Of a DNA stretch of 64,000 nt, positions 1 to 64,000 are shown piece by piece (the first letter of the stretch is position 1; each line of letters starts with the position of its first letter). Both the position numbers and the translations under genes were made by a program. This stretch comes from Ruegeria atlantica (GTDB lineage: Bacteria > Pseudomonadota > Alphaproteobacteria > Rhodobacterales > Rhodobacteraceae): assembly GCA_013032095.1 (NCBI GenBank), contig WQBJ01000003.1, forward strand, positions 124,001-188,000. Reading direction: 5' to 3'. The notes below the pieces were generated by a model. The model was not told the origin of the DNA and searched no databases. It saw only the letters and a list, made by a program, of their open reading frames with translations.

Positions 1-72
1 ATCCGTGGCCAAAGCCGCGTTTGCACCCAGCGCAAGGGCCATATAAAGGGGGATCAGACGAAATAGGCGCAT
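1..72 (-). CDS. Exported protein, N-terminal 24 residues only (possibly TlpA-type thioredoxin)
   Basis: Only the first 24 codons lie in the window; the gene runs off the left edge. Seen: the peptide starts [20 protein letters not shown] and continues LATD, a typical Sec signal peptide with a positive start, a hydrophobic core and an Ala-X-Ala type cleavage site. It is divergent from argH with only 21 bp between the start codons, so each promoter must lie partly inside the other gene. In Ruegeria relatives a TlpA-family thiol:disulfide interchange protein sits at this position; that identity is recalled synteny, not something these 24 residues show. Confidence 0.6.
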
Positions 73-93
73 ATCAACTCCGGGTTTTCTTAC

Positions 94-1482
94 ATGACCG
101 ATCAATCCTCGAACCAGATGTGGGGCGGCCGCTTTGCCGCCGGTCCAGACGCGATCATGGAGGCAATCAATGCCTCGATCGGGTTCGATCAGCGGATGGC
201 AGCCCAAGACATCGCAGGCTCGCGCGCCCATGCCGCCATGCTCGCGGCTACAGGCGTCATAAGTGATAGTGATGCAGAAGCTATTCGGGAAGGGCTGCTC
301 ACCGTTTTGTCAGAAATTCAGAACGGAGAATTTCAGTTCTCGACCGCGCTGGAAGACATCCATATGAACGTCGAGGCGCGTCTGAAAGAGGTGATCGGAG
401 AGCCCGCAGGTCGTTTGCACACGGGCCGTTCGCGTAACGATCAGGTTGCGACCGACTTCAAACTCTGGGTGCGTGATCAGTTGGACGCGGCAGAAACGGG
501 TCTTTTGGCCCTGATCCGCGCGCTTTTGGCGCAGGCCGAAGCGGGTGCGGATTGGGTCATGCCGGGCTTCACCCACCTGCAAACCGCGCAGCCAGTGACA
601 TGGGGCCATCACATGATGGCGTATGTCGAGATGTTTGGCCGTGATCTGAGCCGTGTCCGCGATGCCCGCGCCCGTATGAATGAATCTCCGCTGGGCGCTG
701 CGGCGCTGGCCGGCACGTCCTTCCCCATCGACCGCGAAATGACCGCCAAGGCGCTGGGCTTTGACCGCCCCGCCGCCAACTCGCTGGACGCGGTCAGCGA
801 CCGTGATTTTGCGCTGGAGTTCCTGTCGACGGCTTCGATCTGCGCCGTGCACCTGTCGCGCTTTGCCGAAGAACTGGTGATCTGGTCCTCGGCCCAGTTC
901 CGGTTCGTGACCCTTTCGGATCGGTTCTCAACCGGTTCGTCGATCATGCCGCAGAAGAAAAATCCCGACGCGGCGGAGCTGATCCGCGCCAAGGTGGGTC
1001 GGATTTACGGTGCCAATACCGCGCTGATGATGGTGATGAAGGGCCTGCCACTGGCTTATTCCAAGGACATGCAGGAAGACAAAGAACAGGTCTTTGACGC
1101 CGCCGACAACTGGATGCTGGCGCTGGCCGCGATGGAAGGCATGGTCAAGGACATGACCGCTAATTGCGAAAGCCTTGCCGCCGCTGCCGGGTCGGGTTTC
1201 TCGACCGCGACCGATCTGGCCGACTGGTTGGTCCGGGTGCTGGGCCTGCCGTTCCGCGATGCGCACCACGTAACGGGATCGCTGGTGGCAATGGCCGAGA
1301 GCAAGGGCTGCGACCTGCCGGACCTGACCCTGGAAGACATGCAATCGGTTCACGCCGATATCACGGATGATGTCTATTCTGTCCTTACCGTCGAAAATTC
1401 GGTAAACTCGCGTCAGTCTTATGGCGGCACGGCACCAGATCAGGTGCGGGCCCAAATCAAGCGATGGAAGGCGCTGGTGTGA
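94..1482 (+). CDS. argH: Argininosuccinate lyase
   Basis: Last step of arginine biosynthesis: cytosolic cleavage of argininosuccinate to arginine and fumarate. The 462-residue length is normal for the family. The fumarase/aspartase superfamily signature [11 protein letters not shown] is at about residues 281-291 and supplies the catalytic serine loop; the N-terminus [14 protein letters not shown] and the HTGRSRNDQ substrate loop near residue 109 are also typical of ArgH. The ATG at 94 is the only start that keeps the WGGRF motif at the usual distance. The stop codon overlaps the next start by one base (TGATG), which suggests coupled translation with the small lipoprotein gene downstream. Confidence 0.97.
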
Positions 1483-1664
1483 TGTTTCTTGTGCGCATAG
1501 CAGTGATCGTGGCGGCCGGATTCGCTCTGGCAGGTTGCGGTGCAGACGGGGAGCCGGTGCAGCCAACCGCAAGCCTGGGTGTCGGTGTTGGTTCCAGCGG
1601 AACCCATGTCGGCGGAGGCGTCGGTCTGCGGCGCGGAGGTCTAGGGATTTATTTGGGCGTCTAA
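1482..1664 (+). CDS. Small lipoprotein (LptM/YifL-like), 60 residues
   Basis: The 60-residue product starts [20 protein letters not shown], with a clear lipobox LAGC at residues 16-19, so it should be exported and lipidated on Cys19. After the cysteine comes GADGEPVQP, which resembles the GCGxKGPLxxP pattern of the LptM/YifL small lipoproteins usually encoded just ahead of lysA or dapF; here lysA follows 0.7 kb downstream. The rest is Gly/Val-rich. An upstream in-frame ATG at 1464 lies inside argH; the ATG at 1482 is preferred because it gives a compact signal peptide and a TGATG overlap with the argH stop. LptM in E. coli assists LptD assembly; whether this protein does so is inference. Confidence 0.75.
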   Translation: MFLVRIAVIVAAGFALAGCGADGEPVQPTASLGVGVGSSGTHVGGGVGLRRGGLGIYLGV

Positions 1665-1748
1665 CGTCCGAGTTGTTTTTTATCAACCGAATGCCCATTT
1701 TCTGGGCATGACCGGCCCTGGCCAGAACTCCTGTTAAAGAAGACCTCT

Positions 1749-1898
1749 ATGAGAATTACCGGCTTGATACTGACCCTCGTCGTGCTCGCGGCCTGCGATC
1801 CTTCTTACAAACCTAGCCCCGAACCTGAAACGAATTCGGGTGGGTCCGGCGTGTCGATCTCGGGCTACGGACGGGTTGGCGTGTCGACAACCAAATAG
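1749..1898 (+). CDS. Very small lipoprotein, 49 residues
   Basis: A short reading frame encoding MRITGLILTLVVLAACDPSY followed by a Pro/Glu then Gly/Ser-rich tail ending GVSTTK. The lipobox LAAC at residues 13-16 with a short basic-hydrophobic leader is a textbook lipoprotein signal. Its architecture (short leader, Cys, Pro/Gly-rich tail with a Gly-Val repeat) mirrors the preceding lipoprotein at 1482, so the two may be an ancient tandem pair. A perfect 7-bp stem-loop lies between them at 1691-1709. No strong ribosome-binding site is visible, which lowers confidence. Function unknown. Confidence 0.55.
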   Translation: MRITGLILTLVVLAACDPSYKPSPEPETNSGGSGVSISGYGRVGVSTTK

Positions 1899-2376
1899 CG
1901 AATTCTCCAGCCTATGTAGAGCCGTTGGTCTGATGACACCGTCCAGATCAGGTGTTCTGAGGGGATAGCCTTCATCTCGAGAACGGGCGCATCGTTCGCG
2001 CGGAAAGCCTCGTGTCTGAAGTCCAGGAACGTTAGCTTCCGGGGTATCTGCTTCGGGAAATGATACCGCAGCATTCAGACATTTATGCGCTCACCGATGG
2101 ATCGGTCGCCGGGACGGTCCGCATGGCGACATTAGGCATCGGTGATTGTCCTCGGTTTTTTTTATGCCATTTGGAAGAATCCCGGTCACACACAGTATCA
2201 GAATTCGACTGGCAAACCGTTCATGACCGATGAACATTCCGCCAAGTTTGAAGCCGCCAGGCGCATATCTAGAAATTCTGGAACAGCCTTCGCGAAGAGG
2301 CAAAACTGCACAGGTGATCCAATTCTATTGCAATTGATCTTGCGCTCGACCGGGTGTTGCATCTAGTCGAGTACCC
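1899..2376. other. 478-bp intergenic stretch before lysA, no convincing gene
   Basis: No reading frame here has a good start, ribosome-binding site and recognisable product. A minus-strand frame at 1865-2074 (69 codons) and a plus-strand frame at 2142-2366 (74 codons) are open and look moderately protein-like, but each has a stop directly upstream or lacks a Shine-Dalgarno sequence, and the first overlaps the 49-residue lipoprotein. The stretch is more A+T-rich than its surroundings. It may hold the lysA promoter and decayed coding sequence. Confidence 0.4.
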
Positions 2377-3642
2377 ATGGATCACTTTCTCTACCGCGAC
2401 GGCGCGCTGCACGCCGAGGATGTCCCGATCTCCGAAATCGCTGCCGCGGTCGGAACGCCGTTTTATGTCTATTCGACGGCGACCTTGTTGCGGCATTTCC
2501 AACTGTTCGATGACGCGTTGGAGGGGACCGACCACCTTGTTTGCTATGCAATGAAGGCGGCTAGCAATCAGGCGATCCTGAAAACGCTGGCGCAGGCGGG
2601 GGCCGGGATGGACGTGGTCTCGGGCGGCGAGTATCTGCGCGCCAAGGCGGCAGGTGTCCCGGGTGACAAGATCGTGTTTTCGGGTGTCGGCAAAACTGCC
2701 GATGAAATCCGGACTACGCTGAGCGGCGGCATCCGCCAGTTTAACGTCGAATCCGAGCCCGAGATGGAGGTGATCAACGCGGTCGCGCTGGAATTGGGTG
2801 TGATCGCTCCGATCACTGTCCGGGTGAACCCGGATGTGGACGCCAAGACCCACGCCAAGATCGCAACCGGCAAGTCCGAGAACAAGTTCGGCATTCCGAT
2901 CGCGCGCGCGTCCGAAGTTTACGCCCACGCGGCAACTCTGCCGGGGTTGGAGGTAATTGGGATCGACGTCCATATCGGTTCGCAACTGACCGAACTGGAG
3001 CCGTTCGAACTGGCCTACACCAAAGTCGCCGAACTGACCGAACATTTGCGCGCCGAGGGGCACAATATCCGCCGCCTCGATCTGGGTGGTGGGCTGGGCA
3101 TTCCCTATACCCGCGCCAATGACGCGCCCCCCCTGCCGGTGGAATACGGCGCGTTGATCAAGAAGACGCTGGGCCATCTGAATTGCGAGATCGAGATCGA
3201 ACCCGGCCGTCTGATCGCAGGCAATGCGGGCTTGATGGTCAGTAAAGTGATCTACGTGAAATCCGGTGAGGGTCGTGATTTCCTGATTCTCGATGGGGCC
3301 ATGAATGACCTGATTCGGCCGGCGATGTACGAGGCGCACCATGATATCGTTGCTGTTCAGGAACCCGCTCCGGGTGTTGAACAACAGCCTTACGACATCG
3401 TCGGCCCGGTGTGTGAAACCGGCGACACCTTTGCAAAACAGCGTAACATGCCACCGCTGACTCCCGGTGATCTGGTCGCGTTCCGCAGCGCCGGAGCCTA
3501 TGGCGCGGTGATGGCCAGCGAATACAATACCCGCCCCCTGATCCCCGAAGTTTTGGTGCATGGGGATCAATTTGCAGTTATTCGTGAACGCCCAAGCTTT
3601 GACGAAATCATAAACCGCGATACCATACCTGAGTGGCTCTGA
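2377..3642 (+). CDS. lysA: Diaminopimelate decarboxylase
   Basis: PLP-dependent decarboxylation of meso-diaminopimelate to L-lysine, the last lysine step. The 421 residues match the family. Seen: CYAMKAASN with the PLP-binding Lys60, the glycine loop LDLGGGLGIPY around residue 235, EIEPGRLIAGNAG near 275, and the C-terminal GPVCETGD and GAYGAVMASEYN motifs that complete the active site across the dimer. The N-terminus MDHFLYRDG is the usual start in this group. The downstream TIGR02302 gene is on the same strand after 36 bp containing a strong hairpin. Confidence 0.97.
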   Translation: MDHFLYRDGALHAEDVPISEIAAAVGTPFYVYSTATLLRHFQLFDDALEGTDHLVCYAMKAASNQAILKTLAQAGAGMDVVSGGEYLRAKAAGVPGDKIVFSGVGKTADEIRTTLSGGIRQFNVESEPEMEVINAVALELGVIAPITVRVNPDVDAKTHAKIATGKSENKFGIPIARASEVYAHAATLPGLEVIGIDVHIGSQLTELEPFELAYTKVAELTEHLRAEGHNIRRLDLGGGLGIPYTRANDAPPLPVEYGALIKKTLGHLNCEIEIEPGRLIAGNAGLMVSKVIYVKSGEGRDFLILDGAMNDLIRPAMYEAHHDIVAVQEPAPGVEQQPYDIVGPVCETGDTFAKQRNMPPLTPGDLVAFRSAGAYGAVMASEYNTRPLIPEVLVHGDQFAVIRERPSFDEIINRDTIPEWL

Positions 3643-3654
3643 CGCGATGACCGT

Positions 3655-3677
3655 GCGGGCCTGTTCAGGAGGCCCGC
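3655..3677 (+). promoter_or_regulatory. Perfect 7-bp hairpin overlapping the ribosome-binding site of the next gene
   Basis: GCGGGCC (3655-3661) and GGCCCGC (3671-3677) form a perfect stem around a 9-base loop. The AGGAGG Shine-Dalgarno sequence of the gene starting at 3679 (3667-3672) sits in the loop and the first bases of the right arm. No T-run follows, so it is a poor intrinsic terminator for lysA. A 12-codon ATG frame at 3647-3682 runs through the hairpin and ends in TTGA overlapping the TTG start. Confidence 0.45.
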
Positions 3678-3678
3678 C

Positions 3679-6225
3679 TTGACCGCAAGACCGACCCTGC
3701 CGATCCCAAGACTTTCCCTGTGGCTCACGCATGCAGGAATGCTGGCCGAGCAGGTTTTGCGTGCTTTTTGGCCATTTTTCTCGATTGTCATGGCGATTCT
3801 GGCCGTTTTGATGCTGGGGTTGCAAGATCACGTACCGGTTGAAGTGGTCTGGGCTGTAGGTGCGGTGGCAGGCCTTGGTCTGCTGACGACGCTGGCTTGG
3901 GGTATTCGGCGATTCCACCTGCCCGGCCGGGCTGAGGCGCTCATGCGGTTGGATGAATCCCTGCCGGGACGCCCAATTCAGGCGTTGGTGGACGACCAGG
4001 CTATCGGCGCGATGGATGTGGATTCGGTGGCTCTTTGGCACGCGCATCAGTCCCGTATGGCGCAGAAGGTAGCGCGGGCTGAACCGGTCAGACCTGATCT
4101 GAGGTTAGCGGACCGAGATCCGTATGCGCTGCGCTATTCCGCCTTGTTGGCGTTAGTGATTGCCGTACTGTTTGGTTCCTTCTGGCGTATTGGCTCGGTG
4201 GCAGAAATGACACCGGGCGCGGCCGTGGCCGGGCAGGGGCCTAGCTGGGAAGGCTGGGTGGAACCTCCGCGCTATACCGGACTGCCGACGTTGTATCTGG
4301 CGGATCAGTCCGACCCGACATTGTTGGTACCGCAAGGTAGCCGTGTCACATTGCGATTCTACGGAGAGGTCGGCGCCCATAGCCTGACCGAGACTACCTC
4401 TCCTTTGGGCGCTCAAGGCGCGACCGAGCCGGAACAGGAATTTGTTACCGAACGCTCGGGGCAGTTGGTGATTGACGGTCCCGCAGGTCAGGATTGGACA
4501 TTGAACATCATTACTGACAATCCACCACAAATTGCTGTGGCCGATAGTGCTGAAGCTGAGGCTGGCGGACAAATGGAACTACCCTTTGCCGCCAGCGATG
4601 ACTACGGCGTCGTTTCCGGTTCAGCTGTGCTCGAGTTGGATTTACCTGCTGTCGATCGCCGCTATGGCTTGATGGCCGAGCCCGAATCGCGAGACGTGAT
4701 TGAAGTTGAGTTGCCGATGCCGATCACCGGCGATCGGGCCGATTTCACCGAAGACTTTATCGAGGATTTCTCACAGCACCCTTGGGCCCATCTGCCGGTG
4801 AAGATCACTCTGATGGCGCGAGATGCAGCGGATCAGGAGTCTCAGTCCGAACCTTATACGACCAAGCTTCCTGCGCGCCGGTTTTTTGATCCGCTGGCTG
4901 CGGCAGTGATTGAACAGCGGCGCGACCTGCTCTGGACGCGCCAGAACGCGCCGCGGGTTGCGCAGATTCTGCGCGCAGTCTCGCACTTGCCCGAAGATGT
5001 CTTCCGCTCGGACACCGCGTACCTACGCTTGCGCGTGGCCCTTCGCCGGTTAGAGGCTTTTACCGACTATGGGCTGACCCAAAATCAGCAGGAAGAAATT
5101 GCGCAGGCGTTATGGGATTTGGCCGTCATTATCGAAGAGGGCACGCTGGCTGATGCGTTGGAGCGTATGCGCCGGGCACAGGAACGTCTGTCCGAGGCGA
5201 TGAAAAACGGCGCTACCGATGAAGAGATTGCCGAGCTAATGCAGGAATTGCGTGAGGCGACACAGGATTACCTGCGTCAGCTTCAGCGCTTGGCACAGGA
5301 AAACGGTGATTTTGACGAAAACCAGCAGGGCCAGAACGGCGAAACCATGCAGATGACGCAGGACGACCTGCAACGCATGATGGACCGAATTCAGGAATTG
5401 ATGGAACAGGGCCGCATGGCCGAGGCGCAGCAGGCGCTGGAAGAGTTCCAACAGATGATGGAGAACATGCGCATCACCCAAGGCCAGGGTCAGGGCCAGC
5501 AGTCCGAGGGCCAGCAAGCGATGGAGGGGTTGGCCGAAACCCTGCGCGAACAACAGGGCCTCAGCGATCAGGCGTTCCGCGATCTGCAAGAACAGTTCAA
5601 CCCTGGCGCACAGGCCGGTGAAAGTGAGGGCAACGAAGGTCGCAGTGGCGGCCTGGGTCGTGGCCAGAGCCACGAGGGTCAAGGCGGCCAGGGTCAGGGC
5701 ACTGATCAGGCGGATGGCGGTGGTCAACAAGGCCAGGGCTCGCTGGCTGATCGTCAGCAGGCGCTGCGTGATGAGCTGGGACGACAGCAACAGAACCTAC
5801 CCGGTGCCGGAACGCCCGAAGGCGAAGCTGCGCGCGACGCGCTGGGACGTGCCGGCCGTGCCATGGACGAGGCTGAAGATGCGCTGCGCGGCGATGACCT
5901 GGCCGAAGCTATCGACCGCCAGTCCGAAGCGATGGAAGCCCTGCGTGAAGGCATGCGCTCATTGGGTGAAGCTTTGGCCCAGAACCAGCAGAACCAGCCG
6001 GGTCAGGGTTCGCAAGAAGGCGATATGCAGGCCACCAACCGCGATCCGCTGGGCCGCAGTCCCGGCGCGAACGGATCGATTTCGACCGATGACAATCTGC
6101 TACAGGGCGAGGATGTCTATCGTCGCGCGCGGGAATTGCTGGACGAAATCCGCCGCCGCACCGGTGAAACGGACCGCCCTCAAATCGAGTTGGAATACCT
6201 TAAACGCCTATTGGAGCGGTTCTAA
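3679..6225 (+). CDS. TIGR02302 / DUF4175 family membrane protein
   Basis: An 848-residue protein of a family described as alphaproteobacterial TIGR02302 (DUF4175), function unknown. Seen: two hydrophobic helices at about residues 28-75, another near 155-172, then a long soluble part. Residues about 530-780 are low-complexity and rich in Gln, Gly, Glu and Met (QGQGQGQQSEGQQ-like runs), followed by DDNLLQGEDVYRRARELLDEIRRRTGE and a basic C-terminus. The start is a TTG at 3679, chosen because AGGAGG lies 7 bases upstream and no in-frame ATG or GTG exists before it. It is probably an inner-membrane protein with a large periplasmic or cytoplasmic coiled region. Any envelope role is inference. Confidence 0.88.
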   Translation: MTARPTLPIPRLSLWLTHAGMLAEQVLRAFWPFFSIVMAILAVLMLGLQDHVPVEVVWAVGAVAGLGLLTTLAWGIRRFHLPGRAEALMRLDESLPGRPIQALVDDQAIGAMDVDSVALWHAHQSRMAQKVARAEPVRPDLRLADRDPYALRYSALLALVIAVLFGSFWRIGSVAEMTPGAAVAGQGPSWEGWVEPPRYTGLPTLYLADQSDPTLLVPQGSRVTLRFYGEVGAHSLTETTSPLGAQGATEPEQEFVTERSGQLVIDGPAGQDWTLNIITDNPPQIAVADSAEAEAGGQMELPFAASDDYGVVSGSAVLELDLPAVDRRYGLMAEPESRDVIEVELPMPITGDRADFTEDFIEDFSQHPWAHLPVKITLMARDAADQESQSEPYTTKLPARRFFDPLAAAVIEQRRDLLWTRQNAPRVAQILRAVSHLPEDVFRSDTAYLRLRVALRRLEAFTDYGLTQNQQEEIAQALWDLAVIIEEGTLADALERMRRAQERLSEAMKNGATDEEIAELMQELREATQDYLRQLQRLAQENGDFDENQQGQNGETMQMTQDDLQRMMDRIQELMEQGRMAEAQQALEEFQQMMENMRITQGQGQGQQSEGQQAMEGLAETLREQQGLSDQAFRDLQEQFNPGAQAGESEGNEGRSGGLGRGQSHEGQGGQGQGTDQADGGGQQGQGSLADRQQALRDELGRQQQNLPGAGTPEGEAARDALGRAGRAMDEAEDALRGDDLAEAIDRQSEAMEALREGMRSLGEALAQNQQNQPGQGSQEGDMQATNRDPLGRSPGANGSISTDDNLLQGEDVYRRARELLDEIRRRTGETDRPQIELEYLKRLLERF

Positions 6226-6230
6226 CCGGG

Positions 6231-6989
6231 TTAGTTCTGTGCTGCACCCGAGGTCTGCGTCTCAAGCCATATCCGCGCCTGATCTACCAACGAGACATAC
6301 GGTGTCAGGATCGGTTCAGCTTGCGGGACGGCTTCACTGATCTTCTGAGCGTTGCCGTAAATCAGCAGCAGGATAACGCCCACAATCAGAACTAGCGCAA
6401 ATCCGCGCAAGAACCCGCCGCCCGATCTGTGGGGCGTGAGGTCCTCGACCTCGGGTTTAGCGTTATCGCTGCGCAGGCTGGAATTGATCGCCTCAACATC
6501 CGGCAATGCGCCCTTTTGGCGTATATTCGCAGGGCGTTCCGAGGGAGGCACGTATTCGACCGAGCGTTTGGGTTCGGGATCAGGCGGGGCGTCCAGCGCC
6601 AGATCGGGCTGGATTTCAAGGCTGCCGCCTTCCTTGGCACGCAGGTCCGCTTCTCGAGCGGCTTCTTCCTTGAGGATATTGGCGACTGCCGGGTCGATAC
6701 TTTTGCTGCCAGCTTGTGTTTCGGGTTCCGGCGCGGGCTCTGCCGCTATTTCGGGGGCAGGAGCAGGTGCTTCCTCTACCGCTTCAGGTTCTTCAAGTTC
6801 CGCTTCAGGTTTAGGCGCTGGGGCTTCCTCAGCAACCGGTTCAACCGCTTCTTCGGGCAACAGCTCCGGGTGCTTGGCCTGAAACCAGGTCTTCTCGCAG
6901 TTCGAACACTGAACGTCGCGACCTTCTTCCGGAATAACTTCGTCTGGCACTTCATACTGAGCACCGCAATTCGGACACGTAAGACGCAT
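6231..6989 (-). CDS. MJ0042-type zinc-ribbon membrane protein
   Basis: A 252-residue protein whose N-terminus is MRLTCPNCGAQYEVPDEVIP, with Cys5, Cys8, Cys28 and Cys31 forming the MJ0042-type zinc ribbon. Residues about 45-110 are an acidic Glu/Pro/Ala-rich linker, and a single transmembrane helix (FALVLIVGVILLLIYG) is at about residues 203-218, leaving a short C-terminal segment outside. The topology is therefore cytoplasmic zinc ribbon, flexible linker, membrane anchor. It is convergent with the TIGR02302 gene (5 bp apart) and divergent from ftsE. Homologues are often encoded beside ftsEX in this order of bacteria (recalled); function unknown. Confidence 0.85.
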   Translation of the reverse strand: MRLTCPNCGAQYEVPDEVIPEEGRDVQCSNCEKTWFQAKHPELLPEEAVEPVAEEAPAPKPEAELEEPEAVEEAPAPAPEIAAEPAPEPETQAGSKSIDPAVANILKEEAAREADLRAKEGGSLEIQPDLALDAPPDPEPKRSVEYVPPSERPANIRQKGALPDVEAINSSLRSDNAKPEVEDLTPHRSGGGFLRGFALVLIVGVILLLIYGNAQKISEAVPQAEPILTPYVSLVDQARIWLETQTSGAAQN

Positions 6990-7172
6990 ACTGCCTCCTG
7001 CTCGGGACCTGGGCCCGATAATAGTTTTTTCAGGGATGATATTCCGTTAAGGCCTGACCGCAAAGGGTGTTTTCGGTTTCGCAGCATAAGTGTCACCAAT
7101 TCGACCCGGTGCAGGCATTGAAACCATAACCGCGCTCGGGCAAGAAGGGCGACAACTAAAACGGGGGCCCTT

Positions 7173-7850
7173 GTGATCGAGCTGGAAAATGTCAGCTACA
7201 CTTATGGCGGTGGGGAGCTGCTGAGTGATGTTTCCCTGCAGTTGCAGCCGGGATCGTTTCACTTTCTGACCGGTCCGTCAGGTGCGGGTAAAACCACCTT
7301 GCTCAAGCTCTGCTATGGCGCGTTGCTGCCCACATCGGGCCGGCTCAGCGCTTTTGACGAAGACATTGCTTGGTTGGATCGCGATCAGATGGCCTTTTTA
7401 CGTCGCCGGATCGGTGTTGTTCATCAGGATTGCCGGTTTCTGGATCATATGACCGTGGCCGAGAATGTGGCCTTGCCGCTGATGGTGTCGGGACAAGCCG
7501 AGACTGCAAAGCGAGAAGATTTGAGCGAATTGTTGTCCTGGGTTGGGTTGGGATCTCGCCTGGACGCGCATCCGCCGGAACTGTCGGGGGGTGAGCGTCA
7601 GCGCGCCGCGCTTGCCCGCGCTGTGATCCTGTCGCCGGATGTGGTGCTGGCGGATGAACCCACCGGCAACGTTGATTGGGAGATGTCGCAACGTCTGCTG
7701 CGCCTGTTGGTCGAACTGAACAAGATGGGCAAGACCGTGCTGATCGCCACCCATGACCTGAGCCTGATCCGCGCCGCGAAAAGCCAGGTTCAAGCACGCG
7801 TTCTACGAATCTCGCAGCGTCAGATTCAACTGGCGGGGGCGGATCTATGA
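7173..7850 (+). CDS. ftsE: Cell-division ATP-binding protein FtsE
   Basis: ATPase of the FtsEX complex, which couples ATP hydrolysis at the septum to activation of peptidoglycan hydrolases. The 225 residues match FtsE. Seen: Walker A GPSGAGKTT near residue 36, ABC signature LSGGERQRAALARA near 138, Walker B VVLADEPTGNVD near 158 and the H-loop ATHD near 192. The start is GTG at 7173, preceded by a G-rich stretch. The last four bases overlap the ftsX start (ATGA), so the pair is translationally coupled. Confidence 0.95.
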   Translation: MIELENVSYTYGGGELLSDVSLQLQPGSFHFLTGPSGAGKTTLLKLCYGALLPTSGRLSAFDEDIAWLDRDQMAFLRRRIGVVHQDCRFLDHMTVAENVALPLMVSGQAETAKREDLSELLSWVGLGSRLDAHPPELSGGERQRAALARAVILSPDVVLADEPTGNVDWEMSQRLLRLLVELNKMGKTVLIATHDLSLIRAAKSQVQARVLRISQRQIQLAGADL

Positions 7851-8746
7851 GCAAGGGAATGATCCGGAATCTGCTGCAAAGGGATGCACGCGCCGACCGC
7901 GTCGTGCCGCCCACCGGCTATACCGCGCATCTGACTCTGTTCGTGTCAGGCGCGATGGCTTTTCTGGCGGTGTTTGCGTTGGCCTTGTCTCTGGCCTCGG
8001 GGCGGTTGGCCGATCGTTGGGCGACTGAGCTTGCCGGCGCTGCGACCCTACGCATCAACGCGCCCGCAGATCAGCTTGCGGCCCAGACCGAAGCTGCCTT
8101 GACCGTACTAGGCCAAACCCCCGGCATTGCCTCGGCCCGGGCCTTGACGACCGAGGAACAGGGCGCGCTGCTGTCCCCTTGGTTCGGACCCGACTTGCCG
8201 CTGGATACGTTACCTATCCCTCAACTGATCGAAATCATCGAAGGTGAGCCGGGTCTGGATGCCGTCGGTCTGCGTCTGCGGCTTGGGGCTGAAGTGCCAG
8301 GCGCGGTGCTGGACGATCACACCCGTTGGCGTGAACCGTTGGTGGATGCGGCGACCTCACTGCGTCGGCTGGGCTGGGTTTCGATCCTGCTCATAGGTGG
8401 GGCGACGGCGGCGATGATCACGCTGGCGGCAAATGCCTCGCTGGCCGCCAATGCGCAAATCATTGAAGTGTTGCGTCTGGTCGGTGCCCGCGACCGGTTT
8501 ATCGCTCGGGCCTTTGTCCGGCGTTTTACCTACCGGGCTTTCTTCGGCGCTGTGGTCGGGGTTCTGCTGGGCATGACCGGCGTGCTGCTGCTGCCCGAAG
8601 CCTCGGATGAGGGCGGGTTTCTGACCGGTCTGGGGTTTCAGGGAATCGGCTGGCTGTTGCCCGCGCTGATACCCCTGCTGGGCGCGGCGGTTGCCTTTTT
8701 GGCAACCTGGACCGCTGCCAGCCGTAAATTGAAGGAGCTTTCGTGA
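7847..8746 (+). CDS. ftsX: Cell-division permease-like protein FtsX
   Basis: Membrane partner of FtsE. The 299-residue product has one hydrophobic helix near residues 28-50, an extracytoplasmic loop of about 110 residues with no hydrophobic run, then three further helices around 175-195, 225-250 and 265-290, the FtsX/MacB-like permease layout. It overlaps ftsE by 4 bp and the following acyltransferase gene by 1 bp, so ftsE, ftsX and the acyltransferase look like one transcription unit. Confidence 0.93.
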   Translation: MSKGMIRNLLQRDARADRVVPPTGYTAHLTLFVSGAMAFLAVFALALSLASGRLADRWATELAGAATLRINAPADQLAAQTEAALTVLGQTPGIASARALTTEEQGALLSPWFGPDLPLDTLPIPQLIEIIEGEPGLDAVGLRLRLGAEVPGAVLDDHTRWREPLVDAATSLRRLGWVSILLIGGATAAMITLAANASLAANAQIIEVLRLVGARDRFIARAFVRRFTYRAFFGAVVGVLLGMTGVLLLPEASDEGGFLTGLGFQGIGWLLPALIPLLGAAVAFLATWTAASRKLKELS

Positions 8747-9486
8747 TGGCCACAGCATTTCAGTGGGTCCGTTCACTGATTTTCATGATCGTAATCTATG
8801 TTTGGATGCTGATACTGGGCATCCTGTTTGCCCCCTATGCCCTGTTTGCCAAACGCGGCGCGTTGCGGGCCTGCAAAACCTATGCCCGCACGACCCTTTG
8901 GCTGGCCCGTTGGATGGTCGGCATTCGCACCGAGGTGCGTGGCGCGGTGCCGGAGGACGAAGTTGTGATCGGTGCCAAGCACCAATCCTTTCTCGACATC
9001 ATCATCATTTTCGACGCGATCCCCCATGGCAAGTTCATCATGAAGAAAGAGCTGCTTTGGACTCCGGTCATCGGCATGTACGCCCGCCGCCTCGGCTGCA
9101 TCCCGGTTGATCGCGGTAAAAAAGGCGCGGCGGTAGCCAAGATGGTCAAGGACGTCGCCAAAGAGTTCACAGAGCCCGGGCAACTTGTAATCTACCCTCA
9201 GGGGACGCGTGTCGCCCCCGGAGTACAAAAACCATATAAGGTGGGCACTGCTGTTTTGTATGAAGGATTGGGTTTCCCTTGTGTTCCCGTGGCCACCAAC
9301 GCTGGTGTTTTCTGGCCGCGGACGGGTGTTCTGCGTAAACCAGGGCTGGCTATTGTCGATTTTCTTGATCCGATCGAGCCTGGTGTTGCGCGCCATTCGT
9401 TTCTCGGTCGATTGGAAGATGTGATTGAAACACGATCCAACGCATTGATGAAGGAAGTGGGGTTTGATCCGGATGGAGTTCATTGA
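8746..9486 (+). CDS. 1-acyl-sn-glycerol-3-phosphate acyltransferase (PlsC family)
   Basis: Acylates lysophosphatidate or a related lysophospholipid at the inner membrane. A hydrophobic helix at about residues 10-28 anchors the protein. The catalytic HX4D motif is HQSFLD near residue 76, and a glycine-rich YPQGTRVAPG substrate motif is near residue 150 (Gln replaces the common Glu of PEGTR). The ATG at 8746 overlaps the ftsX stop (TGATG) and follows AGGAG by 8 bases; a GTG at 8743 is an equally open alternative. The family also contains ornithine-lipid acyltransferases, so the exact acceptor is not fixed. Confidence 0.9.
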   Translation: MATAFQWVRSLIFMIVIYVWMLILGILFAPYALFAKRGALRACKTYARTTLWLARWMVGIRTEVRGAVPEDEVVIGAKHQSFLDIIIIFDAIPHGKFIMKKELLWTPVIGMYARRLGCIPVDRGKKGAAVAKMVKDVAKEFTEPGQLVIYPQGTRVAPGVQKPYKVGTAVLYEGLGFPCVPVATNAGVFWPRTGVLRKPGLAIVDFLDPIEPGVARHSFLGRLEDVIETRSNALMKEVGFDPDGVH

Positions 9487-10078
9487 AGATATCGAAACGC
9501 TCGAAGGGCTCTACGGTCAACCCGGCGCGCCGGCACTGCGGAAAGTCGCGCGCAGCCTAACGCCACTGTACCGCGAATGGATCTTGGCTTCGCGCCTGTG
9601 CATCCTCAGCACAGTAGGGCCCGAGGGTGTCGATGGTAGCCCGCGAGGCGATGACGGCCCTGCCGTGCTCGTGCTTGACCCAAATACGCTGGCCCTGCCG
9701 GACTGGCGCGGCAACAACCGATTGGATTCGTTGCGCAATATCGTATGTGATCCGCGCGTGGCGTTGATGTTTCTGGTGCCTGGATCCAACAATGTGGTGC
9801 GAGTGAACGGTACTGCACGGTTAACAGCAGATACCGGTTTGCGTGCCCGGTTCGAGAAAGATGGCAAACAGCCAGCCACAGTGGCTATCATCGGCATCTC
9901 CGAAATTTACACGCAATGTGCCCGCGCGATGATGCGAGCACGAACGTGGACATCGGGTGACGAAAGCGTCGACCTCCCCACTATGGGTGAGATTTTGGCT
10001 GAGGTGAGCCAGGGTGAGGAAGGTGGCAAACGCTACGACGCGGAATGGGGCGCACGCGCCGCAAAGACGATGTGGTAA
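9473..10078 (+). CDS. Pyridoxamine 5'-phosphate oxidase-family FMN-binding protein
   Basis: A 201-residue PPOX-type split-barrel flavoprotein, most like the MSMEG_1061/DR_2398 subgroup. Characteristic stretches are LCILSTVGPEGVDGSPRGD near residue 47, LPDWRGNNRLDSLRNI near 82, and VVRVNGTARLTAD near 113. Members bind FMN (some bind F420 or haem) and most have no assigned substrate. It starts inside the acyltransferase end (14-bp overlap); the ATG at 9473 is chosen, and a TTG at 9464 is a possible earlier start with a better-placed purine-rich site. It closes the ftsEX-acyltransferase unit. Confidence 0.85.
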   Translation: MEFIEDIETLEGLYGQPGAPALRKVARSLTPLYREWILASRLCILSTVGPEGVDGSPRGDDGPAVLVLDPNTLALPDWRGNNRLDSLRNIVCDPRVALMFLVPGSNNVVRVNGTARLTADTGLRARFEKDGKQPATVAIIGISEIYTQCARAMMRARTWTSGDESVDLPTMGEILAEVSQGEEGGKRYDAEWGARAAKTMW

Positions 10079-10199
10079 GGGGGCTCTGCCCCCGCCGCGG
10101 CAGGCCGCGACTCCCCCGGGATATTTAAGGCCAGATGAAGAAGCGGGATCCCTGCTTCATCTGGCCTTAAATATCCCGGAGCGCGAGGCAGAACCTCGC
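10079..10199. repeat. Block of nested inverted repeats (REP-like, bidirectional terminator)
   Basis: Between two convergent genes lie four dyads in a row: GGGGGC/GCCCCC (10079-10093), a CGCGG/CCGCG dyad around 10096-10110, a perfect 25-bp inverted repeat (arms 10116-10140 and 10155-10179, 14-base loop), and GCGAGG/CCTCGC (10183-10199). The 25-bp arms begin CCGGGATATTTAAGG and end CCAGATGAAG. From memory, this GGGATATTTNNGGCCAGATGAAG type is a common intergenic repeat in Roseobacter genomes. It is likely to stop transcription from both sides and could form a cruciform. Confidence 0.8.
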
Positions 10200-10225
10200 A
10201 AACTCCGGTTGATATAAGGACCGTA

Positions 10226-11614
10226 TTACGAGTGGATCGGGCCGTCACCACAAGCGAGTGCAGCCTCGCGCACGGCTTCCGAATATGTCGGGTGCGCGTG
10301 GCAAGTCAGGGCCAGATCCTCGGCCGAGGCGCCGAATTCCATCGCCACGCAGACCTCGTGGATCAGATCACCTGCCGCCGGGCCGATGATATGCGCGCCC
10401 AAGATGCGGTCGGTGTCCTTGTCGGCCAGAATCTTGACGAACCCGTCTGCCGCAAAGTTTGCCTTGGCGCGACCATTGCCCATGAACATGAACTTGCCGA
10501 CTTTGTAGTCGCGATCTTGCGCCTTGAGGGTCTCTTCGGTTTCACCCACATTGGCGACTTCGGGCCAGGTGTAGATCACACCCGGAATGACACCGTAGTT
10601 CACGTGGCCGTGCTTGCCTGCAACCTGCTCGGCGGCTGCCATGCCTTCGTCTTCGGCCTTGTGGGCCAGCATCGGGCCTTCGGTGACGTCGCCGATGGCA
10701 TAGATGCCCGGCACGTTGGTCTGCCAGTCGGCGCCCACCTTGATCTGGCCGCGTGGGGTCATTTCGACGCCCAGCGCCTCAAGTCCCAGCCCGTCCGAGA
10801 ACGGATTGCGCCCAGTGGCGACCAGCACCGTGTCGGCATCGATCACATGCTCACTGTCATCCTTACGCAGCTTGTAAGTGACCTTGGCCTTGGTCTTGGT
10901 GGCTTCGGTCTTTTGCACCGCCGCACCCATGATGAATTTCAGGCCCTGTTTCTTGAGGATACGCTGGAAGGTCTTCTGCACCTCAGGGTCCATGCCCGGC
11001 GTGATCACGTCGAGGAATTCGATCACTGTGACCTCGGCCCCCAACCGCTGATAGACCGAGCCCAGTTCCAGCCCGATCACGCCCGCGCCGATCACAACCA
11101 TCGTCTTCGGAATCTTGCCCAGAGACAGAGCACCGGTCGAGGTCACGACGACCTTCTCGTCCACTTCGACACCGGGTAACGACGCAGGTTCGGACCCGGA
11201 CGCGATGATGATGTTCTTGGCCTCGTGCAACTCATCGCCCACCTTGACCTGACCGGCTGCTGGGATCGAACCCCAACCTTTTAGCCAGTCGATCTTGTTC
11301 TTCTTGAACAGAAACTCAATGCCCTTGGTGTTGCCGTCGATGGTCTCTTCCTTGTAGGCCTGCATCCGCTTCCAATCGACCGAGGGGCTTTTGCCCTTCA
11401 AGCCCATCTTGGCAAAGTTGTGCTCGGCTTCGTGCAACTGATGGCTGGCATGCAGCAGCGCCTTGGACGGGATACAGCCCACGTTCAGGCAGGTGCCACC
11501 CAGCGTATCGCGCCCTTCGACAACGGCTGTTTTCAGGCCCAATTGAGCGCAGCGGATAGCGCAGACATAGCCGCCGGGGCCAGCGCCGATTACGATGACG
11601 TCGTAGTTTGCCAT
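10226..11614 (-). CDS. lpdA: Dihydrolipoyl dehydrogenase (E3)
   Basis: FAD enzyme that reoxidises dihydrolipoyl groups of the 2-oxoacid dehydrogenase E2 and reduces NAD+. At 462 residues it has the family length. Seen: FAD dinucleotide motif [12 protein letters not shown] at the N-terminus, redox disulfide in [13 protein letters not shown] (Cys42, Cys47), the NAD-binding [19 protein letters not shown] motif near 180, and the C-terminal HAHPTYSE with the catalytic His-Glu. It is the last gene of the sucCD-sucAB cluster, so it most likely serves the 2-oxoglutarate dehydrogenase complex. Confidence 0.97.
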
Positions 11615-11687
11615 TTTATTCTCCTAAAACCCAAGGACCCAACCTTGAAAGGCGCGGCCATCGAAAGATGGCCTGCGCGATATTCTC

Positions 11688-11957
11688 TTAAACTGGCGTC
11701 AGGACTTTGACCTGAATATGCGCTACGCCACCACGTTCGTGGTGCATGGCCAGTTCCTCGGATTCGATAAAGCTCTGGGCGCGGTCCAGATCCGTGATCT
11801 CGAACAAGGCCACCGCATGATCCTTTTGTTCCGGGTCTTTCCAGATGTGGAGGTCGCGGATACCCGCAGCCTCCCGCATCTTTTTGTCTTCTTTAAACAC
11901 CTTCAGCCAGACATCGAAATCGGCCACATCGGCTTGCCACAATACATGAGTTGCCAT
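11688..11957 (-). CDS. Small conserved protein between sucB and lpdA, 89 residues
   Basis: An 89-residue soluble protein starting MATHVLWQADVADFDVWLKV, without signal peptide or membrane segment. The pattern of alternating strands and helices (VLWQADVADFDVW, DLHIWKDPEQKDHAVALFEI, HIQVKVL) would suit a small dimeric alpha/beta-barrel fold of the ABM/stress-responsive type, but that is only a fold guess. It lies 2 bp downstream of sucB and before lpdA, so it is co-transcribed with the 2-oxoglutarate dehydrogenase genes. I do not recognise a named family. Confidence 0.75.
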   Translation of the reverse strand: MATHVLWQADVADFDVWLKVFKEDKKMREAAGIRDLHIWKDPEQKDHAVALFEITDLDRAQSFIESEELAMHHERGGVAHIQVKVLTPV

Positions 11958-11959
11958 GA

Positions 11960-13486
11960 TTACAGATCCATCAACAGGCGGCGCGGATCTTCCAGCGCCT
12001 CTTTCACACGAACAAGGAACGTCACCGCGCCTTTGCCGTCAACAATCCGGTGATCATAAGACAGAGCCAGATACATCATCGGTCGAATCTTGATCTCACC
12101 ATTGATGACCATCGGGCGGTCCTGAATCTTGTGCATCCCCAGAATACCAGATTGCGGGGGGTTCAGGATTGGCGAGGACATCAGCGAACCATAGACGCCA
12201 CCGTTCGAGATGGTGAAGGTGCCGCCCTGCATTTCCTCCATGCTCAGCTTACCGTCGCGGGCACGTTTGCCTTTCTCGGCAATCGCCTTTTCGATGGCCG
12301 CGAACGACATGCTGTCTGCGTCGCGGATGACCGGAACCACAAGACCCTGCGGTGTACCGGCAGCAACGCCCATATGTACGAAGTTCTTGTAGACGATGTC
12401 GGTGCCGTCGATTTCCGCGTTCACCTCGGGCACTTCTTTCAGTGCGTGACAGCAGGCTTTGGTGAAGAAAGACATAAAGCCCAGACGCACACCATGCTTT
12501 TTCTCGAACTGGTCTTTGTACTGGCTGCGCAGGGCCATCACTTCGGTCATGTCCACCTCATTGAAGGTGGTCAGGATTGCAGCGGTGTTCTGCGCATCCT
12601 TCAGGCGCTTGGCGATGGTTTGGCGCAGACGAGTCATGCGCACGCGTTCTTCGCGGCCCGCGTCCTGAGCCGCGACCGGCGCGCGTGGTGCCGGAGCCGC
12701 CGGGGCAGGGGCCACTGGCGCAGGAGATACCGGGGCGGAGGATGCCGCCGCGACCGCGCTGACCACGTCTTCTTTCATGATCCGTCCATCGCGTCCGGTG
12801 CCGCGAACCTGATCGGCTGACAAGCCTGCTTCGGCCATGGCTTTCTCTGCAGAAGGCGCGTTGGCAACGTCTTTGCCGCCAATTGAGTCGCCACCGCTAG
12901 CAACTGCCGTCGCAGCAGCCGGCGCCGGGACAGCGCCAGCTGCAGCGCCAGAGATAACCGCCAGCTTGGCACTTGCGTTCACGGTTGCGCCTTCGGGGGC
13001 TACGATTTCCGCCAACACGCCAGCGGCCGGTGCGGGAACCTCGACCGAGACTTTGTCCGTTTCCAGTTCACACAGCATTTCGTCCTGTGCCACAGCGTCA
13101 CCAACCTGTTTGAACCAGGTGGAGACGGTGGCCTCGGTGACGGACTCACCCAAGGTGGGAACCATCACATCGACGCTGCCACCACCTGCGGCCGGAGCGG
13201 GCGCGGCAGCCGGGGCCGGTGCTGCGGCCGGGGCCGGAGCGGCACCTTCGCCTGCAGTGATGGTGGCGAGCAACGCATCAACGCCTACGGTTTCGCCTTC
13301 AGCGGCGACGATTTCACCCATCGCGCCAGCGGCCGGGGCCGGAACTTCGACGGTCACCTTGTCGGTTTCAAGCTCACAGAGCATCTCATCCACGGCCACG
13401 GCATCGCCGGGCTTCTTGAACCAGGTCGCAACCGTGGCTTCGGTCACCGACTCGCCAAGCGTGGGAACACGAACTTCTATCGTCAT
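11960..13486 (-). CDS. sucB: Dihydrolipoyllysine succinyltransferase (2-oxoglutarate dehydrogenase E2) with two lipoyl domains
   Basis: Core transferase of the 2-oxoglutarate dehydrogenase complex. Domains in order: lipoyl domain 1 (residues 1-80, lipoyl Lys43 in [11 protein letters not shown]), an Ala/Pro linker, lipoyl domain 2 (about 104-180, Lys145 in [11 protein letters not shown]), an Ala-rich linker, the peripheral-subunit-binding domain ([12 protein letters not shown] to GRIMKEDV, about 212-245), and the catalytic domain ending [16 protein letters not shown] with the active-site His. The 508-residue length exceeds the roughly 405 of the single-lipoyl E. coli enzyme because of the duplicated lipoyl domain. 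It begins 3 bp after the sucA stop. Confidence 0.96.
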
Positions 13487-13489
13487 CGC

Positions 13490-16447
13490 TTATTTTCCTT
13501 CGATGCTCAGCGCTTCGTTCACGAGCGCCTCTTGTTGGGCTTTGTGTTGGCTGGCCAGACCCGTGGCGGGCGAGGCCGAGGTTGCGCGACCGACATAGCG
13601 CGGCCGTGTGTGTTTGGCGCCGATACGGGTCAGCACCCATTCGATATTGGGTTCGATAAAGGTCCAGGCACCCTGGTTCTTGGGTTCCTCTTGGCACCAG
13701 ATCATCTCGGCCCCTTTGAAACGCTCTAGCTCGTTGATCAGCGAGTGCGCGGGGAAGGGGTAAAACTGCTCAATCCGCATCAGATAGACGTCGTCGAGGC
13801 CAAGTGCGTCGCGTTCTTCCAGAAGGTCGAAATAGACCTTGCCCGAACACATCACCACGCGCTTGATCTTGTCGTCTTTGACCAGCTTGGTTTCCGAGTT
13901 TCCTTTCTGCGCGTCATCCCACAGCACCCGGTGGAAGCTGGAGCCGGTGGTAAAGTCCTCGGCCGTGCTGACTGCCAGCTTGTGGCGCAACAGCGATTTG
14001 GGCGTCACAAGAATCAGCGGTTTGCGGAAGGTGCGGTGCAACTGACGGCGCAGAATGTGGAAATAGTTCGCGGGTGTCGTACAGTTCGCCACGATCCAAT
14101 TGTCCTGTCCGCACATTTGCAGGAACCGTTCAAGACGTGCGGACGAGTGTTCCGGGCCTTGACCTTCGAACCCATGCGGCAACAGCGTCACCAGACCGGA
14201 CATCCGCAGCCATTTGCTTTCGCCCGAGCTGATGAACTGGTCGAACATGATCTGCGCACCGTTGGCGAAGTCACCGAACTGGGCCTCCCACAGGGTCAGC
14301 GCATTCGGTTCCGCCAGCGAGTAGCCGTATTCGAAGCCCAGCACCGCGTATTCGCTCAGCATCGAGTCGATCACTTCGTATTTCGACTGACCCTCGCGGA
14401 TGTTGTTTAGCGGGTAATAGCGCTCTTCGGTTTCCTGATGAACAAAGCCGGAATGACGCTGGCTAAAGGTACCACGCGTCGCGTCCTGACCGGACAGGCG
14501 CACTGGATACCCCTCTGTCAGCAAGGAACCAAAGGCCAGCGCTTCACCGGTGGCCCAGTCAAAGCCCGTGCCGCTGTCGAACATCTGCTTTTTGTGATCC
14601 AGAAGACGCGCAACGGTCTTGTGAACCGCAATATCCGCCGGGGCATGTGTCAGCGCCTTGCCGACCTCGGCCAGAGTTTCCGGAGTAATGGCGGTTTCGC
14701 CGCGGACGTATTCCTCTTTGTTCTTGTCCAGATGTGACCAGCGCCCGTCCAGCCAGTCGGCCTTGTTGGGTTTATAGTCTTTGCCGGCCTCGAACTCATC
14801 GTTCAGGTGGGCCTGGAAGGCGGCTTTCATATCCTCGATTTCACCCTCGGGGATCAGGCCGTCTTTAACCAAACGCTCGGTATATAGGCTAAGCGTGGTC
14901 TTATGAGTTTTGATCTTCTTGTACATGATCGGGTTGGTGAACATGGGCTCATCGCCCTCGTTGTGACCAAACCGGCGGTAGCAGAAGATGTCGATGACCA
15001 CGTCTTTGTGGAACTTTTGGCGGAATTCGGTAGCCACCTTGGCGGCGTGCGTTACAGCCTCGGGGTCGTCGCCATTTACGTGGAAAATCGGGGCCTCGAC
15101 CATCAGCGCGATATCGGTGGGATATGGGCTGGACCGCGAGAAGTGCGGCGCGGTGGTGAAGCCGATCTGGTTGTTCACCACGATATGCATGGTGCCGCCG
15201 GTCTTGTGCCCGCGCAGACCCGATAGGCCAAAGCCTTCGGCCACAACACCTTGACCTGCAAAGGCCGCATCCCCGTGCAGCAGGATGCCCATCACCTTGG
15301 TACGGTCCGTATCGTTCAACTGATCCTGCTTGGCGCGAACCTTGCCCAGCACCACCGGGTTCACGGCTTCGAGGTGCGAGGGGTTGGCCGTCAGCGACAG
15401 GTGAACCGAGTTACCGTCGAACTCACGGTCACTGGATGCGCCGAGGTGGTATTTCACGTCGCCCGAGCCATCCACGTCTTCGGGTTTGAAGCTGCCACCC
15501 TGGAATTCGTTGAAGATGGCGCGATAGGGCTTGCTCATCACGTTGGCCAGGATGTTCAGGCGGCCCCGGTGCGGCATGCCGATGACGATATCGCTCACTC
15601 CCAGCGCACCGCCGCGCTTGATGATCTGCTCCATCGCAGGGATCAGTGCTTCGCCGCCGTCCAGACCAAAGCGCTTGGTGCCCATGTATTTGACGTGCAG
15701 GAACTTCTCAAAACCCTCGGCTTCGACCATCTTGTTCAGAATCGCCTTTCGGCCTTCCTTGGTGAAGGCGATTTCCTTGCCATAGCCTTCAATCCGTTCC
15801 TTCAGCCAAGCGGCCTGTTCCGGGTCCGAAATATGCATGTATTGCAGCGCGAAGGTGCCGCAGTAGGTCCGCTTCACAATGTCGACGATCTGGCGCATCG
15901 AGGCCATCTGCAGACCAAGGACATTGTCGATAAAGATCGGTCGGTCCATGTCGGCTTCGGTAAAGCCATAGGTCTTGGGATCTAGCTCGGGATGGGTGCT
16001 GGCCGCACGCATGCCCAGCGGGTCCAGATTGGCGGCCAGATGGCCCCGGATCCGGTAGGCCCGGATCAACATCAACGCCCGCAGGCTGTCCAGCACCGCG
16101 CGTTTAATCTGGTCTTCGCTGACCTGAACGCCTTTGTCCGCCGCCTTTTCCTTGATCTTCTTGCCAGCGGCCTTGGCATCAATCTCAGCCCATTCGCCGG
16201 TCAGCGCACCTGTCAGATCATCCGCCGGCATCGGAGGCCAGTCGGTCCGTGCCCAAGACGGTCCCTCAGCCTCTTTCTGAACGTCCGGCGTGGCGTCACC
16301 CATCGCCTTAAAGAACTCGGCCCAGGCGGCATCCACCGCGCCGGGGTCCTTGGTGTACTGGGCATAAAGCTGCTCCAGATACTCGGCATTGTGCCCCTGC
16401 ATAAAGCTTGAGGCGTGAAACGCGGAATTGGGCGTATGTTCGGTCAT
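13490..16447 (-). CDS. sucA: 2-oxoglutarate dehydrogenase E1 component
   Basis: Thiamin diphosphate enzyme that decarboxylates 2-oxoglutarate and succinylates the E2 lipoyl group. The 985-residue length is standard. Seen: the N-terminal E2-contact segment SSFMQGHNAEYLEQLYAQY, IGMPHRGRLNILANV, the GDAAFAGQGVVAEG loop, VNNQIGFTT in the ThDP/Mg site, RRFGHNEGDEP, and the transketolase-like C-terminal part with FSQRHSGFVHQE. The start overlaps the stop of the DUF805 gene by 4 bp (ATGA), tying it to the sucCD transcript. Confidence 0.97.
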   Translation of the reverse strand: MTEHTPNSAFHASSFMQGHNAEYLEQLYAQYTKDPGAVDAAWAEFFKAMGDATPDVQKEAEGPSWARTDWPPMPADDLTGALTGEWAEIDAKAAGKKIKEKAADKGVQVSEDQIKRAVLDSLRALMLIRAYRIRGHLAANLDPLGMRAASTHPELDPKTYGFTEADMDRPIFIDNVLGLQMASMRQIVDIVKRTYCGTFALQYMHISDPEQAAWLKERIEGYGKEIAFTKEGRKAILNKMVEAEGFEKFLHVKYMGTKRFGLDGGEALIPAMEQIIKRGGALGVSDIVIGMPHRGRLNILANVMSKPYRAIFNEFQGGSFKPEDVDGSGDVKYHLGASSDREFDGNSVHLSLTANPSHLEAVNPVVLGKVRAKQDQLNDTDRTKVMGILLHGDAAFAGQGVVAEGFGLSGLRGHKTGGTMHIVVNNQIGFTTAPHFSRSSPYPTDIALMVEAPIFHVNGDDPEAVTHAAKVATEFRQKFHKDVVIDIFCYRRFGHNEGDEPMFTNPIMYKKIKTHKTTLSLYTERLVKDGLIPEGEIEDMKAAFQAHLNDEFEAGKDYKPNKADWLDGRWSHLDKNKEEYVRGETAITPETLAEVGKALTHAPADIAVHKTVARLLDHKKQMFDSGTGFDWATGEALAFGSLLTEGYPVRLSGQDATRGTFSQRHSGFVHQETEERYYPLNNIREGQSKYEVIDSMLSEYAVLGFEYGYSLAEPNALTLWEAQFGDFANGAQIMFDQFISSGESKWLRMSGLVTLLPHGFEGQGPEHSSARLERFLQMCGQDNWIVANCTTPANYFHILRRQLHRTFRKPLILVTPKSLLRHKLAVSTAEDFTTGSSFHRVLWDDAQKGNSETKLVKDDKIKRVVMCSGKVYFDLLEERDALGLDDVYLMRIEQFYPFPAHSLINELERFKGAEMIWCQEEPKNQGAWTFIEPNIEWVLTRIGAKHTRPRYVGRATSASPATGLASQHKAQQEALVNEALSIEGK

Positions 16448-16986
16448 TGGGCTACCTCATGTGGGTTGGGACCGTATTGATTGGTGCCTGGCTGGCTGGG
16501 GCGGGTCAGCCACCACAGCACCAGGAGGGGCGATACAAATAGGATCAGTAGTGTCGGAATGACGATCAGCAGAGTGGCGCGGGTGAACAGAATGTCCAGA
16601 TTACCGCCGTGCTGGAAGCTGGAGGCAAGGCCGATGCCAAAGAAAAGCACTGCACCGGCGCCGAGGATCAGCAGGATCGGCAGCAAAGCATACAACCCGC
16701 TGCGCCCGGTATCATGCATCCGACGCCACGCAACGGCGAGATGCGGGAAGAACACAATCAGGCTGACGATGCTTTGCACCGGCTGCGAGGACGTTGCGGT
16801 GACGGATTTCACTTCATCGCTCTGGCTGACCGAGACCTGTGTAAAGAACTGCAAGTCGATGATCCCGGCGATAAAGCTCCAGATCACGATGAACAGGAAA
16901 AAGAACCAGTATTCGGGCCGCGAGGCGCGGCCCGAAAAAGTGAAGAATTTGGAGAAACACGTTCTGACAGCCTCACCAAAGGTCAT
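16444..16986 (-). CDS. DUF805 family membrane protein
   Basis: A 180-residue inner-membrane protein beginning MTFGEAVRTCFSKFFTFSGR, the hallmark of the DUF805 family (amphipathic start with FxGRASRPEYW), followed by hydrophobic helices near residues 25-45, 72-82, 95-120 and 135-160. A short extra loop near 50-68 is rich in Ser/Val/Thr. The function of DUF805 is unknown. It lies between sucD and sucA and overlaps sucA by 4 bp, an arrangement that suggests co-expression with the TCA genes. Confidence 0.9.
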   Translation of the reverse strand: MTFGEAVRTCFSKFFTFSGRASRPEYWFFFLFIVIWSFIAGIIDLQFFTQVSVSQSDEVKSVTATSSQPVQSIVSLIVFFPHLAVAWRRMHDTGRSGLYALLPILLILGAGAVLFFGIGLASSFQHGGNLDILFTRATLLIVIPTLLILFVSPLLVLWWLTRPSQPGTNQYGPNPHEVAQ

Positions 16987-17027
16987 GTGTTCCGTTCCTC
17001 CCCGATTAGACGGCCGAAGCCGCCATA

Positions 17028-17909
17028 TCAGCCAATCGCTTCCAGCACAGCCTCACCCAGCTGCGCGGGGCTTTCGGCGACGACGATACCGGCCGAGCGC
17101 ATGGCTTCGATCTTGTCTTCGGCACCGCCCTTGCCGCCAGCGACGATGGCGCCTGCGTGGCCCATGCGGCGGCCCGGAGGGGCTGTGCGGCCTGCGATGA
17201 AACCGGCGGTCGGCTTCTTGCGGCCTTTCTTGGCCTCATCCGCCAGGAACTGCGCGGCTTCTTCCTCGGCCGAGCCACCGATCTCACCGATCATGATGAT
17301 CGACTCGGTTTCGTCATCGGCCAGGAACCATTCCAGCACGTCGATATGCTCGGTGCCTTTGATCGGGTCGCCGCCAATGCCCACACAGGTGGACTGACCC
17401 AGTCCTACGTCAGTTGTCTGTTTCACGGCCTCATAAGTAAGCGTGCCAGAACGGCTTACAACACCCACGCTGCCGCGCTTGTGGATGTGGCCGGGCATGA
17501 TGCCAATCTTGCAGGCGTCGGGCGTGATGACACCGGGGCAGTTCGGACCGATCAAGCGCGATTTGCTGCCTTCCAGCGCGCGCTTCACCTTCATCATGTC
17601 CAGAACCGGGATGCCTTCGGTGATGCAGACGATCACTTCCATTTCGGCATCAATCGCTTCGAGGATCGAGTCAGCCGCGAAGGGCGGCGGCACGTAGATC
17701 ACCGAGGCATTGGCTTCGGTCACGTGCTTGGCTTCGTGGACCGAGTTGAACACGGGCAGGTCGAGATGGGTCATCCCGCCTTTGCCGGGGGTCACACCGC
17801 CGACCATCTTGGTGCCATAGGCGATGGCCTGTTCAGAGTGGAATGTGCCCTGCGAGCCGGTAAAACCCTGACAGATCACTTTGGTATTTTCGTCGATGAG
17901 GACTGCCAT
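17028..17909 (-). CDS. sucD: Succinyl-CoA ligase, alpha subunit
   Basis: CoA-binding subunit of succinyl-CoA synthetase, which makes ATP or GTP from succinyl-CoA. The 293 residues include the CoA-binding [15 protein letters not shown] near 16-30, [10 protein letters not shown] near 121-130, and the phosphohistidine His251 in [10 protein letters not shown]. An upstream in-frame ATG exists at 17978, but the ATG at 17909 is chosen because it gives the canonical [15 protein letters not shown] and follows AGGAG by 8 bases. The 84-bp gap from sucC contains GC-rich dyads that may set the mRNA 5' end or attenuate read-through. Confidence 0.97.
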
Positions 17910-17993
17910 TTGGCGTTCTCCTATTTTAGGCGGGCCGCAGCCTGCCTGAATTCTTCGGAAAGGCGGGCCAAGGCCCACCCCACGGAATTGGGA

Positions 17994-19187
<1,194 letters not shown>

Positions 19188-19295
19188 CAACACTGTCCCG
19201 TCTGACTATGATTAAACCGTTATAGGGGTGTCTACGGGGCAAGTTTAAAGGGTTTTTTGACGGATCAGATAAATATCACGAAGATTTTCAGCATT

Positions 19296-19326
19296 TGTGA
19301 TCACAGCTTTTTGGGGCGTGATCACA
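19296..19326 (-). promoter_or_regulatory. Tandem GTGATCAC operators upstream of sucC
   Basis: TGTGATCACA (19296-19305) and CGTGATCACA (19317-19326) are two palindromes with centres 21 bp apart, two helical turns, about 110-140 bp before sucC. The same pair with the same 21-bp spacing precedes sdhC (29810-29838). This points to one regulator of both TCA operons that binds as a dimer pair on one face of the DNA. The regulator is not known from the sequence; AkgR, described in Rhodobacter sphaeroides as controlling 2-oxoglutarate dehydrogenase genes, is one candidate to test. Confidence 0.7.
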
Positions 19327-19638
19327 AAAATAAAATACCGTTGCCTTTGATTCGATTGCTGCGACGCGATCCCAAAAAAACGTCCAATAATGCGTTTGCG
19401 CCAACACGCTCGGCTTTCAAACAACAACCGAAACCTTAGTGACTGCCTAAGGATTGATCGTTGCCGATACCAATATTCGCCAATAATAGGCTAGGGCGGC
19501 AAGTTCTATGTATCCGGCAATAGAATATCTTGTCTGGCAGCTTTAACTGAAGGCATAATAAACGCCGCTTATGGTCACTTCATGGTTTTGAGATTAGCGT
19601 TCGATCGAGCGTTCACGTATTGCCGTCACGTATTTGGA
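19327..19638. other. Intergenic stretch between the suc operators and the glycan cluster
   Basis: No gene is supported. The stretch is A+T-richer than the suc genes and contains a direct repeat TCACGTATT (two copies 13 bp apart, around 19613-19634) just beyond the end of the glycosyltransferase gene. It may carry the distal part of the suc promoter and the 3' end of the glycan operon transcript. Confidence 0.4.
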
Positions 19639-20847
19639 TCAGGCAACGCGGAGCAGTTGGTCAATCACGCTAAAGAACTGAAATCGTGCGGTCGACCAGT
19701 TGTGCGCGCTTGCCGTTTCATAGGCCGAAACACGCATTTTCGCGCGTTCGTGCTGTGTTGTTGAGCATGCACGGCGTAACGCTTTTTGTAAGCCGTCGGG
19801 GTAATCTGGGTCGTACAGAAAACCGTTCTTGCCATCCTCAATTAGTTCGGGAAAGCTTCCGATAGCAGGTGCGATGATGGGGATGGAAAAGGAAAAGGCA
19901 AGCATAGCCGCTCCAGATGTCAGCGAGGCTCGGTAAGGCAAAACCATAAAGTCCGATGCATTCATGTAGTTCTGAATGTCGTCATCATGAACCCAGCCTT
20001 CATAGAAATCTATTTGTTTTTTCTTCTCAAAGACATTTTCAAAGTACTCTTGATCAAGATCACGAACTTTACCTGCGATCACAAGTTTTGCGGCAACTGA
20101 AACGTTGTTCAGTTCATCCATTGCATTGCAAAGCAAGGTTAATCCCTTGTATTTTCGTACCCATCCAAGACTCTGGAAGGTCGTCTCATCAGCCGAATTG
20201 CCCAAACGAGTTTTGGCTTCTACCGGTGATACTTGATCAGCATAAAATCCGATATAGCTGCCGTGAGTGATAATGTGAATTTTGCTTTCGATGCCCGGTA
20301 ACTCAGATATCACGTCTCGGTGTGCGGCCGGACCGTGCACGAAAATCGCGGAAGCGAGTTCACTCAGCGATCTGCGCAATGATGCCTCGATTTTTCCGTC
20401 AACAAGTTCGTGCTCTTGGAGATTGTGAACGGTCCACAAGATGGTACCACCAGCAGCTCGAAACTCCTCGCATGCCGAAATGAATTCGTTAATACCATGG
20501 AGAACTTTATCCATGTTTTTTGATTTAAAAAGAAAGTTCAGCCAATGAACGTGAAAACAAACATGATCTGACGTGCCGCACTTCAAGCGGGCAATTGCGT
20601 CAAAAATAGTCTCTGGCTCGGATGCAAAAAGCGGAGCGTTGCGGCCATAGAACATGTCCTGATACGGGTTGGAGTAATTTGGCCAATAGGAAAGTTGGAC
20701 ACGCCCGCATGTTAGCACGTCGTCAAATTTTGTATTCCATTCCATCGGTCGTGTGGGCTCTGTTACAGGGGGCGGAGGGCTAGCTATCGGCTCCTGTCTA
20801 TCCTGTTTGTTACCCTCGTCCTTCTTCCAGAAAGAAAAAATGCTCAT
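19639..20847 (-). CDS. Glycosyltransferase, GT4/group 1-like
   Basis: A 402-residue GT-B fold glycosyltransferase. The C-terminal half carries the group 1 pattern: AKLVIAGKVRD near residue 250, YEGWVHDDDIQNYMNASDFM near 280, then LPYRASLTSGAAMLAFSFSIPIIA and GSFPELIEDGKNGFLYDP, which bind the nucleotide-sugar donor. The N-terminus (MSIFSFWKKDEGNKQDRQEP) is charged and low-complexity; an in-frame ATG at 20886 would add 13 residues. It is the last gene of a four-gene minus-strand glycan cluster. Donor and acceptor cannot be told. Confidence 0.85.
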   Translation of the reverse strand: MSIFSFWKKDEGNKQDRQEPIASPPPPVTEPTRPMEWNTKFDDVLTCGRVQLSYWPNYSNPYQDMFYGRNAPLFASEPETIFDAIARLKCGTSDHVCFHVHWLNFLFKSKNMDKVLHGINEFISACEEFRAAGGTILWTVHNLQEHELVDGKIEASLRRSLSELASAIFVHGPAAHRDVISELPGIESKIHIITHGSYIGFYADQVSPVEAKTRLGNSADETTFQSLGWVRKYKGLTLLCNAMDELNNVSVAAKLVIAGKVRDLDQEYFENVFEKKKQIDFYEGWVHDDDIQNYMNASDFMVLPYRASLTSGAAMLAFSFSIPIIAPAIGSFPELIEDGKNGFLYDPDYPDGLQKALRRACSTTQHERAKMRVSAYETASAHNWSTARFQFFSVIDQLLRVA

Positions 20848-20964
20848 CCTTTGGCTTTCTCGGAGTATTGCGGAGCGAACCCGCAATTATGTTGGCGTTT
20901 CTGGGCCTCTGTTCCTAGCTTTGGCCCAAATACTGAGAATGCAAAGAAAACTCTGTCCTTCATT

Positions 20965-21792
20965 CTAGGTTTTCCCTCGGATCATTTTTCTAATCCGGCC
21001 CGAGATTCCGCGTTTTTTTTGTTTCTTCTGGGAAACAGGGGCTACAATAACCCCCATGGCGTTCAAAATGGATTTTAGTGAACGACCACCAAGCAAAGCG
21101 TCTTCGTCCGCCTGAGGTATGAGGGCCGGTCCGCGCTCCAAAAGATCTGCCGCTTGTTTGGCATGCGCGACCTTTGTTTCGCGCGGCCCTGTGAAGTGAA
21201 GGAGAAAGACACCCGATGGGTCACGCTGCAGGTCAGCCAGCCTGCTATTGAAGTCCATGTAGTCAAATAGTTCAGCGCAGTCACGATATTTGCTATCCTT
21301 ATGGAGCAGATAAACAATTGCGTCCTGATCGCCTCGAGTGAACATTCCAAGGTCTTCGCGCCACCATTCTTCCACAGTCTCTAGCGGCGTGTTTAGAATA
21401 GCTTCGATAAACTCCTCGCTGCGTTTGCCGCCACGTATCAGGAACTGACCGGAACTCAAAAAAGTGAAGATTTTCTTGTTGGCCGGGCTTTTGCAAAAAG
21501 AGACAATCTTGTCGCCGGAAGGTATAAAGTGCTCGAGACCTTTCTCAAGGTCGATGAAGAACGCATCGTCATCAATCCAAAATACATAATCAAATAAGTT
21601 TATGTAGTGTTTAAGATACATGAATTTTGTCATGTACCGATTTGTTGCCGAGGTCGGCCAATCGCATCCAATATAGGTATAGCCGTGCCGTCGAGCATAA
21701 GCATAGTGATTCCAGGAATGCAGAAACTCGCTTCGAGGGAAACGGCCCGAAAGAATGCACACCCGCTTTGGATCACTAAACACCTTCGTCAT
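20965..21792 (-). CDS. GT-A-fold glycosyltransferase with a DDD motif (GT34/GMA12-like)
   Basis: A 275-residue protein with the layout of galactosyl/mannosyl transferases of the GMA12/MNN10 (GT34-like) type: VCILSGRFPR at the start, YAYARRHGYTYIGCDW near residue 30, and DYVFWIDDDAFFID with metal-binding Asp74-Asp76. Later features are LSSGQFLIRGGKRSEEFIE and WREDLGMFTRGDQDAIVYLL, typical of the acceptor side. The C-terminus is basic (KKQKKRGISGRIRK). It overlaps the upstream pyruvyltransferase-like gene by 4 bp. It probably adds a sugar to the same surface glycan; specificity unknown. Confidence 0.8.
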   Translation of the reverse strand: MTKVFSDPKRVCILSGRFPRSEFLHSWNHYAYARRHGYTYIGCDWPTSATNRYMTKFMYLKHYINLFDYVFWIDDDAFFIDLEKGLEHFIPSGDKIVSFCKSPANKKIFTFLSSGQFLIRGGKRSEEFIEAILNTPLETVEEWWREDLGMFTRGDQDAIVYLLHKDSKYRDCAELFDYMDFNSRLADLQRDPSGVFLLHFTGPRETKVAHAKQAADLLERGPALIPQADEDALLGGRSLKSILNAMGVIVAPVSQKKQKKRGISGRIRKMIRGKT

Positions 21793-22625
21793 GTCATGAT
21801 CCCTCGGGTGCGCAGCTCTTTTTCCGAGGGAAACGTTATGTCGTTGGCAGCAACCGACAGTGTGGCTGGAGAGTTAGGTGCAGCGTTGAATTGTGCGTCG
21901 GAAATAGAACCAAGATATTCTGGTTTCTGAAGACCAACGCCTAGGAAATAATCCTCAAATTTAAGTAATGGTTCTTCAGTTGCTGGTTTGACCATGACGA
22001 CTGGTCGACCCAAAGCATGGGCAAAAACGATGCCATGAAGCGAGGATGAATAAACGAGTTCTGCCTCCATGATCTTGCGGCCGACTGTTAGTGGATCATC
22101 GTCAATATCCACAAGTTTTATCCCTTTCGGCAGGAGATCCCGTGCCGTCTCGCGTTCTCTGTAATGAGGAATAAAGATGACTCGTCCCGGTGTTGCAGGC
22201 TTTGGCTCTATCATTTTGGAAATCGTCAGACCTGGATCTCCGTGCCACTGAATCTGCGACGTGTCATACCCCGCAGTTTTGAGCGCATCTTCGGTAATCG
22301 GGCCCCGAAGGCCGTGAACTCTTATGGTTCCCGGTGGCACAGATGGAAGCTCGCCTGATTTGCATCCGATCCCACACAGTATGTCGCCCGGAGCGAGCTT
22401 ATGGGCGATTGAGCCCACACACAAAAGTCTCGGTCCGTCCGAGACATTCAACGCCTTTGCTCCTTGGTAAAAGTGTTGGACGAGGTTTCGGGCAAAAATA
22501 TCCCCGGCGTTGCCGACAATGAAATCTCGCCAAGACGATGACTTGCGCTTCCAGTAGCGGTTAAACCATATGTTTTGACGACTTTTAATTCTGTCGTGCC
22601 AATAAAAAACTCTTACGTTGGCCAT
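21789..22625 (-). CDS. Polysaccharide pyruvyl transferase family protein
   Basis: A 278-residue protein of the polysaccharide pyruvyl transferase (WcaK/CsaB-like) family. Seen: WRDFIVGNAGDIFARNLVQHF near residue 31, the glycine loop LCGIGCKSGELP, RVHGLRGPITEDALKTAGYD, WHGDPGLTISKM, IPHYRERE, and the conserved VYSSSLHGIVFAHALGRPVVMV near 205, where SSSLHG is the family signature. Such enzymes transfer pyruvate from phosphoenolpyruvate to a sugar to make a ketal in exopolysaccharide or wall polymers, though some members do other transfers. It lies in the glycan cluster and overlaps the next gene by 4 bp. Confidence 0.85.
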   Translation of the reverse strand: MANVRVFYWHDRIKSRQNIWFNRYWKRKSSSWRDFIVGNAGDIFARNLVQHFYQGAKALNVSDGPRLLCVGSIAHKLAPGDILCGIGCKSGELPSVPPGTIRVHGLRGPITEDALKTAGYDTSQIQWHGDPGLTISKMIEPKPATPGRVIFIPHYRERETARDLLPKGIKLVDIDDDPLTVGRKIMEAELVYSSSLHGIVFAHALGRPVVMVKPATEEPLLKFEDYFLGVGLQKPEYLGSISDAQFNAAPNSPATLSVAANDITFPSEKELRTRGIMT

Positions 22626-22629
22626 GGCA

Positions 22630-23589
22630 CTATGCCCCTTTTTTTTCGCGCATGTCGTCGGTTTTACCCCAATAAGTCAAGGGCACCTCAGCGAGCGAAA
22701 AATCAACATCATTTATTCCATAGGAAACAAGTGCCTTGTTCTCTATGACAGTCATTCCCGAAAAATACGTGCAACTAAAAAGATTGGGGTTATGCTTTGT
22801 TGAAGAACCTAAAAGAGCACGCATAGAGTGCGTCCACGTACGTTTGCCGGTACTAATCCTGTACCCGTCTCTCTCGAAGTGTAATGTTGTAGGCACACCC
22901 AAATAAATTCGCTTTCCGCGCAGGTAATGCCGACGATGGCTGATGAGCCCGAATAGAGTACCTGACGAATCCAGTGCTGAGAGTTGGGTTCCGATGGTCA
23001 ACTGTGGCTGACCGGTAAACGTATTGCTGCCACTTATATTGTCTTTTTCCGTGGCGTCTAATGGATGAAAGTGGATAACTCCGTTTTCACGCATTGTCTC
23101 TCTTAGAATGATCAGTGGGCTAATGCTATAAAGAGCATGAAGCAGTCCATCATGTTCAAAAAATGCCCAGTTTTTTTCTATCTCCGACCTGTCAGCAAAA
23201 CTTATCAGGAAAAGCGGACCAAGTTCGGGTTCAACCTGGGCGACGTATATTCTGTTCGGGCGTTCAAAGTGGCCGGTGTTGAAAGTGAGCCAACAACGAC
23301 TGCCTGCACGAAAGAGTTTGGGATCGCAAACTGGTGCGCCGATTTCAGGTTCCAGCAATTTAGTGAGGTTTAGAACCGGCCCTATTTGGGCTGTTTCGTT
23401 GTCAATTCGAGCCAAAAATCCCTGAAATGGCTTTGAAGTTCCCTTCGCTAATCCTCTGAAGGCGACGCAGAACCCGTCATTCGAGGTTTGAATGGATGGA
23501 TTAAACAGGTTGACGATTCCCGTCGACCGCAACCCTTGAGCGATACGTTGACTGTGTGGGGCGCTGAAGCGATTGATGGTCAGTAGCAA
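22630..23589 (-). CDS. Beta-propeller glycosidase/phosphorylase-like protein
   Basis: A 319-residue protein with features of five-bladed beta-propeller glycoside hydrolase/phosphorylase-like proteins (GH43/GH130-like fold): NLFNPSIQTSNDGFCVAFRG near the N-terminus, GAPVCDPKLFRAG, KNWAFFEHDGLLHALYSISP, SSGTLFGLISHRRHYLRGKRIY and ALVSYGINDVDFSLAEVPL. These match the pattern of repeated blades in such proteins, often found with glycosyltransferases in polysaccharide loci. The start is a TTG at 23589 with AAAGG about 9 bases upstream. It is the first gene of the cluster. Whether it cuts, builds or only binds sugar is unknown. Confidence 0.65.
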   Translation of the reverse strand: MLLTINRFSAPHSQRIAQGLRSTGIVNLFNPSIQTSNDGFCVAFRGLAKGTSKPFQGFLARIDNETAQIGPVLNLTKLLEPEIGAPVCDPKLFRAGSRCWLTFNTGHFERPNRIYVAQVEPELGPLFLISFADRSEIEKNWAFFEHDGLLHALYSISPLIILRETMRENGVIHFHPLDATEKDNISGSNTFTGQPQLTIGTQLSALDSSGTLFGLISHRRHYLRGKRIYLGVPTTLHFERDGYRISTGKRTWTHSMRALLGSSTKHNPNLFSCTYFSGMTVIENKALVSYGINDVDFSLAEVPLTYWGKTDDMREKKGA

Positions 23590-23654
23590 TTTGTCAGTGC
23601 CTTTTGCTTTAAGTCCGGCTGCAGTTTTTGAGCATCTTGTCTATGATATTGCTT

Positions 23655-23810
23655 CTAATGCTTGAATATGAAGCCGCGAACAAGCTCGGTATTCTGAAAA
23701 TCAGGTAGCGGTGCAAATCTCGACGGCTGAAGTTCATCGATCTGATTAAAGAAAACCGGTCCTATATTGTCCCTGATAAGGCCTACAATGTCAGCGTAAC
23801 GGACTTCCAA
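23655..23810 (-). pseudogene. Possible 3' remnant of a gene, about 51 codons
   Basis: A minus-strand frame of 51 codons ends FQNTELVRGFIFKH then stop and reads very like a protein C-terminus (ADIVGLIRDNIGPVFF, NQIDELQPSRF). A stop lies directly before its first TTG codon and no ribosome-binding site is visible, so an intact gene is unlikely. The plus strand across about 23720-23870 is also open and protein-like, so the strand is uncertain. It sits at the mdh-side edge of the glycan cluster, where a truncated gene would fit a past insertion or deletion. Confidence 0.3.
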
Positions 23811-24015
23811 CTATCTGTTGTCCATCTGCCGTGGGAGTTTGTAAGCCCGCGCCTAAAATGTTAGGAAACAAATAAAATACTAACTCAGATGAGCGAACTG
23901 GCAGGTTCTTCTCTCCGGTCCATCAAATGAAACGCCCCACCAAAATCTTGGTGAGACGTTCGTTAGTCAGAGCGATGAGATCGATTGGTGCAAACTTAAC
24001 CAGATCAACCTTAAC
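23811..24015. other. Intergenic stretch between the glycan cluster and mdh
   Basis: A+T-rich DNA without a supported gene. A small dyad CACCAA/TTGGTG (23938-23953) lies 60 bp past the mdh stop and could help end mdh transcription. The promoter of the glycan cluster should lie between here and 23589. Confidence 0.35.
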
Positions 24016-25891
<1,876 letters not shown>

Positions 25892-25895
<4 letters not shown>

Positions 25896-26191
25896 ACGTT
25901 GGGTGGCAGTGCCTCGGCCATCACTTCAAAAGCCTGACCCGAAGCGACGAGGCAGGTGATACCGTCTGGCAGCGTCACCGTGATCGTCCAGCTGCCCGTC
26001 TGGTCCGAAGCATAGATCTCCATCACCGCACCCTGTCGCGCGATACCGATGCCGCGGCGTGTTTCGCCATAGGTTTCGACCAGTCGCTTTAAAATGTCCT
26101 CACGTGGGCCGCAGGTGCGGGCCTGTACCTGTTGTGCGGCCAGAACCATGATCCCCAGGCCCATCGTCATCTTGAACAGCGTCTTTTTCAT
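25892..26191 (-). CDS. Small periplasmic protein, 99 residues
   Basis: The product starts MKKTLFKMTMGLGIMVLAAQ and has a good Sec signal peptide with likely cleavage after VQA at residue 24. The mature part of about 75 residues contains two cysteines (RTCGPRE and GITCLVA) that could form a disulfide, and a SWTITVTLPDG strand pattern. It ends inside the convergent TauE gene (4-bp overlap) and is divergent from mcl2. I do not recognise the family; similar small cysteine-containing exported proteins are common in this group. Confidence 0.75.
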
Positions 26192-26360
26192 CTGCGAACC
26201 TTTCCGATTCCGTCTGGCTCAAGGGTGGGCTTCGCAGATCGAAATTCGGTTAAGCCAGCGCACGTTGCGTCGCTGATGCTGCAATGCGGCAAATTTCTCC
26301 TTGAACTTTCCGGCAAAAAATGCCCCATTCCACGCAACAATATTACAAAGAGAGAATCCA

Positions 26361-27218
26361 ATGGACCCTCGCCAGCGCCCCTATCGCTCAGTTCTCTATA
26401 TCCCCGGTTCCCGTGATCGAGCGCTGGACAAGGCCCGGACGTTGCCGGTGGATGCGATCATCTTTGACCTTGAGGATGCTGTTGCCGCTGATGAAAAGGC
26501 AAATGCGCGTGAGACGCTCAAGGCTGCGTTGGCGGCCGGCGGTTACGGCGACCGGGTCAAGATCGTCCGCATCAACGGGCTGGATACTGAATGGGGCCGC
26601 GCCGATGCCGAAGCCGTGCGCGAGATGGATGCCGACGTGGTTCTGCTGCCCAAGGTGAACTCGGCCGCCGATGTGGATAAGCTGGCCGCGATCACAGGAG
26701 ACATGCCGATTTGGGCGATGATGGAAACCCCACGCGGGATGCTGAACGCTGCTGAAATCGCGGCCCATCCGCAGATGACCGGCTTTGTCATGGGGACCAA
26801 CGATCTGGCCAAAGACCTGCAGACCCGGTTCCGCCCGGACCGCCTGCCGTTGATGTCCTCGCTGGGTTTGTGCCTTTTGGCCGCCAAGGCCGAAGGGCTG
26901 GTCATTGTCGACGGAGTCTATAACGCCTTCAAGGACACCGACGGTCTTGCCGCTGAGTGTGAACAAGGTCGTGACATGGGTTTCGATGGCAAGACGTTGA
27001 TCCATCCGGCTCAGGTGGAAATCACCAACGCGGCCTTTGCGCCGTCAGAGGCCGAAATCGACCTTGCTCGTCGCCAGATTGCGGCATTTGAAGAGACCGA
27101 GGCGCAGGGGCAGGGCGTTGCTGTCGTGGATGGTAAGATTGTTGAAAATCTGCATGTTGTAACGGCCCGCGAAATTCTGGCAAAAGCAGAGGCGATTTCA
27201 GCTTTGCAAGCGGGGTAA
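26361..27218 (+). CDS. mcl2: HpcH/HpaI aldolase/citrate lyase family; likely (3S)-malyl-CoA thioesterase
   Basis: A CitE-type TIM-barrel protein of 285 residues. Seen: SVLYIPGSRDRALDKARTLP at the CoA-binding start, IIFDLEDAVAADEK with metal ligands, and later MMETPRGMLNAAEIA and GFDGKTLIHPAQV. In Rhodobacter sphaeroides a protein of this length next to the mesaconyl-CoA hydratase gene is the (3S)-malyl-CoA thioesterase of the ethylmalonyl-CoA pathway, hydrolysing malyl-CoA to malate and CoA; the same neighbourhood here supports that call. A malyl-CoA/methylmalyl-CoA lyase is the alternative. The ATG at 26361 after AGAGAG is chosen over upstream in-frame starts. Confidence 0.85.
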   Translation: MDPRQRPYRSVLYIPGSRDRALDKARTLPVDAIIFDLEDAVAADEKANARETLKAALAAGGYGDRVKIVRINGLDTEWGRADAEAVREMDADVVLLPKVNSAADVDKLAAITGDMPIWAMMETPRGMLNAAEIAAHPQMTGFVMGTNDLAKDLQTRFRPDRLPLMSSLGLCLLAAKAEGLVIVDGVYNAFKDTDGLAAECEQGRDMGFDGKTLIHPAQVEITNAAFAPSEAEIDLARRQIAAFEETEAQGQGVAVVDGKIVENLHVVTAREILAKAEAISALQAG

Positions 27219-27225
27219 GCCAGCA

Positions 27226-27780
27226 ATGGGCTTTGTTCTTCTGATACTTGGTGTGGCGCTTTGGTGGGCCGCACATCTGTTCAAACGTGTAATGCCTGCA
27301 CAGCGCGCGGCCATGGGCAATGGCGGCAAAGGTGCGGTCGCGCTGGCGCTGGTCGCAGCGGTCCTACTAATGATTATCGGCTATCGCATGACCGACACCG
27401 TGTTCGTCTGGGCGCCACCGACCTTCCTGATCCACGTCAACAACCTGTTGGTGCTGATCGCGATCTATCTGATGAGCCCGGCGGGCACCAAGGGTCGCCT
27501 GTTGAACAAGCTCCGTCACCCAATGTTGGGCGGCTTCAAGCTGTGGGCCTTTGCGCATTTGCTGGTGAACGGCGATCTGGCCTCGATCATTCTGTTTGGC
27601 GGCCTGCTGGCTTGGGCAGTTGTCGAAGTCATCGTGATTAACAAGTCCGAACCTGACTGGACCCCGGGTGAACCCGGAACCTATGGCAAGGATGCGATGT
27701 TTTTTGTCGCCTCGATCGTGTTGCTTGGGTTGATTGGCTACATTCACGGGCTAGTTGGGCCGTCTCCGTTCGGATCATAA
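27226..27780 (+). CDS. NnrU family membrane protein
   Basis: A 184-residue inner-membrane protein with five to six helices, beginning MGFVLLILGVALWWAAHLFK. The WWAAHLFKR start, HPMLGGFKLWAFAHLLVNGD near residue 98 and the GPSPFG tail fit the NnrU family, first named next to nitrite/nitric-oxide reductase genes and later found near carotenoid genes; the molecular function is unresolved. It follows mcl2 by 7 bp and precedes the DUF1737 and mch genes, so it is part of the ethylmalonyl-CoA operon, where its role is unknown. Confidence 0.85.
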   Translation: MGFVLLILGVALWWAAHLFKRVMPAQRAAMGNGGKGAVALALVAAVLLMIIGYRMTDTVFVWAPPTFLIHVNNLLVLIAIYLMSPAGTKGRLLNKLRHPMLGGFKLWAFAHLLVNGDLASIILFGGLLAWAVVEVIVINKSEPDWTPGEPGTYGKDAMFFVASIVLLGLIGYIHGLVGPSPFGS

Positions 27781-27790
27781 GGAAACCATC

Positions 27791-27997
27791 ATGGCAAAAC
27801 TCTATCGTCTGCTGACCGAGGAAGACACTTCTGCCTTCTGCCACAAAGTGTCGGACGCGCTGGCCAAAGGGTGGGAGCTATATGGCGACCCTTCTTATGC
27901 CTATGACGAAAACAGCCGCATGATGCGTTGCGCACAGGCCGTGACCAAAGAGGTCGAGGTCAACTATTCACCCGATATGAAACTGGGACAGCAATAA
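27791..27997 (+). CDS. DUF1737 domain protein, 68 residues
   Basis: A 68-residue soluble protein, MAKLYRLLTEEDTSAFCHKV then SDALAKGWELYGDPSYAYDE, which matches the DUF1737 pattern (a short helix, then GWELYGxP). The ATG at 27791 follows AAGGA. Its stop overlaps the mch start by 1 base (TAATG), so translation is probably coupled. Function unknown; it is carried with mch in relatives (recalled). Confidence 0.85.
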   Translation: MAKLYRLLTEEDTSAFCHKVSDALAKGWELYGDPSYAYDENSRMMRCAQAVTKEVEVNYSPDMKLGQQ

Positions 27998-29025
27998 TGG
28001 CAAAAACCAATCCGGGCCGCTTTTTCGAGGACTATGCCGTCGGGCAGGTCCTGAACCACGCCGTGCCGCGCACCGTGACCGAAGGCGAGCGGGGCCTATA
28101 CCATGCGCTCTATCCCGCGCGTCATGCGCTTTATTCCTCGGATGAGTTCGCGCGGGCCTGTGGATTGCAGGAAAGCCCCATTGACGATCTGGCAGCCTTT
28201 CACGTGGTTTTCGGCAAGACTGTTCCCGATGTATCGCTGAATGCGGTTGCCAATCTGGGCTATGCCGAAGGGCGCTGGTTGCTGCCGGTCTATGCGGGCG
28301 ACACGCTGCGCTCGGTTTCTGAGGTGATCGGAGTCAAGCAGAACTCGAACGGCAAGACCGGTGTGGTTTGGGTGCGAACGCGCGGTCTGAACCAGCTGGA
28401 CGAAGTGGTTATCGAATATGTCCGCTGGGTTATGGTCCGCAAGGCGGACCCGGATACGCCGGCGCCCGAGACGGTGGTGCCTGAACTTAAGAATATCCTG
28501 GAGCCCAGTGATTTGGTGATCCCAGAGGGGCTGGATTTTTCTAACTACGATTTCGCGCTAGCGGGCGAGCCACATCGTTGGGGTGACTACGAGATTGGCG
28601 AAACCATTGATCACGTGGACGGCGTGACGGTGGAAGAGGCAGAGCATATGCTGGCCACCCGCTTGTGGCAGAACACCGCCAAGGTCCACTTTGACCTGAC
28701 CTTCCGCCCTGATGGTCGGTTGATCTATGGCGGCCATGTCATTTCAATGGCGCGGGCTTTGTCCTTCAACGGGCTGGCTAACGCGCAGATGATCGTGGGC
28801 CTGAATGGCGGCGCTCATGCCAACCCTTGTTTCGCGGGCAACACGATCAAGGCCTGGTCCGAGGTTCTGGACAAAGCGGAAACCGGGGTGCCGGGGGTCG
28901 GTGCCATACGCCTGCGCCTTGTGGCAACTAAAGGCGGAGAACCGTTTGAGTTGAAAGGTGAAGATGGCCGATACAAGCCGGACGTTCTGCTGGACCTGGA
29001 CTATTGGGCGCTGATGCCGATCTGA
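27997..29025 (+). CDS. mch: Mesaconyl-CoA hydratase (beta-methylmalyl-CoA dehydratase)
   Basis: MaoC-type double hotdog hydratase of the ethylmalonyl-CoA pathway that converts mesaconyl-C1-CoA to beta-methylmalyl-CoA. The 342 residues match the R. sphaeroides enzyme in length. Seen: GRFFEDYAVGQVLNHAVPRT at the start, VTEGERGLYHALYPARHALYSS, the N-terminal hotdog hydration region SPIDDLAAFHVVFGKTV, and a second MaoC-like half starting about residue 190 with VHFDLTFRPDGRLIYGGHVIS. The ATG at 27997 overlaps the DUF1737 stop by one base. It acts before malyl-CoA cleavage, consistent with mcl2 in the same operon. Confidence 0.93.
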   Translation: MAKTNPGRFFEDYAVGQVLNHAVPRTVTEGERGLYHALYPARHALYSSDEFARACGLQESPIDDLAAFHVVFGKTVPDVSLNAVANLGYAEGRWLLPVYAGDTLRSVSEVIGVKQNSNGKTGVVWVRTRGLNQLDEVVIEYVRWVMVRKADPDTPAPETVVPELKNILEPSDLVIPEGLDFSNYDFALAGEPHRWGDYEIGETIDHVDGVTVEEAEHMLATRLWQNTAKVHFDLTFRPDGRLIYGGHVISMARALSFNGLANAQMIVGLNGGAHANPCFAGNTIKAWSEVLDKAETGVPGVGAIRLRLVATKGGEPFELKGEDGRYKPDVLLDLDYWALMPI

Positions 29026-29077
29026 CGGTGCACATTGATTTGATCGCAGCCTGTTCTTTTCATGCTAGGCTGCGAGG

Positions 29078-29743
29078 ATGGTCTTGCTTCGCACATTCGC
29101 TGCCTGCTTGTTTCTGACACCGCCCGCAATGGCCTGCGACCTTGCGCTGGCCTTGGCGGTGGACGTGTCCGGCTCGGTAGATTCAACGGAATATCGGATT
29201 CAGATGGATGGATTGGCCGCCGGGCTGCGCGACCCTCTGGTGTCCGAAGCACTCGTGCGAAGTCAGGCGCAGTTGATGTTGGTGCAATGGACCGGGGCCT
29301 CGCGGCAGAAAGTTACGATCCCCTGGACCCATATCTCCAGCTTTGAAACCCTGGACGAATTTGCAGACAAGGTTGCGAGTGATCCAAGGGTCTGGCGCAA
29401 TTTTTCGACAGCAATCGGCGAAGCGCTTGAGATGACCATGTCCAGTTTCGATACAGTGTCGAATTGTAAGCGTCATCTGATTGATATTTCTGGTGACGGG
29501 GTTTCGAACGAAGGGGTTGAGCCATCCGCGTTGCGCAAAGCTTTGCGTACGCGCGGCGTGACGGTTAACGCCATTGCCATCGAGGAAAGTGAACCCGATC
29601 TGACCGCTTATTTCTTTGAAAACGTCATTGTCGGTGAGGGGGCCTTTGTGGTTTCGGCGGCGGGGTTCGCCGATTATCCTGAACGGATCCGGAAGAAGTT
29701 GTTGCGCGAAGTTACGCAGCAATCTGCTGCTTTGAAGCAGTAG
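29078..29743 (+). CDS. DUF1194 exported von Willebrand A-like protein
   Basis: A 221-residue exported protein. A signal peptide (MVLLRTFAACLFLTPPAMAC) is followed by DLALALAVDVSGSVDSTEYR, whose DVSGS is a DxSxS metal-ion-dependent adhesion site typical of vWA domains. Other strands are LMLVQWTGASRQKVTIPW, NFSTAIGEALEM and HLIDISGDGVSNEG. Length and order match the DUF1194 family of alphaproteobacteria, whose role is not known. The cysteine at residue 20 is not in a convincing lipobox. It is read toward sdhC, with the sdh operators in the gap. Confidence 0.88.
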   Translation: MVLLRTFAACLFLTPPAMACDLALALAVDVSGSVDSTEYRIQMDGLAAGLRDPLVSEALVRSQAQLMLVQWTGASRQKVTIPWTHISSFETLDEFADKVASDPRVWRNFSTAIGEALEMTMSSFDTVSNCKRHLIDISGDGVSNEGVEPSALRKALRTRGVTVNAIAIEESEPDLTAYFFENVIVGEGAFVVSAAGFADYPERIRKKLLREVTQQSAALKQ

Positions 29744-29752
29744 GCGCAGATT

Positions 29753-29838
29753 CGTGATCACAATGCTTTCACCCTGAAAACGCTAACATTCAAACAGTGG
29801 AAGCAATTTTGTGATCACGCTAATATTTAGTGTGATCA
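29753..29838 (+). promoter_or_regulatory. Three GTGATCAC operators upstream of sdhC
   Basis: Perfect GTGATCAC palindromes lie at 29753-29760, 29810-29817 and 29831-29838. The last two have centres 21 bp apart, exactly the spacing seen upstream of sucC, and the proximal one ends 115 bp before the sdhC start. The first copy is 57 bp further upstream and could be an auxiliary site. No other paired copies were noticed in the window. This supports a common regulator for sdhCDAB and sucCD-sucAB. Confidence 0.7.
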
Positions 29839-29953
29839 CATATGAAGCTAATCTGCGAATTTGCACCCAAATTAGCCAATATTGCGTATGCAGCACGTGA
29901 CAGAAAGGCAAAAAAGGGTAAAACGACGGGTAGCCAACGAAAGAGGAGCCGAC

Positions 29954-30337
29954 ATGGCCGATGTCAATCGGGGCAACCGCCCGCTCTCGCCACATATTAT
30001 GATATACCGCCCCCAGATGACGTCCGTGTCTTCGATCATGGTTCGCATATCTGCACTGGGTGTTTTCGCTGTATCCATCCTGGTTGTCTGGTGGCTGCTG
30101 GCCGCTTCGACATCGGAAAGCGCATTTGCCGGGATTGACGCATTTCTGCGCAGCTGGTTCGGCGATATCGTCCTGACCGCAGCGACTTGGGGACTGTGGT
30201 ATCACACGCTGGGCCGTTTGCGGCACGTCTTGTGGGACTTCGGTTACTGCCTTGAGGTTGACGTGGCCGAGAAACTGGGGCTGGGCATGTTCGTTGGTGC
30301 GACCGTCCTGACCCTTATCACCGTGCTTGCGGTTTAA
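29954..30337 (+). CDS. sdhC: Succinate dehydrogenase cytochrome b556 subunit
   Basis: Haem b-binding membrane anchor of complex II. The 127 residues begin MADVNRGNRPLSPHIMIYRP, the standard SdhC start with the quinone-site SPH motif, followed by helices near 30-50, 62-85 and 108-127. The haem-ligand His is expected in LWYHTLGRLRHVLWDFG. The ATG at 29954 follows GAGGAG by 5 bases; upstream in-frame codons are rejected. First gene of sdhCDAB. Confidence 0.95.
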   Translation: MADVNRGNRPLSPHIMIYRPQMTSVSSIMVRISALGVFAVSILVVWWLLAASTSESAFAGIDAFLRSWFGDIVLTAATWGLWYHTLGRLRHVLWDFGYCLEVDVAEKLGLGMFVGATVLTLITVLAV

Positions 30338-30348
30338 GGAGACGGCAC

Positions 30349-30720
30349 ATGCGATACCTGACAGACCGTAAGCGCGCCCAAGGGCTGGGCGCAGGAAAAT
30401 CCGGCACACAAACCCATTGGCAAGCCATGGTTCGGGCCATGATCCTGACCGTGTTGGTCCCGATATTCATCTTCACATTTGGTGCTGGAATTGGAGGCAC
30501 GTACGAAGAGGTCGTTGCCTATTTCAGCCGCCCATTCCCGGCGATTGTGACTGCTCTGGCTCTGATCGTGGGGCTGCTGCAATTGATGTATGAGGCACAA
30601 GAGGCGATCGAAGATTATGTGCATGGAGTGATGGAAAAAATCTCGCTCGTCGCGATGTGGGCCCTGGGCTACACGTTAATGGCGGCAGGATTGTTCGCTC
30701 TGGTCAAACTCGCCCTGTGA
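30349..30720 (+). CDS. sdhD: Succinate dehydrogenase hydrophobic membrane anchor subunit
   Basis: Second membrane anchor of complex II, 123 residues. It starts MRYLTDRKRAQGLGAGKSGT, a family-typical basic N-terminus, then has three hydrophobic helices at about 28-50, 60-80 and 95-120. The expected haem/quinone-site feature is in the second helix region (YEAQEAIEDYVHGVMEK, with His in DYVHG). It follows sdhC by 11 bp and precedes sdhA by 22 bp. Confidence 0.92.
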   Translation: MRYLTDRKRAQGLGAGKSGTQTHWQAMVRAMILTVLVPIFIFTFGAGIGGTYEEVVAYFSRPFPAIVTALALIVGLLQLMYEAQEAIEDYVHGVMEKISLVAMWALGYTLMAAGLFALVKLAL

Positions 30721-30742
30721 TGCGCGGTAAGGAACAAGAACA

Positions 30743-32551
30743 ATGACAGCAGCATATGAATATGAAACCCACGAATACGACGTCGTTGTCGTAGGCGCAG
30801 GTGGTGCAGGTCTGCGGGCGACACTGGGCATGGCAGAGCAAGGTCTGCGCACGGCCTGTGTCACCAAGGTTTTCCCGACCCGCTCGCATACGGTTGCGGC
30901 GCAGGGTGGCATCGCCGCATCTCTTTCCAACATGGGTCCTGACCACTGGCAGTGGCACATGTATGACACCGTCAAGGGCTCGGACTGGCTGGGCGACACC
31001 GACGCGATGGAATACTTGGCCCGCGAAGCCCCCAAGGCGGTGTATGAGCTGGAGCACTACGGTGTGCCATTCAGCCGGACCGAAGAAGGCAAGATCTATC
31101 AGCGTCCCTTCGGCGGCCACACCACCGAGTTTGGCGAAGGCCCCGCAGTGCAGCGGACTTGTGCTGCCGCTGACCGGACGGGCCACGCGATCTTGCACAC
31201 GCTGTATGGTCAGTCGCTGAAGAACAACGCCGAGTTCTACATCGAATATTTCGCCATCGACCTGATCATGTCCGAGGACGGGCAGTGTCAGGGTGTCGTC
31301 TGCTGGAAGCTGGACGACGGCACGATGCATGTCTTCAACGCCAAGATGGTGGTGCTGGCGACCGGCGGTTACGGCCGGGCCTATTTCAGCGCGACCTCGG
31401 CCCATACCTGCACCGGTGACGGTGGCGGCATGGTAGCCCGCGCAGGTCTGGCACTGCAGGATATGGAATTCGTTCAGTTCCACCCGACCGGCATCTACGG
31501 CTCGGGCTGTCTGATAACTGAGGGCGCACGTGGTGAAGGTGGATACCTGACCAACTCGGAAGGCGAACGGTTCATGGAGCGCTACGCGCCCCAATACAAG
31601 GACCTTGCGCCGCGTGACTACGTCTCGCGTTCGATGACCATGGAAATCCGCGAAGGTCGTGGTCATGGAGACAACGGTGACCACATCCACCTGAACCTCA
31701 GCCACCTGCCGGCCGAAGCGCTGGCCGAGCGTTTGCCGGGGATTTCCGAGTCGGCGCGCGTTTTCGCAGGTGTTGACGTCACCAAGGAACCGATCCCGGT
31801 TCTGCCGACTGTGCACTACAACATGGGCGGTATTCCGACCAACTATTGGGGTGAGGTTCTGAACCCCACCGCTGACAACCCGACCGGTGTTGTGCCGGGC
31901 CTGATGGCCGTGGGTGAGGCCGGGTGTGCCTCGGTCCACGGGGCGAACCGTCTGGGTTCGAACTCGCTGATCGACCTCGTGGTGTTTGGCCGTGCCGCTG
32001 CGATCCGCGCCGGTGAGGTGGTGGATGCCAAAGCACCGAACCCGGTTCTGAACCAAGCCTCGGTCGACAAGGCCTTTGACCGGTTTGACGCGGTGCGCAA
32101 CGCCAGCGGAGCCATACCAACCGCTGACCTGCGGCTTGAGATGCAGCGGACCATGCAGGAAGACGCAGCCGTGTTCCGGACCGCCAAGACCATGGCTGAA
32201 GGCGTCGAGAAGATGACGGCAATCGCCGCCAAAATGGACGATCTGAAAGTTACCGATCGCTCGCTGGTCTGGAACAGCGACCTAATGGAAACGCTGGAAC
32301 TGACAAACCTGATGCCGAGCGCACTGGCCACCATCGTCGGGGCCGAGGCCCGTAAGGAATCCCGCGGCGCCCACGCGCACGAGGATTACACCGAGCGTGA
32401 CGACGAGAACTGGCGGGTACACACCGTGTCGCGGGTTGATGGCAACAAAGTAGACCTTAGCTATCGCCCGGTCATCGTTGACCCGCTGACAACCGAAGAC
32501 GAAGGCGGCATCAGCCTCAAGAAAATCGCGCCCAAGGCGCGGACGTTCTAA
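30743..32551 (+). CDS. sdhA: Succinate dehydrogenase flavoprotein subunit
   Basis: Catalytic subunit of complex II, oxidising succinate to fumarate with covalent FAD. The 602 residues contain [20 protein letters not shown] (FAD dinucleotide fold, about 14-33), the FAD-linking His in [11 protein letters not shown] near residue 52, [23 protein letters not shown] in the active site, and [20 protein letters not shown] near 400. Electrons pass to SdhB and then ubiquinone. Typical for alphaproteobacteria. Confidence 0.98.
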
Positions 32552-32563
32552 GGAGAGGAACTT

Positions 32564-33343
32564 ATGGTACAACTGACCCTCCCCAAGAATTCGCGCATTA
32601 CAACGGGCAAGACTTGGCCCAAGCCGGAAGGCGCGACCAATGTGCGAAAGTTCCAGATTTATCGCTGGAACCCAGAAGACGACAAAAACCCGCAGCTCGA
32701 CACCTATTTCGTCGACATGGATAGCTGCGGTCCGATGGTTCTTGATGCGCTAATTAAGATCAAGAACGAGATTGACCCGACTCTGACCTTCCGCCGTTCG
32801 TGCCGCGAAGGTATATGCGGCTCCTGTGCGATGAATATCGACGGGATCAACACTCTGGCCTGTATCTACGGCATGGATGAGATCAAGGGGGACGTGAAAA
32901 TCTATCCACTGCCGCACATGCCGGTGGTCAAGGACCTTATCCCGGACCTGACCCATTTCTACGCCCAGCATGCCTCGATCATGCCGTGGCTGGAAACCAA
33001 AACCAACCGCCCGGCGAAAGAGTGGAAGCAGTCGATCGATGATCGTAAGAAGCTGGATGGCCTGTATGAATGTGTGATGTGCGCCAGCTGCTCGACCTCG
33101 TGTCCAAGTTACTGGTGGAACGGCGACCGCTATCTTGGACCTGCCGCGCTGCTGCACGCCTATCGCTGGATCATCGACAGCCGTGACGAGGCCACTGGTG
33201 AGCGTCTGGACGAACTGGAAGATCCGTTCAAGCTGTATCGCTGCCACACGATCATGAACTGTGCCAAGACCTGCCCCAAAGGTTTGAATCCGGCCAAGGC
33301 GATCGCTGAAATCAAGAAGATGATGGTCGACCGCTCGGTCTAA
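32564..33343 (+). CDS. sdhB: Succinate dehydrogenase iron-sulfur subunit
   Basis: Electron-transfer subunit of complex II, 259 residues. All three clusters are visible: the [2Fe-2S] motif CREGICGSC with a further Cys in the N-terminal ferredoxin domain, and [16 protein letters not shown] plus [17 protein letters not shown] for the [4Fe-4S] and [3Fe-4S] clusters in the C-terminal domain. It follows sdhA by 12 bp after AAGGAGAGG and ends the operon, with a strong hairpin 16 bp after the stop. Confidence 0.98.
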
Positions 33344-33358
33344 ACGATCCCGAAAAAC

Positions 33359-33385
33359 TGCACTTGCCGCCTTGCGGCAAGTGCA
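33359..33385 (+). terminator. 12-bp stem-loop after sdhB
   Basis: TGCACTTGCCGC and GCGGCAAGTGCA form a perfect 12-bp stem with a 3-base loop 15 bp past the sdhB stop. No T-run follows, so it may act as an mRNA 3'-end stabiliser or factor-assisted terminator rather than a classic intrinsic terminator. Confidence 0.65.
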
Positions 33386-33479
33386 TGGCGAAGTTGCAAA
33401 ACTATGCAATGCAGCCTGCCCTGTTCCGCATTATCGTGCATGTAGGGAGGAGTGATGGAACCGAAACGGGATCGCTCCG

Positions 33480-33620
33480 ATGCAAGAACAAAATTCCGAA
33501 ACAAAAGCGGCCGAGGCGCTGGAACTGCTGGAACAGGCTTGGGCCTATTACACGCCGGAACCTGCGCTGGCGTCTGAAACGCACGAACCCGAACTATTTG
33601 AATACGCAAACGCTGCCTGA
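33480..33620 (+). CDS. Small acidic protein, 46 residues
   Basis: A short frame, MQEQNSETKAAEALELLEQA then WAYYTPEPALASETHEPELF, ending EYANAA. It is acidic, looks helical in its first half, and has a composition like a genuine protein, unlike the competing frames over the same bases. A weak purine stretch (ACGGGA) lies about 9 bases upstream; the better AGGAGG at 33447-33452 is positioned for another frame. It lies between the sdhB terminator and the zinc-ribbon-like small gene. Not recognised; could be a conserved Rhodobacterales small protein. Confidence 0.5.
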   Translation: MQEQNSETKAAEALELLEQAWAYYTPEPALASETHEPELFEYANAA

Positions 33621-33657
33621 CGCTTGAAAAGACCCGTCGATTGGGCAATGCATAGGC

Positions 33658-33846
33658 ATGCCCATTCTGTTGTTATTGCTGGCCGCCGGAGTGATCGCCT
33701 ATTTCTTTTGGCGGTCGCGGACGTCTTCTTTGACGCGCGATTGCCGCTGGCGACAACACCGCAAGGAAGGTGTTTGGACCTGCGCCTATTGCGGGGCGCA
33801 GCAAGAGGGCACGGCTTGCCCGACCAGTTGCATGAAGGGGAAGTAA
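33658..33846 (+). CDS. Small membrane protein with cysteine pairs, 62 residues
   Basis: MPILLLLLAAGVIAYFFWRS forms one N-terminal transmembrane helix. The remaining 40 residues are cytoplasmic and contain Cys29, Cys42, Cys45 (CAYCG), Cys54 and Cys58 (CPTSC), a pattern like a small zinc ribbon. No ribosome-binding site is obvious. It is convergent with deoD across a hairpin. Function unknown. Confidence 0.6.
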   Translation: MPILLLLLAAGVIAYFFWRSRTSSLTRDCRWRQHRKEGVWTCAYCGAQQEGTACPTSCMKGK

Positions 33847-33849
33847 GAG

Positions 33850-33874
33850 AGCAGGGCGCATCTCACGCCCTGCT
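33850..33874. terminator. Bidirectional hairpin between the small membrane protein gene and deoD
   Basis: AGCAGGGCG (33850-33858) and CGCCCTGCT (33866-33874) make a perfect 9-bp stem with a 7-base loop between two convergent genes. There is no long T-run on either side. Confidence 0.6.
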
Positions 33875-33879
33875 ATTGA

Positions 33880-34593
33880 TCAGGTGGAGCCTGGAAAAGC
33901 CGCTTGCAGCGCGATCTCGACCATATCGCCAAAGCTTCTTTCACGCTCAGACGAGGGCAAGGCCTCACCAGTCAGCAGATGATCCGACACAGTCAGAACA
34001 GCCAGCGCTCGGCAGTTGTGGCGCGCGGCTAGGATGTACAGCTCGGCCGCTTCCATCTCGACCCCAAGAATACCGTGACGCACCATCTGTTCGTTCAGAT
34101 CGGGGCGTTCGTCATAGAACACGTCAGATGAATAGATCCCGCCGATATGGGTAGAGGTACCTTTGGCAGCGGCAGCCTGGGCCGCAGCTTGCAGCAGGCC
34201 CCAGTCGGCGCAGGGCGCAAAGTTTAGCTCTTTCAGAATGCCGCGTGACGGTGTGCTGAGAGTGGTCGAAGTCATAGCAAGGATCACGTCGCGGATATTG
34301 ACACTCTCTTGCATCCCACCGCACGAGCCAATTCGGATCAGGGTTTTGGCACCGTAATCACGGATCAACTCGTTGGCATAAATAGACAAGGAAGGCATAC
34401 CCATTCCGCTGCCTTGAATCGTGACCGGGTTTCCCTTCCAGGTGCCGGTGTAGCCAAGCATTCCGCGCACATTATTGATCTGTTCGGCATCTTGCAAAAA
34501 CGCTTCCGCCGCCCATTTCGCTCGATACGGATCGCCGGGCATTAGAACGGTTTCTGCAATTTCACCCTTTTCGGCGCCGATATGAATTGTCAT
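33880..34593 (-). CDS. deoD: Purine-nucleoside phosphorylase, DeoD type
   Basis: Hexameric trimeric-fold phosphorylase that splits purine (deoxy)nucleosides with phosphate to base and (deoxy)ribose-1-phosphate for salvage. The 237 residues begin [20 protein letters not shown] and show [37 protein letters not shown] with the phosphate-binding Arg, [16 protein letters not shown] at the nucleoside site, and LTVSDHL with the catalytic Asp. Nucleosides taken up by the BMP-type importer at 46-51 kb would be natural substrates. Confidence 0.95.
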
Positions 34594-34610
34594 TTTGCAA
34601 CCAATTCCTA

Positions 34611-34928
34611 TCAGATTTCCAATTCCGAAATATCTGCACCGGCCTTCAAAGCGTCATGAACCCATTGTGGTTTGCGTCCGCGTCCCGACCAGGTTTGATC
34701 AGGGTTAGCCGGATTCTTGTATTTCGCGGTGTTTTTTGGACCCTTTGCGGGTTTTGATGCACCACCAGACAGTTCAGAAAGAGAAAACCCAAATTCAGCA
34801 GCAGCTTTTTCAGCAGCTTTAAGGGCCTCTTTTCGTTCGCGTTTTTCCGCGCTTTTTAGCGCGATTTCCACCTTGTCACGCAATTCAAGCAGTTCTTTGC
34901 GTGACATTTTTTCAAGGTTGATCGCCAT
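34611..34928 (-). CDS. H-NS family nucleoid-associated protein
   Basis: A 105-residue DNA-binding protein. The first 50 residues form a charged coiled coil for oligomerisation ([20 protein letters not shown] onwards), followed by a linker and the H-NS DNA-binding motif [20 protein letters not shown], whose SGRGRKPxW is the hook for A+T-rich DNA. The family (H-NS/HvrA) silences A+T-rich and acquired DNA and in Rhodobacter modulates photosynthesis genes. It would be a plausible silencer of A+T-rich stretches such as the glycan cluster, which is inference. Confidence 0.92.
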
Positions 34929-35054
34929 TTCTCTTCTCCAATACGAAAGCCGTTATGGGTAGGCGCAACAACCCACCGTTATTTCAGACTTCGGTATTTA
35001 TCTGACTCTTTGCATAAAGCAATAGACAGAGCGAGAAATGAAATGCAAATGGCG

Positions 35055-37022
35055 CTATTCGGCTGCCAAATTCTGCGGATCGACCAGCGTGACAATATCT
35101 CCCATTATCGCATTCAGCTCAAAATTCTTGGGCGTATAGATTTTCGAAACACCCATTGCTCTGAGTTTTGCCGCGTCTTCATCAGGAATAATCCCGCCGA
35201 CTATTACGGGGACATTGTTCAACCCAGCTTCACGCAGGCGGGCCATTACGTCCTCAACCAGCGGGATGTGACTGCCAGACAGAATCGAAAGTCCGATGAC
35301 ATGGGCTTCGTCTTCGATGGCTGCACTGACAATCTCTTCAGGGGTCAGTCGGATACCTTCATAGCTGATATCCATGCCGCAATCGCGTGCGCGGAAAGCA
35401 ATCTGTTCGGCGCCATTGGAATGGCCGTCCAGCCCCGGTTTGCCGACTAGGAATTTTAGACGGCGGCCCAATTTGTCACTAACGGCATCAACGGCTGCGC
35501 GTAGGTCGTCCAGACCTTCGGTCTTGTTCGAAACTGAACCGGACACGCCGGTCGGACCGCGATAGGTTCCATAGACTTTGCGCATTTCTTCCGCCCACTC
35601 GCCGGTGGTAACACCTGCTTTGGCGGCAGCGATCGAGGGCTCCATGACGTTGGCCCCGGTTTGTGCTGCCTCGCGCAGCGCGGCCAGAGCGGCCGTAACG
35701 GCCACGTCATCACGTTCGGACCGCCATTCGTTCAACCGGGCGATCTGTTCCTGTTCCACCGCTGGATCGACGACCATGATGCCACCATCCTCGGTTTGTA
35801 GAGGTGACGCCTCGCCCTCGGTCCATTTATTCACGCCAACTACGACGGTCTCATTTCGTTCGATCCGGTTCAGGCGTTCGGCATTGGAGTCCACCAAGCG
35901 CGACTTCATGTATTCGATCGAAGCGACCGCACCCCCCATCGAATCCAAGTTGGCCAACTCGGCGCGGGCACTTTTCTTTAGTTCTTCAACCTTGGCGTCC
36001 ACGGCGGGGTTGCCGTCAAACAGGTCGCCAAATTCCAGCAGATCAGTCTCATAGGCCAGGATCTGCTGCATCCGCATCGACCATTGCTGATCCCAGGGGC
36101 GGGGCAGACCGAGCGCTTCGTTCCACGCAGGTAGTTGTACCGCGCGAGCGCGTGCCTTTTTCGAGAGGGTCACGGCCAGCATCTCGATCAGGATGCGGTA
36201 GACGTTATTTTCTGGCTGCTGCTCGGTCAGGCCCAGCGAGTTCACCTGAACGCCATAGCGGAATCGGCGGAACTTCGGATTTTCGACTCCATAGCGTTGC
36301 TGCAGGATTTCATCCCAAAGGTCGACGAAGGCCCGCATCTTGCACATTTCAGTGACAAAGCGAATACCCGCGTTCACAAAAAATGAAATCCGACCACACA
36401 GCGCCGGGAAGTCTTCGGCCGGGACACGGGGGCGTAGTTCGTCCAGAACGGCTATGGCAGTGGCCAGCGCATAGGCTAGTTCCTGCTCTGGTGTCGCACC
36501 GGCCTCTTGCAGGTGATAGGAACACACGTTCATCGGGTTCCATTTCGGCACGTTGGTATAGCAATACTCGGCCACGTCGGCGATCATCTTTAGCGACGGT
36601 TTCGGCGGGCAGACATAGGTACCGCGGCTTAGATATTCCTTGATCAGGTCGTTCTGAACCGTGCCTTGCAGCATGGACACATCTGCACCCTGTTCCTCGG
36701 CCACGGCGATATAAAGCGCCAACAGCCAAGGAGCCGTCGCATTGATCGTCATCGATGTATTCATCTGCTCTAACGGAATCTGGTCGAACAGAACCCGCAT
36801 GTCGCCCAGATGGCTAATCGGCACGCCCACCTTGCCCACTTCGCCCCGCGCCAGCGTGTGATCGCTGTCATACCCGGTCTGGGTCGGCAGATCGAAGGCC
36901 ACGGATAGACCTGTCTGCCCCTTGGCCAAGTTGCCGCGATATAGGGCGTTCGACGCCTTGGCGGTTGAATGACCGGCATAGGTTCGGATGAGCCAGGGGC
37001 GATCTTTCTGCGTCTGCGTCAT
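35055..37022 (-). CDS. ecm: Ethylmalonyl-CoA mutase (MeaA-type)
   Basis: Coenzyme B12-dependent mutase of the ethylmalonyl-CoA pathway, turning ethylmalonyl-CoA into methylsuccinyl-CoA. The 655-residue protein has the methylmalonyl-CoA mutase-like barrel (LIRTYAGHSTAKASNALYRG start, FDLPTQTGYDSDHTLARGEVG) and a C-terminal cobalamin-binding domain with DGHSNG (Asp532, His534) giving the lower ligand. It is clearly shorter than MCM at about 710-730 residues and single-subunit, as MeaA/Ecm enzymes are. In R. sphaeroides ecm lies next to ccr; here one acyltransferase gene separates them. Confidence 0.92.
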   Translation of the reverse strand: MTQTQKDRPWLIRTYAGHSTAKASNALYRGNLAKGQTGLSVAFDLPTQTGYDSDHTLARGEVGKVGVPISHLGDMRVLFDQIPLEQMNTSMTINATAPWLLALYIAVAEEQGADVSMLQGTVQNDLIKEYLSRGTYVCPPKPSLKMIADVAEYCYTNVPKWNPMNVCSYHLQEAGATPEQELAYALATAIAVLDELRPRVPAEDFPALCGRISFFVNAGIRFVTEMCKMRAFVDLWDEILQQRYGVENPKFRRFRYGVQVNSLGLTEQQPENNVYRILIEMLAVTLSKKARARAVQLPAWNEALGLPRPWDQQWSMRMQQILAYETDLLEFGDLFDGNPAVDAKVEELKKSARAELANLDSMGGAVASIEYMKSRLVDSNAERLNRIERNETVVVGVNKWTEGEASPLQTEDGGIMVVDPAVEQEQIARLNEWRSERDDVAVTAALAALREAAQTGANVMEPSIAAAKAGVTTGEWAEEMRKVYGTYRGPTGVSGSVSNKTEGLDDLRAAVDAVSDKLGRRLKFLVGKPGLDGHSNGAEQIAFRARDCGMDISYEGIRLTPEEIVSAAIEDEAHVIGLSILSGSHIPLVEDVMARLREAGLNNVPVIVGGIIPDEDAAKLRAMGVSKIYTPKNFELNAIMGDIVTLVDPQNLAAE

Positions 37023-37166
37023 TGTGGGGCCTCTTATATCGGATGAGTAAGAAAATTACGCTCAACGGCTACAAAGCGCAATTTTTGGGATATGTCAATT
37101 CGCTGCGTTGCGGCATATGAATCTCTTCAGATTGTAGGACGTAACGTTTGGTGGCAGTGTGCGCCC

Positions 37167-38555
37167 ATGACTCAGACCGTGGAACTTCCGCTTTGGCTGT
37201 TTTTGCTGATCGTGGTATTTGCCGCGGTCACCTTTGCCTCGCATTTTCTGTTCCCGTCGGTGCGCTGGTTTTTTCGTCGCCGACTGGAACGCGCCGTCAA
37301 GCGCCTGAACGAGCGCCTGCAACGTCCGATTCAACCGTTCAAACTGGCGCGGCGGCACGACATGATCCAGCGACTGATCTATGATCCGCAGGTTGGGCAA
37401 GCGGTGCGCGACTTTGCACGCGAGGAACGAGTTCCTGAAGCTGTGGCTTTTGAAACTGCGCGTCGGTATGCGCGTGAGATTGTTCCGTCGTTTTCGGCAG
37501 TCGCTTATTTCAGCTTCGCTATCCGATTGGCCCGGGTACTGAGCAATGCGTTCTACAATGTGCGCCTAAGCTATATGGACGAATCGTCCTTAAAGGACAT
37601 CGATCCAGATTCGACGGTTGTTTTCGTCATGAATCACCGCAGCAATATGGACTACGTTCTCGTTACTTATCTGGCGGCGCAGCAGTCTGCTCTGTCTTAC
37701 GCGGTGGGGGAGTGGGCACGGGTCTGGCCTCTCAGCCGCCTGATCCGTGCGATGGGCGCTTACTTTATTCGCCGCAAATCGGGCAGTGACCTCTATCGTC
37801 AGGTGCTTGCTTGCTATGTGCGCCATGCAACCGAGGCCGGTGTTACGCAGGCAATGTTCCCTGAAGGCGGTCTCAGCCTGACCGGAGCGTTGGGGCGTCC
37901 TAAGCTGGGGCTGATCAAATACATCATAGACGCCACCAGCCCAAAGGGGCGGGACGTGGTATTCGTACCGGTTGCCTTGAATTACGACAGGGTACTTGAA
38001 GATACGATTCTGACAAAAGCCGCTCTGGGCAATGAACGCCGTTTTCGTGCCAGGATCGGTGTGATCACTTGGTGGATCCTTAAGCAAATCGGTCGGCGGC
38101 TCACGGGGCGCTACCAGCGATTCGGCGTGGCATCGGTGCGATATGGCAAGCCGATCTCGTTACAGGCGTTTCGTTCGGAGCATGAGGACAACTTGATGAC
38201 TGATCTGGCGCGCGCTCTGATAGGCGGTATCGGGGCGGCAATCCCGCTCGTTCCGGTACCAGCGACCTGCTGGCTGGTGCGCGAAATGGGGGAAATTCCC
38301 GAAGCCGAAGCATTAACCCTGATTGAGCGGCTATTGCGACGCAACGGAAATCCCGAGCCAATGGACCGCACCGCCGTCGAAGCCGGAATTCAACAATTGG
38401 TCGATCGGCGCATTCTCGTGCGGAGCAGCGGGAAAATATCGTCTTCCGGTCAAAGGGTTGATCTTCTGGAATACTATGCGGCTTCTGCACCATTGGACGC
38501 AGAACAGGTTCTTGCTGCGTCTGCGAAAGAAGTTTCTGCATCCGCTGGGTCATAA
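37167..38555 (+). CDS. Glycerol-3-phosphate acyltransferase-like (PlsB-type) protein
   Basis: A 462-residue membrane-associated acyltransferase. One N-terminal helix (LFLLIVVFAAVTFASHFLF, about 11-29) is followed by the four acyltransferase motifs: NHRSNMD with catalytic His157 and Asp162, a GAYFIRRKSGSDLYRQ motif, FPEGGLSLTG near 229, and VFVPVALNYDRV near 270. This order is that of PlsB/DHAPAT enzymes, though PlsB proper is nearly twice as long; an AGPAT role is possible. The ATG at 37167 gives the best N-terminus; an in-frame ATG at 37092 would add 25 residues. It lies between ecm and ccrA. Confidence 0.8.
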   Translation: MTQTVELPLWLFLLIVVFAAVTFASHFLFPSVRWFFRRRLERAVKRLNERLQRPIQPFKLARRHDMIQRLIYDPQVGQAVRDFAREERVPEAVAFETARRYAREIVPSFSAVAYFSFAIRLARVLSNAFYNVRLSYMDESSLKDIDPDSTVVFVMNHRSNMDYVLVTYLAAQQSALSYAVGEWARVWPLSRLIRAMGAYFIRRKSGSDLYRQVLACYVRHATEAGVTQAMFPEGGLSLTGALGRPKLGLIKYIIDATSPKGRDVVFVPVALNYDRVLEDTILTKAALGNERRFRARIGVITWWILKQIGRRLTGRYQRFGVASVRYGKPISLQAFRSEHEDNLMTDLARALIGGIGAAIPLVPVPATCWLVREMGEIPEAEALTLIERLLRRNGNPEPMDRTAVEAGIQQLVDRRILVRSSGKISSSGQRVDLLEYYAASAPLDAEQVLAASAKEVSASAGS

Positions 38556-38666
38556 AATTACAAATTTTGCCCGAAATGGGTTGCAATGTTGCTCAACGGT
38601 CAATACTCATCGGGTAAAGCTGGCGATTCTGCATCGCGGCGAGAGTTTTGAACAAAGGAGGCTATC

Positions 38667-39953
38667 ATGGCTCTGGACACCGACAGCGGCATCGCGTCGT
38701 ACGAGGCACCGGAAAAAGACCTGTATGAGATGGGTGAAATCCCTCCGATGGGTTATGTCCCGAAACAGATGTATGCGTGGGCAATCCGCAAGGAACGCCA
38801 TGGCGAGCCGGACACGGCCATGCAGCTGGAAGTGGTAGACGTGCCCAAGCTGGACAGCCACGAAGTGCTGGTTCTGGTGATGGCAGCCGGTGTGAACTAC
38901 AACGGCGTTTGGGCCTCGCTGGGCAAACCGATCAGCCCGTTTGACGGCCACGGTCAGCCATTCCATATCGCCGGGTCCGATGCGTCGGGCATCGTCTGGG
39001 CCGTGGGCGACAAGGTGAAGCGCTGGAAAGTGGGCGACGAAGTCGTGATCCACTGCAACCAGGATGATGGTGACGACGAGCACTGCAACGGCGGTGACCC
39101 GATGTACTCGCCCAGCCAGCGCATCTGGGGCTATGAAACACCTGATGGGTCGTTCGCCCAGTTCACCAATGTTCAGGCTCAGCAGCTGATGCCGCGTCCC
39201 AAGCACCTGACTTGGGAAGAAAGCGCCTGCTACACGCTGACACTGGCAACTGCCTACCGCATGCTGTTCGGCCACGAGCCGCACGATCTGAAGCCTGGCC
39301 AGAACGTTCTGGTTTGGGGCGCGTCAGGCGGTTTGGGCTCTTATGCGATCCAGCTGATCAACACCGCGGGCGCAAACGCGATCGGTGTGATCTCGGACGA
39401 AAGCAAGCGTGACTTCGTCATGAGCCTCGGCGCCAAGGGCGTCCTGAACCGTAAGGACTTTAACTGCTGGGGTCAGCTGCCCACCGTGAACACCCCGGAA
39501 TATGCCGAGTGGTTTAAAGAGGCCCGCAAGTTCGGCAAAGCCATATGGGACATCACCGGCAAAGGTGTGAACGTCGACATGGTGTTCGAACATCCGGGCG
39601 AAAGCACGTTCCCGGTGTCGACCTTCGTGGTGAAAAAGGGCGGTATGGTTGTAATCTGCGCCGGCACCACCGGCTATAACCTGACTTTCGACGTGCGCTA
39701 TATGTGGATGCACCAAAAGCGCCTGCAGGGTTCACACTTTGCTCATCTGAAACAAGCTGCGGCTGCAAACCAACTGATGGTCGAGCGCCGTCTGGACCCC
39801 TGCATGTCAGAAGTGTTCACGTGGAACGACCTTCCTGAGGCGCATATGAAGATGATGCGCAACGAACACAAGCCGGGTAACATGTCGGTTCTGGTTCAGG
39901 CTCCGCGCACCGGAATGCGTACCTTGGAAGAGGTTTTAGACGCTCGCGGTTGA
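38667..39953 (+). CDS. ccrA: Crotonyl-CoA carboxylase/reductase
   Basis: Key enzyme of the ethylmalonyl-CoA pathway: NADPH-dependent reductive carboxylation of crotonyl-CoA to (2S)-ethylmalonyl-CoA. The 428 residues belong to the MDR superfamily: N-terminal YEMGEIPPMGYVPKQMYAWA, catalytic-domain GVNYNGVWASLGKPISPF, and the Rossmann NADPH motif VWGASGGLGSYAIQLINTAG near residue 220. The ATG follows AAAGGAGG by 5 bases, a strong site. A good intrinsic terminator follows the stop. Confidence 0.96.
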   Translation: MALDTDSGIASYEAPEKDLYEMGEIPPMGYVPKQMYAWAIRKERHGEPDTAMQLEVVDVPKLDSHEVLVLVMAAGVNYNGVWASLGKPISPFDGHGQPFHIAGSDASGIVWAVGDKVKRWKVGDEVVIHCNQDDGDDEHCNGGDPMYSPSQRIWGYETPDGSFAQFTNVQAQQLMPRPKHLTWEESACYTLTLATAYRMLFGHEPHDLKPGQNVLVWGASGGLGSYAIQLINTAGANAIGVISDESKRDFVMSLGAKGVLNRKDFNCWGQLPTVNTPEYAEWFKEARKFGKAIWDITGKGVNVDMVFEHPGESTFPVSTFVVKKGGMVVICAGTTGYNLTFDVRYMWMHQKRLQGSHFAHLKQAAAANQLMVERRLDPCMSEVFTWNDLPEAHMKMMRNEHKPGNMSVLVQAPRTGMRTLEEVLDARG

Positions 39954-39976
39954 GCCGCATGAAAACTTAGTACTAG

Positions 39977-40016
39977 CACCCGCGAATCCCTGCGACGGTT
40001 CGCGGGTGTTGCTTTT
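39977..40016 (+). terminator. Intrinsic terminator after ccrA
   Basis: CACCCGCGAA (39977-39986) pairs perfectly with TTCGCGGGTG (39999-40008) around a 12-base loop, followed by TTGCTTTT. It lies 23 bp past the ccrA stop and separates ccrA from the quorum-sensing locus. Confidence 0.85.
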
Positions 40017-40124
40017 AAGAGTATATCCATAATATTTTCAGTCACTTAGGTTCCATCTCCCTGCGATTTTTGGGGAGTAGAAACCAGTGAATAGGCAAAA
40101 AAATACTGCACATGTTATGGTTGT

Positions 40125-40141
40125 GTTAACCCTTCGTTAAC
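40125..40141 (+). promoter_or_regulatory. Repeated GTTAAC palindrome ahead of the luxR locus
   Basis: GTTAAC occurs at 40125-40130 and 40136-40141, 11 bp apart centre to centre, just before the first gene of the quorum-sensing locus (start 40160). Each is a palindrome, so the pair forms a dyad that could be an operator or the edge of a promoter. No recognised factor. Confidence 0.3.
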
Positions 40142-40159
40142 GGTTTCGGAGAGACCCTG

Positions 40160-40378
40160 ATGGCGCAGAATGAGTGGATACTGGACGTGTTGTCGGACCT
40201 CAACGCCTTCGCTGTTGAGAACGGTTTGATCGCACTGGCCGAGCAGTTGGACGACACCAAGCTGATTGCAGCGGCCGAGATCGCGTCCATCAAGGCTGAG
40301 GTACGGGCGCCCGGGGATGGGAACAAAACTCAATATGAGCCAGGTCCTGGAGGACTTGGAAAACACCAACACGCTTGA
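40160..40378 (+). CDS. Small acidic protein upstream of and overlapping luxR, 72 residues
   Basis: MAQNEWILDVLSDLNAFAVE followed by NGLIALAEQLDDTKLIAAAE forms a strongly amphipathic helical segment up to about residue 48; the last 24 residues (from about RAPGDGNKTQYE) are disordered-looking and encoded where the next gene begins. GGAGAG lies 6 bases before the ATG, a better ribosome-binding site than luxR has. The gene overlaps luxR by 44 bp, so luxR is probably translated by coupling. Similar small genes occur before luxR in relatives (recalled, not checked). Function unknown. Confidence 0.7.
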   Translation: MAQNEWILDVLSDLNAFAVENGLIALAEQLDDTKLIAAAEIASIKAEVRAPGDGNKTQYEPGPGGLGKHQHA

Positions 40379-41036
40379 CGAATTAAGCAATGTCGCCGTT
40401 CGATTGCGTGACCGGCTGAAAGTCGAACACCTCATATACCATTGGGTTGATGGTGCCGGTGATCAATACGGCTATACAACCTATCCTGACGCCTGGGCTG
40501 AGCGTTATCTGGAAAAGAATTATCACAGAATTGATCCTGTTATTCTGGGTTGTTTTCAGCGGTTTCACCCGGTCGATTGGAAAACGTTGGACTGGTCCAG
40601 CAAAGTGGCCAAGGCATTCCTTCGTGACGCGCAAAGCCACGGGGTTGGCAATCAGGGCTATTCAATCCCGATCCGAGGGCCAAACGGGCAATTCGCTCTT
40701 TTTACTGTCAACCACACCTGTGATGACGAAACGTGGCAGGCTTTCATCGAACGGCATGGTCGGGAGCTCATTCTGATCGCTCATTACTTCAATCGTAAAG
40801 CGCTGGAGTTCGAAAGAGACCGTCAGCCCGAATCGTCCCGAGGACTGTCGCCGCGCGAAGTAGACGCGATGACCTTGCTTGCGCTGGGTTACAGCCGGGC
40901 GCAAGTAGCCCATTCCCTGTCAATCTCTGAACACACGTTGCGAGTCTATATCGAGGGTGCACGCGCCAAGCTTGGGGCGCAGAATACAACCCATGCCATC
41001 GCCACGGCGCTCAGCCGAGGATTAATAGTGGTTTAA
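40335..41036 (+). CDS. LuxR-family acyl-homoserine-lactone-responsive regulator
   Basis: A 233-residue quorum-sensing regulator. The N-terminal autoinducer domain has Trp54, Tyr58 and Asp67 with exactly the TraR spacing (W57, Y61, D70), so it should bind an acyl-homoserine lactone. The C-terminal LuxR helix-turn-helix runs LSPREVDAMTLLALGYSRAQ through ISEHTLRVYIEGARAKLGA. The ATG at 40335 is chosen; an in-frame ATG at 40317 would add 6 residues, and neither has a strong ribosome-binding site, suggesting coupling to the small upstream gene. It precedes luxI by 84 bp. Confidence 0.92.
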   Translation: MSQVLEDLENTNTLDELSNVAVRLRDRLKVEHLIYHWVDGAGDQYGYTTYPDAWAERYLEKNYHRIDPVILGCFQRFHPVDWKTLDWSSKVAKAFLRDAQSHGVGNQGYSIPIRGPNGQFALFTVNHTCDDETWQAFIERHGRELILIAHYFNRKALEFERDRQPESSRGLSPREVDAMTLLALGYSRAQVAHSLSISEHTLRVYIEGARAKLGAQNTTHAIATALSRGLIVV

Positions 41037-41085
41037 GAGGCGCGCACCCTCAGAACGGGAAATTAACTATGACTTTGTACCCCCT

Positions 41086-41104
41086 TCGTTCCTGCACAGG
41101 ACGA
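41086..41104 (+). promoter_or_regulatory. Lux-box-like dyad upstream of luxI
   Basis: TCGT-T-CCTG-CA-CAGG-ACGA (41086-41104) is an imperfect 8+8 inverted repeat with one unpaired base, 17 bp before the luxI start. Its size is close to the usual 18-20 bp lux box. It could instead be an mRNA hairpin just ahead of the AAGGGG ribosome-binding site (41106-41111). Confidence 0.35.
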
Positions 41105-41120
41105 CAAGGGGAAAAATGTC

Positions 41121-41759
41121 ATGTTGCGCTATCTGTATGCCGACGAACTGCACAAGTTTCCGGATCTGGCCGAGGGGATGTTCCGGGATCGCGCGGATCA
41201 GTTCAAAACCCGTTTGGGTTGGGACGTGCACGTCAACGAAAAAGGAGAGGAGAGGGATCAATATGACGACCTGAACCCGCTCTATGTCATTTGGGAAGAA
41301 GAGGATGGCAGCCATGGCGGCTCGATGCGTGTCCTGCCAACCACTGGTCCAGTTATGGTTAATGACATCTTCGGACATTTGACCGGTGGCGAACCTATTT
41401 GCAGTCCCCTGATTTGGGAGGTCACGAGGTTCTGTCTGTCCCGCACCGCAAGCCCGCATACGGCAGGGGCCATTATGCTGAGCGGTGGCGAGATGATGGA
41501 AGGCTTCGGCCTGACGCATATCGCGGGCGTCTTTGACGCGCGGATGATTCGGATTTATCGCCTGATCGGATCATCTCCGGTGGTTTTGGGATCGGAAGGG
41601 AAGGGGAGAGATCAGATTTCTGTCGGGCTGTGGCCCTATTCGGCCGACGATTGCAACCGTGTGGCCGAACGCGCTGGTATCCCGCGCGAGCTGTCGCGGC
41701 TTTGGTTCAAGACGGCATTTGGCATTGGTCGCCAGACTCGGTTCGCCCTGTCGGCCTGA
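41121..41759 (+). CDS. Acyl-homoserine-lactone synthase (LuxI family)
   Basis: Makes the acyl-homoserine lactone signal from acyl-ACP (or acyl-CoA) and S-adenosylmethionine. The 212 residues show the invariant LuxI positions: Arg24, Phe28, Trp34, Asp46 and Asp49 in ERDQYD, Arg70 in GSMRVLPT, Glu100 and Arg103 in WEVTRFCLSR. AAGGGG lies about 9 bases before the ATG. It follows luxR in the same direction, forming a cognate pair. Acyl-chain specificity is not readable from sequence; roseobacters often make long-chain or hydroxylated forms. Confidence 0.95.
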   Translation: MLRYLYADELHKFPDLAEGMFRDRADQFKTRLGWDVHVNEKGEERDQYDDLNPLYVIWEEEDGSHGGSMRVLPTTGPVMVNDIFGHLTGGEPICSPLIWEVTRFCLSRTASPHTAGAIMLSGGEMMEGFGLTHIAGVFDARMIRIYRLIGSSPVVLGSEGKGRDQISVGLWPYSADDCNRVAERAGIPRELSRLWFKTAFGIGRQTRFALSA

Positions 41760-41819
41760 CCGAGTGAAAACGCCATTCCCTCTCTGGTGATAGCAGGCGC
41801 GGCCCTGTAGGGTCGCGCC

Positions 41820-43352
41820 ATGTCTATACCTCCCGTGACCTTTTCTGACGACCAGGCCGCTGCCTACGACAGCATCTCCGAGATGTTGCGAACGGCTGGC
41901 GTAGACTTGGATGACGATGCCCTGCTGAAATTGCCGGGCGCTGGAAAGTCCGGTGTGATGGCGGTGATCGGCAAGGCGGGATCGGGTAAAACACTGCTGT
42001 TGGCCGAGTTGTACAAAGCATTGGCGGAAACCGGTGTTCAGATCGTGTCTGGCGATTTCGAAAGCCGCAAAGCGCGGGAAAAGCGCAGCCTTGCCATACT
42101 TGCGCCTACAAACAAGGCTGCCAGCGTGCTGCGCCTGCGCGGCGTTCCGGCGACGACTATTCACCGTATTCTCTACACACCGGTGTATGACCCGGAATAC
42201 GAACGGATCGCCGAATGGCTGGCTGGCAACGACGAACGGCCCGAGATCGAAGGCCTGACCGATGAAGCGCTGGACCGGGCAGCGGCGTTCTACGAGAACA
42301 ACAAATCAATCCCCGGCGCACTCGCCGCGGCAGGCCTTCGTGGATCTGATTTCATCACCGGTTGGAAACGCAGGGACGAGCCGCTGGATATTGGGTTTGT
42401 GGATGAGGCCTCGATGCTGGACGACCGGCAGTTCGAGGACCTGCAAGAAATCTTTCCAACCCTTCTGCTGTTCGGCGACCCGGCCCAGTTGGCGCCTGTT
42501 AACCAATCGGGCAGCATGGTGTTTGACACTTTGCCTGAGCCGCGCAAACAAATCCTGCACCGGGTCCACAGACAGGATGCCGACAACCCGATCCTGGACC
42601 TCGCTCACGCGCTGGCTGATCCCCAGATGGGGTTTGAGGATTTCGAGCGGCTGGTCGAACAGACTGCGCGGCAAGACGACCGCGTGGTTTGGGGGCAGCG
42701 GGTCGAGGTCGATCTGATGGCTCGCAGCCCGGTTCTGGTCTGGCGCAACGCCACCCGCATTCGCTTGATCCAGGCATTTCGACAGGTCCACGGCGCGCCG
42801 GATACTGAGCTGCTGGAAGGTGAGCCGCTGATCTGCGACGGGATCGAATTGCCGCTAAAGCATCGCAAGAAGCGGCTGGACCTTGAGGCGCGCGGGCTGA
42901 TCAAGGGGGCTCAGGTCATCTATCTGGGACCGGGGCGCAAGCCCGGGTTTTCACGTCTGCACGTGATGGGGGCCGAGGACCCGCAGGTCAGCGCTGCGTC
43001 CATCGTCAAGATCGAGAAGCCGGATGAAGAAGAACCTTTCATCCCCTATGCCGCGCGGATGGGAGCGACATTCCTGCACGGGGCGGCGGTTACCATTCAC
43101 AAGGCGCAGGGCTCGCAATGGGACACGGTGCAGGTCTTCGCTCCCGACATCTACGCCGCCGCCCGAATGGGCCGGACCGAGGCGGGGCAACCTTTGTGGA
43201 AGCGGTTGGCCTATGTCGCCATTACGCGGGCGCAGGAGCGGCTGATCTGGGTGGTGCGTAACCGGCTGGCCAAGCCCACCCATCCGCTGCGTGTGGACGA
43301 CCTGCGTGCCGTCCCGGCAGCATCGCTGGCATTGGAGGCTGAAGAGACATGA
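41820..43352 (+). CDS. RecD-like superfamily 1B DNA helicase
   Basis: A 510-residue ATP-dependent helicase. Seen: Walker A VIGKAGSGKTLLLAEL near residue 50, APTNKAASVLRLRG (motif Ia), GFVDEASMLD near 200 (Walker B), LFGDPAQLAPVNQSGS (motif III), and the C-terminal UvrD-like motifs AVTIHKAQGSQWDTVQVF and LAYVAITRAQERLIWVV. The layout matches RecD2/Dda-type 5'-3' helicases without the extra N-terminal RecD2 domains. It ends in a 4-bp overlap with the SDR gene. It is probably involved in recombination or replication repair. Confidence 0.88.
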   Translation: MSIPPVTFSDDQAAAYDSISEMLRTAGVDLDDDALLKLPGAGKSGVMAVIGKAGSGKTLLLAELYKALAETGVQIVSGDFESRKAREKRSLAILAPTNKAASVLRLRGVPATTIHRILYTPVYDPEYERIAEWLAGNDERPEIEGLTDEALDRAAAFYENNKSIPGALAAAGLRGSDFITGWKRRDEPLDIGFVDEASMLDDRQFEDLQEIFPTLLLFGDPAQLAPVNQSGSMVFDTLPEPRKQILHRVHRQDADNPILDLAHALADPQMGFEDFERLVEQTARQDDRVVWGQRVEVDLMARSPVLVWRNATRIRLIQAFRQVHGAPDTELLEGEPLICDGIELPLKHRKKRLDLEARGLIKGAQVIYLGPGRKPGFSRLHVMGAEDPQVSAASIVKIEKPDEEEPFIPYAARMGATFLHGAAVTIHKAQGSQWDTVQVFAPDIYAAARMGRTEAGQPLWKRLAYVAITRAQERLIWVVRNRLAKPTHPLRVDDLRAVPAASLALEAEET

Positions 43353-44077
43353 GTACCATCATCGTAACCGGCGCAAGCTCGGGCATCGGGCGTGCAACGG
43401 CTGAGTTGTTTCTGGCCGAGGGCTGGACGGTCGGCCTGTTGGCCCGTAGTGCAGACGTGTTGCACGAGATGGCCTCGGACTACGCAAACGCCATCCCACT
43501 CGTCGCGGATGTAACGGATGCAGAGATGGTCCAGTCGACCTTCCAAACCTTTCAGGACAAGGCTGATCGTCTGGACGTGCTATTCAACAACGCTGGCATC
43601 TTCGCTCCGGGCGGCACAGTTGACGAGATCTTGCTGGAAGACTGGTACCAAAGCGTCAACGTGAACTTGAATGGCATGTTTCATTGTGCCCGAGAGGCTT
43701 TTCGGACTATGCGCCATCAATTCCCGCAAGGTGGCCGGATCATCAACAACGGCTCAATTGCGGCGCATGTGCCGCGACCGAACTCGGTACATTATTCAGC
43801 CACGAAACATGCCATCACGGGTCTGACCCGCAGCCTGTCTCTGGACGGGCGGGACTTTGGTATTGCTTGCGGTCAGATCGATATCGGTAATGCGCGCACG
43901 CAGATGGTGCAGGGGCTAGTGGACAACGCAAAAGCTGCAGGGCAGACACCCGACCCGACCATGGCCGTCGAAGATGCCGCCCGGTCGGTGATGCATATGG
44001 CGTCACTGCCGCCCGAAGCCAACGTTCAATTCATGACCGTGATGGCGACAACCATGCCCTATATTGGGCGCGGATAG
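43349..44077 (+). CDS. Short-chain dehydrogenase/reductase
   Basis: A classical SDR of 242 residues. Seen: VTGASSGIGRATAELF at the N-terminus (NAD(P) binding), FNNAGIFAPGG near residue 85, a catalytic Ser in INNGSIAAHV, and YSATKHAITG with catalytic Tyr and Lys near 150. The natural substrate is unknown. It overlaps the helicase gene by 4 bp and is convergent with the TIGR02186 gene at 3 bp distance. Confidence 0.9.
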   Translation: MSTIIVTGASSGIGRATAELFLAEGWTVGLLARSADVLHEMASDYANAIPLVADVTDAEMVQSTFQTFQDKADRLDVLFNNAGIFAPGGTVDEILLEDWYQSVNVNLNGMFHCAREAFRTMRHQFPQGGRIINNGSIAAHVPRPNSVHYSATKHAITGLTRSLSLDGRDFGIACGQIDIGNARTQMVQGLVDNAKAAGQTPDPTMAVEDAARSVMHMASLPPEANVQFMTVMATTMPYIGRG

Positions 44078-44080
44078 GCG

Positions 44081-44848
44081 TCAGTTTTCGCGCAACAGCC
44101 GGAATGCAGTCGACGCGCCCCATCCTGCGGCGATTGCGATGACCAGCGACATCAGCCCGTACCAGACCGGTTGCTGGCGGGAGAGGTTGTAGAGGAACCG
44201 CTCCAAGCCCACTTTGCGCACGTCGATGGTAGTTTCGAATTGCGAGACAACGGCCTTGCCCCGGGTGAGGAAGATACGTGCCCTGTAATCGCCTTCGGTC
44301 AGGTCGGCGGGCATTTTGATCGAGGTCCGGAACAGGGTTTGCTCATCGACCGCTACTGTGTTTTCACGGACCGAATACAGCCCCTCATTTTCGCGGATGC
44401 GCACCACGGCCTCTGCGAATTCCTGCGCGCCCTGGATATGCATCTCCGCCCCGACCGAACGGATGGCGCGTTCGATCGAAATTCGATAGCGCAGGTCCTC
44501 GGTGTCCGAGAGGATATCGCTGAGCGGTCCGCTGGTGGCAACGGCGTAGAAACTGGGGGCAAGGTCGACCAGAACACTGTCGGTGTTAACCCAAATCCCA
44601 AGTTTGCGCTCTTTGCGCCGGACCATAACTGGGCTGGACGGTCCAACTACGGCCACGATCACTTCAAGCGGGGGGCCGGAAGGAATTGGTGTTTCCCGTT
44701 TTACGGCGCCGAAGATCAGGATTTCCGAGCCGTCAAAGGTTGCGGTGATGGCAACGCGATCCTGGCTGAGACCCAGCACAACCTGTTCATCTACAGCGAA
44801 GGCCGGAGTGCAGCATAGGACCAGCAGGGCAATCAGGCGTTTCAGCAT
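44081..44848 (-). CDS. TIGR02186 family membrane-anchored protein
   Basis: A 255-residue exported protein: signal peptide MLKRLIALLVLCCTPAFA, a beta-rich extracytoplasmic domain (VVLGLSQDRVAITATFDGSE, ILIFGAVKRETPIP, RKLGIWVNTDSVLVDLAPSF), and a C-terminal helix GLMSLVIAIAAGWGASTAF near 232-250 anchoring it to the inner membrane. This matches the alphaproteobacterial TIGR02186 family, which is regularly encoded beside a TauE/SafE permease, as here (2-bp gap). It may be an accessory subunit of that exporter; no member has a proven role that I know of. Confidence 0.88.
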   Translation of the reverse strand: MLKRLIALLVLCCTPAFAVDEQVVLGLSQDRVAITATFDGSEILIFGAVKRETPIPSGPPLEVIVAVVGPSSPVMVRRKERKLGIWVNTDSVLVDLAPSFYAVATSGPLSDILSDTEDLRYRISIERAIRSVGAEMHIQGAQEFAEAVVRIRENEGLYSVRENTVAVDEQTLFRTSIKMPADLTEGDYRARIFLTRGKAVVSQFETTIDVRKVGLERFLYNLSRQQPVWYGLMSLVIAIAAGWGASTAFRLLREN

Positions 44849-44850
44849 GA

Positions 44851-45771
44851 TTAATGGCCCCCTTCGCTGCCAAGGGAATATAGCTCAGACGGTTGAATCA
44901 GCAGATCCAGCGCCAGCTTGCCGCAGACCACGAGAACCAGCGCAGCAAGCAGAACCCGCAATTGCTCGGCTGGCATCCGGGCCCCGATCACCGTACCGAT
45001 TTGCGCGCCCACCACGCCGCCAACCAGCAGCAGAACGGCGAGAACGATGTCGACCGTATAGTTCGTGGTCGCGTGCAGCATAGTGGTAAAGCCGGTCACG
45101 AAGATGATCTGGAACAGTGAGGTGCCAACCACAACCTTGGTGGGCATCCCCAGCAAGTAGATCATGGCGGGTACCATGATGAACCCGCCGCCCACGCCCA
45201 TGATGGCTGATAGAACGCCAACGCACAGCCCGACCATCACCGGCGGAATAACCGAAATATACAAGCCCGAGGTGCGAAAGCGCATCTTGAAGGGCATTGC
45301 ATGAACCCAGCCACGCTGACGCCGTTTTGCTGGTGCGCCTCCACCCTTTTTCGCTTTGCGCAACGCGCGAAGGCTTTCGATGAACATCAGGCTGCCGACA
45401 ACGCCAAGGAAGACGACGTAGCACAGCGTGACCAGCAGATCGACCTGGCCCAGGCTTTTGAGATAGTTGAACACCACCACCCCAAGCGCGGCGCCCGTCA
45501 ATCCCCCGACCAACAAGACCGTGCCCATTCGGAGGTCGACCGTCCTTCGTCGGAAATGCGCAAGCACGCCTGAAAAAGAAGATGCGACGATCTGGTTGGC
45601 TTCGGTTGCAACGGCGACGGCTGGAGGGATGCCGATGAAGAACAGCAGCGGGGTCATCAAAAACCCGCCGCCGACACCGAACATGCCTGAAAGGATGCCG
45701 ACCATCCCGCCCAACCCCAGCAGCAGAAAGGCGTTGACGGAGACTTCGGCAATAGGAAGGTAAATCTGCAT
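44851..45771 (-). CDS. TauE/SafE-family permease paired with the TIGR02186 protein
   Basis: A 306-residue permease with about eight helices in two repeats, each carrying the family motif: GMVGILSGMFGVGGGFLMTP near residue 22 and GVLSAIMGVGGGFIMVPAMI near 185. A basic cytoplasmic loop (RKAKKGGGAPAKRRQRG) near 140 divides the halves. Likely an exporter of sulfite, sulfoacetate or a similar anion; the substrate is unknown. It is upstream of the TIGR02186 gene in the same operon. It differs from the TauE protein at 25140, which lacks the GVGGGF motifs. Confidence 0.9.
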   Translation of the reverse strand: MQIYLPIAEVSVNAFLLLGLGGMVGILSGMFGVGGGFLMTPLLFFIGIPPAVAVATEANQIVASSFSGVLAHFRRRTVDLRMGTVLLVGGLTGAALGVVVFNYLKSLGQVDLLVTLCYVVFLGVVGSLMFIESLRALRKAKKGGGAPAKRRQRGWVHAMPFKMRFRTSGLYISVIPPVMVGLCVGVLSAIMGVGGGFIMVPAMIYLLGMPTKVVVGTSLFQIIFVTGFTTMLHATTNYTVDIVLAVLLLVGGVVGAQIGTVIGARMPAEQLRVLLAALVLVVCGKLALDLLIQPSELYSLGSEGGH

Positions 45772-46107
45772 TTTTTGAGTTACCGGGTGAAATCAGACCC
45801 ACCACGCAGGGTGATGCGGCCTGTCTCAAACCATTGGGATGAGGCTTTAATACGGCGCGCAGGATGCGGCTGTATGGCGAATATCAAGTTGCCCGGTGTG
45901 TACCCGGTAAACCGATCTGGCTGAACAGAAAACTGCGCCTTGGGGGCGCAGGCTTCATGTGTATCCCAAACCCCGGCAGGGTTCGACCCGATTTCGGCTA
46001 TAACAGGACACACGCGCATACCCCTTTAGAGCGGTTGCGGCATGCAAAATCAACTCTGCATGCCGCTCTGCAGCGAACAGGACTGATTTAATCCTAAACT
46101 GGACTTA
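45772..46107. other. 336-bp intergenic stretch with a 10-bp hairpin
   Basis: No gene is supported here. The main structure is a perfect 10-bp inverted repeat, GCGGCATGCA (46037-46046) and TGCATGCCGC (46057-46066), with a 10-base loop, 41 bp past the stop of the last ABC permease gene; it may end that operon's transcript. The rest should hold the promoter for the divergent TauE-TIGR02186 operon. Confidence 0.5.
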
Positions 46108-47079
46108 TCAGCGTTCTTTCACATAAGGCTCACCACCCGCGCGTGGCGGAATGGCTTTGCCTACGAAACCGGCCAGAATGACCACTGTCAGGATATAGGG
46201 CAGGGCGTCCATGACCTGCACCGGAATGACCACGCCGCCCAAGTCGATGTTCTGAAACCGCAACGCGATTGCTTGCAGCAGACCGAACAGCAGACAGGCC
46301 CACATCGCGTGCCAAGGCCGCCACTTCGCAAAGATCAATGCGGCCAGCGCAATGAACCCGCGCCCAGCCGTCATCTCTTTGACGAACCCGGCTTGCAGTG
46401 CTGTTGCAAGGTAAGCTCCGGCAATCCCGCAGAGCACACCGCAAATGGCGACGGCGGCAAATCGCAGGCCGACGACGGAAACACCCGCCGTATCTACCGC
46501 AGCCGGGTTTTCACCAACTGCCCGCAGACGCAGGCCGAACCGGGTGCGGTACAAGACCCACCACGTCAATGGGACCATCAGGAAGGCCACGTAGACCAAG
46601 ATCGAATGGCCAGACAGCAGTTCGGAATAGATCGGGCCAATGATCGGTACGCCGCTCAGCGCCTCGGCGAAGGGGAAATTGATCGGCTCAAACCGACCGC
46701 CGCCGAACAAGGACGGGGTGCGCCCGCCCTGTTTGAACCAGCTTTGGGCGATCAGCACCGTCAGGCCCGAGGCCAGAAAGTTGATCGCAACGCCCGAGAT
46801 CAGTTGGTTGCCCCGGAAGGTGATCGAGGCCACGCCGTGCAGAGCAGAAAGAACTAACGACGCGCCGATCCCCGCCATAAGGCCCAGCCAGACCGAACCC
46901 GTCACGGCCGCAATGGCGGCAGAGAAAAAGGCCGAGATCAGCATCTTGCCTTCCAGACCAATGTCGAAAATGCCGGCGCGTTCGGAATACAGCCCGGCCA
47001 GACAGGCCAGCAACAACGGCGTGGCCAAGCGGATGGTCGAGTCGAGAACTTGAATGAGTGTAACGAAGAACTCCATCAC
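46108..47079 (-). CDS. Nucleoside ABC transporter permease (BMP type), second subunit
   Basis: A 323-residue permease with about eight to nine helices of the BPD_transp_2 (branched-chain amino acid/sugar/nucleoside) family. Seen: LATPLLLACLAGLYSERAGIFDIGLEGKM near the N-terminus with the EGKM/GLEG coupling region, and GENPAAVDTAGVSV near 190. The combination with a BMP substrate-binding protein and a double-domain ATPase is that of purine nucleoside importers (YufOPQ/BmpABCD, RnsABCD). It overlaps the partner permease by 4 bp. Confidence 0.92.
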   Translation of the reverse strand: MMEFFVTLIQVLDSTIRLATPLLLACLAGLYSERAGIFDIGLEGKMLISAFFSAAIAAVTGSVWLGLMAGIGASLVLSALHGVASITFRGNQLISGVAINFLASGLTVLIAQSWFKQGGRTPSLFGGGRFEPINFPFAEALSGVPIIGPIYSELLSGHSILVYVAFLMVPLTWWVLYRTRFGLRLRAVGENPAAVDTAGVSVVGLRFAAVAICGVLCGIAGAYLATALQAGFVKEMTAGRGFIALAALIFAKWRPWHAMWACLLFGLLQAIALRFQNIDLGGVVIPVQVMDALPYILTVVILAGFVGKAIPPRAGGEPYVKER

Positions 47080-48170
47080 TGTGCCCCTCTCCGCAGGCTC
47101 AGGAACAGCTTCTCAAGCGGCATCCGTACCATGTTGTCCAGCGCCCCGGTGAAGAGGATCACCAGCGCTTGAATGACCACAATCAGCTCACGCGGGATTG
47201 AGGTCCACAGCGCCAGCTCGGCACCACCCTGATAGAGGAAGCCGAATAGAAGCGCTGCAAGGAACACACCGAAGGGGTGCGAGCGGCCCATCAGCGCCAC
47301 AGCGATGCCGATAAAGCCTGCGCCCTCGGTTGAGTTGAGCACCAGCCGTTCTGCCTCACCCATCACGTTGTTGATGGCCATCAGACCGGCCAGCGCGCCT
47401 GAGATCAGCATGGCGACGATGGTGATCCGCACAGGCGAAATCCCGGCATAGACGGCCCCGGTTTCCGAGTGGCCGTAGGCGCGGATTTCATAACCCAGAC
47501 GCGTGCGCCAGATCAGTGCCCAGACAACGACACAGGCAAGAACTGCCACGAAGAACGAGATGTTCGCAGGCGCCCCCCGGAAGACAATATTTTCAGCGGT
47601 TGAAAACATAGACTGAAAAGTTGGCAGATGTACCGCCTCGGGGAAACGCGCCGTTGCCGGATCTTGCGAGCCCTGCGGGCGCATCACGTTGACCAGCATA
47701 TAGTTCAGGAAGGCGGCAGCGATAAAATTGAACATGATCGTAGTGATCACGATATGGCTGCCGCGCTTGGCCTGCAGATAGGCCGGGATCGCGGCCCATG
47801 CGGCACCGAACAGGGCCGCAGAAAGCCCGGCACCCAGCAAGGCAATGCTCCAATGCGGCCACGGGATGTACAAACAGACCATGGCAACGCCAAGCCCGCC
47901 CAGCATCGCCTGACCTTCACCGCCAATGTTGAACAGCCGGGCGTGGAAGGCCACGGCCACTGCCAGCCCGGTGAACATGAAATTGGTCGCGTAATAGAGC
48001 GTGTAGCCCCAGCCATAGGTCGACCCCAGCGCGCCGGTCACCATGAGGTTCACCGCTTCGACCGGGTTCTCACCGATGGCTAGGATCACCAGTGCGGAAA
48101 GGATTGTGGCCAACAACAGGCTGATCAGCGGGATCAGCACCACGTCAGCCCATTTGGGCATTTTGTCCAT
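47076..48170 (-). CDS. Nucleoside ABC transporter permease (BMP type), first subunit
   Basis: A 364-residue permease of the same family, with helices starting at about residue 10 and the typical NPVEAVNLMVTGALGSTYGW segment and NIGGEGQAMLGGLG coupling region near 85. The ATG at 48170 is one base beyond the stop of the ATPase gene and is preferred over an in-frame upstream start at 48194. It pairs with the second permease to form the membrane channel. Confidence 0.92.
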   Translation of the reverse strand: MDKMPKWADVVLIPLISLLLATILSALVILAIGENPVEAVNLMVTGALGSTYGWGYTLYYATNFMFTGLAVAVAFHARLFNIGGEGQAMLGGLGVAMVCLYIPWPHWSIALLGAGLSAALFGAAWAAIPAYLQAKRGSHIVITTIMFNFIAAAFLNYMLVNVMRPQGSQDPATARFPEAVHLPTFQSMFSTAENIVFRGAPANISFFVAVLACVVVWALIWRTRLGYEIRAYGHSETGAVYAGISPVRITIVAMLISGALAGLMAINNVMGEAERLVLNSTEGAGFIGIAVALMGRSHPFGVFLAALLFGFLYQGGAELALWTSIPRELIVVIQALVILFTGALDNMVRMPLEKLFLSLRRGAQ

Positions 48171-48171
48171 C

Positions 48172-49701
48172 TTACGCGGCCTCTCCCGCAACACCGGCCA
48201 TCAGCAGGCCCAGTTCTTTTTCATCCGTCTCATGAGGCAGGCGTTCGCCCATGATATGTCCGTCAAACATCACCGCGATCCGGTCGGACAGCGAGAAGAT
48301 TTCCTCAAGCTCGACCGAAACCAGCAGGATCGCCTTGCCCTGATCGCGTAAGGCGACGATCTGTTTGTGAATGAATTCAATCGCGCCAATATCAACACCT
48401 CGGGTCGGCTGCCCGACAAGCAGCAGGTCCGGGTTCCGTTCAATCTCGCGCGCGACGACGATTTTCTGCTGGTTCCCGCCCGAGAAGCTTTTGGCCGTCA
48501 GCCAGCCATTGGGCGGACGTACGTCGAATTTTTCGATCTTGGCTTCGGTGTCGGCGCGCAGGGCGGCGTTGTCCATGAAGATGCCGCGCTTGTAGGCCGG
48601 GTCGCGGTGATAGCCGAAGGCCACATTCTCCCACGCGTGGAAGTCCATGATCAGACCTTCCCGCTGGCGATCCTCCGGCACATGTGCAATGTGCTGCGCG
48701 CGCCGCGCCTGACCATCTGATCCATGACCGCTTAGCGGCAGCGGTTCACCGTTCAGCTTGATTGACCCCTGACCGGGACGCATACCACCCAGAACTTCAA
48801 GCAGTTCCGACTGACCATTGCCCGCGACACCGGCGATACCGACAATCTCACCAGCGCGGACGGTCAAATCGATGCCTTTGACCCGCTCGACACCCGCGCT
48901 GTCAAAGACCTGCAGCTTTTCGATTTCCAGAATGGGTTTGCCCGGCTTGGCGGGCACTTTGTCGACTTGCAGCAGCACTTTGCGGCCGACCATCAGTTCG
49001 GCTAGCTCCTCGGGGCTGGTTTCAGCGGTTTTCACCGTCGCCGTCATCTGACCGCGTCGCATCACCGAAACAGTGTCGGTGTTTTCCATGATCTCACGCA
49101 GTTTGTGGGTGATGACGATGATCGTTTTCCCTTCGGCACGCAGCCGGTCGAGGATACGGAACAACTGATCCGCCTCAGCCGGGGTCAGAACACCGGTAGG
49201 TTCGTCGAGGATCAGAATCTCGGCCTTGCGGTACAACGCTTTTAGAATTTCGACCCGCTGTTGCATGCCAACGCCGATCTCGTCAATGCGCTTGTCGGGG
49301 TCCACGAACAGCTCGTACTCTTCTTCCAGCGCCTTCAATTCCTTGCGGGCCTTTGCCAGTGACGGCGCAAGCATCCCACCATCCTCGGCGCCCAGAACGA
49401 TGTTTTCCAGAACGGTGAAATTTTCGACCAGTTTGAAATGCTGGAACACCATCCCGATGCCCGCGGCAATCGCCGCCTGACTGTCAGGGATATCGGTCTT
49501 AGTTCCGTTTATCCAGATCTCGCCTTTGTCGGCTTTGTAAAACCCGTAGAGTATGCTCATCAGCGTGGATTTGCCCGCACCGTTTTCGCCGATGATCCCG
49601 TGGATCGTGCCGGGGGCGACGCTGATGGAAATGTCTTTGTTGGCCTGAACCGGCCCAAAGGCTTTGGAAATCCCTTTGAGCTCAATGGCGGGGACGGTCA
49701 T
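48172..49701 (-). CDS. Nucleoside ABC transporter ATP-binding protein (two ABC domains)
   Basis: A 509-residue protein with two nucleotide-binding domains, as in YufO/RbsA-type ATPases. Domain 1: Walker A GENGAGKSTLMSILYG near 37, degenerate signature, Walker B ILILDEPTGVLTP near 160. Domain 2: GVAGNGQSELLEVLGG replaces a canonical Walker A near 290, signature FSGGNQQKIVVAREI near 405, and GQPTRGVDIGAIEF near 430. The second site lacks the Walker A lysine and is probably weakly active, which is usual in this family. Confidence 0.94.
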   Translation of the reverse strand: MTVPAIELKGISKAFGPVQANKDISISVAPGTIHGIIGENGAGKSTLMSILYGFYKADKGEIWINGTKTDIPDSQAAIAAGIGMVFQHFKLVENFTVLENIVLGAEDGGMLAPSLAKARKELKALEEEYELFVDPDKRIDEIGVGMQQRVEILKALYRKAEILILDEPTGVLTPAEADQLFRILDRLRAEGKTIIVITHKLREIMENTDTVSVMRRGQMTATVKTAETSPEELAELMVGRKVLLQVDKVPAKPGKPILEIEKLQVFDSAGVERVKGIDLTVRAGEIVGIAGVAGNGQSELLEVLGGMRPGQGSIKLNGEPLPLSGHGSDGQARRAQHIAHVPEDRQREGLIMDFHAWENVAFGYHRDPAYKRGIFMDNAALRADTEAKIEKFDVRPPNGWLTAKSFSGGNQQKIVVAREIERNPDLLLVGQPTRGVDIGAIEFIHKQIVALRDQGKAILLVSVELEEIFSLSDRIAVMFDGHIMGERLPHETDEKELGLLMAGVAGEAA

Positions 49702-49788
49702 GTCTTGTCCTCAGATTGCCGAAGGGCCGCGCGGACCGCGCAGCAGAGTGGATGCGAGGCGGAGGTCAAACCCCCGCCCCGCGCGATA

Positions 49789-50787
49789 TCAGAACTGCAG
49801 TGCCGGGCAGCTGTCGTTCTCGTAATAGCTGACAACGTTTACGTTGCCGTCGATGATGTCCTGACGGGCTTTTTCAACGGCTGCTTTCATCTCATCCGAG
49901 ACCAGTTCAGCGTTGTTTTCGTCCATTGCGACGCCAACACCGTCTTCGGCCAGACCCATCGCGAAGACACCGGTTTCCAGATCGTCGCCTGCGTTCATCG
50001 CGTCGTAGACGGCGACGTCAACGCGTTTCAGCATCGAGGTCAGAACCTTGCCCGGGTGCAGGTGGTTCTGGTTGCTGTCTACGCCGATCGACAGGATGCC
50101 TTCGTCGGCTGCGGTTTGCAGAACACCAACACCGGTGCCGCCAGCAGCCGCATAAACCACATCAGCGCCTTGGCTGATTTGTGCCTTGGTCAACTCGGAA
50201 CCCTTAACCGGGTCGTTCCATGCGGCCGGGGTGGTGCCAGTCATGTTTGCAACCACGTTGATATCCGGGTTCACAGCCTTTGCACCTTGCGCATAGCCGC
50301 AGCCGAAGTGACGGATCAGCGGAACATCCATACCGCCGATGAAACCGATGGTGCCGGATTCCGAGGCCATGGCGGCCATCATGCCGACCAGATACGAGCC
50401 TTCATGCTCGGCAAAGCCGACCTGACGCAGGTTCGGCGCGTCCAGCCAGTTCACATCGACGACGACGAATTTCGTGTCGGGGTAATCAGCCACAACCGTG
50501 CTGAGAGGATCGGCCATTGCGAAACCCATGGTGATGATCGGGCTCAGGCCAGCTTCGGCAAAGCGGCGCAGGGCCTGCTCGCGCTGGGCTTCGGACTGCA
50601 GTTCGATCTCACGGTAGGTGCCGCCGGTTTCCTCGGCCCAACGTGACGCGCCGTTATGCGCGGCTTCGTTGAAGGATTTGTCGAACTTACCGCCCAGATC
50701 GAAGATCAGGGCCGGTTCGGCCAGGGCCGCACCTGCGGTCAGCGCGACGGCTGCGGCAGCGCCCATCAAGGATTTCATCAGGGTCAT
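49789..50787 (-). CDS. BMP family substrate-binding protein (nucleoside importer)
   Basis: A 332-residue periplasmic binding protein. The signal peptide MTLMKSLMGAAAAVALTAGA ends ALA before EPALIFDLGGKFDKSFNEAA, the diagnostic BMP start where substrate Asp and Phe residues lie; later come ITMGFAMADPLSTV, GFIGGMDVPLIRHFGCGYAQ and VVYAAAGGTGVGVLQ. There is no lipobox, so it should be free in the periplasm. The ATG at 50787 follows GGGAG by 7 bases. First gene of the four-gene importer operon, 87 bp ahead of the ATPase gene with GC-rich dyads in between. Confidence 0.94.
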   Translation of the reverse strand: MTLMKSLMGAAAAVALTAGAALAEPALIFDLGGKFDKSFNEAAHNGASRWAEETGGTYREIELQSEAQREQALRRFAEAGLSPIITMGFAMADPLSTVVADYPDTKFVVVDVNWLDAPNLRQVGFAEHEGSYLVGMMAAMASESGTIGFIGGMDVPLIRHFGCGYAQGAKAVNPDINVVANMTGTTPAAWNDPVKGSELTKAQISQGADVVYAAAGGTGVGVLQTAADEGILSIGVDSNQNHLHPGKVLTSMLKRVDVAVYDAMNAGDDLETGVFAMGLAEDGVGVAMDENNAELVSDEMKAAVEKARQDIIDGNVNVVSYYENDSCPALQF

Positions 50788-50898
50788 TTCATACTCCCGT
50801 TTGTTTTTTTCGGTCGGGGCCAAGATAGTCCCGTTTACCCACTGTGAGCGAGCATAACTGTTGTGATGGCGGGAATTAAGGGCGTTTGCAACCGGTGC

Positions 50899-50927
50899 GG
50901 TCAACAGATTATTGACCAAATGGTCGA
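50899..50927 (-). promoter_or_regulatory. GGTCAA half-site cluster upstream of the nucleoside importer
   Basis: GGTCAA (50899-50904), TTGACC (50912-50917) and a TTGACCA-AA-TGGTCGA dyad (50912-50927, 7 of 8 positions symmetrical) lie 112-140 bp before the substrate-binding protein start. Repeated half-sites in both orientations suggest an operator, perhaps for a purine-responsive repressor. The factor is not identified. Confidence 0.4.
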
Positions 50928-50946
50928 AAAAATACGGGAATGCTGC

Positions 50947-51360
50947 TTAGATCGGGTCGCGGACCATAACTATAGCGTCAATTTTCCCTGTTTTTTCGCG
51001 TGGATAGTAACCTTTGCGCCGGCCGCAGGGCACATATCCACAGCGCTCGTACAGAGCGATGGCCGGGTGATTGTCTTCCGCAACGTCCAAAAAGGCGCGG
51101 GTGGCGCCTAAACTTTTCGCTTTTGCCTGCCAGTCCTGCATGCGGCACAAGCCCAGACCCTTGCGCTGATAGTCGGGATGTGTGGCAATTGTCAGCAACT
51201 CGGCCTCGTCCGCAATGACTGTAAACAGGGCGAAAGACTCAGCTTTGCCAATGACATGTGTGAACCGGTTGTTCAGAAGGTCGGCAAATTCCGCGACCGT
51301 CCAAGGGCGCGACTGGGTGAAGGCCGCCGCGTGGGTATGGGCCAGAACCTGCGGGGTCAT
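50947..51360 (-). CDS. rimI: Ribosomal-protein-alanine N-acetyltransferase-like GNAT
   Basis: A 137-residue GNAT acetyltransferase. The acetyl-CoA loop is TIATHPDYQRKGLGLCRMQDW near residue 65, with the Q/RxxGxG/A pattern, and FLDVAEDNHPAIALYERCGY near 95 is the typical RimI C-terminal motif. The ATG at 51360 overlaps the tsaB stop by 4 bp; longer in-frame starts are inside tsaB. RimI acetylates ribosomal protein S18 in E. coli; adjacency to tsaB is the usual arrangement and supports the name. Confidence 0.88.
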   Translation of the reverse strand: MTPQVLAHTHAAAFTQSRPWTVAEFADLLNNRFTHVIGKAESFALFTVIADEAELLTIATHPDYQRKGLGLCRMQDWQAKAKSLGATRAFLDVAEDNHPAIALYERCGYVPCGRRKGYYPREKTGKIDAIVMVRDPI

Positions 51361-51941
51361 TCGTCCAGCAAAACCGGTGGGGTGTCTTTCGAAGGTGCCG
51401 CGTCGGCGGGCCGCACGTAAAGAGGGGCCGGGGGCTCGGTCACGGTGGACCATCTTTGGGACGTCAGCCGGGCAATGGCGCGGACCTGTAGATCGGGGTC
51501 GTCATTCAGGATCAGAGGCCCGAATGATTCTGCCTGTTTCTGCTCTATAAGGGCGGGTTCTTGGTCCTTCAGGGCGACATAGACCTGTTCGCGCGGGGCG
51601 CGGATGGCAGGAATCCCCTCCCCGGCTTCAGCCAACGCATCGAACCCCGAAATGCCCACGGCTGGTATGTTAAGCCCAAGTGCTAGTCCCCGTGCGGCGG
51701 AAACCGAGATACGGATGCCAGTAAAATTTCCCGGCCCGATGCCAATTCCGATCGCCGTGAGGTCGCGCCAGGTACAGTCAGCCTCGGCCAGAACCTCTTC
51801 CAGCAATGGCATGAGCCGCTCAGCCTGACCGCGTGACATGGGTTCGACACGCGATGCGATAATGCTATCACCCCGCAACAAAGCGGCCGCGCAATGCGCG
51901 GCCGATGTATCAAACGCCAGAATGATTGGGTCAGACGGCAA
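51357..51941 (-). CDS. tsaB: tRNA threonylcarbamoyladenosine biosynthesis protein TsaB
   Basis: Non-catalytic partner of TsaD in making t6A37 of ANN-decoding tRNAs. The 194 residues begin ILAFDTSAAHCAAALLRGD, the ASKHA phosphate-like loop, followed by GQAERLMPLLEEVLAEAD and IGIGIGPGNFTGIRISVSAARG, the family signature. It overlaps the nfu gene at its start (11 bp) and rimI at its end, giving an nfu-tsaB-rimI string. Confidence 0.95.
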   Translation of the reverse strand: MPSDPIILAFDTSAAHCAAALLRGDSIIASRVEPMSRGQAERLMPLLEEVLAEADCTWRDLTAIGIGIGPGNFTGIRISVSAARGLALGLNIPAVGISGFDALAEAGEGIPAIRAPREQVYVALKDQEPALIEQKQAESFGPLILNDDPDLQVRAIARLTSQRWSTVTEPPAPLYVRPADAAPSKDTPPVLLDE

Positions 51942-52494
51942 CTGGGCGAACCTCGGTCACTTCGGGGATGTAGTGACGCAGTAGGTTCTCGATCCCCATT
52001 TTAAGCGTCAGGGTCGAGGAGGGGCAGCCCGCACAGGCGCCCTGCATGTGCAGGTAGACGACACCGCGGTCAAACCCGTGGAAGGTAATATCACCACCGT
52101 CCTGAGCCACAGCCGGACGCACTCGTGAGTCCAGCAGGTCTTTGATTTGATTAACAACTTCGGCGTCTTCACCGAAGTGTTCTGCGTGACCGGAGGCGTC
52201 AACGGCATCTTCGCCCAAAACAGGTTGGCCTGACTGGAAATGCTCCATCACGGCACCCAGGATCGCGGGTTTGATGTGGTCCCACTGAACGTCGTCCGAT
52301 TTGGTCACGGTCACGAAGTCATTGCCAAAGAATACGCCGGTCACGCCGCTCACCGCGAAAATCCGTTTGGCAAGGGGCGATTTCTCACCCGCTTCCGCCG
52401 ATGGGAAGTCTGCGGTGCCAGCCTCCAGCACGGTTTGACCGGGCAGGAATTTCAGCGTTGCAGGGTTCGGCGTGGATTCGGTTTGAATGAACAT
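51931..52494 (-). CDS. NifU-like iron-sulfur scaffold (Nfu type)
   Basis: A 187-residue Fe-S carrier. The N-terminal Nfu_N domain is FIQTESTPNPATLKFLPGQT through VFFGNDFVTVTK, and the C-terminal NifU domain has LLDSRVRPAVAQDGGDITFH and the cluster-binding Cys154-x-x-Cys157 in GACAGCPSSTL. It should receive a [4Fe-4S] cluster and deliver it to client enzymes, perhaps including those of respiration in this window (SdhB). Complete and typical in length. Confidence 0.94.
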   Translation of the reverse strand: MFIQTESTPNPATLKFLPGQTVLEAGTADFPSAEAGEKSPLAKRIFAVSGVTGVFFGNDFVTVTKSDDVQWDHIKPAILGAVMEHFQSGQPVLGEDAVDASGHAEHFGEDAEVVNQIKDLLDSRVRPAVAQDGGDITFHGFDRGVVYLHMQGACAGCPSSTLTLKMGIENLLRHYIPEVTEVRPVAV

Positions 52495-52563
52495 AGAACG
52501 GCTCCGTATCAGTTGTTCCTGATATGCGGGTCCAGACCTGGGAAGTCAAGATTTGGAACGATT

Positions 52564-53157
52564 CTAAATTTCAGCCACCAGTTGCATTGCATCATCCAGA
52601 CGGTCGTCACCCCAGAACAGTTCATCCCCCACCAGAAAACTGGGCGCGCCGAAAATCCCCTTGGTCTGTGCGATTTGCGTCTGTTCCATGAGGGCGGCCT
52701 TGATCGCGGGATCGCGGCATCGGGCAAGTGTTTCGGCCGGGAGGCTGGCCTGTGACAGGCAATCAATCAGCACCTGATCGTCCGAGATGTTCTGTCCATC
52801 GACAAATTGGGCAGCGTAGACGGCGCGGACAAAAGCTGCCCGTTGAGGGTGCGCTTCGATCGTCAGGACCAGTCGCGCAGCCTTCAATCCGTTTTGCGGA
52901 AAGGGATCAGGCCGCGAGAACTGCAAACCGCGTTGGGCTGACAACCGTTCCATATCGCGCCACATATAACGTCCTTTGGCCGGGTAGATGTTGAACGGCG
53001 AATTATCCCAGCCTTGCGCGGCGAAAATCGGGCCGAGAAGAAAAGGGTGCCATTCAACAGATACCCCATTCTGCGCCGCGAGATCTTCGATCCGCATGGC
53101 GCTGAGGTAGGAATAGGTCGACGCGAATTCGAACCAGAACTGGATGCTGCGCGTCAT
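52564..53157 (-). CDS. 2-hydroxychromene-2-carboxylate isomerase / DsbA-family protein
   Basis: A 197-residue thioredoxin-fold protein of the HCCA isomerase (kappa-GST-like) family. Seen: IQFWFEFASTYSYLSAMRIE, where the FEFASTYSY segment aligns with the active-site FDxxSPYSY of the family, PFLLGPIFAAQGWDNSPF, and the C-terminal GIFGAPSFLVGDELFWGDDR. The family isomerises 2-hydroxychromene-2-carboxylate in naphthalene breakdown, but many members have other GSH-dependent roles and no aromatic pathway genes are near, so the exact reaction is open. Confidence 0.88.
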   Translation of the reverse strand: MTRSIQFWFEFASTYSYLSAMRIEDLAAQNGVSVEWHPFLLGPIFAAQGWDNSPFNIYPAKGRYMWRDMERLSAQRGLQFSRPDPFPQNGLKAARLVLTIEAHPQRAAFVRAVYAAQFVDGQNISDDQVLIDCLSQASLPAETLARCRDPAIKAALMEQTQIAQTKGIFGAPSFLVGDELFWGDDRLDDAMQLVAEI

Positions 53158-53166
53158 TGTCAGGCC

Positions 53167-53622
53167 TCAGGTGATCTCTTCCAGCTTTTCCTTACTCAGG
53201 TCACCGGGAACAATGGTGATCGGAATCGGCAGACTGCCCGAGTTCTTGGTCAATTGCGTAACCAGCGGACCAGGGCCTTTCTTTTCGACACCCGCGCCGA
53301 GTACAAGAACCCCGATTTCGGGGTCGGACTGAACATGTTCGATGATTTGCGGAACCGGATCGCCTTCGCGAATGGCCAATTCAGGGTCGATGCCCTGCTT
53401 GTCGCGCATCCATTTGGCGAAAACCTCGTAATGGGCATGGATGCGTTCACGCGCCTCCTCGCGCATCACTTCGGCCACACCGATCCAGTGGTTGAACTCG
53501 TCCGGCGGGATGACCGACAGGATTGTGACGCCGCCTCCGGTATGGGCTGCGCGCATGGCGGCAAAGCGCATCGCGTTCAGGCATTCGCGACTGTCATCCA
53601 GAACGACCAGGAATTTGCGCAT
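53167..53622 (-). CDS. Universal stress protein (UspA family)
   Basis: A 151-residue single Usp domain beginning MRKFLVVLDDSRECLNAMRF with the Asp that contacts the nucleotide. The usual ATP-binding GxxGxGxxxxxxxxG(S/T) motif is replaced by GAGVEKKGPGPLVTQLTKNS near residues 115-130, so nucleotide binding is uncertain. It ends SGSLPIPITIVPGDLS, the last beta strand of the fold. Cytoplasmic; role in stress survival is general for the family only. Confidence 0.88.
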   Translation of the reverse strand: MRKFLVVLDDSRECLNAMRFAAMRAAHTGGGVTILSVIPPDEFNHWIGVAEVMREEARERIHAHYEVFAKWMRDKQGIDPELAIREGDPVPQIIEHVQSDPEIGVLVLGAGVEKKGPGPLVTQLTKNSGSLPIPITIVPGDLSKEKLEEIT

Positions 53623-53683
53623 GAAGTGTCCTCATTCAATTTAGGCGATCATGCCCGACCAATTGCGTGCTGGCAACCAGAGC

Positions 53684-54547
53684 CTAACGGGTGCTGGTAG
53701 CCCAGTCCCAATAAAGTTCGCGCGCACGGCGAGCGATTGGGCCAACCTGATATTGGGTATCTTCCAACGCAGTGACGGGGGTGATCTTGCTCATGTTGCC
53801 TGTCATGAAGACTTCGTCGGCCTTGTGGAAATCGTCAAAGCTGAGAATGGCTTCGTGTACTGTGACACCATCAGCGCGCAGGTTTTCTATATGGCGCGCT
53901 CGGGTGATACCGGCCAGAAAGGTGCCGTTGGGGGTAGGGGTGAAAACCTCTCCGTCGCGGACCATGAAGATGTTGGCGGTTGCGGTTTCCGCCACATGGC
54001 CGAGAGCGTCGGCGACCAGAGCGTTGGAAAATCCTTTCGAGCGGACCTCCTGCAACATCCGCGCGTTATTGGGGTAAAGGCATCCGGCCTTGGCATTCAC
54101 TACTGCCGATTCCAGAACCGGTCGGCGGAACCGGGTGTATCCCAAAGTGACCGAGGCCGTTTCAGGCGCCATTGGAATTTCTTCGAGGCAGATCGCAAAT
54201 CCGGTGCTGTTTTCCCGCGGAATGATGGCCGTCGTGTCGCCGTCAATGCCCCAATACATCGGGCGTATATAGACCGCAGAGTCCGGGCCGTACGCGCCCA
54301 GTCCCTCGCGGACGATCTCGACCATCTCTTCAGTTGTTACGCTGGGCGTCAGCATCAATGCTTCGGCAGATCGGTTCACGCGGGCGCAATGCGCCTCCAG
54401 ATCCGGAGCCATGCCGTCGAAATACCGGGCGCCGTCAAAGACCGAGGAACCCAGCCAAGACCCGTGGTCGGCGGCACGCATGATCGGCGCATCTCCGTCA
54501 TGCCACTGACCCTCGAAATAGGTGCGGATATTCTTGCCGACTGCCAT
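53684..54547 (-). CDS. ilvE: Branched-chain amino acid aminotransferase
   Basis: Class IV PLP aminotransferase of 287 residues that interconverts Val, Leu, Ile and their 2-oxoacids. The catalytic lysine is Lys153 in VVNAKAGCLYPNN; other fold-type IV features are FDGARYFDG near 38, VYIRPMYWG near 92, and ETATANIFMVRDG near 190 with the cofactor-contacting Glu, followed by TPTPNGTFLAGITR. D-amino-acid transaminase is a less likely alternative. Confidence 0.88.
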   Translation of the reverse strand: MAVGKNIRTYFEGQWHDGDAPIMRAADHGSWLGSSVFDGARYFDGMAPDLEAHCARVNRSAEALMLTPSVTTEEMVEIVREGLGAYGPDSAVYIRPMYWGIDGDTTAIIPRENSTGFAICLEEIPMAPETASVTLGYTRFRRPVLESAVVNAKAGCLYPNNARMLQEVRSKGFSNALVADALGHVAETATANIFMVRDGEVFTPTPNGTFLAGITRARHIENLRADGVTVHEAILSFDDFHKADEVFMTGNMSKITPVTALEDTQYQVGPIARRARELYWDWATSTR

Positions 54548-54606
54548 GACGCCCTCCCAAGCTTTTGCGCAAACCTAGGAAGGCGCCACGGTAAGGTCCA
54601 GAGCAA

Positions 54607-55635
54607 TTAGCCCTGTTTTGCGCCAACCATCCCCACGATTTCGTAGGTCTGCTGCAGGATCGGGGTCGCGATGGCGCGGGCTTTTTCTGCTCCCTTGGCG
54701 AGAATCCTGTCAATCTCGGCCTCTTCACCCATCAGGCGGGCCATTTCGGACGAGATCGGCGACAGTTTCGAGACCGCCAGCTCTGCCAACATCGGCTTGA
54801 ACTCACCGAATTGCTTGCCGCCAAATTCGGTCAGAACCTGTTCGGCAGTCTGGTCGCTGAGGGCTGCATAGATATTCACCAGGTTGCGCGCCTCGGGGCG
54901 TTCGTCCAATCCGTCCAGTTCCGAGGGCAAGGCTTCCGGGTCCGTCTTAGCCTTGCGAATCTTCTTGGCGATCGTGTCAGCGTCATCAGTCATGTTGATG
55001 CGGCTCATGTCCGAGGGATCGGACTTGGACATCTTCTTCGACCCGTCGCGCAGGCTCATGACGCGGGTCGCGGCCCCTTCGATTACGGGTTCGGTGATCG
55101 GAAAGAAGTCGACACCGTAATCGTGGTTGAACTTGATGGCGATGTCGCGGGTCAGTTCCAAGTGCTGTTTCTGGTCGTCCCCAACCGGAACATGGGTCGC
55201 GTGATAAATCAGAATGTCGGCGGCCATTAGTGACGGATAAGCAAACAGTCCCAGCGAGGCGTTCTGCTGGTTCTTGCCGGCCTTGTCCTTCCACTGGGTC
55301 ATCCGCTGCATCCAACCCATGCGGGCGACGCAGTTGAATATCCACGCCAATTGGGCATGCTCGGGCACCTGGCTTTGGTTGAACAGGATCGACTTTTCAG
55401 GATCAAGTCCGGCGGCGATAAAGCCCGCGCAGAGTTCGCGTGTCGAATGTGCCAGTTCCTTGGGGTCCTGCCAGACAGTGATCGCGTGCAGATCGACCAT
55501 GCAATAGATGGTCTCCATATCCGGCTGCTGCATATCCACAAACCGCTTGAGCGCACCCAGATAGTTGCCAAGGTGCAGGTTTCCCGACGGCTGGATGCCG
55601 GAAAACACGCGTGGTGTGAACTGGGTCTCGGTCAT
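54607..55635 (-). CDS. trpS: Tryptophanyl-tRNA synthetase
   Basis: Class I aminoacyl-tRNA synthetase that charges tRNA-Trp. The 342 residues contain the HIGH-type motif [13 protein letters not shown] near 16-28 (Leu-His-Leu-Gly) and KMSKSDPS near 205, with the tryptophan-pocket segment MVDLHAIT. It is divergent from the rhomboid-like gene. Complete. Confidence 0.97.
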
Positions 55636-55721
55636 CGAAGGGAACTCCCGTCTGGAAAAATCAGCCCCCGTCGCTTACCCATGAGGCCAAGGGACGTCAA
55701 CAGCCGCGAAAGGCCAGCCCA

Positions 55722-56408
55722 ATGAGCAGTGAGCATTACACCCCCGCCGTGAACCCTTTACCCCCCGTCGTGGTGGCTTTGGTCTTGTTCATCATCGGGG
55801 TGGAACTGGCCTTTACCCTGGGCACACGCGGTTTGATCGGAGGCCCGGCTGCGGTGGGCTGGCGGCTGGATGCGCTGCAGAGCTATTCTTTCTCGCCCGA
55901 TATCTTCGACTGGATGGTTGAGAATGGGCGCTGGCCGTTCGAGCATGTGATCCGGTTCGTGACCTACCCGTTCGTCTCGGGCAGTTTCACGCAAGCCGTT
56001 TTTGTCTGCGTCTTCGTATTGGCAATGGGCAAAATGGTGGCCGAAGTCTTTGGCGGATTCCAGATGTTGCTGATCTTTGTGCTGTCTGGTGTGGGAGGGG
56101 CGCTGGCTTACGCGTTGCTGCTGGATCCCAGCTACCCGCTGGTTGGAGGTTTCCCGCCCGTCTACGGCCTGATCGGGGCTTTCACGTGGCTGCTGTGGCG
56201 CAAGCTGTCGTTGGTTGGGGAAAACCAGTCTCGGGCGTTCAGCCTTATTGCGGTGCTTATGGGCATCCAACTGGTGTTCGGCTTGCTGTTCGGCGGTACG
56301 TCTGATTGGGTGGCCGACCTGGGCGGATTTGCCACCGGGTTCGGCTTGTCCTTCTTTTTGGCACCGGGTGGTTGGGCCCGGATCGTGCGGCACATCCGCC
56401 GCGACTGA
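55722..56408 (+). CDS. Rhomboid-like membrane protein lacking both catalytic residues
   Basis: A 228-residue membrane protein with six to seven helices and a rhomboid-type core (FVTYPFVSGSFTQAVFVCVF, LIFVLSGVGGALAYALLLDP). Active rhomboids have GxSG in helix 4 and a catalytic His before LGGFxxG in helix 6. Here the aligned helix-4 segment is VGGFPPVYGLIGAF with Phe144 in place of Ser, and the helix-6 segment is WVADLGGFATGF with Asp199 in place of His. It is therefore predicted to be a pseudoprotease that binds membrane substrates without cutting. The reading frame is intact, so the loss looks functional rather than decay. Confidence 0.82.
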   Translation: MSSEHYTPAVNPLPPVVVALVLFIIGVELAFTLGTRGLIGGPAAVGWRLDALQSYSFSPDIFDWMVENGRWPFEHVIRFVTYPFVSGSFTQAVFVCVFVLAMGKMVAEVFGGFQMLLIFVLSGVGGALAYALLLDPSYPLVGGFPPVYGLIGAFTWLLWRKLSLVGENQSRAFSLIAVLMGIQLVFGLLFGGTSDWVADLGGFATGFGLSFFLAPGGWARIVRHIRRD

Positions 56409-57950
56409 TCACGACCGGCGCAGAGCCTTTTTGAACTCCGAGACCTCAAACGCGCCGAACAGGTGGCCTAAGAAGAAATAGGTAGCCGCCGCGACCTTGA
56501 TCAGAATGATTAAAGCCAGATAACGCCATCCCGACAGTTCGAAAGCCCAGCCGAAAAGATGAATGGCCGCGTACAGGACGACGCCCATCCCCAGCGATGC
56601 CGCCACGATGCGCCACGCCCGGCGTTTGAAACGATCGTCGAACCGGGCCTCTTCTCCCATGCGGCGCGCGCCGAGGATCAGCAGCCCGACCATGGCCCAT
56701 CCGGCGGCTGAGGCCGCGATGGCAGGGGCAATCCACCCGACCACAGGGTAAAGGCCAAAGGCCAACCCTGCATTCACAATCATTGCGACTACCGCATAGT
56801 GAAACGGGGTCCGGGTATCTTCGCGCGCGAAATAGAGCGGTTGCAGCAGTTTTTGCAACATGAAGGCGGGCAATCCGATGCCGTAAACCGCCACGGCCAG
56901 AGCTGTTGCCGCGGTGTCTTCGGAGCTGAACTGGCCGCGCTCAAACAGGACCGAAACCAGAGGGTTCGGCAGAATCACAAAGGCTACGGTCGAGGGGATG
57001 GTCAACAGCAGCGTGAACTCTCCGGCGCGGGAAAAGGCGTTGCGGGCGCCGTTCTTGTCTCCGGCTCGCAGGCGGCGCGACAGATCGGGCAGCAGGACGA
57101 TGCCGACGGCTATGCCGACCACGCCGAGGGGGAGTTGATACAACCGGTCCGCCGCAAACAACCAACTCACCGCTTTTTCGGTTTTTGAGGCCACCAACTG
57201 TCCGACCACCAGATTGACTTGCGTCACACCCATGGCCAGAGCAGCGGGTACTGCAATACGCACCATATGGCGCATTTCGGGGCTGAGTTTCGGCAGGCCG
57301 GGACGGATGCGAATGCCGGCGCGTTCGGTCGCCACCCAGACCAGCGCCAGTTGTGCGATACCGGCCAGCGGAATGACCGTGATCAGCCAGCGGATCACCT
57401 CACCGCCCATGGCTGCTGCAGTAATCAGGGCCGTGCAGGCAAAGATGTTCAGCAATACAGGCGCGGCGGCGGCAGCAGCAAAGCGGCCGGTGGCGTTCAA
57501 AACACCGGAAAACAGCGCCGCCAGTGACATGAACAGGATGTAGGGGAAGACAACGTAGCCATAGTCCACTGCCAGATCGAACCGTTCATCGCCATAGAAC
57601 CCTTCGGCGGTTATCCAGACCAGAGCGGGCATGAATATCATCGCCAGCCCCACCAGCGCCAACACGGCCACGGCCAGCAGGTTGAACGCATCCTGCGCAA
57701 AGCCTTCGGCGTTTTCCTCACCCTCCAGCCGTTTTGAGAACATCGGCACGAAGGCCGCATTGAACGCGCCCTCCGCAAAGAAGCGGCGGAACATGTTGGG
57801 CAGGCGGAAGGCGGCTACAAAGGCATCCATCACCGGCCCCGGCCCGATATAGGCGGTCAGGAGAATCTCTCGAAGAAACCCTAGAATTCGGCTGGCCAGC
57901 GTCCAGAACCCGACCGTGAACAGGCCCGAAAACAAACGGATTTGCTTCAT
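56409..57950 (-). CDS. murJ: Lipid II flippase MurJ
   Basis: MATE-like MOP superfamily transporter that flips the peptidoglycan precursor lipid II across the inner membrane. The 513 residues have about fourteen helices and the family start LFSGLFTVGFWTLASRILGF, LREILLTAYIGPGPVMDAFVAAFRLPN and FRRFFAEGAFNAAFVPMFS. The central charged positions of the cavity lie in those first helices. It abuts the convergent rhomboid-like gene with no gap and overlaps glnD by 4 bp. Confidence 0.96.
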   Translation of the reverse strand: MKQIRLFSGLFTVGFWTLASRILGFLREILLTAYIGPGPVMDAFVAAFRLPNMFRRFFAEGAFNAAFVPMFSKRLEGEENAEGFAQDAFNLLAVAVLALVGLAMIFMPALVWITAEGFYGDERFDLAVDYGYVVFPYILFMSLAALFSGVLNATGRFAAAAAAPVLLNIFACTALITAAAMGGEVIRWLITVIPLAGIAQLALVWVATERAGIRIRPGLPKLSPEMRHMVRIAVPAALAMGVTQVNLVVGQLVASKTEKAVSWLFAADRLYQLPLGVVGIAVGIVLLPDLSRRLRAGDKNGARNAFSRAGEFTLLLTIPSTVAFVILPNPLVSVLFERGQFSSEDTAATALAVAVYGIGLPAFMLQKLLQPLYFAREDTRTPFHYAVVAMIVNAGLAFGLYPVVGWIAPAIAASAAGWAMVGLLILGARRMGEEARFDDRFKRRAWRIVAASLGMGVVLYAAIHLFGWAFELSGWRYLALIILIKVAAATYFFLGHLFGAFEVSEFKKALRRS

Positions 57951-60766
57951 GAGGCCGCGCGCTCGGCGCCTTCGGTGATGGCTTTGCGTAGTTTGGTTTC
58001 AAGCGTGCGCTGCTTGCTTTCCGAATGGTATTTCAGCCCGAACATGTCCTTAACGTAGAAGGTGTCCACCACCTGCTCGCCGTAAGTCGCGATGACTGCG
58101 TTGGCGATATACACGTTGGCAGCGGCAAGCGTCCGGGTCAGATCAAACAGCAAGCCAGGGCGGTCGCGGGTGTCAACCTCGATGATCGTGTAAATCTCGG
58201 ACCCGTCATTGTCGAAGGTAATGTGAGTCGGCACGTTAAATGCGCGCTCGCGTTTCTTGATCTTGTCACGCGATTTCAACGCGTCGCGGGCCACGACCTC
58301 GCCCTTGAGTGTCTTTTGGATCATCTGATTCAGGCGTGGCAGGCGGCTGGCCTCGAACGGGTGACCTTCGGCGTCCTGTATCCAGAAGGCATCTGTCACA
58401 TAGCCGTCTTTCGTGGTGTAGCTGCGCGCATCGACCACGTTGGCCCCGACCAGTGCCAGAGCCCCTGCGATCCGCGCGAAAATCCCCGGATGGTCGCCCA
58501 TCGCAAAACAGGCGCGGGTAGCGTCGCGGTCCTCGTCAGGATGCAGACGGATTTCCATCTCGCCGGGGTCGCCGCTGCGTTCCAGCGCTCGCAGCATCTC
58601 GGCAAATTCAATATGAGTGGAGAGGTTCAGACCCTGCCAATATGGAGGATAATGCCGGCCTGTTTCGGTCTTGAGATCGGACTTGGACCAATCCGCCAGT
58701 TCTGCGCGTAGAGCCTTCTTGGCCTCGGTGCCGCGATTGGCGCGGTTGAGGTCTTCCATCCCGGTCTCAAGTGCGCGTTTGGTTTCGGCATGCAGGGCGC
58801 GCAGCAGGGTGGCTTTCCAGTTGTTCCATGTATCCGGCCCAACGCCTCGGATGTCGCAGACCGTAAGAACAGTCAGCAGGTCCAGTCGCTTGACCGTTTT
58901 CACCGCCTTGGCGAAATCCCGTACTGTGCGCGGATCCGATATGTCGCGTTTCTGCGCCATATCCGACATCAACAGGTGATAGCGCACCAGCCATTCCACG
59001 GTTTCCGAATCCGCCTTGCTCAGCCCCAGCCGTGGCGCGACCTTGCGAGCGATTTGAGCACCCAGGATCGAGTGATCTTCTGGCCGCCCCTTGGCGATGT
59101 CATGCAGCAGCAGCGCCACATACAGCACCTTGCGGTTCACCCCGCCCTTCAGGATCGACGACGCGAGAGGCAGCGATTCAATCAACTCGCCCCGTTCAAT
59201 CTGGGCAAGATTGACGATGCACTGGATGGTATGCTCGTCCACCGTATAGCTGTGATACATATTGAATTGCATCATCGCCACGATGTGCTCGAACTCGGGT
59301 AAGAACGCCGACAATACACCCAGCTCGTTCATCCGGCGCAGAGCGCGTTCGGGATTTCCGTGTTTCAGCATCAGATCCAGGAAAATGCGCCGCGCCTCGC
59401 GGTTTTCGCGCATATCCTCGTCAATCAGGTGCAGGTTGGCTGTCACCAATCGCATCGCGTCTGGGTGGATCAGCATGCCGGTGCGCAGACCTTCTTCGAA
59501 CAAACGCAGCAGGTTTAGCTTGTCGGTCAGGAATGTCTCCGGGTCGGCCACATCCAGACGGCCATGCACCACCTTATAGCCCGCCTTGACCCGCGGGCGG
59601 CGGCGAAAGATGCGCTCCAGAATAGCCTCGCCTTTCATGTGCGAGGCTTCCAGCTTGGTCAGGAAGATGCGGGTCAGTTCGCCCACATAGGTCGCTTCGC
59701 GGAAATAGCGCTGCATGAAGACCTCGACCGCCCGGCGACCTGCGCGATCTTCATACCCCATGCGTTCGGCCACCTCGACCTGTAGGTCAAAGGTCAGCTG
59801 TTCGGTCGCGCGTCCGGTCACGAGATGCAGGTGCGACCGCACCGCCCAGAGGAAATCTTCGGCCTCGACAAAGGTCTTGAACTCTTCGGGGGTGAACAGG
59901 CCCAGCGGCACCAGTTCGGCCACATCCTGAACCCCGTAAATATACTTGGCGATCCAGTACAGCGACTGCAGGTCGCGCAGCCCGCCTTTGCCCTCTTTGA
60001 CATTGGGCTCGACCATATAGCGCTGGCCCTGCTTTTTGTGGCGTTCGTCGCGCTCTTGCAGTTTGGCTTCGATGAATTGACGTTCGCTGCCCTTGAACAG
60101 ATCAGATTTCAGGCGGCTTTCCAGTTCCTGAGCCAGTTCCGTGTCGCCCGCCAGCCAACGCTGTTCCATCATGGCTGTGCGGATGGTGAAATCCTCGGCG
60201 CCCAGCCGCAGGCAATCCTTGATGGTGCGCGAGGAATGACCAACCTTCAGACGCAAATCCCACAGGATATAGAGCATGGATTCAATCACGCTCTCAGCCC
60301 AGGCGGTGATTTTATACGGGGTCAGGAACAGCAGATCGACATCTGACGAGGGGGCCATCTCTCCACGCCCATAGCCTCCCACTGCCATCACCGCGATTTT
60401 CTCGCCCTGCGTTGGTGTGGCCAGCGGATGCAGGATTTCGCTTGAGACCTTCATGGCTGTGCAGACCAACCCGTCTGTCAGGTAAGTGTAGGAATGGGTC
60501 AATGGCCGCGCGTCAAAGGGGCGTTTGGCAAAGGCATCGGCAATGGCCTGACGCCCGGCTTTCTGGGCGTCACGCAGAATGCGCACGGTTTCATTCCTAC
60601 GGGTGGCATTGTCCGATGTATTGTCGAAGGCTTCCGACAGTTGCGCCATGACGGCAACGCTGTCGAAAATCTCATCGGCGGGGCAAATCAGCTCACCTTT
60701 GGGGGGCAGCGTCAGGCCCGGTCGATCAGAAACCGGCGCCTGAGAAGCTTTGTGGGGCAGGGTCAA
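57947..60766 (-). CDS. glnD: [Protein-PII] uridylyltransferase/uridylyl-removing enzyme
   Basis: Sensor that uridylylates PII when nitrogen is limiting and removes UMP when glutamine is high. The 939 residues have: nucleotidyltransferase motif GGYGRGEMAPSSDVDLLFL (about 130-147), an HD hydrolase domain (YTVDEHTIQCIVNLAQ, LLLHDIAKGRPEDHS around 510-560), and two ACT domains (GDHPGIFARIAGALALVGAN near 745 and DTRDRPGLLFDLTRTLAAAN near 860). The ATG at 60766 makes a 41-bp overlap with the upstream lipoprotein gene; a later start at 60649 would remove the conserved ICPADEIFD segment. Confidence 0.95.
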   Translation of the reverse strand: MTLPHKASQAPVSDRPGLTLPPKGELICPADEIFDSVAVMAQLSEAFDNTSDNATRRNETVRILRDAQKAGRQAIADAFAKRPFDARPLTHSYTYLTDGLVCTAMKVSSEILHPLATPTQGEKIAVMAVGGYGRGEMAPSSDVDLLFLTPYKITAWAESVIESMLYILWDLRLKVGHSSRTIKDCLRLGAEDFTIRTAMMEQRWLAGDTELAQELESRLKSDLFKGSERQFIEAKLQERDERHKKQGQRYMVEPNVKEGKGGLRDLQSLYWIAKYIYGVQDVAELVPLGLFTPEEFKTFVEAEDFLWAVRSHLHLVTGRATEQLTFDLQVEVAERMGYEDRAGRRAVEVFMQRYFREATYVGELTRIFLTKLEASHMKGEAILERIFRRRPRVKAGYKVVHGRLDVADPETFLTDKLNLLRLFEEGLRTGMLIHPDAMRLVTANLHLIDEDMRENREARRIFLDLMLKHGNPERALRRMNELGVLSAFLPEFEHIVAMMQFNMYHSYTVDEHTIQCIVNLAQIERGELIESLPLASSILKGGVNRKVLYVALLLHDIAKGRPEDHSILGAQIARKVAPRLGLSKADSETVEWLVRYHLLMSDMAQKRDISDPRTVRDFAKAVKTVKRLDLLTVLTVCDIRGVGPDTWNNWKATLLRALHAETKRALETGMEDLNRANRGTEAKKALRAELADWSKSDLKTETGRHYPPYWQGLNLSTHIEFAEMLRALERSGDPGEMEIRLHPDEDRDATRACFAMGDHPGIFARIAGALALVGANVVDARSYTTKDGYVTDAFWIQDAEGHPFEASRLPRLNQMIQKTLKGEVVARDALKSRDKIKKRERAFNVPTHITFDNDGSEIYTIIEVDTRDRPGLLFDLTRTLAAANVYIANAVIATYGEQVVDTFYVKDMFGLKYHSESKQRTLETKLRKAITEGAERAAS

Positions 60767-61898
60767 TCACTACTACCTGTTTATTCTGGATCGTGGCGAC
60801 AGCCAGACCGCGTTCATTGGTACCGTTCGGACGCAGGCGGAAGATGCCCCCGACGCCCTGGAAACCGGCGTTTTGTGTCAGCGCCGACGCGGTCAACGCA
60901 TTGGATTTGCCCTGGCTTACCAGTGCGGCAATTGCGGCGATGCCGTCATAGGCCAGACCGCTGATCGGGTGCGGTGCCTCACCATAGGTGTTGTTGTATC
61001 GCTGGCGGTAAGCCTGCGCTTTGGACGGGTCCGGCAGCGCGAACCAGCCGCCCTGTACGCCGGGCAGGTCCAGTGTCTGCGGTGGAATATCCCAACGTGT
61101 GAGGCCGATATACTGTGTCGTTGCAGGAGACACGCCTGCCTCGGGCAGCAATTGGGTAAACAGTGGCAGTGCACCGGCTGTTGTTGCGGTCAAAAACAGC
61201 GAATCCGCCCCCGACGCATCTACGGTCGCTTTGACCGAAGGAACAGAATTGATCACACCTTGCTGCGACCGGTCGTAGCCAACCGAGCCTGCATTGTTCA
61301 CTCGGCTGCTGCCAAGTGCATTGGCAATGGCGGTCTGCCCCAGTTGGCCTGCGGCATCGTTGCTGTGGACGATGACCATGTTGGACTTGCCTTGCGATCC
61401 TGCAAAGCTGACCAGGCGATTGGCTGTATTGTCAAAAGTCGGCCCCAACACGAACACGTTGCCGCCCGCAATGCTGGTGTTGTTCGAGAAGGACAGCACA
61501 TTGACGTTGTTGTTCAGTACCGCAAGCCCTGCGGAGTTCGCCGCTTGGGCGTAGACCGGACCAAGAATGATCTTTGCGCCATCTGCCACGGCGCGTTGCG
61601 CAACTTCGGCGGCTGTGTTCGAGCTGCCACGTGTATCGTAAACACGTAGGTCGATATTGACGTTTTGCAGGTCAGCCATCGCCAGACGGGCCGCATTCTC
61701 GAGGCTGCGCGCTAGCGCTGCGTCACCCGCTTGTCCCGATCCCGCCGGTACCAAAAGGGCCACAGGCACGGGTTCGGAGGTGTTGATCGATGGCCCTCCA
61801 CCAATGTTACCGACTTCACATGCAGCCAGAAATCCAGCAGTTGCCAGAACGGCGGCGGTACGCGCCAGTTTGCGAACGGGCTTGCAAACGTTAAACAT
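60726..61898 (-). CDS. LpoA-like lipoprotein (penicillin-binding protein activator)
   Basis: A 390-residue lipoprotein. The signal MFNVCKPVRKLARTAAVLAT ends in lipobox LAAC with Cys27. The mature part is a type I periplasmic-binding-protein fold (VALLVPAGSGQAGDAALARS, GAKIILGPVYAQAANSAGLA, SGLAYDGIAAIAALVSQGKS), matching the C-terminal domain of LpoA, the outer-membrane activator of PBP1a. LpoA of E. coli has an extra N-terminal helical domain missing here, as in other alphaproteobacteria. An amino-acid ABC binding lipoprotein is the alternative. It is divergent from rsmI, 88 bp apart. Confidence 0.82.
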   Translation of the reverse strand: MFNVCKPVRKLARTAAVLATAGFLAACEVGNIGGGPSINTSEPVPVALLVPAGSGQAGDAALARSLENAARLAMADLQNVNIDLRVYDTRGSSNTAAEVAQRAVADGAKIILGPVYAQAANSAGLAVLNNNVNVLSFSNNTSIAGGNVFVLGPTFDNTANRLVSFAGSQGKSNMVIVHSNDAAGQLGQTAIANALGSSRVNNAGSVGYDRSQQGVINSVPSVKATVDASGADSLFLTATTAGALPLFTQLLPEAGVSPATTQYIGLTRWDIPPQTLDLPGVQGGWFALPDPSKAQAYRQRYNNTYGEAPHPISGLAYDGIAAIAALVSQGKSNALTASALTQNAGFQGVGGIFRLRPNGTNERGLAVATIQNKQVVVIDPAPQSFSGAGF

Positions 61899-61986
61899 CT
61901 GAATGAAAACTCCCTGTCCCGGCGACTTGGTGTGCCACCAATCTATTGCGCCGCGATAATAAACGTCACGCTGTGAGGGTCCAGCT

Positions 61987-62844
61987 TTGAATTTCCAAAA
62001 AGTCAGATTGGGCGCTGGCCTGTATTTTGTTGCCACTCCGATCGGGACGGCGCGCGACATCACGCTCAGAGCACTGGATGTGCTGGCTTCGGCGGATATG
62101 ATCGCCGCGGAAGATACGCGCAGCCTGCGCCGGTTGATGGAGATTCACGGCGTCCCGCTAGAGGGGCGGCGCATTCTGGCCTATCACGATCACAGCGGCG
62201 CGGGTGCGCGCGGGAAAATCCTTGATGCGCTGGCTGAAGGGAAATCGGTTGCCTATGCGTCTGAGGCCGGAATGCCGCTGATCGCCGATCCGGGCTATGA
62301 TTTGGGGCGGCAGGCGTCTGAAGCCGGTCATATGGTAACCTGCGCGCCCGGGCCCTCTGCGGCGTTGATGGCACTGACGCTTGCGGGATTGCCGACGGAT
62401 GCGTTTTTCTTTGCGGGTTTTTTGCCCAACGCGTCCGGTGCGCGCAGGACGCGGATCGAAGCGCTGCGGGACATCCCCGGCACACTAGTGTTTTACGAAT
62501 CGCCAAAACGTGTGGCGGCGTGCCTGGCTGATTTGGCCGAGGTTATGGGCGGCGACCGCCAGGCAGCGCTCTGTCGCGAACTGACCAAGAAATTTGAAGA
62601 GGTGCGACGCGGGTCCTTGAGCGAACTGGCAGCGGCGTTGCAGGGACAGACGGTCAAGGGTGAGATCGTTTTGCTGGTGGATCGCAGCCATTCGGAATCT
62701 GTTAACGAATCCGACGTAGAAGAGGCTTTGAAGCGGGCCTTAGAGACGCATTCGGTTCGGGACGCGGCGGATTTGGTGTCGGAAATGTACAAGCTGCCGC
62801 GCCGTCCGATTTACCAGAAGGCCCTGAAACTGGGAAAGGGGTGA
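61987..62844 (+). CDS. rsmI: 16S rRNA (cytidine-1402-2'-O)-methyltransferase
   Basis: SAM-dependent tetrapyrrole methyltransferase-fold enzyme that modifies C1402 of 16S rRNA. The 285 residues contain LYFVATPIGTARDITLRALD, AEDTRSLRRLMEIHGV, YASEAGMPLIADPGYDLGRQ, CAPGPSAALMALTLAGLPTD and FYESPKRVAACLADL, the RsmI series. The start is TTG at 61987, about 7 bases after GAGGG; no closer ATG preserves the SAM-site beginning. It is followed 1 bp later by yraN, as in many genomes. Confidence 0.94.
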   Translation: MNFQKVRLGAGLYFVATPIGTARDITLRALDVLASADMIAAEDTRSLRRLMEIHGVPLEGRRILAYHDHSGAGARGKILDALAEGKSVAYASEAGMPLIADPGYDLGRQASEAGHMVTCAPGPSAALMALTLAGLPTDAFFFAGFLPNASGARRTRIEALRDIPGTLVFYESPKRVAACLADLAEVMGGDRQAALCRELTKKFEEVRRGSLSELAAALQGQTVKGEIVLLVDRSHSESVNESDVEEALKRALETHSVRDAADLVSEMYKLPRRPIYQKALKLGKG

Positions 62845-62845
62845 C

Positions 62846-63217
62846 ATGACCACGCGATCCGTCCGAAGTTCGGTTTCCTATCACGCCGGGCAGGCGGCGG
62901 AGCAGCAGGTGGCGTCCGAATACGAACGGCGCGGGTTTTCAATCGCGCATCGCCGCTGGCGCGGCGCCTGGGGTGAGATCGATCTGATCGCCCGTAATGC
63001 AGACGGCGTCGTTTTCATCGAGGTCAAGAAAAGCACCAGCTTTGAAGTTGCTGCGACCCGGATCAGCCGCCGCCAGATGGATCGAATTTGCGCCTCGGCC
63101 GCTCAGTTTCTGGAAACCGAACCCAACGGACAACTGACGAATGCACGGTTTGATGCGGCATTAGTGGATGCTTCGGGGGCTGTTCAAATCATCGAAAACG
63201 CCTTTGGTCAGGCCTGA
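62846..63217 (+). CDS. yraN: YraN family (UPF0102) endonuclease-like protein
   Basis: A 123-residue protein with the restriction-endonuclease-like fold seen in UPF0102: GQAAEQQVASEYERRGFSIA at the start, RGAWGEIDLIARNADGVVFI with the GEIDLI motif (Glu and Asp metal ligands), EVKKSTS (Glu-x-Lys), and QFLETEPNGQLTNARFDAAL. Related to Holliday-junction resolvases; function unproven. It sits between rsmI and gshB in the usual order. Confidence 0.93.
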   Translation: MTTRSVRSSVSYHAGQAAEQQVASEYERRGFSIAHRRWRGAWGEIDLIARNADGVVFIEVKKSTSFEVAATRISRRQMDRICASAAQFLETEPNGQLTNARFDAALVDASGAVQIIENAFGQA

Positions 63218-63278
63218 TCCCCATTGAACCCCCGGCCCCACTGGGCCATGTATCTGGCGTGAAACTGAGGGACACGCC

Positions 63279-64000
63279 ATGAAAATCGCCTTTCAGATGG
63301 ACCCTATCGGGGCCGTAGACATTAATGCCGACAGCTCCTTCCGACTGGCCGAAGAGGCACAGGCGCGCGGGCATACGCTGTTTTTCTACGGGCCCGATCA
63401 ACTGGCCTATCAGGAAGGACGCATCACTGCCCGTGGCCACGACATGACAGTCCAGCGCGTGGCGGGCAACCCGGCCGAACTAGGGCCTGAGCGTGAGGTT
63501 GATCTGGCCGATTTCGACGTAATCTGGCTGCGTCAGGACCCGCCGTTCGACATGCATTACATCACTTCGACCCACCTACTGGATCGTCTGAAAGGGCGGG
63601 CGCTGGTAGTGAACGATCCGTTCTGGGTGCGCAATTACCCCGAGAAGCTGCTGGTTCTGGACTTCCCTGACTTGACGCCACCAACAACGGTTGCACGTGA
63701 TTTGCAGACCATCAAGTCGTTCAAGGAAAAGCACGGCGACGTGATCCTCAAGCCGCTTTACGGCAATGGCGGTGCGGGTGTGTTCCGTCTGGATGCGAAT
63801 GACCGCAACCTGACCTCGCTGCACGAGCTGTTCACCGGTTTCTCGCGCGAACCGCTGATCGTTCAGAAATTCCTGCCCGATGTGAGTAATGGCGACAAGC
63901 GTGTGATTCTAGTGGATGGAGAGCCGGTTGGTGCGATCAACCGTGTTCCGGCCAAGGGCGAGACGCGCTCGAACATGCATGTGGGCGGGCGTCCCGAAAA
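63279..64000 (+). CDS. gshB: Glutathione synthase (C-terminus beyond the window)
   Basis: ATP-grasp ligase that joins glycine to gamma-glutamylcysteine. The first 240 or so residues are present, and the gene runs off the right edge. It begins MKIAFQMDPIGAVDINADSS, the standard N-terminus, followed by FDVIWLRQDPPFDMHYITST, NDPFWVRNYPEKLLVLDFPD, ILKPLYGNGGAGVFRLD (ATP-grasp glycine loop) and QKFLPDVSNGDKRVILVDGE. GAGGG lies 8 bases before the ATG at 63279. Confidence 0.96.
   Translation, partial: MKIAFQMDPIGAVDINADSSFRLAEEAQARGHTLFFYGPDQLAYQEGRITARGHDMTVQRVAGNPAELGPEREVDLADFDVIWLRQDPPFDMHYITSTHLLDRLKGRALVVNDPFWVRNYPEKLLVLDFPDLTPPTTVARDLQTIKSFKEKHGDVILKPLYGNGGAGVFRLDANDRNLTSLHELFTGFSREPLIVQKFLPDVSNGDKRVILVDGEPVGAINRVPAKGETRSNMHVGGRPE

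Follow-up and report, generated by a model that had tools for sequence, protein, structure and literature searches.

Twin copies of the palindrome GTGATCAC, with centres 21 bp apart, stand upstream of both sucC and sdhC in this Ruegeria atlantica genome, and these are very probably used by a transcription factor with GntR and FCD domains, the ortholog of AkgR from Rhodobacter sphaeroides. With good confidence, we interpret the sites as operators of this ortholog, in which each GTGATCAC would hold one dimer, two dimers would lie on one face of the DNA, activation of the suc-odh and sdh operons is the most likely outcome and negative autoregulation of akgR is suggested. The suc and sdh sites are members of a known regulon, to which we add structural detail; we do not present the paired arrangement as unpublished.

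The window, that is, the whole 64,000-nucleotide stretch analyzed, contains eight exact GTGATCAC palindromes, while 100 shuffled versions had a mean of 0.99 and a maximum of 3. Exact-motif scans placed GTGATCAC-N13-GTGATCAC at 19297-19325 and 29811-29839 only (the third match had three mismatches), reproducing the twin sites of the original prediction, although the suc pair starts at 19297, one base later than the 19296 given there. The distance to the start codon was 109 bp for sucC, as predicted, and 114 bp rather than 115 bp for sdhC. The additional copy 57 bp upstream of the distal sdh site was also recovered, and the copies starting at 11001, 38061 and 47743 proved to be unpaired and within long open reading frames (ORFs), in agreement with their earlier assignment to coding sequence. 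Coordinates are given in Table 1.

Table 1. Operators, predicted promoters and genes at the suc and sdh loci (window coordinates)
Feature	Position	Strand	Remark
Proximal suc operator GTGATCAC	19297..19304	.	centre 52.5 bp upstream of predicted -35
Distal suc operator GTGATCAC	19318..19325	.	centre 21 bp from proximal operator
Predicted sucC promoter TTAAAC-N18-TATAAC	19219..19248	-	prediction
sucC, leading gene of suc-odh operon	17994..19187	-	ATG at 19187
sucD	17028..17978	-	CoA-binding and CoA-ligase domains
sucA, 2-oxoglutarate dehydrogenase E1	13490..16447	-	
sucB, E2 acyltransferase	11960..13486	-	
lpd-type pyridine nucleotide-disulphide oxidoreductase	10226..11614	-	holds unpaired GTGATCAC at 11001
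Third, auxiliary GTGATCAC upstream of sdhC	29754..29761	.	57 bp from distal operator
Distal sdh operator GTGATCAC	29811..29818	.	
Proximal sdh operator GTGATCAC	29832..29839	.	centre 61.5 bp upstream of predicted -35
Predicted sdhC promoter GTGACA-N16-TAAAAC	29897..29924	+	prediction
sdhC	29954..30337	+	ATG at 29954
sdhA	30743..32551	+	
sdhB	32564..33343	+	

The suc operon runs sucC-sucD-(one ORF)-sucA-sucB-lpd and the sdh operon sdhC..sdhA-sdhB. The interval between sucC and an mdh-type ORF (24016-25176) is occupied on the minus strand (19639-23589) by genes resembling glycosyltransferases, GMA12/MNN10 proteins and polysaccharide pyruvyl transferases; the ORF at 22630-23589 matched nothing in Pfam or NCBIfam.

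Scanning the 6.14-Mb genome with up to three mismatches allowed returned 78 places; among the first of these, listed with the best matches leading, the sucC and sdhC pairs were the only exact ones. The two places with a single mismatch were each located within a long ORF, judged from their translations to encode a transaldolase and a P-loop ATPase. The reversed pattern gave 3 places versus 78, an unfair comparison because the reversed motif includes CTAG. Thus, the whole-genome scan that the original prediction proposed found exact pairs only upstream of suc and sdh and not at many unrelated loci, and the comparison with relatives, proposed along with it, showed the pair to be kept upstream of both operons; both outcomes favor the prediction.

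At the family level, two exact copies separated by 0 to 30 bp (GTGATCAC-N{0,30}-GTGATCAC) were present in 133 of 149 genomes, with positions taken from among the matches listed. Among 196 order-level genomes (at least 90% complete, with a single family code throughout), 194 had the form with a spacer of 12 or 13 bp. A sample of the class (n = 289) gave only six matches, namely, this genome, three others of the same family and 2 of 285 other alphaproteobacteria, one of these last two pairs, with the 21-bp spacing, directly preceding another GntR/FCD gene in a genome outside the family (locus L415, 992-1020) and the other lying within a long ORF. The pair is a hallmark of the order (194/196 versus 2/285).

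The pair was found at all of the 30 best-matching sdhC loci and all of the 30 best-matching sucC loci, this genome included. We examined 90 sdhC upstream regions out of 142 genomes with a match and 70 sucC upstream regions out of 147, in both cases taking pair-less genomes first. The 129 exact pairs that these contained were spaced by 21 bp in 119 cases and by 20 bp in 10; the former value applied to 66 of 72 pairs at sdhC and 53 of 57 at sucC, and the remainder were spaced by 20 bp. Twenty further sdhC upstream regions, all from ortholog-bearing genomes, had 15 exact pairs and 3 with a mismatch, the other 2 being without a pair.

The regulator gene itself is located outside the window. This genome has 25 FCD genes, only one of which (contig C46, 7744-8388) has GTGATCAC just before its start, ending 8 bp before the ATG; the other 24 had no exact copy at the start, and one of them contains a copy within the coding sequence. 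The C46 gene encodes GntR and FCD domains, and its product shares 76% identity across 210 residues with a protein of genome G051, which we presume to be R. sphaeroides 2.4.1 (the nearest named relative of the G051 protein in the genome collection is from Cereibacter ovatus, at 92%). We also take RSP_0981 of R. sphaeroides to be AkgR. GTGATCAC is listed among the binding sites of AkgR, which is termed a transcriptional activator (PMC6365646), and for the GntR protein RSP_0981 the predicted targets are suc, odh and sdh (PMC4344238). The genome studied here resembles this description in its GntR/FCD ortholog, identified with the reference sequence from the presumed R. sphaeroides genome, and in its GTGATCAC operators upstream of suc/odh and sdh. 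The suggestion of a single tricarboxylic acid (TCA) cycle regulator, with AkgR as the candidate, thus gains support from the reported motif and predicted targets (PMC6365646, PMC4344238) and from conservation and co-occurrence in our data.

Besides the identity of the protein, the resemblance to G051 extends to a YgjP-like gene directly upstream of akgR (the two YgjP-like genes are 56% identical) and to the 21-bp pairs before both sucC and sdhC. The two genomes differ in that akgR is here on a different contig from suc and sdh, while in G051 it is close to sdhB, after that gene; moreover, akgR here has GTGATCAC at its start, whereas the G051 gene lacks an exact copy there. Downstream of sdhB, the window has a gene for a DeoD-type purine nucleoside phosphorylase (33880-34593), and G051 has its akgR ortholog in the corresponding area.

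Using tblastn and our own cut-off (best E value of 1e-59 or better), we found a clear AkgR ortholog in 133 of the 149 family genomes. Gene and pair were both present in 130 genomes and both absent in 13, and the ortholog alone and the pair alone were found in three each (Fisher p of 2e-13, ignoring kinship). The genomes with the ortholog alone were G040, G122 and G147, the last two being less than 80% complete, and in G040 an exact copy and a copy with one mismatch are 21 bp apart upstream of sdhC. No ortholog was found in G019, G096 and G114, which have the pair, and this counts against AkgR. By locus, ortholog-bearing genomes had an exact pair in 70 of 76 sdhC and 54 of 55 sucC upstream regions, while no exact copy was found in 12 of 14 and 12 of 15, respectively, from genomes without the ortholog. 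A lone copy with one mismatch was seen in genomes lacking both gene and pair, either at sdhC (G083 and G101) or at sucC (G109 and G017). On a SucC tree of 51 genomes, we counted five changes for the gene and five for the pair, and well-supported branches force two of the gene changes. These distributions suggest repeated joint loss of akgR and the pair; a sign test for co-loss as independent events on the same tree was not significant, and the test was unable to reach significance.

The position of the operators relative to predicted promoters was also regular. Upstream of sdhC, we found a conserved predicted promoter, GTGACA-N16-TAaaAC. Measured from the first base of this promoter to the centre of the proximal operator, the distance was 61.5 to 64.5 bp in 51 of the 57 sequences scored; the six exceptions, 52.5 (three), 74.5 (two) and 84.5 (one), were off by about whole helical turns. 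These 57 sequences scored at least 4 and came from 68 with a promoter candidate among the 72 exact pairs, and the 11 low-scoring picks dropped before the count were at 62.5 to 63.5 (eight), 34.5, 52.5 and 218.5. In the held-out sdhC set, 18 of 20 sequences had a pair, 16 had a candidate and 13 scored at least 4 (those dropped were at 61.5, 62.5 and 62.5). Nine of the 13 fell in the main distance class, and of the remaining four (53.5, 65.5, 72.5 and 75.5), two were within 1.5 bp of whole turns. Pooling the off-mode distances of both sets, 8 of 10 satisfied this rule (p of 0.002, partly post hoc and with kinship ignored). For sucC, the commonest pick was a TTAAAC/TTAACC-N18-TATA-like predicted promoter at 51.5 or 52.5 bp (28 of the 48 picks scoring at least 8), in a scan that is noisy because the other 20 fall elsewhere. 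In many relatives (among L097-L125), a conserved GCGCCAAAAAACCGCGC-like element is found between the pair and the predicted sdhC promoter; it is not clear in the window.

Together, the 21-bp spacing and the operator-promoter distances are consistent with binding on one helix face. The AkgR ortholog would bind as one dimer per GTGATCAC, so that two adjacent dimers, perhaps acting cooperatively, would be two turns apart on the same face, ca. 90 to 115 bp before the predicted transcription starts, with activation of both operons as the most likely effect. From the predicted -10 elements, we estimate these starts to be near 19212 for suc and 29931 for sdh. A third copy was present in 17 of the 72 paired sdhC upstream regions and in none of the 57 at sucC. 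It was separated from the distal site by 56 to 57, 99 to 175, 240 or 265 bp, distances without clear helical phase on inspection. Such extra copies numbered 17 in 18.6 kb upstream of sdhC versus 15 in 198.8 kb of sequence following start codons.

The akgR gene has a single operator. Among the 30 loci best matching the protein of this genome (itself included), all had one GTGATCAC near the akgR start, placed where a -10 element would fall, and in 26 a TTGAC-like word preceded it by 18 bp; having been chosen by likeness to this protein, these loci cannot represent the family. Since the operator coincides with the expected -10, negative autoregulation is suggested for this genome and its nearest relatives. 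When we took instead the 80 loci closest to the G051 protein, GTGATCAC lay within 150 bp of the match start in 30, including three among the first 20 and 26 among the last 40. Given this uneven distribution and the absence of the operator in G051, autoregulation of akgR looks lineage-specific.

We considered whether another GntR/FCD paralog might rather be the main binder of the pair, either by itself or together with AkgR. The genome certainly has many FCD genes, and the core palindrome is not exclusive to AkgR, as shown by the GntR gene preceded by a pair outside the order and by an FCD paralog that shares 31% identity with AkgR and is found in G038 in a cluster with CTGTGATCACAG sites. The GntR-like PS417_07240 of the deoxyribonate cluster of Pseudomonas simiae, 32% identical to AkgR, is also a proposed user of GTGATCAC, but with other targets and one described site, at -47 to -40 (PMC6365646). 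The three genomes with a pair and no AkgR ortholog found point the same way. Nevertheless, the ortholog and the pair agree in presence or absence in 143 of the 149 genomes, and no exact GTGATCAC was seen at the start of any remaining FCD gene in this genome, making a paralog an improbable main binder. The alternative of a repressor site in place of an activator site seems unlikely, if somewhat less so. In its favor, the protein may be able to repress, because the operator of akgR falls at the expected -10, but at suc and sdh the pair usually precedes the predicted -35 by ca. 52 or 62 to 63 bp, which places it outside the core promoter, and AkgR is termed an activator (PMC6365646).

It is scarcely credible that there is no specific operator here at all, that is, that the pair reflects CRP/FNR-type sites, an effect of GATC methylation or chance. 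TGTGA and TCACA do look like CRP half-sites, and the motif includes GATC. However, CRP and FNR half-sites are spaced centrally (TGTGA-N6-TCACA and TTGAT-N4-ATCAA), whereas those of GTGATCAC are contiguous, with no central spacer, and none of these readings accords well with the contrast between the order and other alphaproteobacteria or with two exact pairs in 6.14 Mb. For RSP_1663, which we take to be CceR, the letters of GTGATCAC itself do not contain the motif, being without GTT/AAC half-sites. Like AkgR, RSP_1663 is predicted to act on sdh, but it is described as a LacI-family carbon regulator with the motif [A/G/T]GTT-N6-8-AAC[A/C/T] (PMC4344238). Operators of the AkgR ortholog thus remain our preferred reading.

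We set aside a regulon defined by single sites. The 9-mer TGTGATCAC, which is GTGATCAC with a T/A flank and was the form surveyed, gave 48 entries or about 44 distinct genome sites (by our count), 27 coding and 17 intergenic according to a rough ORF caller. Six of the 17 are at akgR, suc and sdh. Further single-site targets may be among the other 11 (L259, L271, L289, L291, L306, L319, L320, L323, L325, L330 and L334), of which L289 neighbors an aminotransferase-like gene. In G038, five CTGTGATCACAG-type sites occur within ca. 23 kb (L310, 1841-19908, and L311, 5448) near genes for the FCD GntR protein, transport, an FAD oxidoreductase and a Rieske-type oxygenase, perhaps a paralogous regulon sharing the core palindrome.

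More tentatively, and with slightly less than even confidence, we propose a near-universal Rhodobacterales module in which two dimers two turns apart would be helically phased on both TCA operons, with autocontrol varying by lineage. The akgR operator is present in roseobacter-like genomes, and R. sphaeroides and most of its nearest relatives seem to lack it, which predicts that the model species and roseobacter-like lineages differ in regulation. Since autocontrol would differ between lineages, R. sphaeroides would, if this is true, be unrepresentative of akgR autocontrol across much of the order. In practice, GTGATCAC-N12/13-GTGATCAC is a usable rule, having located promoters in 194 of the 196 sampled order genomes, and it would tie a fixed DNA architecture to TCA-cycle control across a large set of marine and photosynthetic bacteria.
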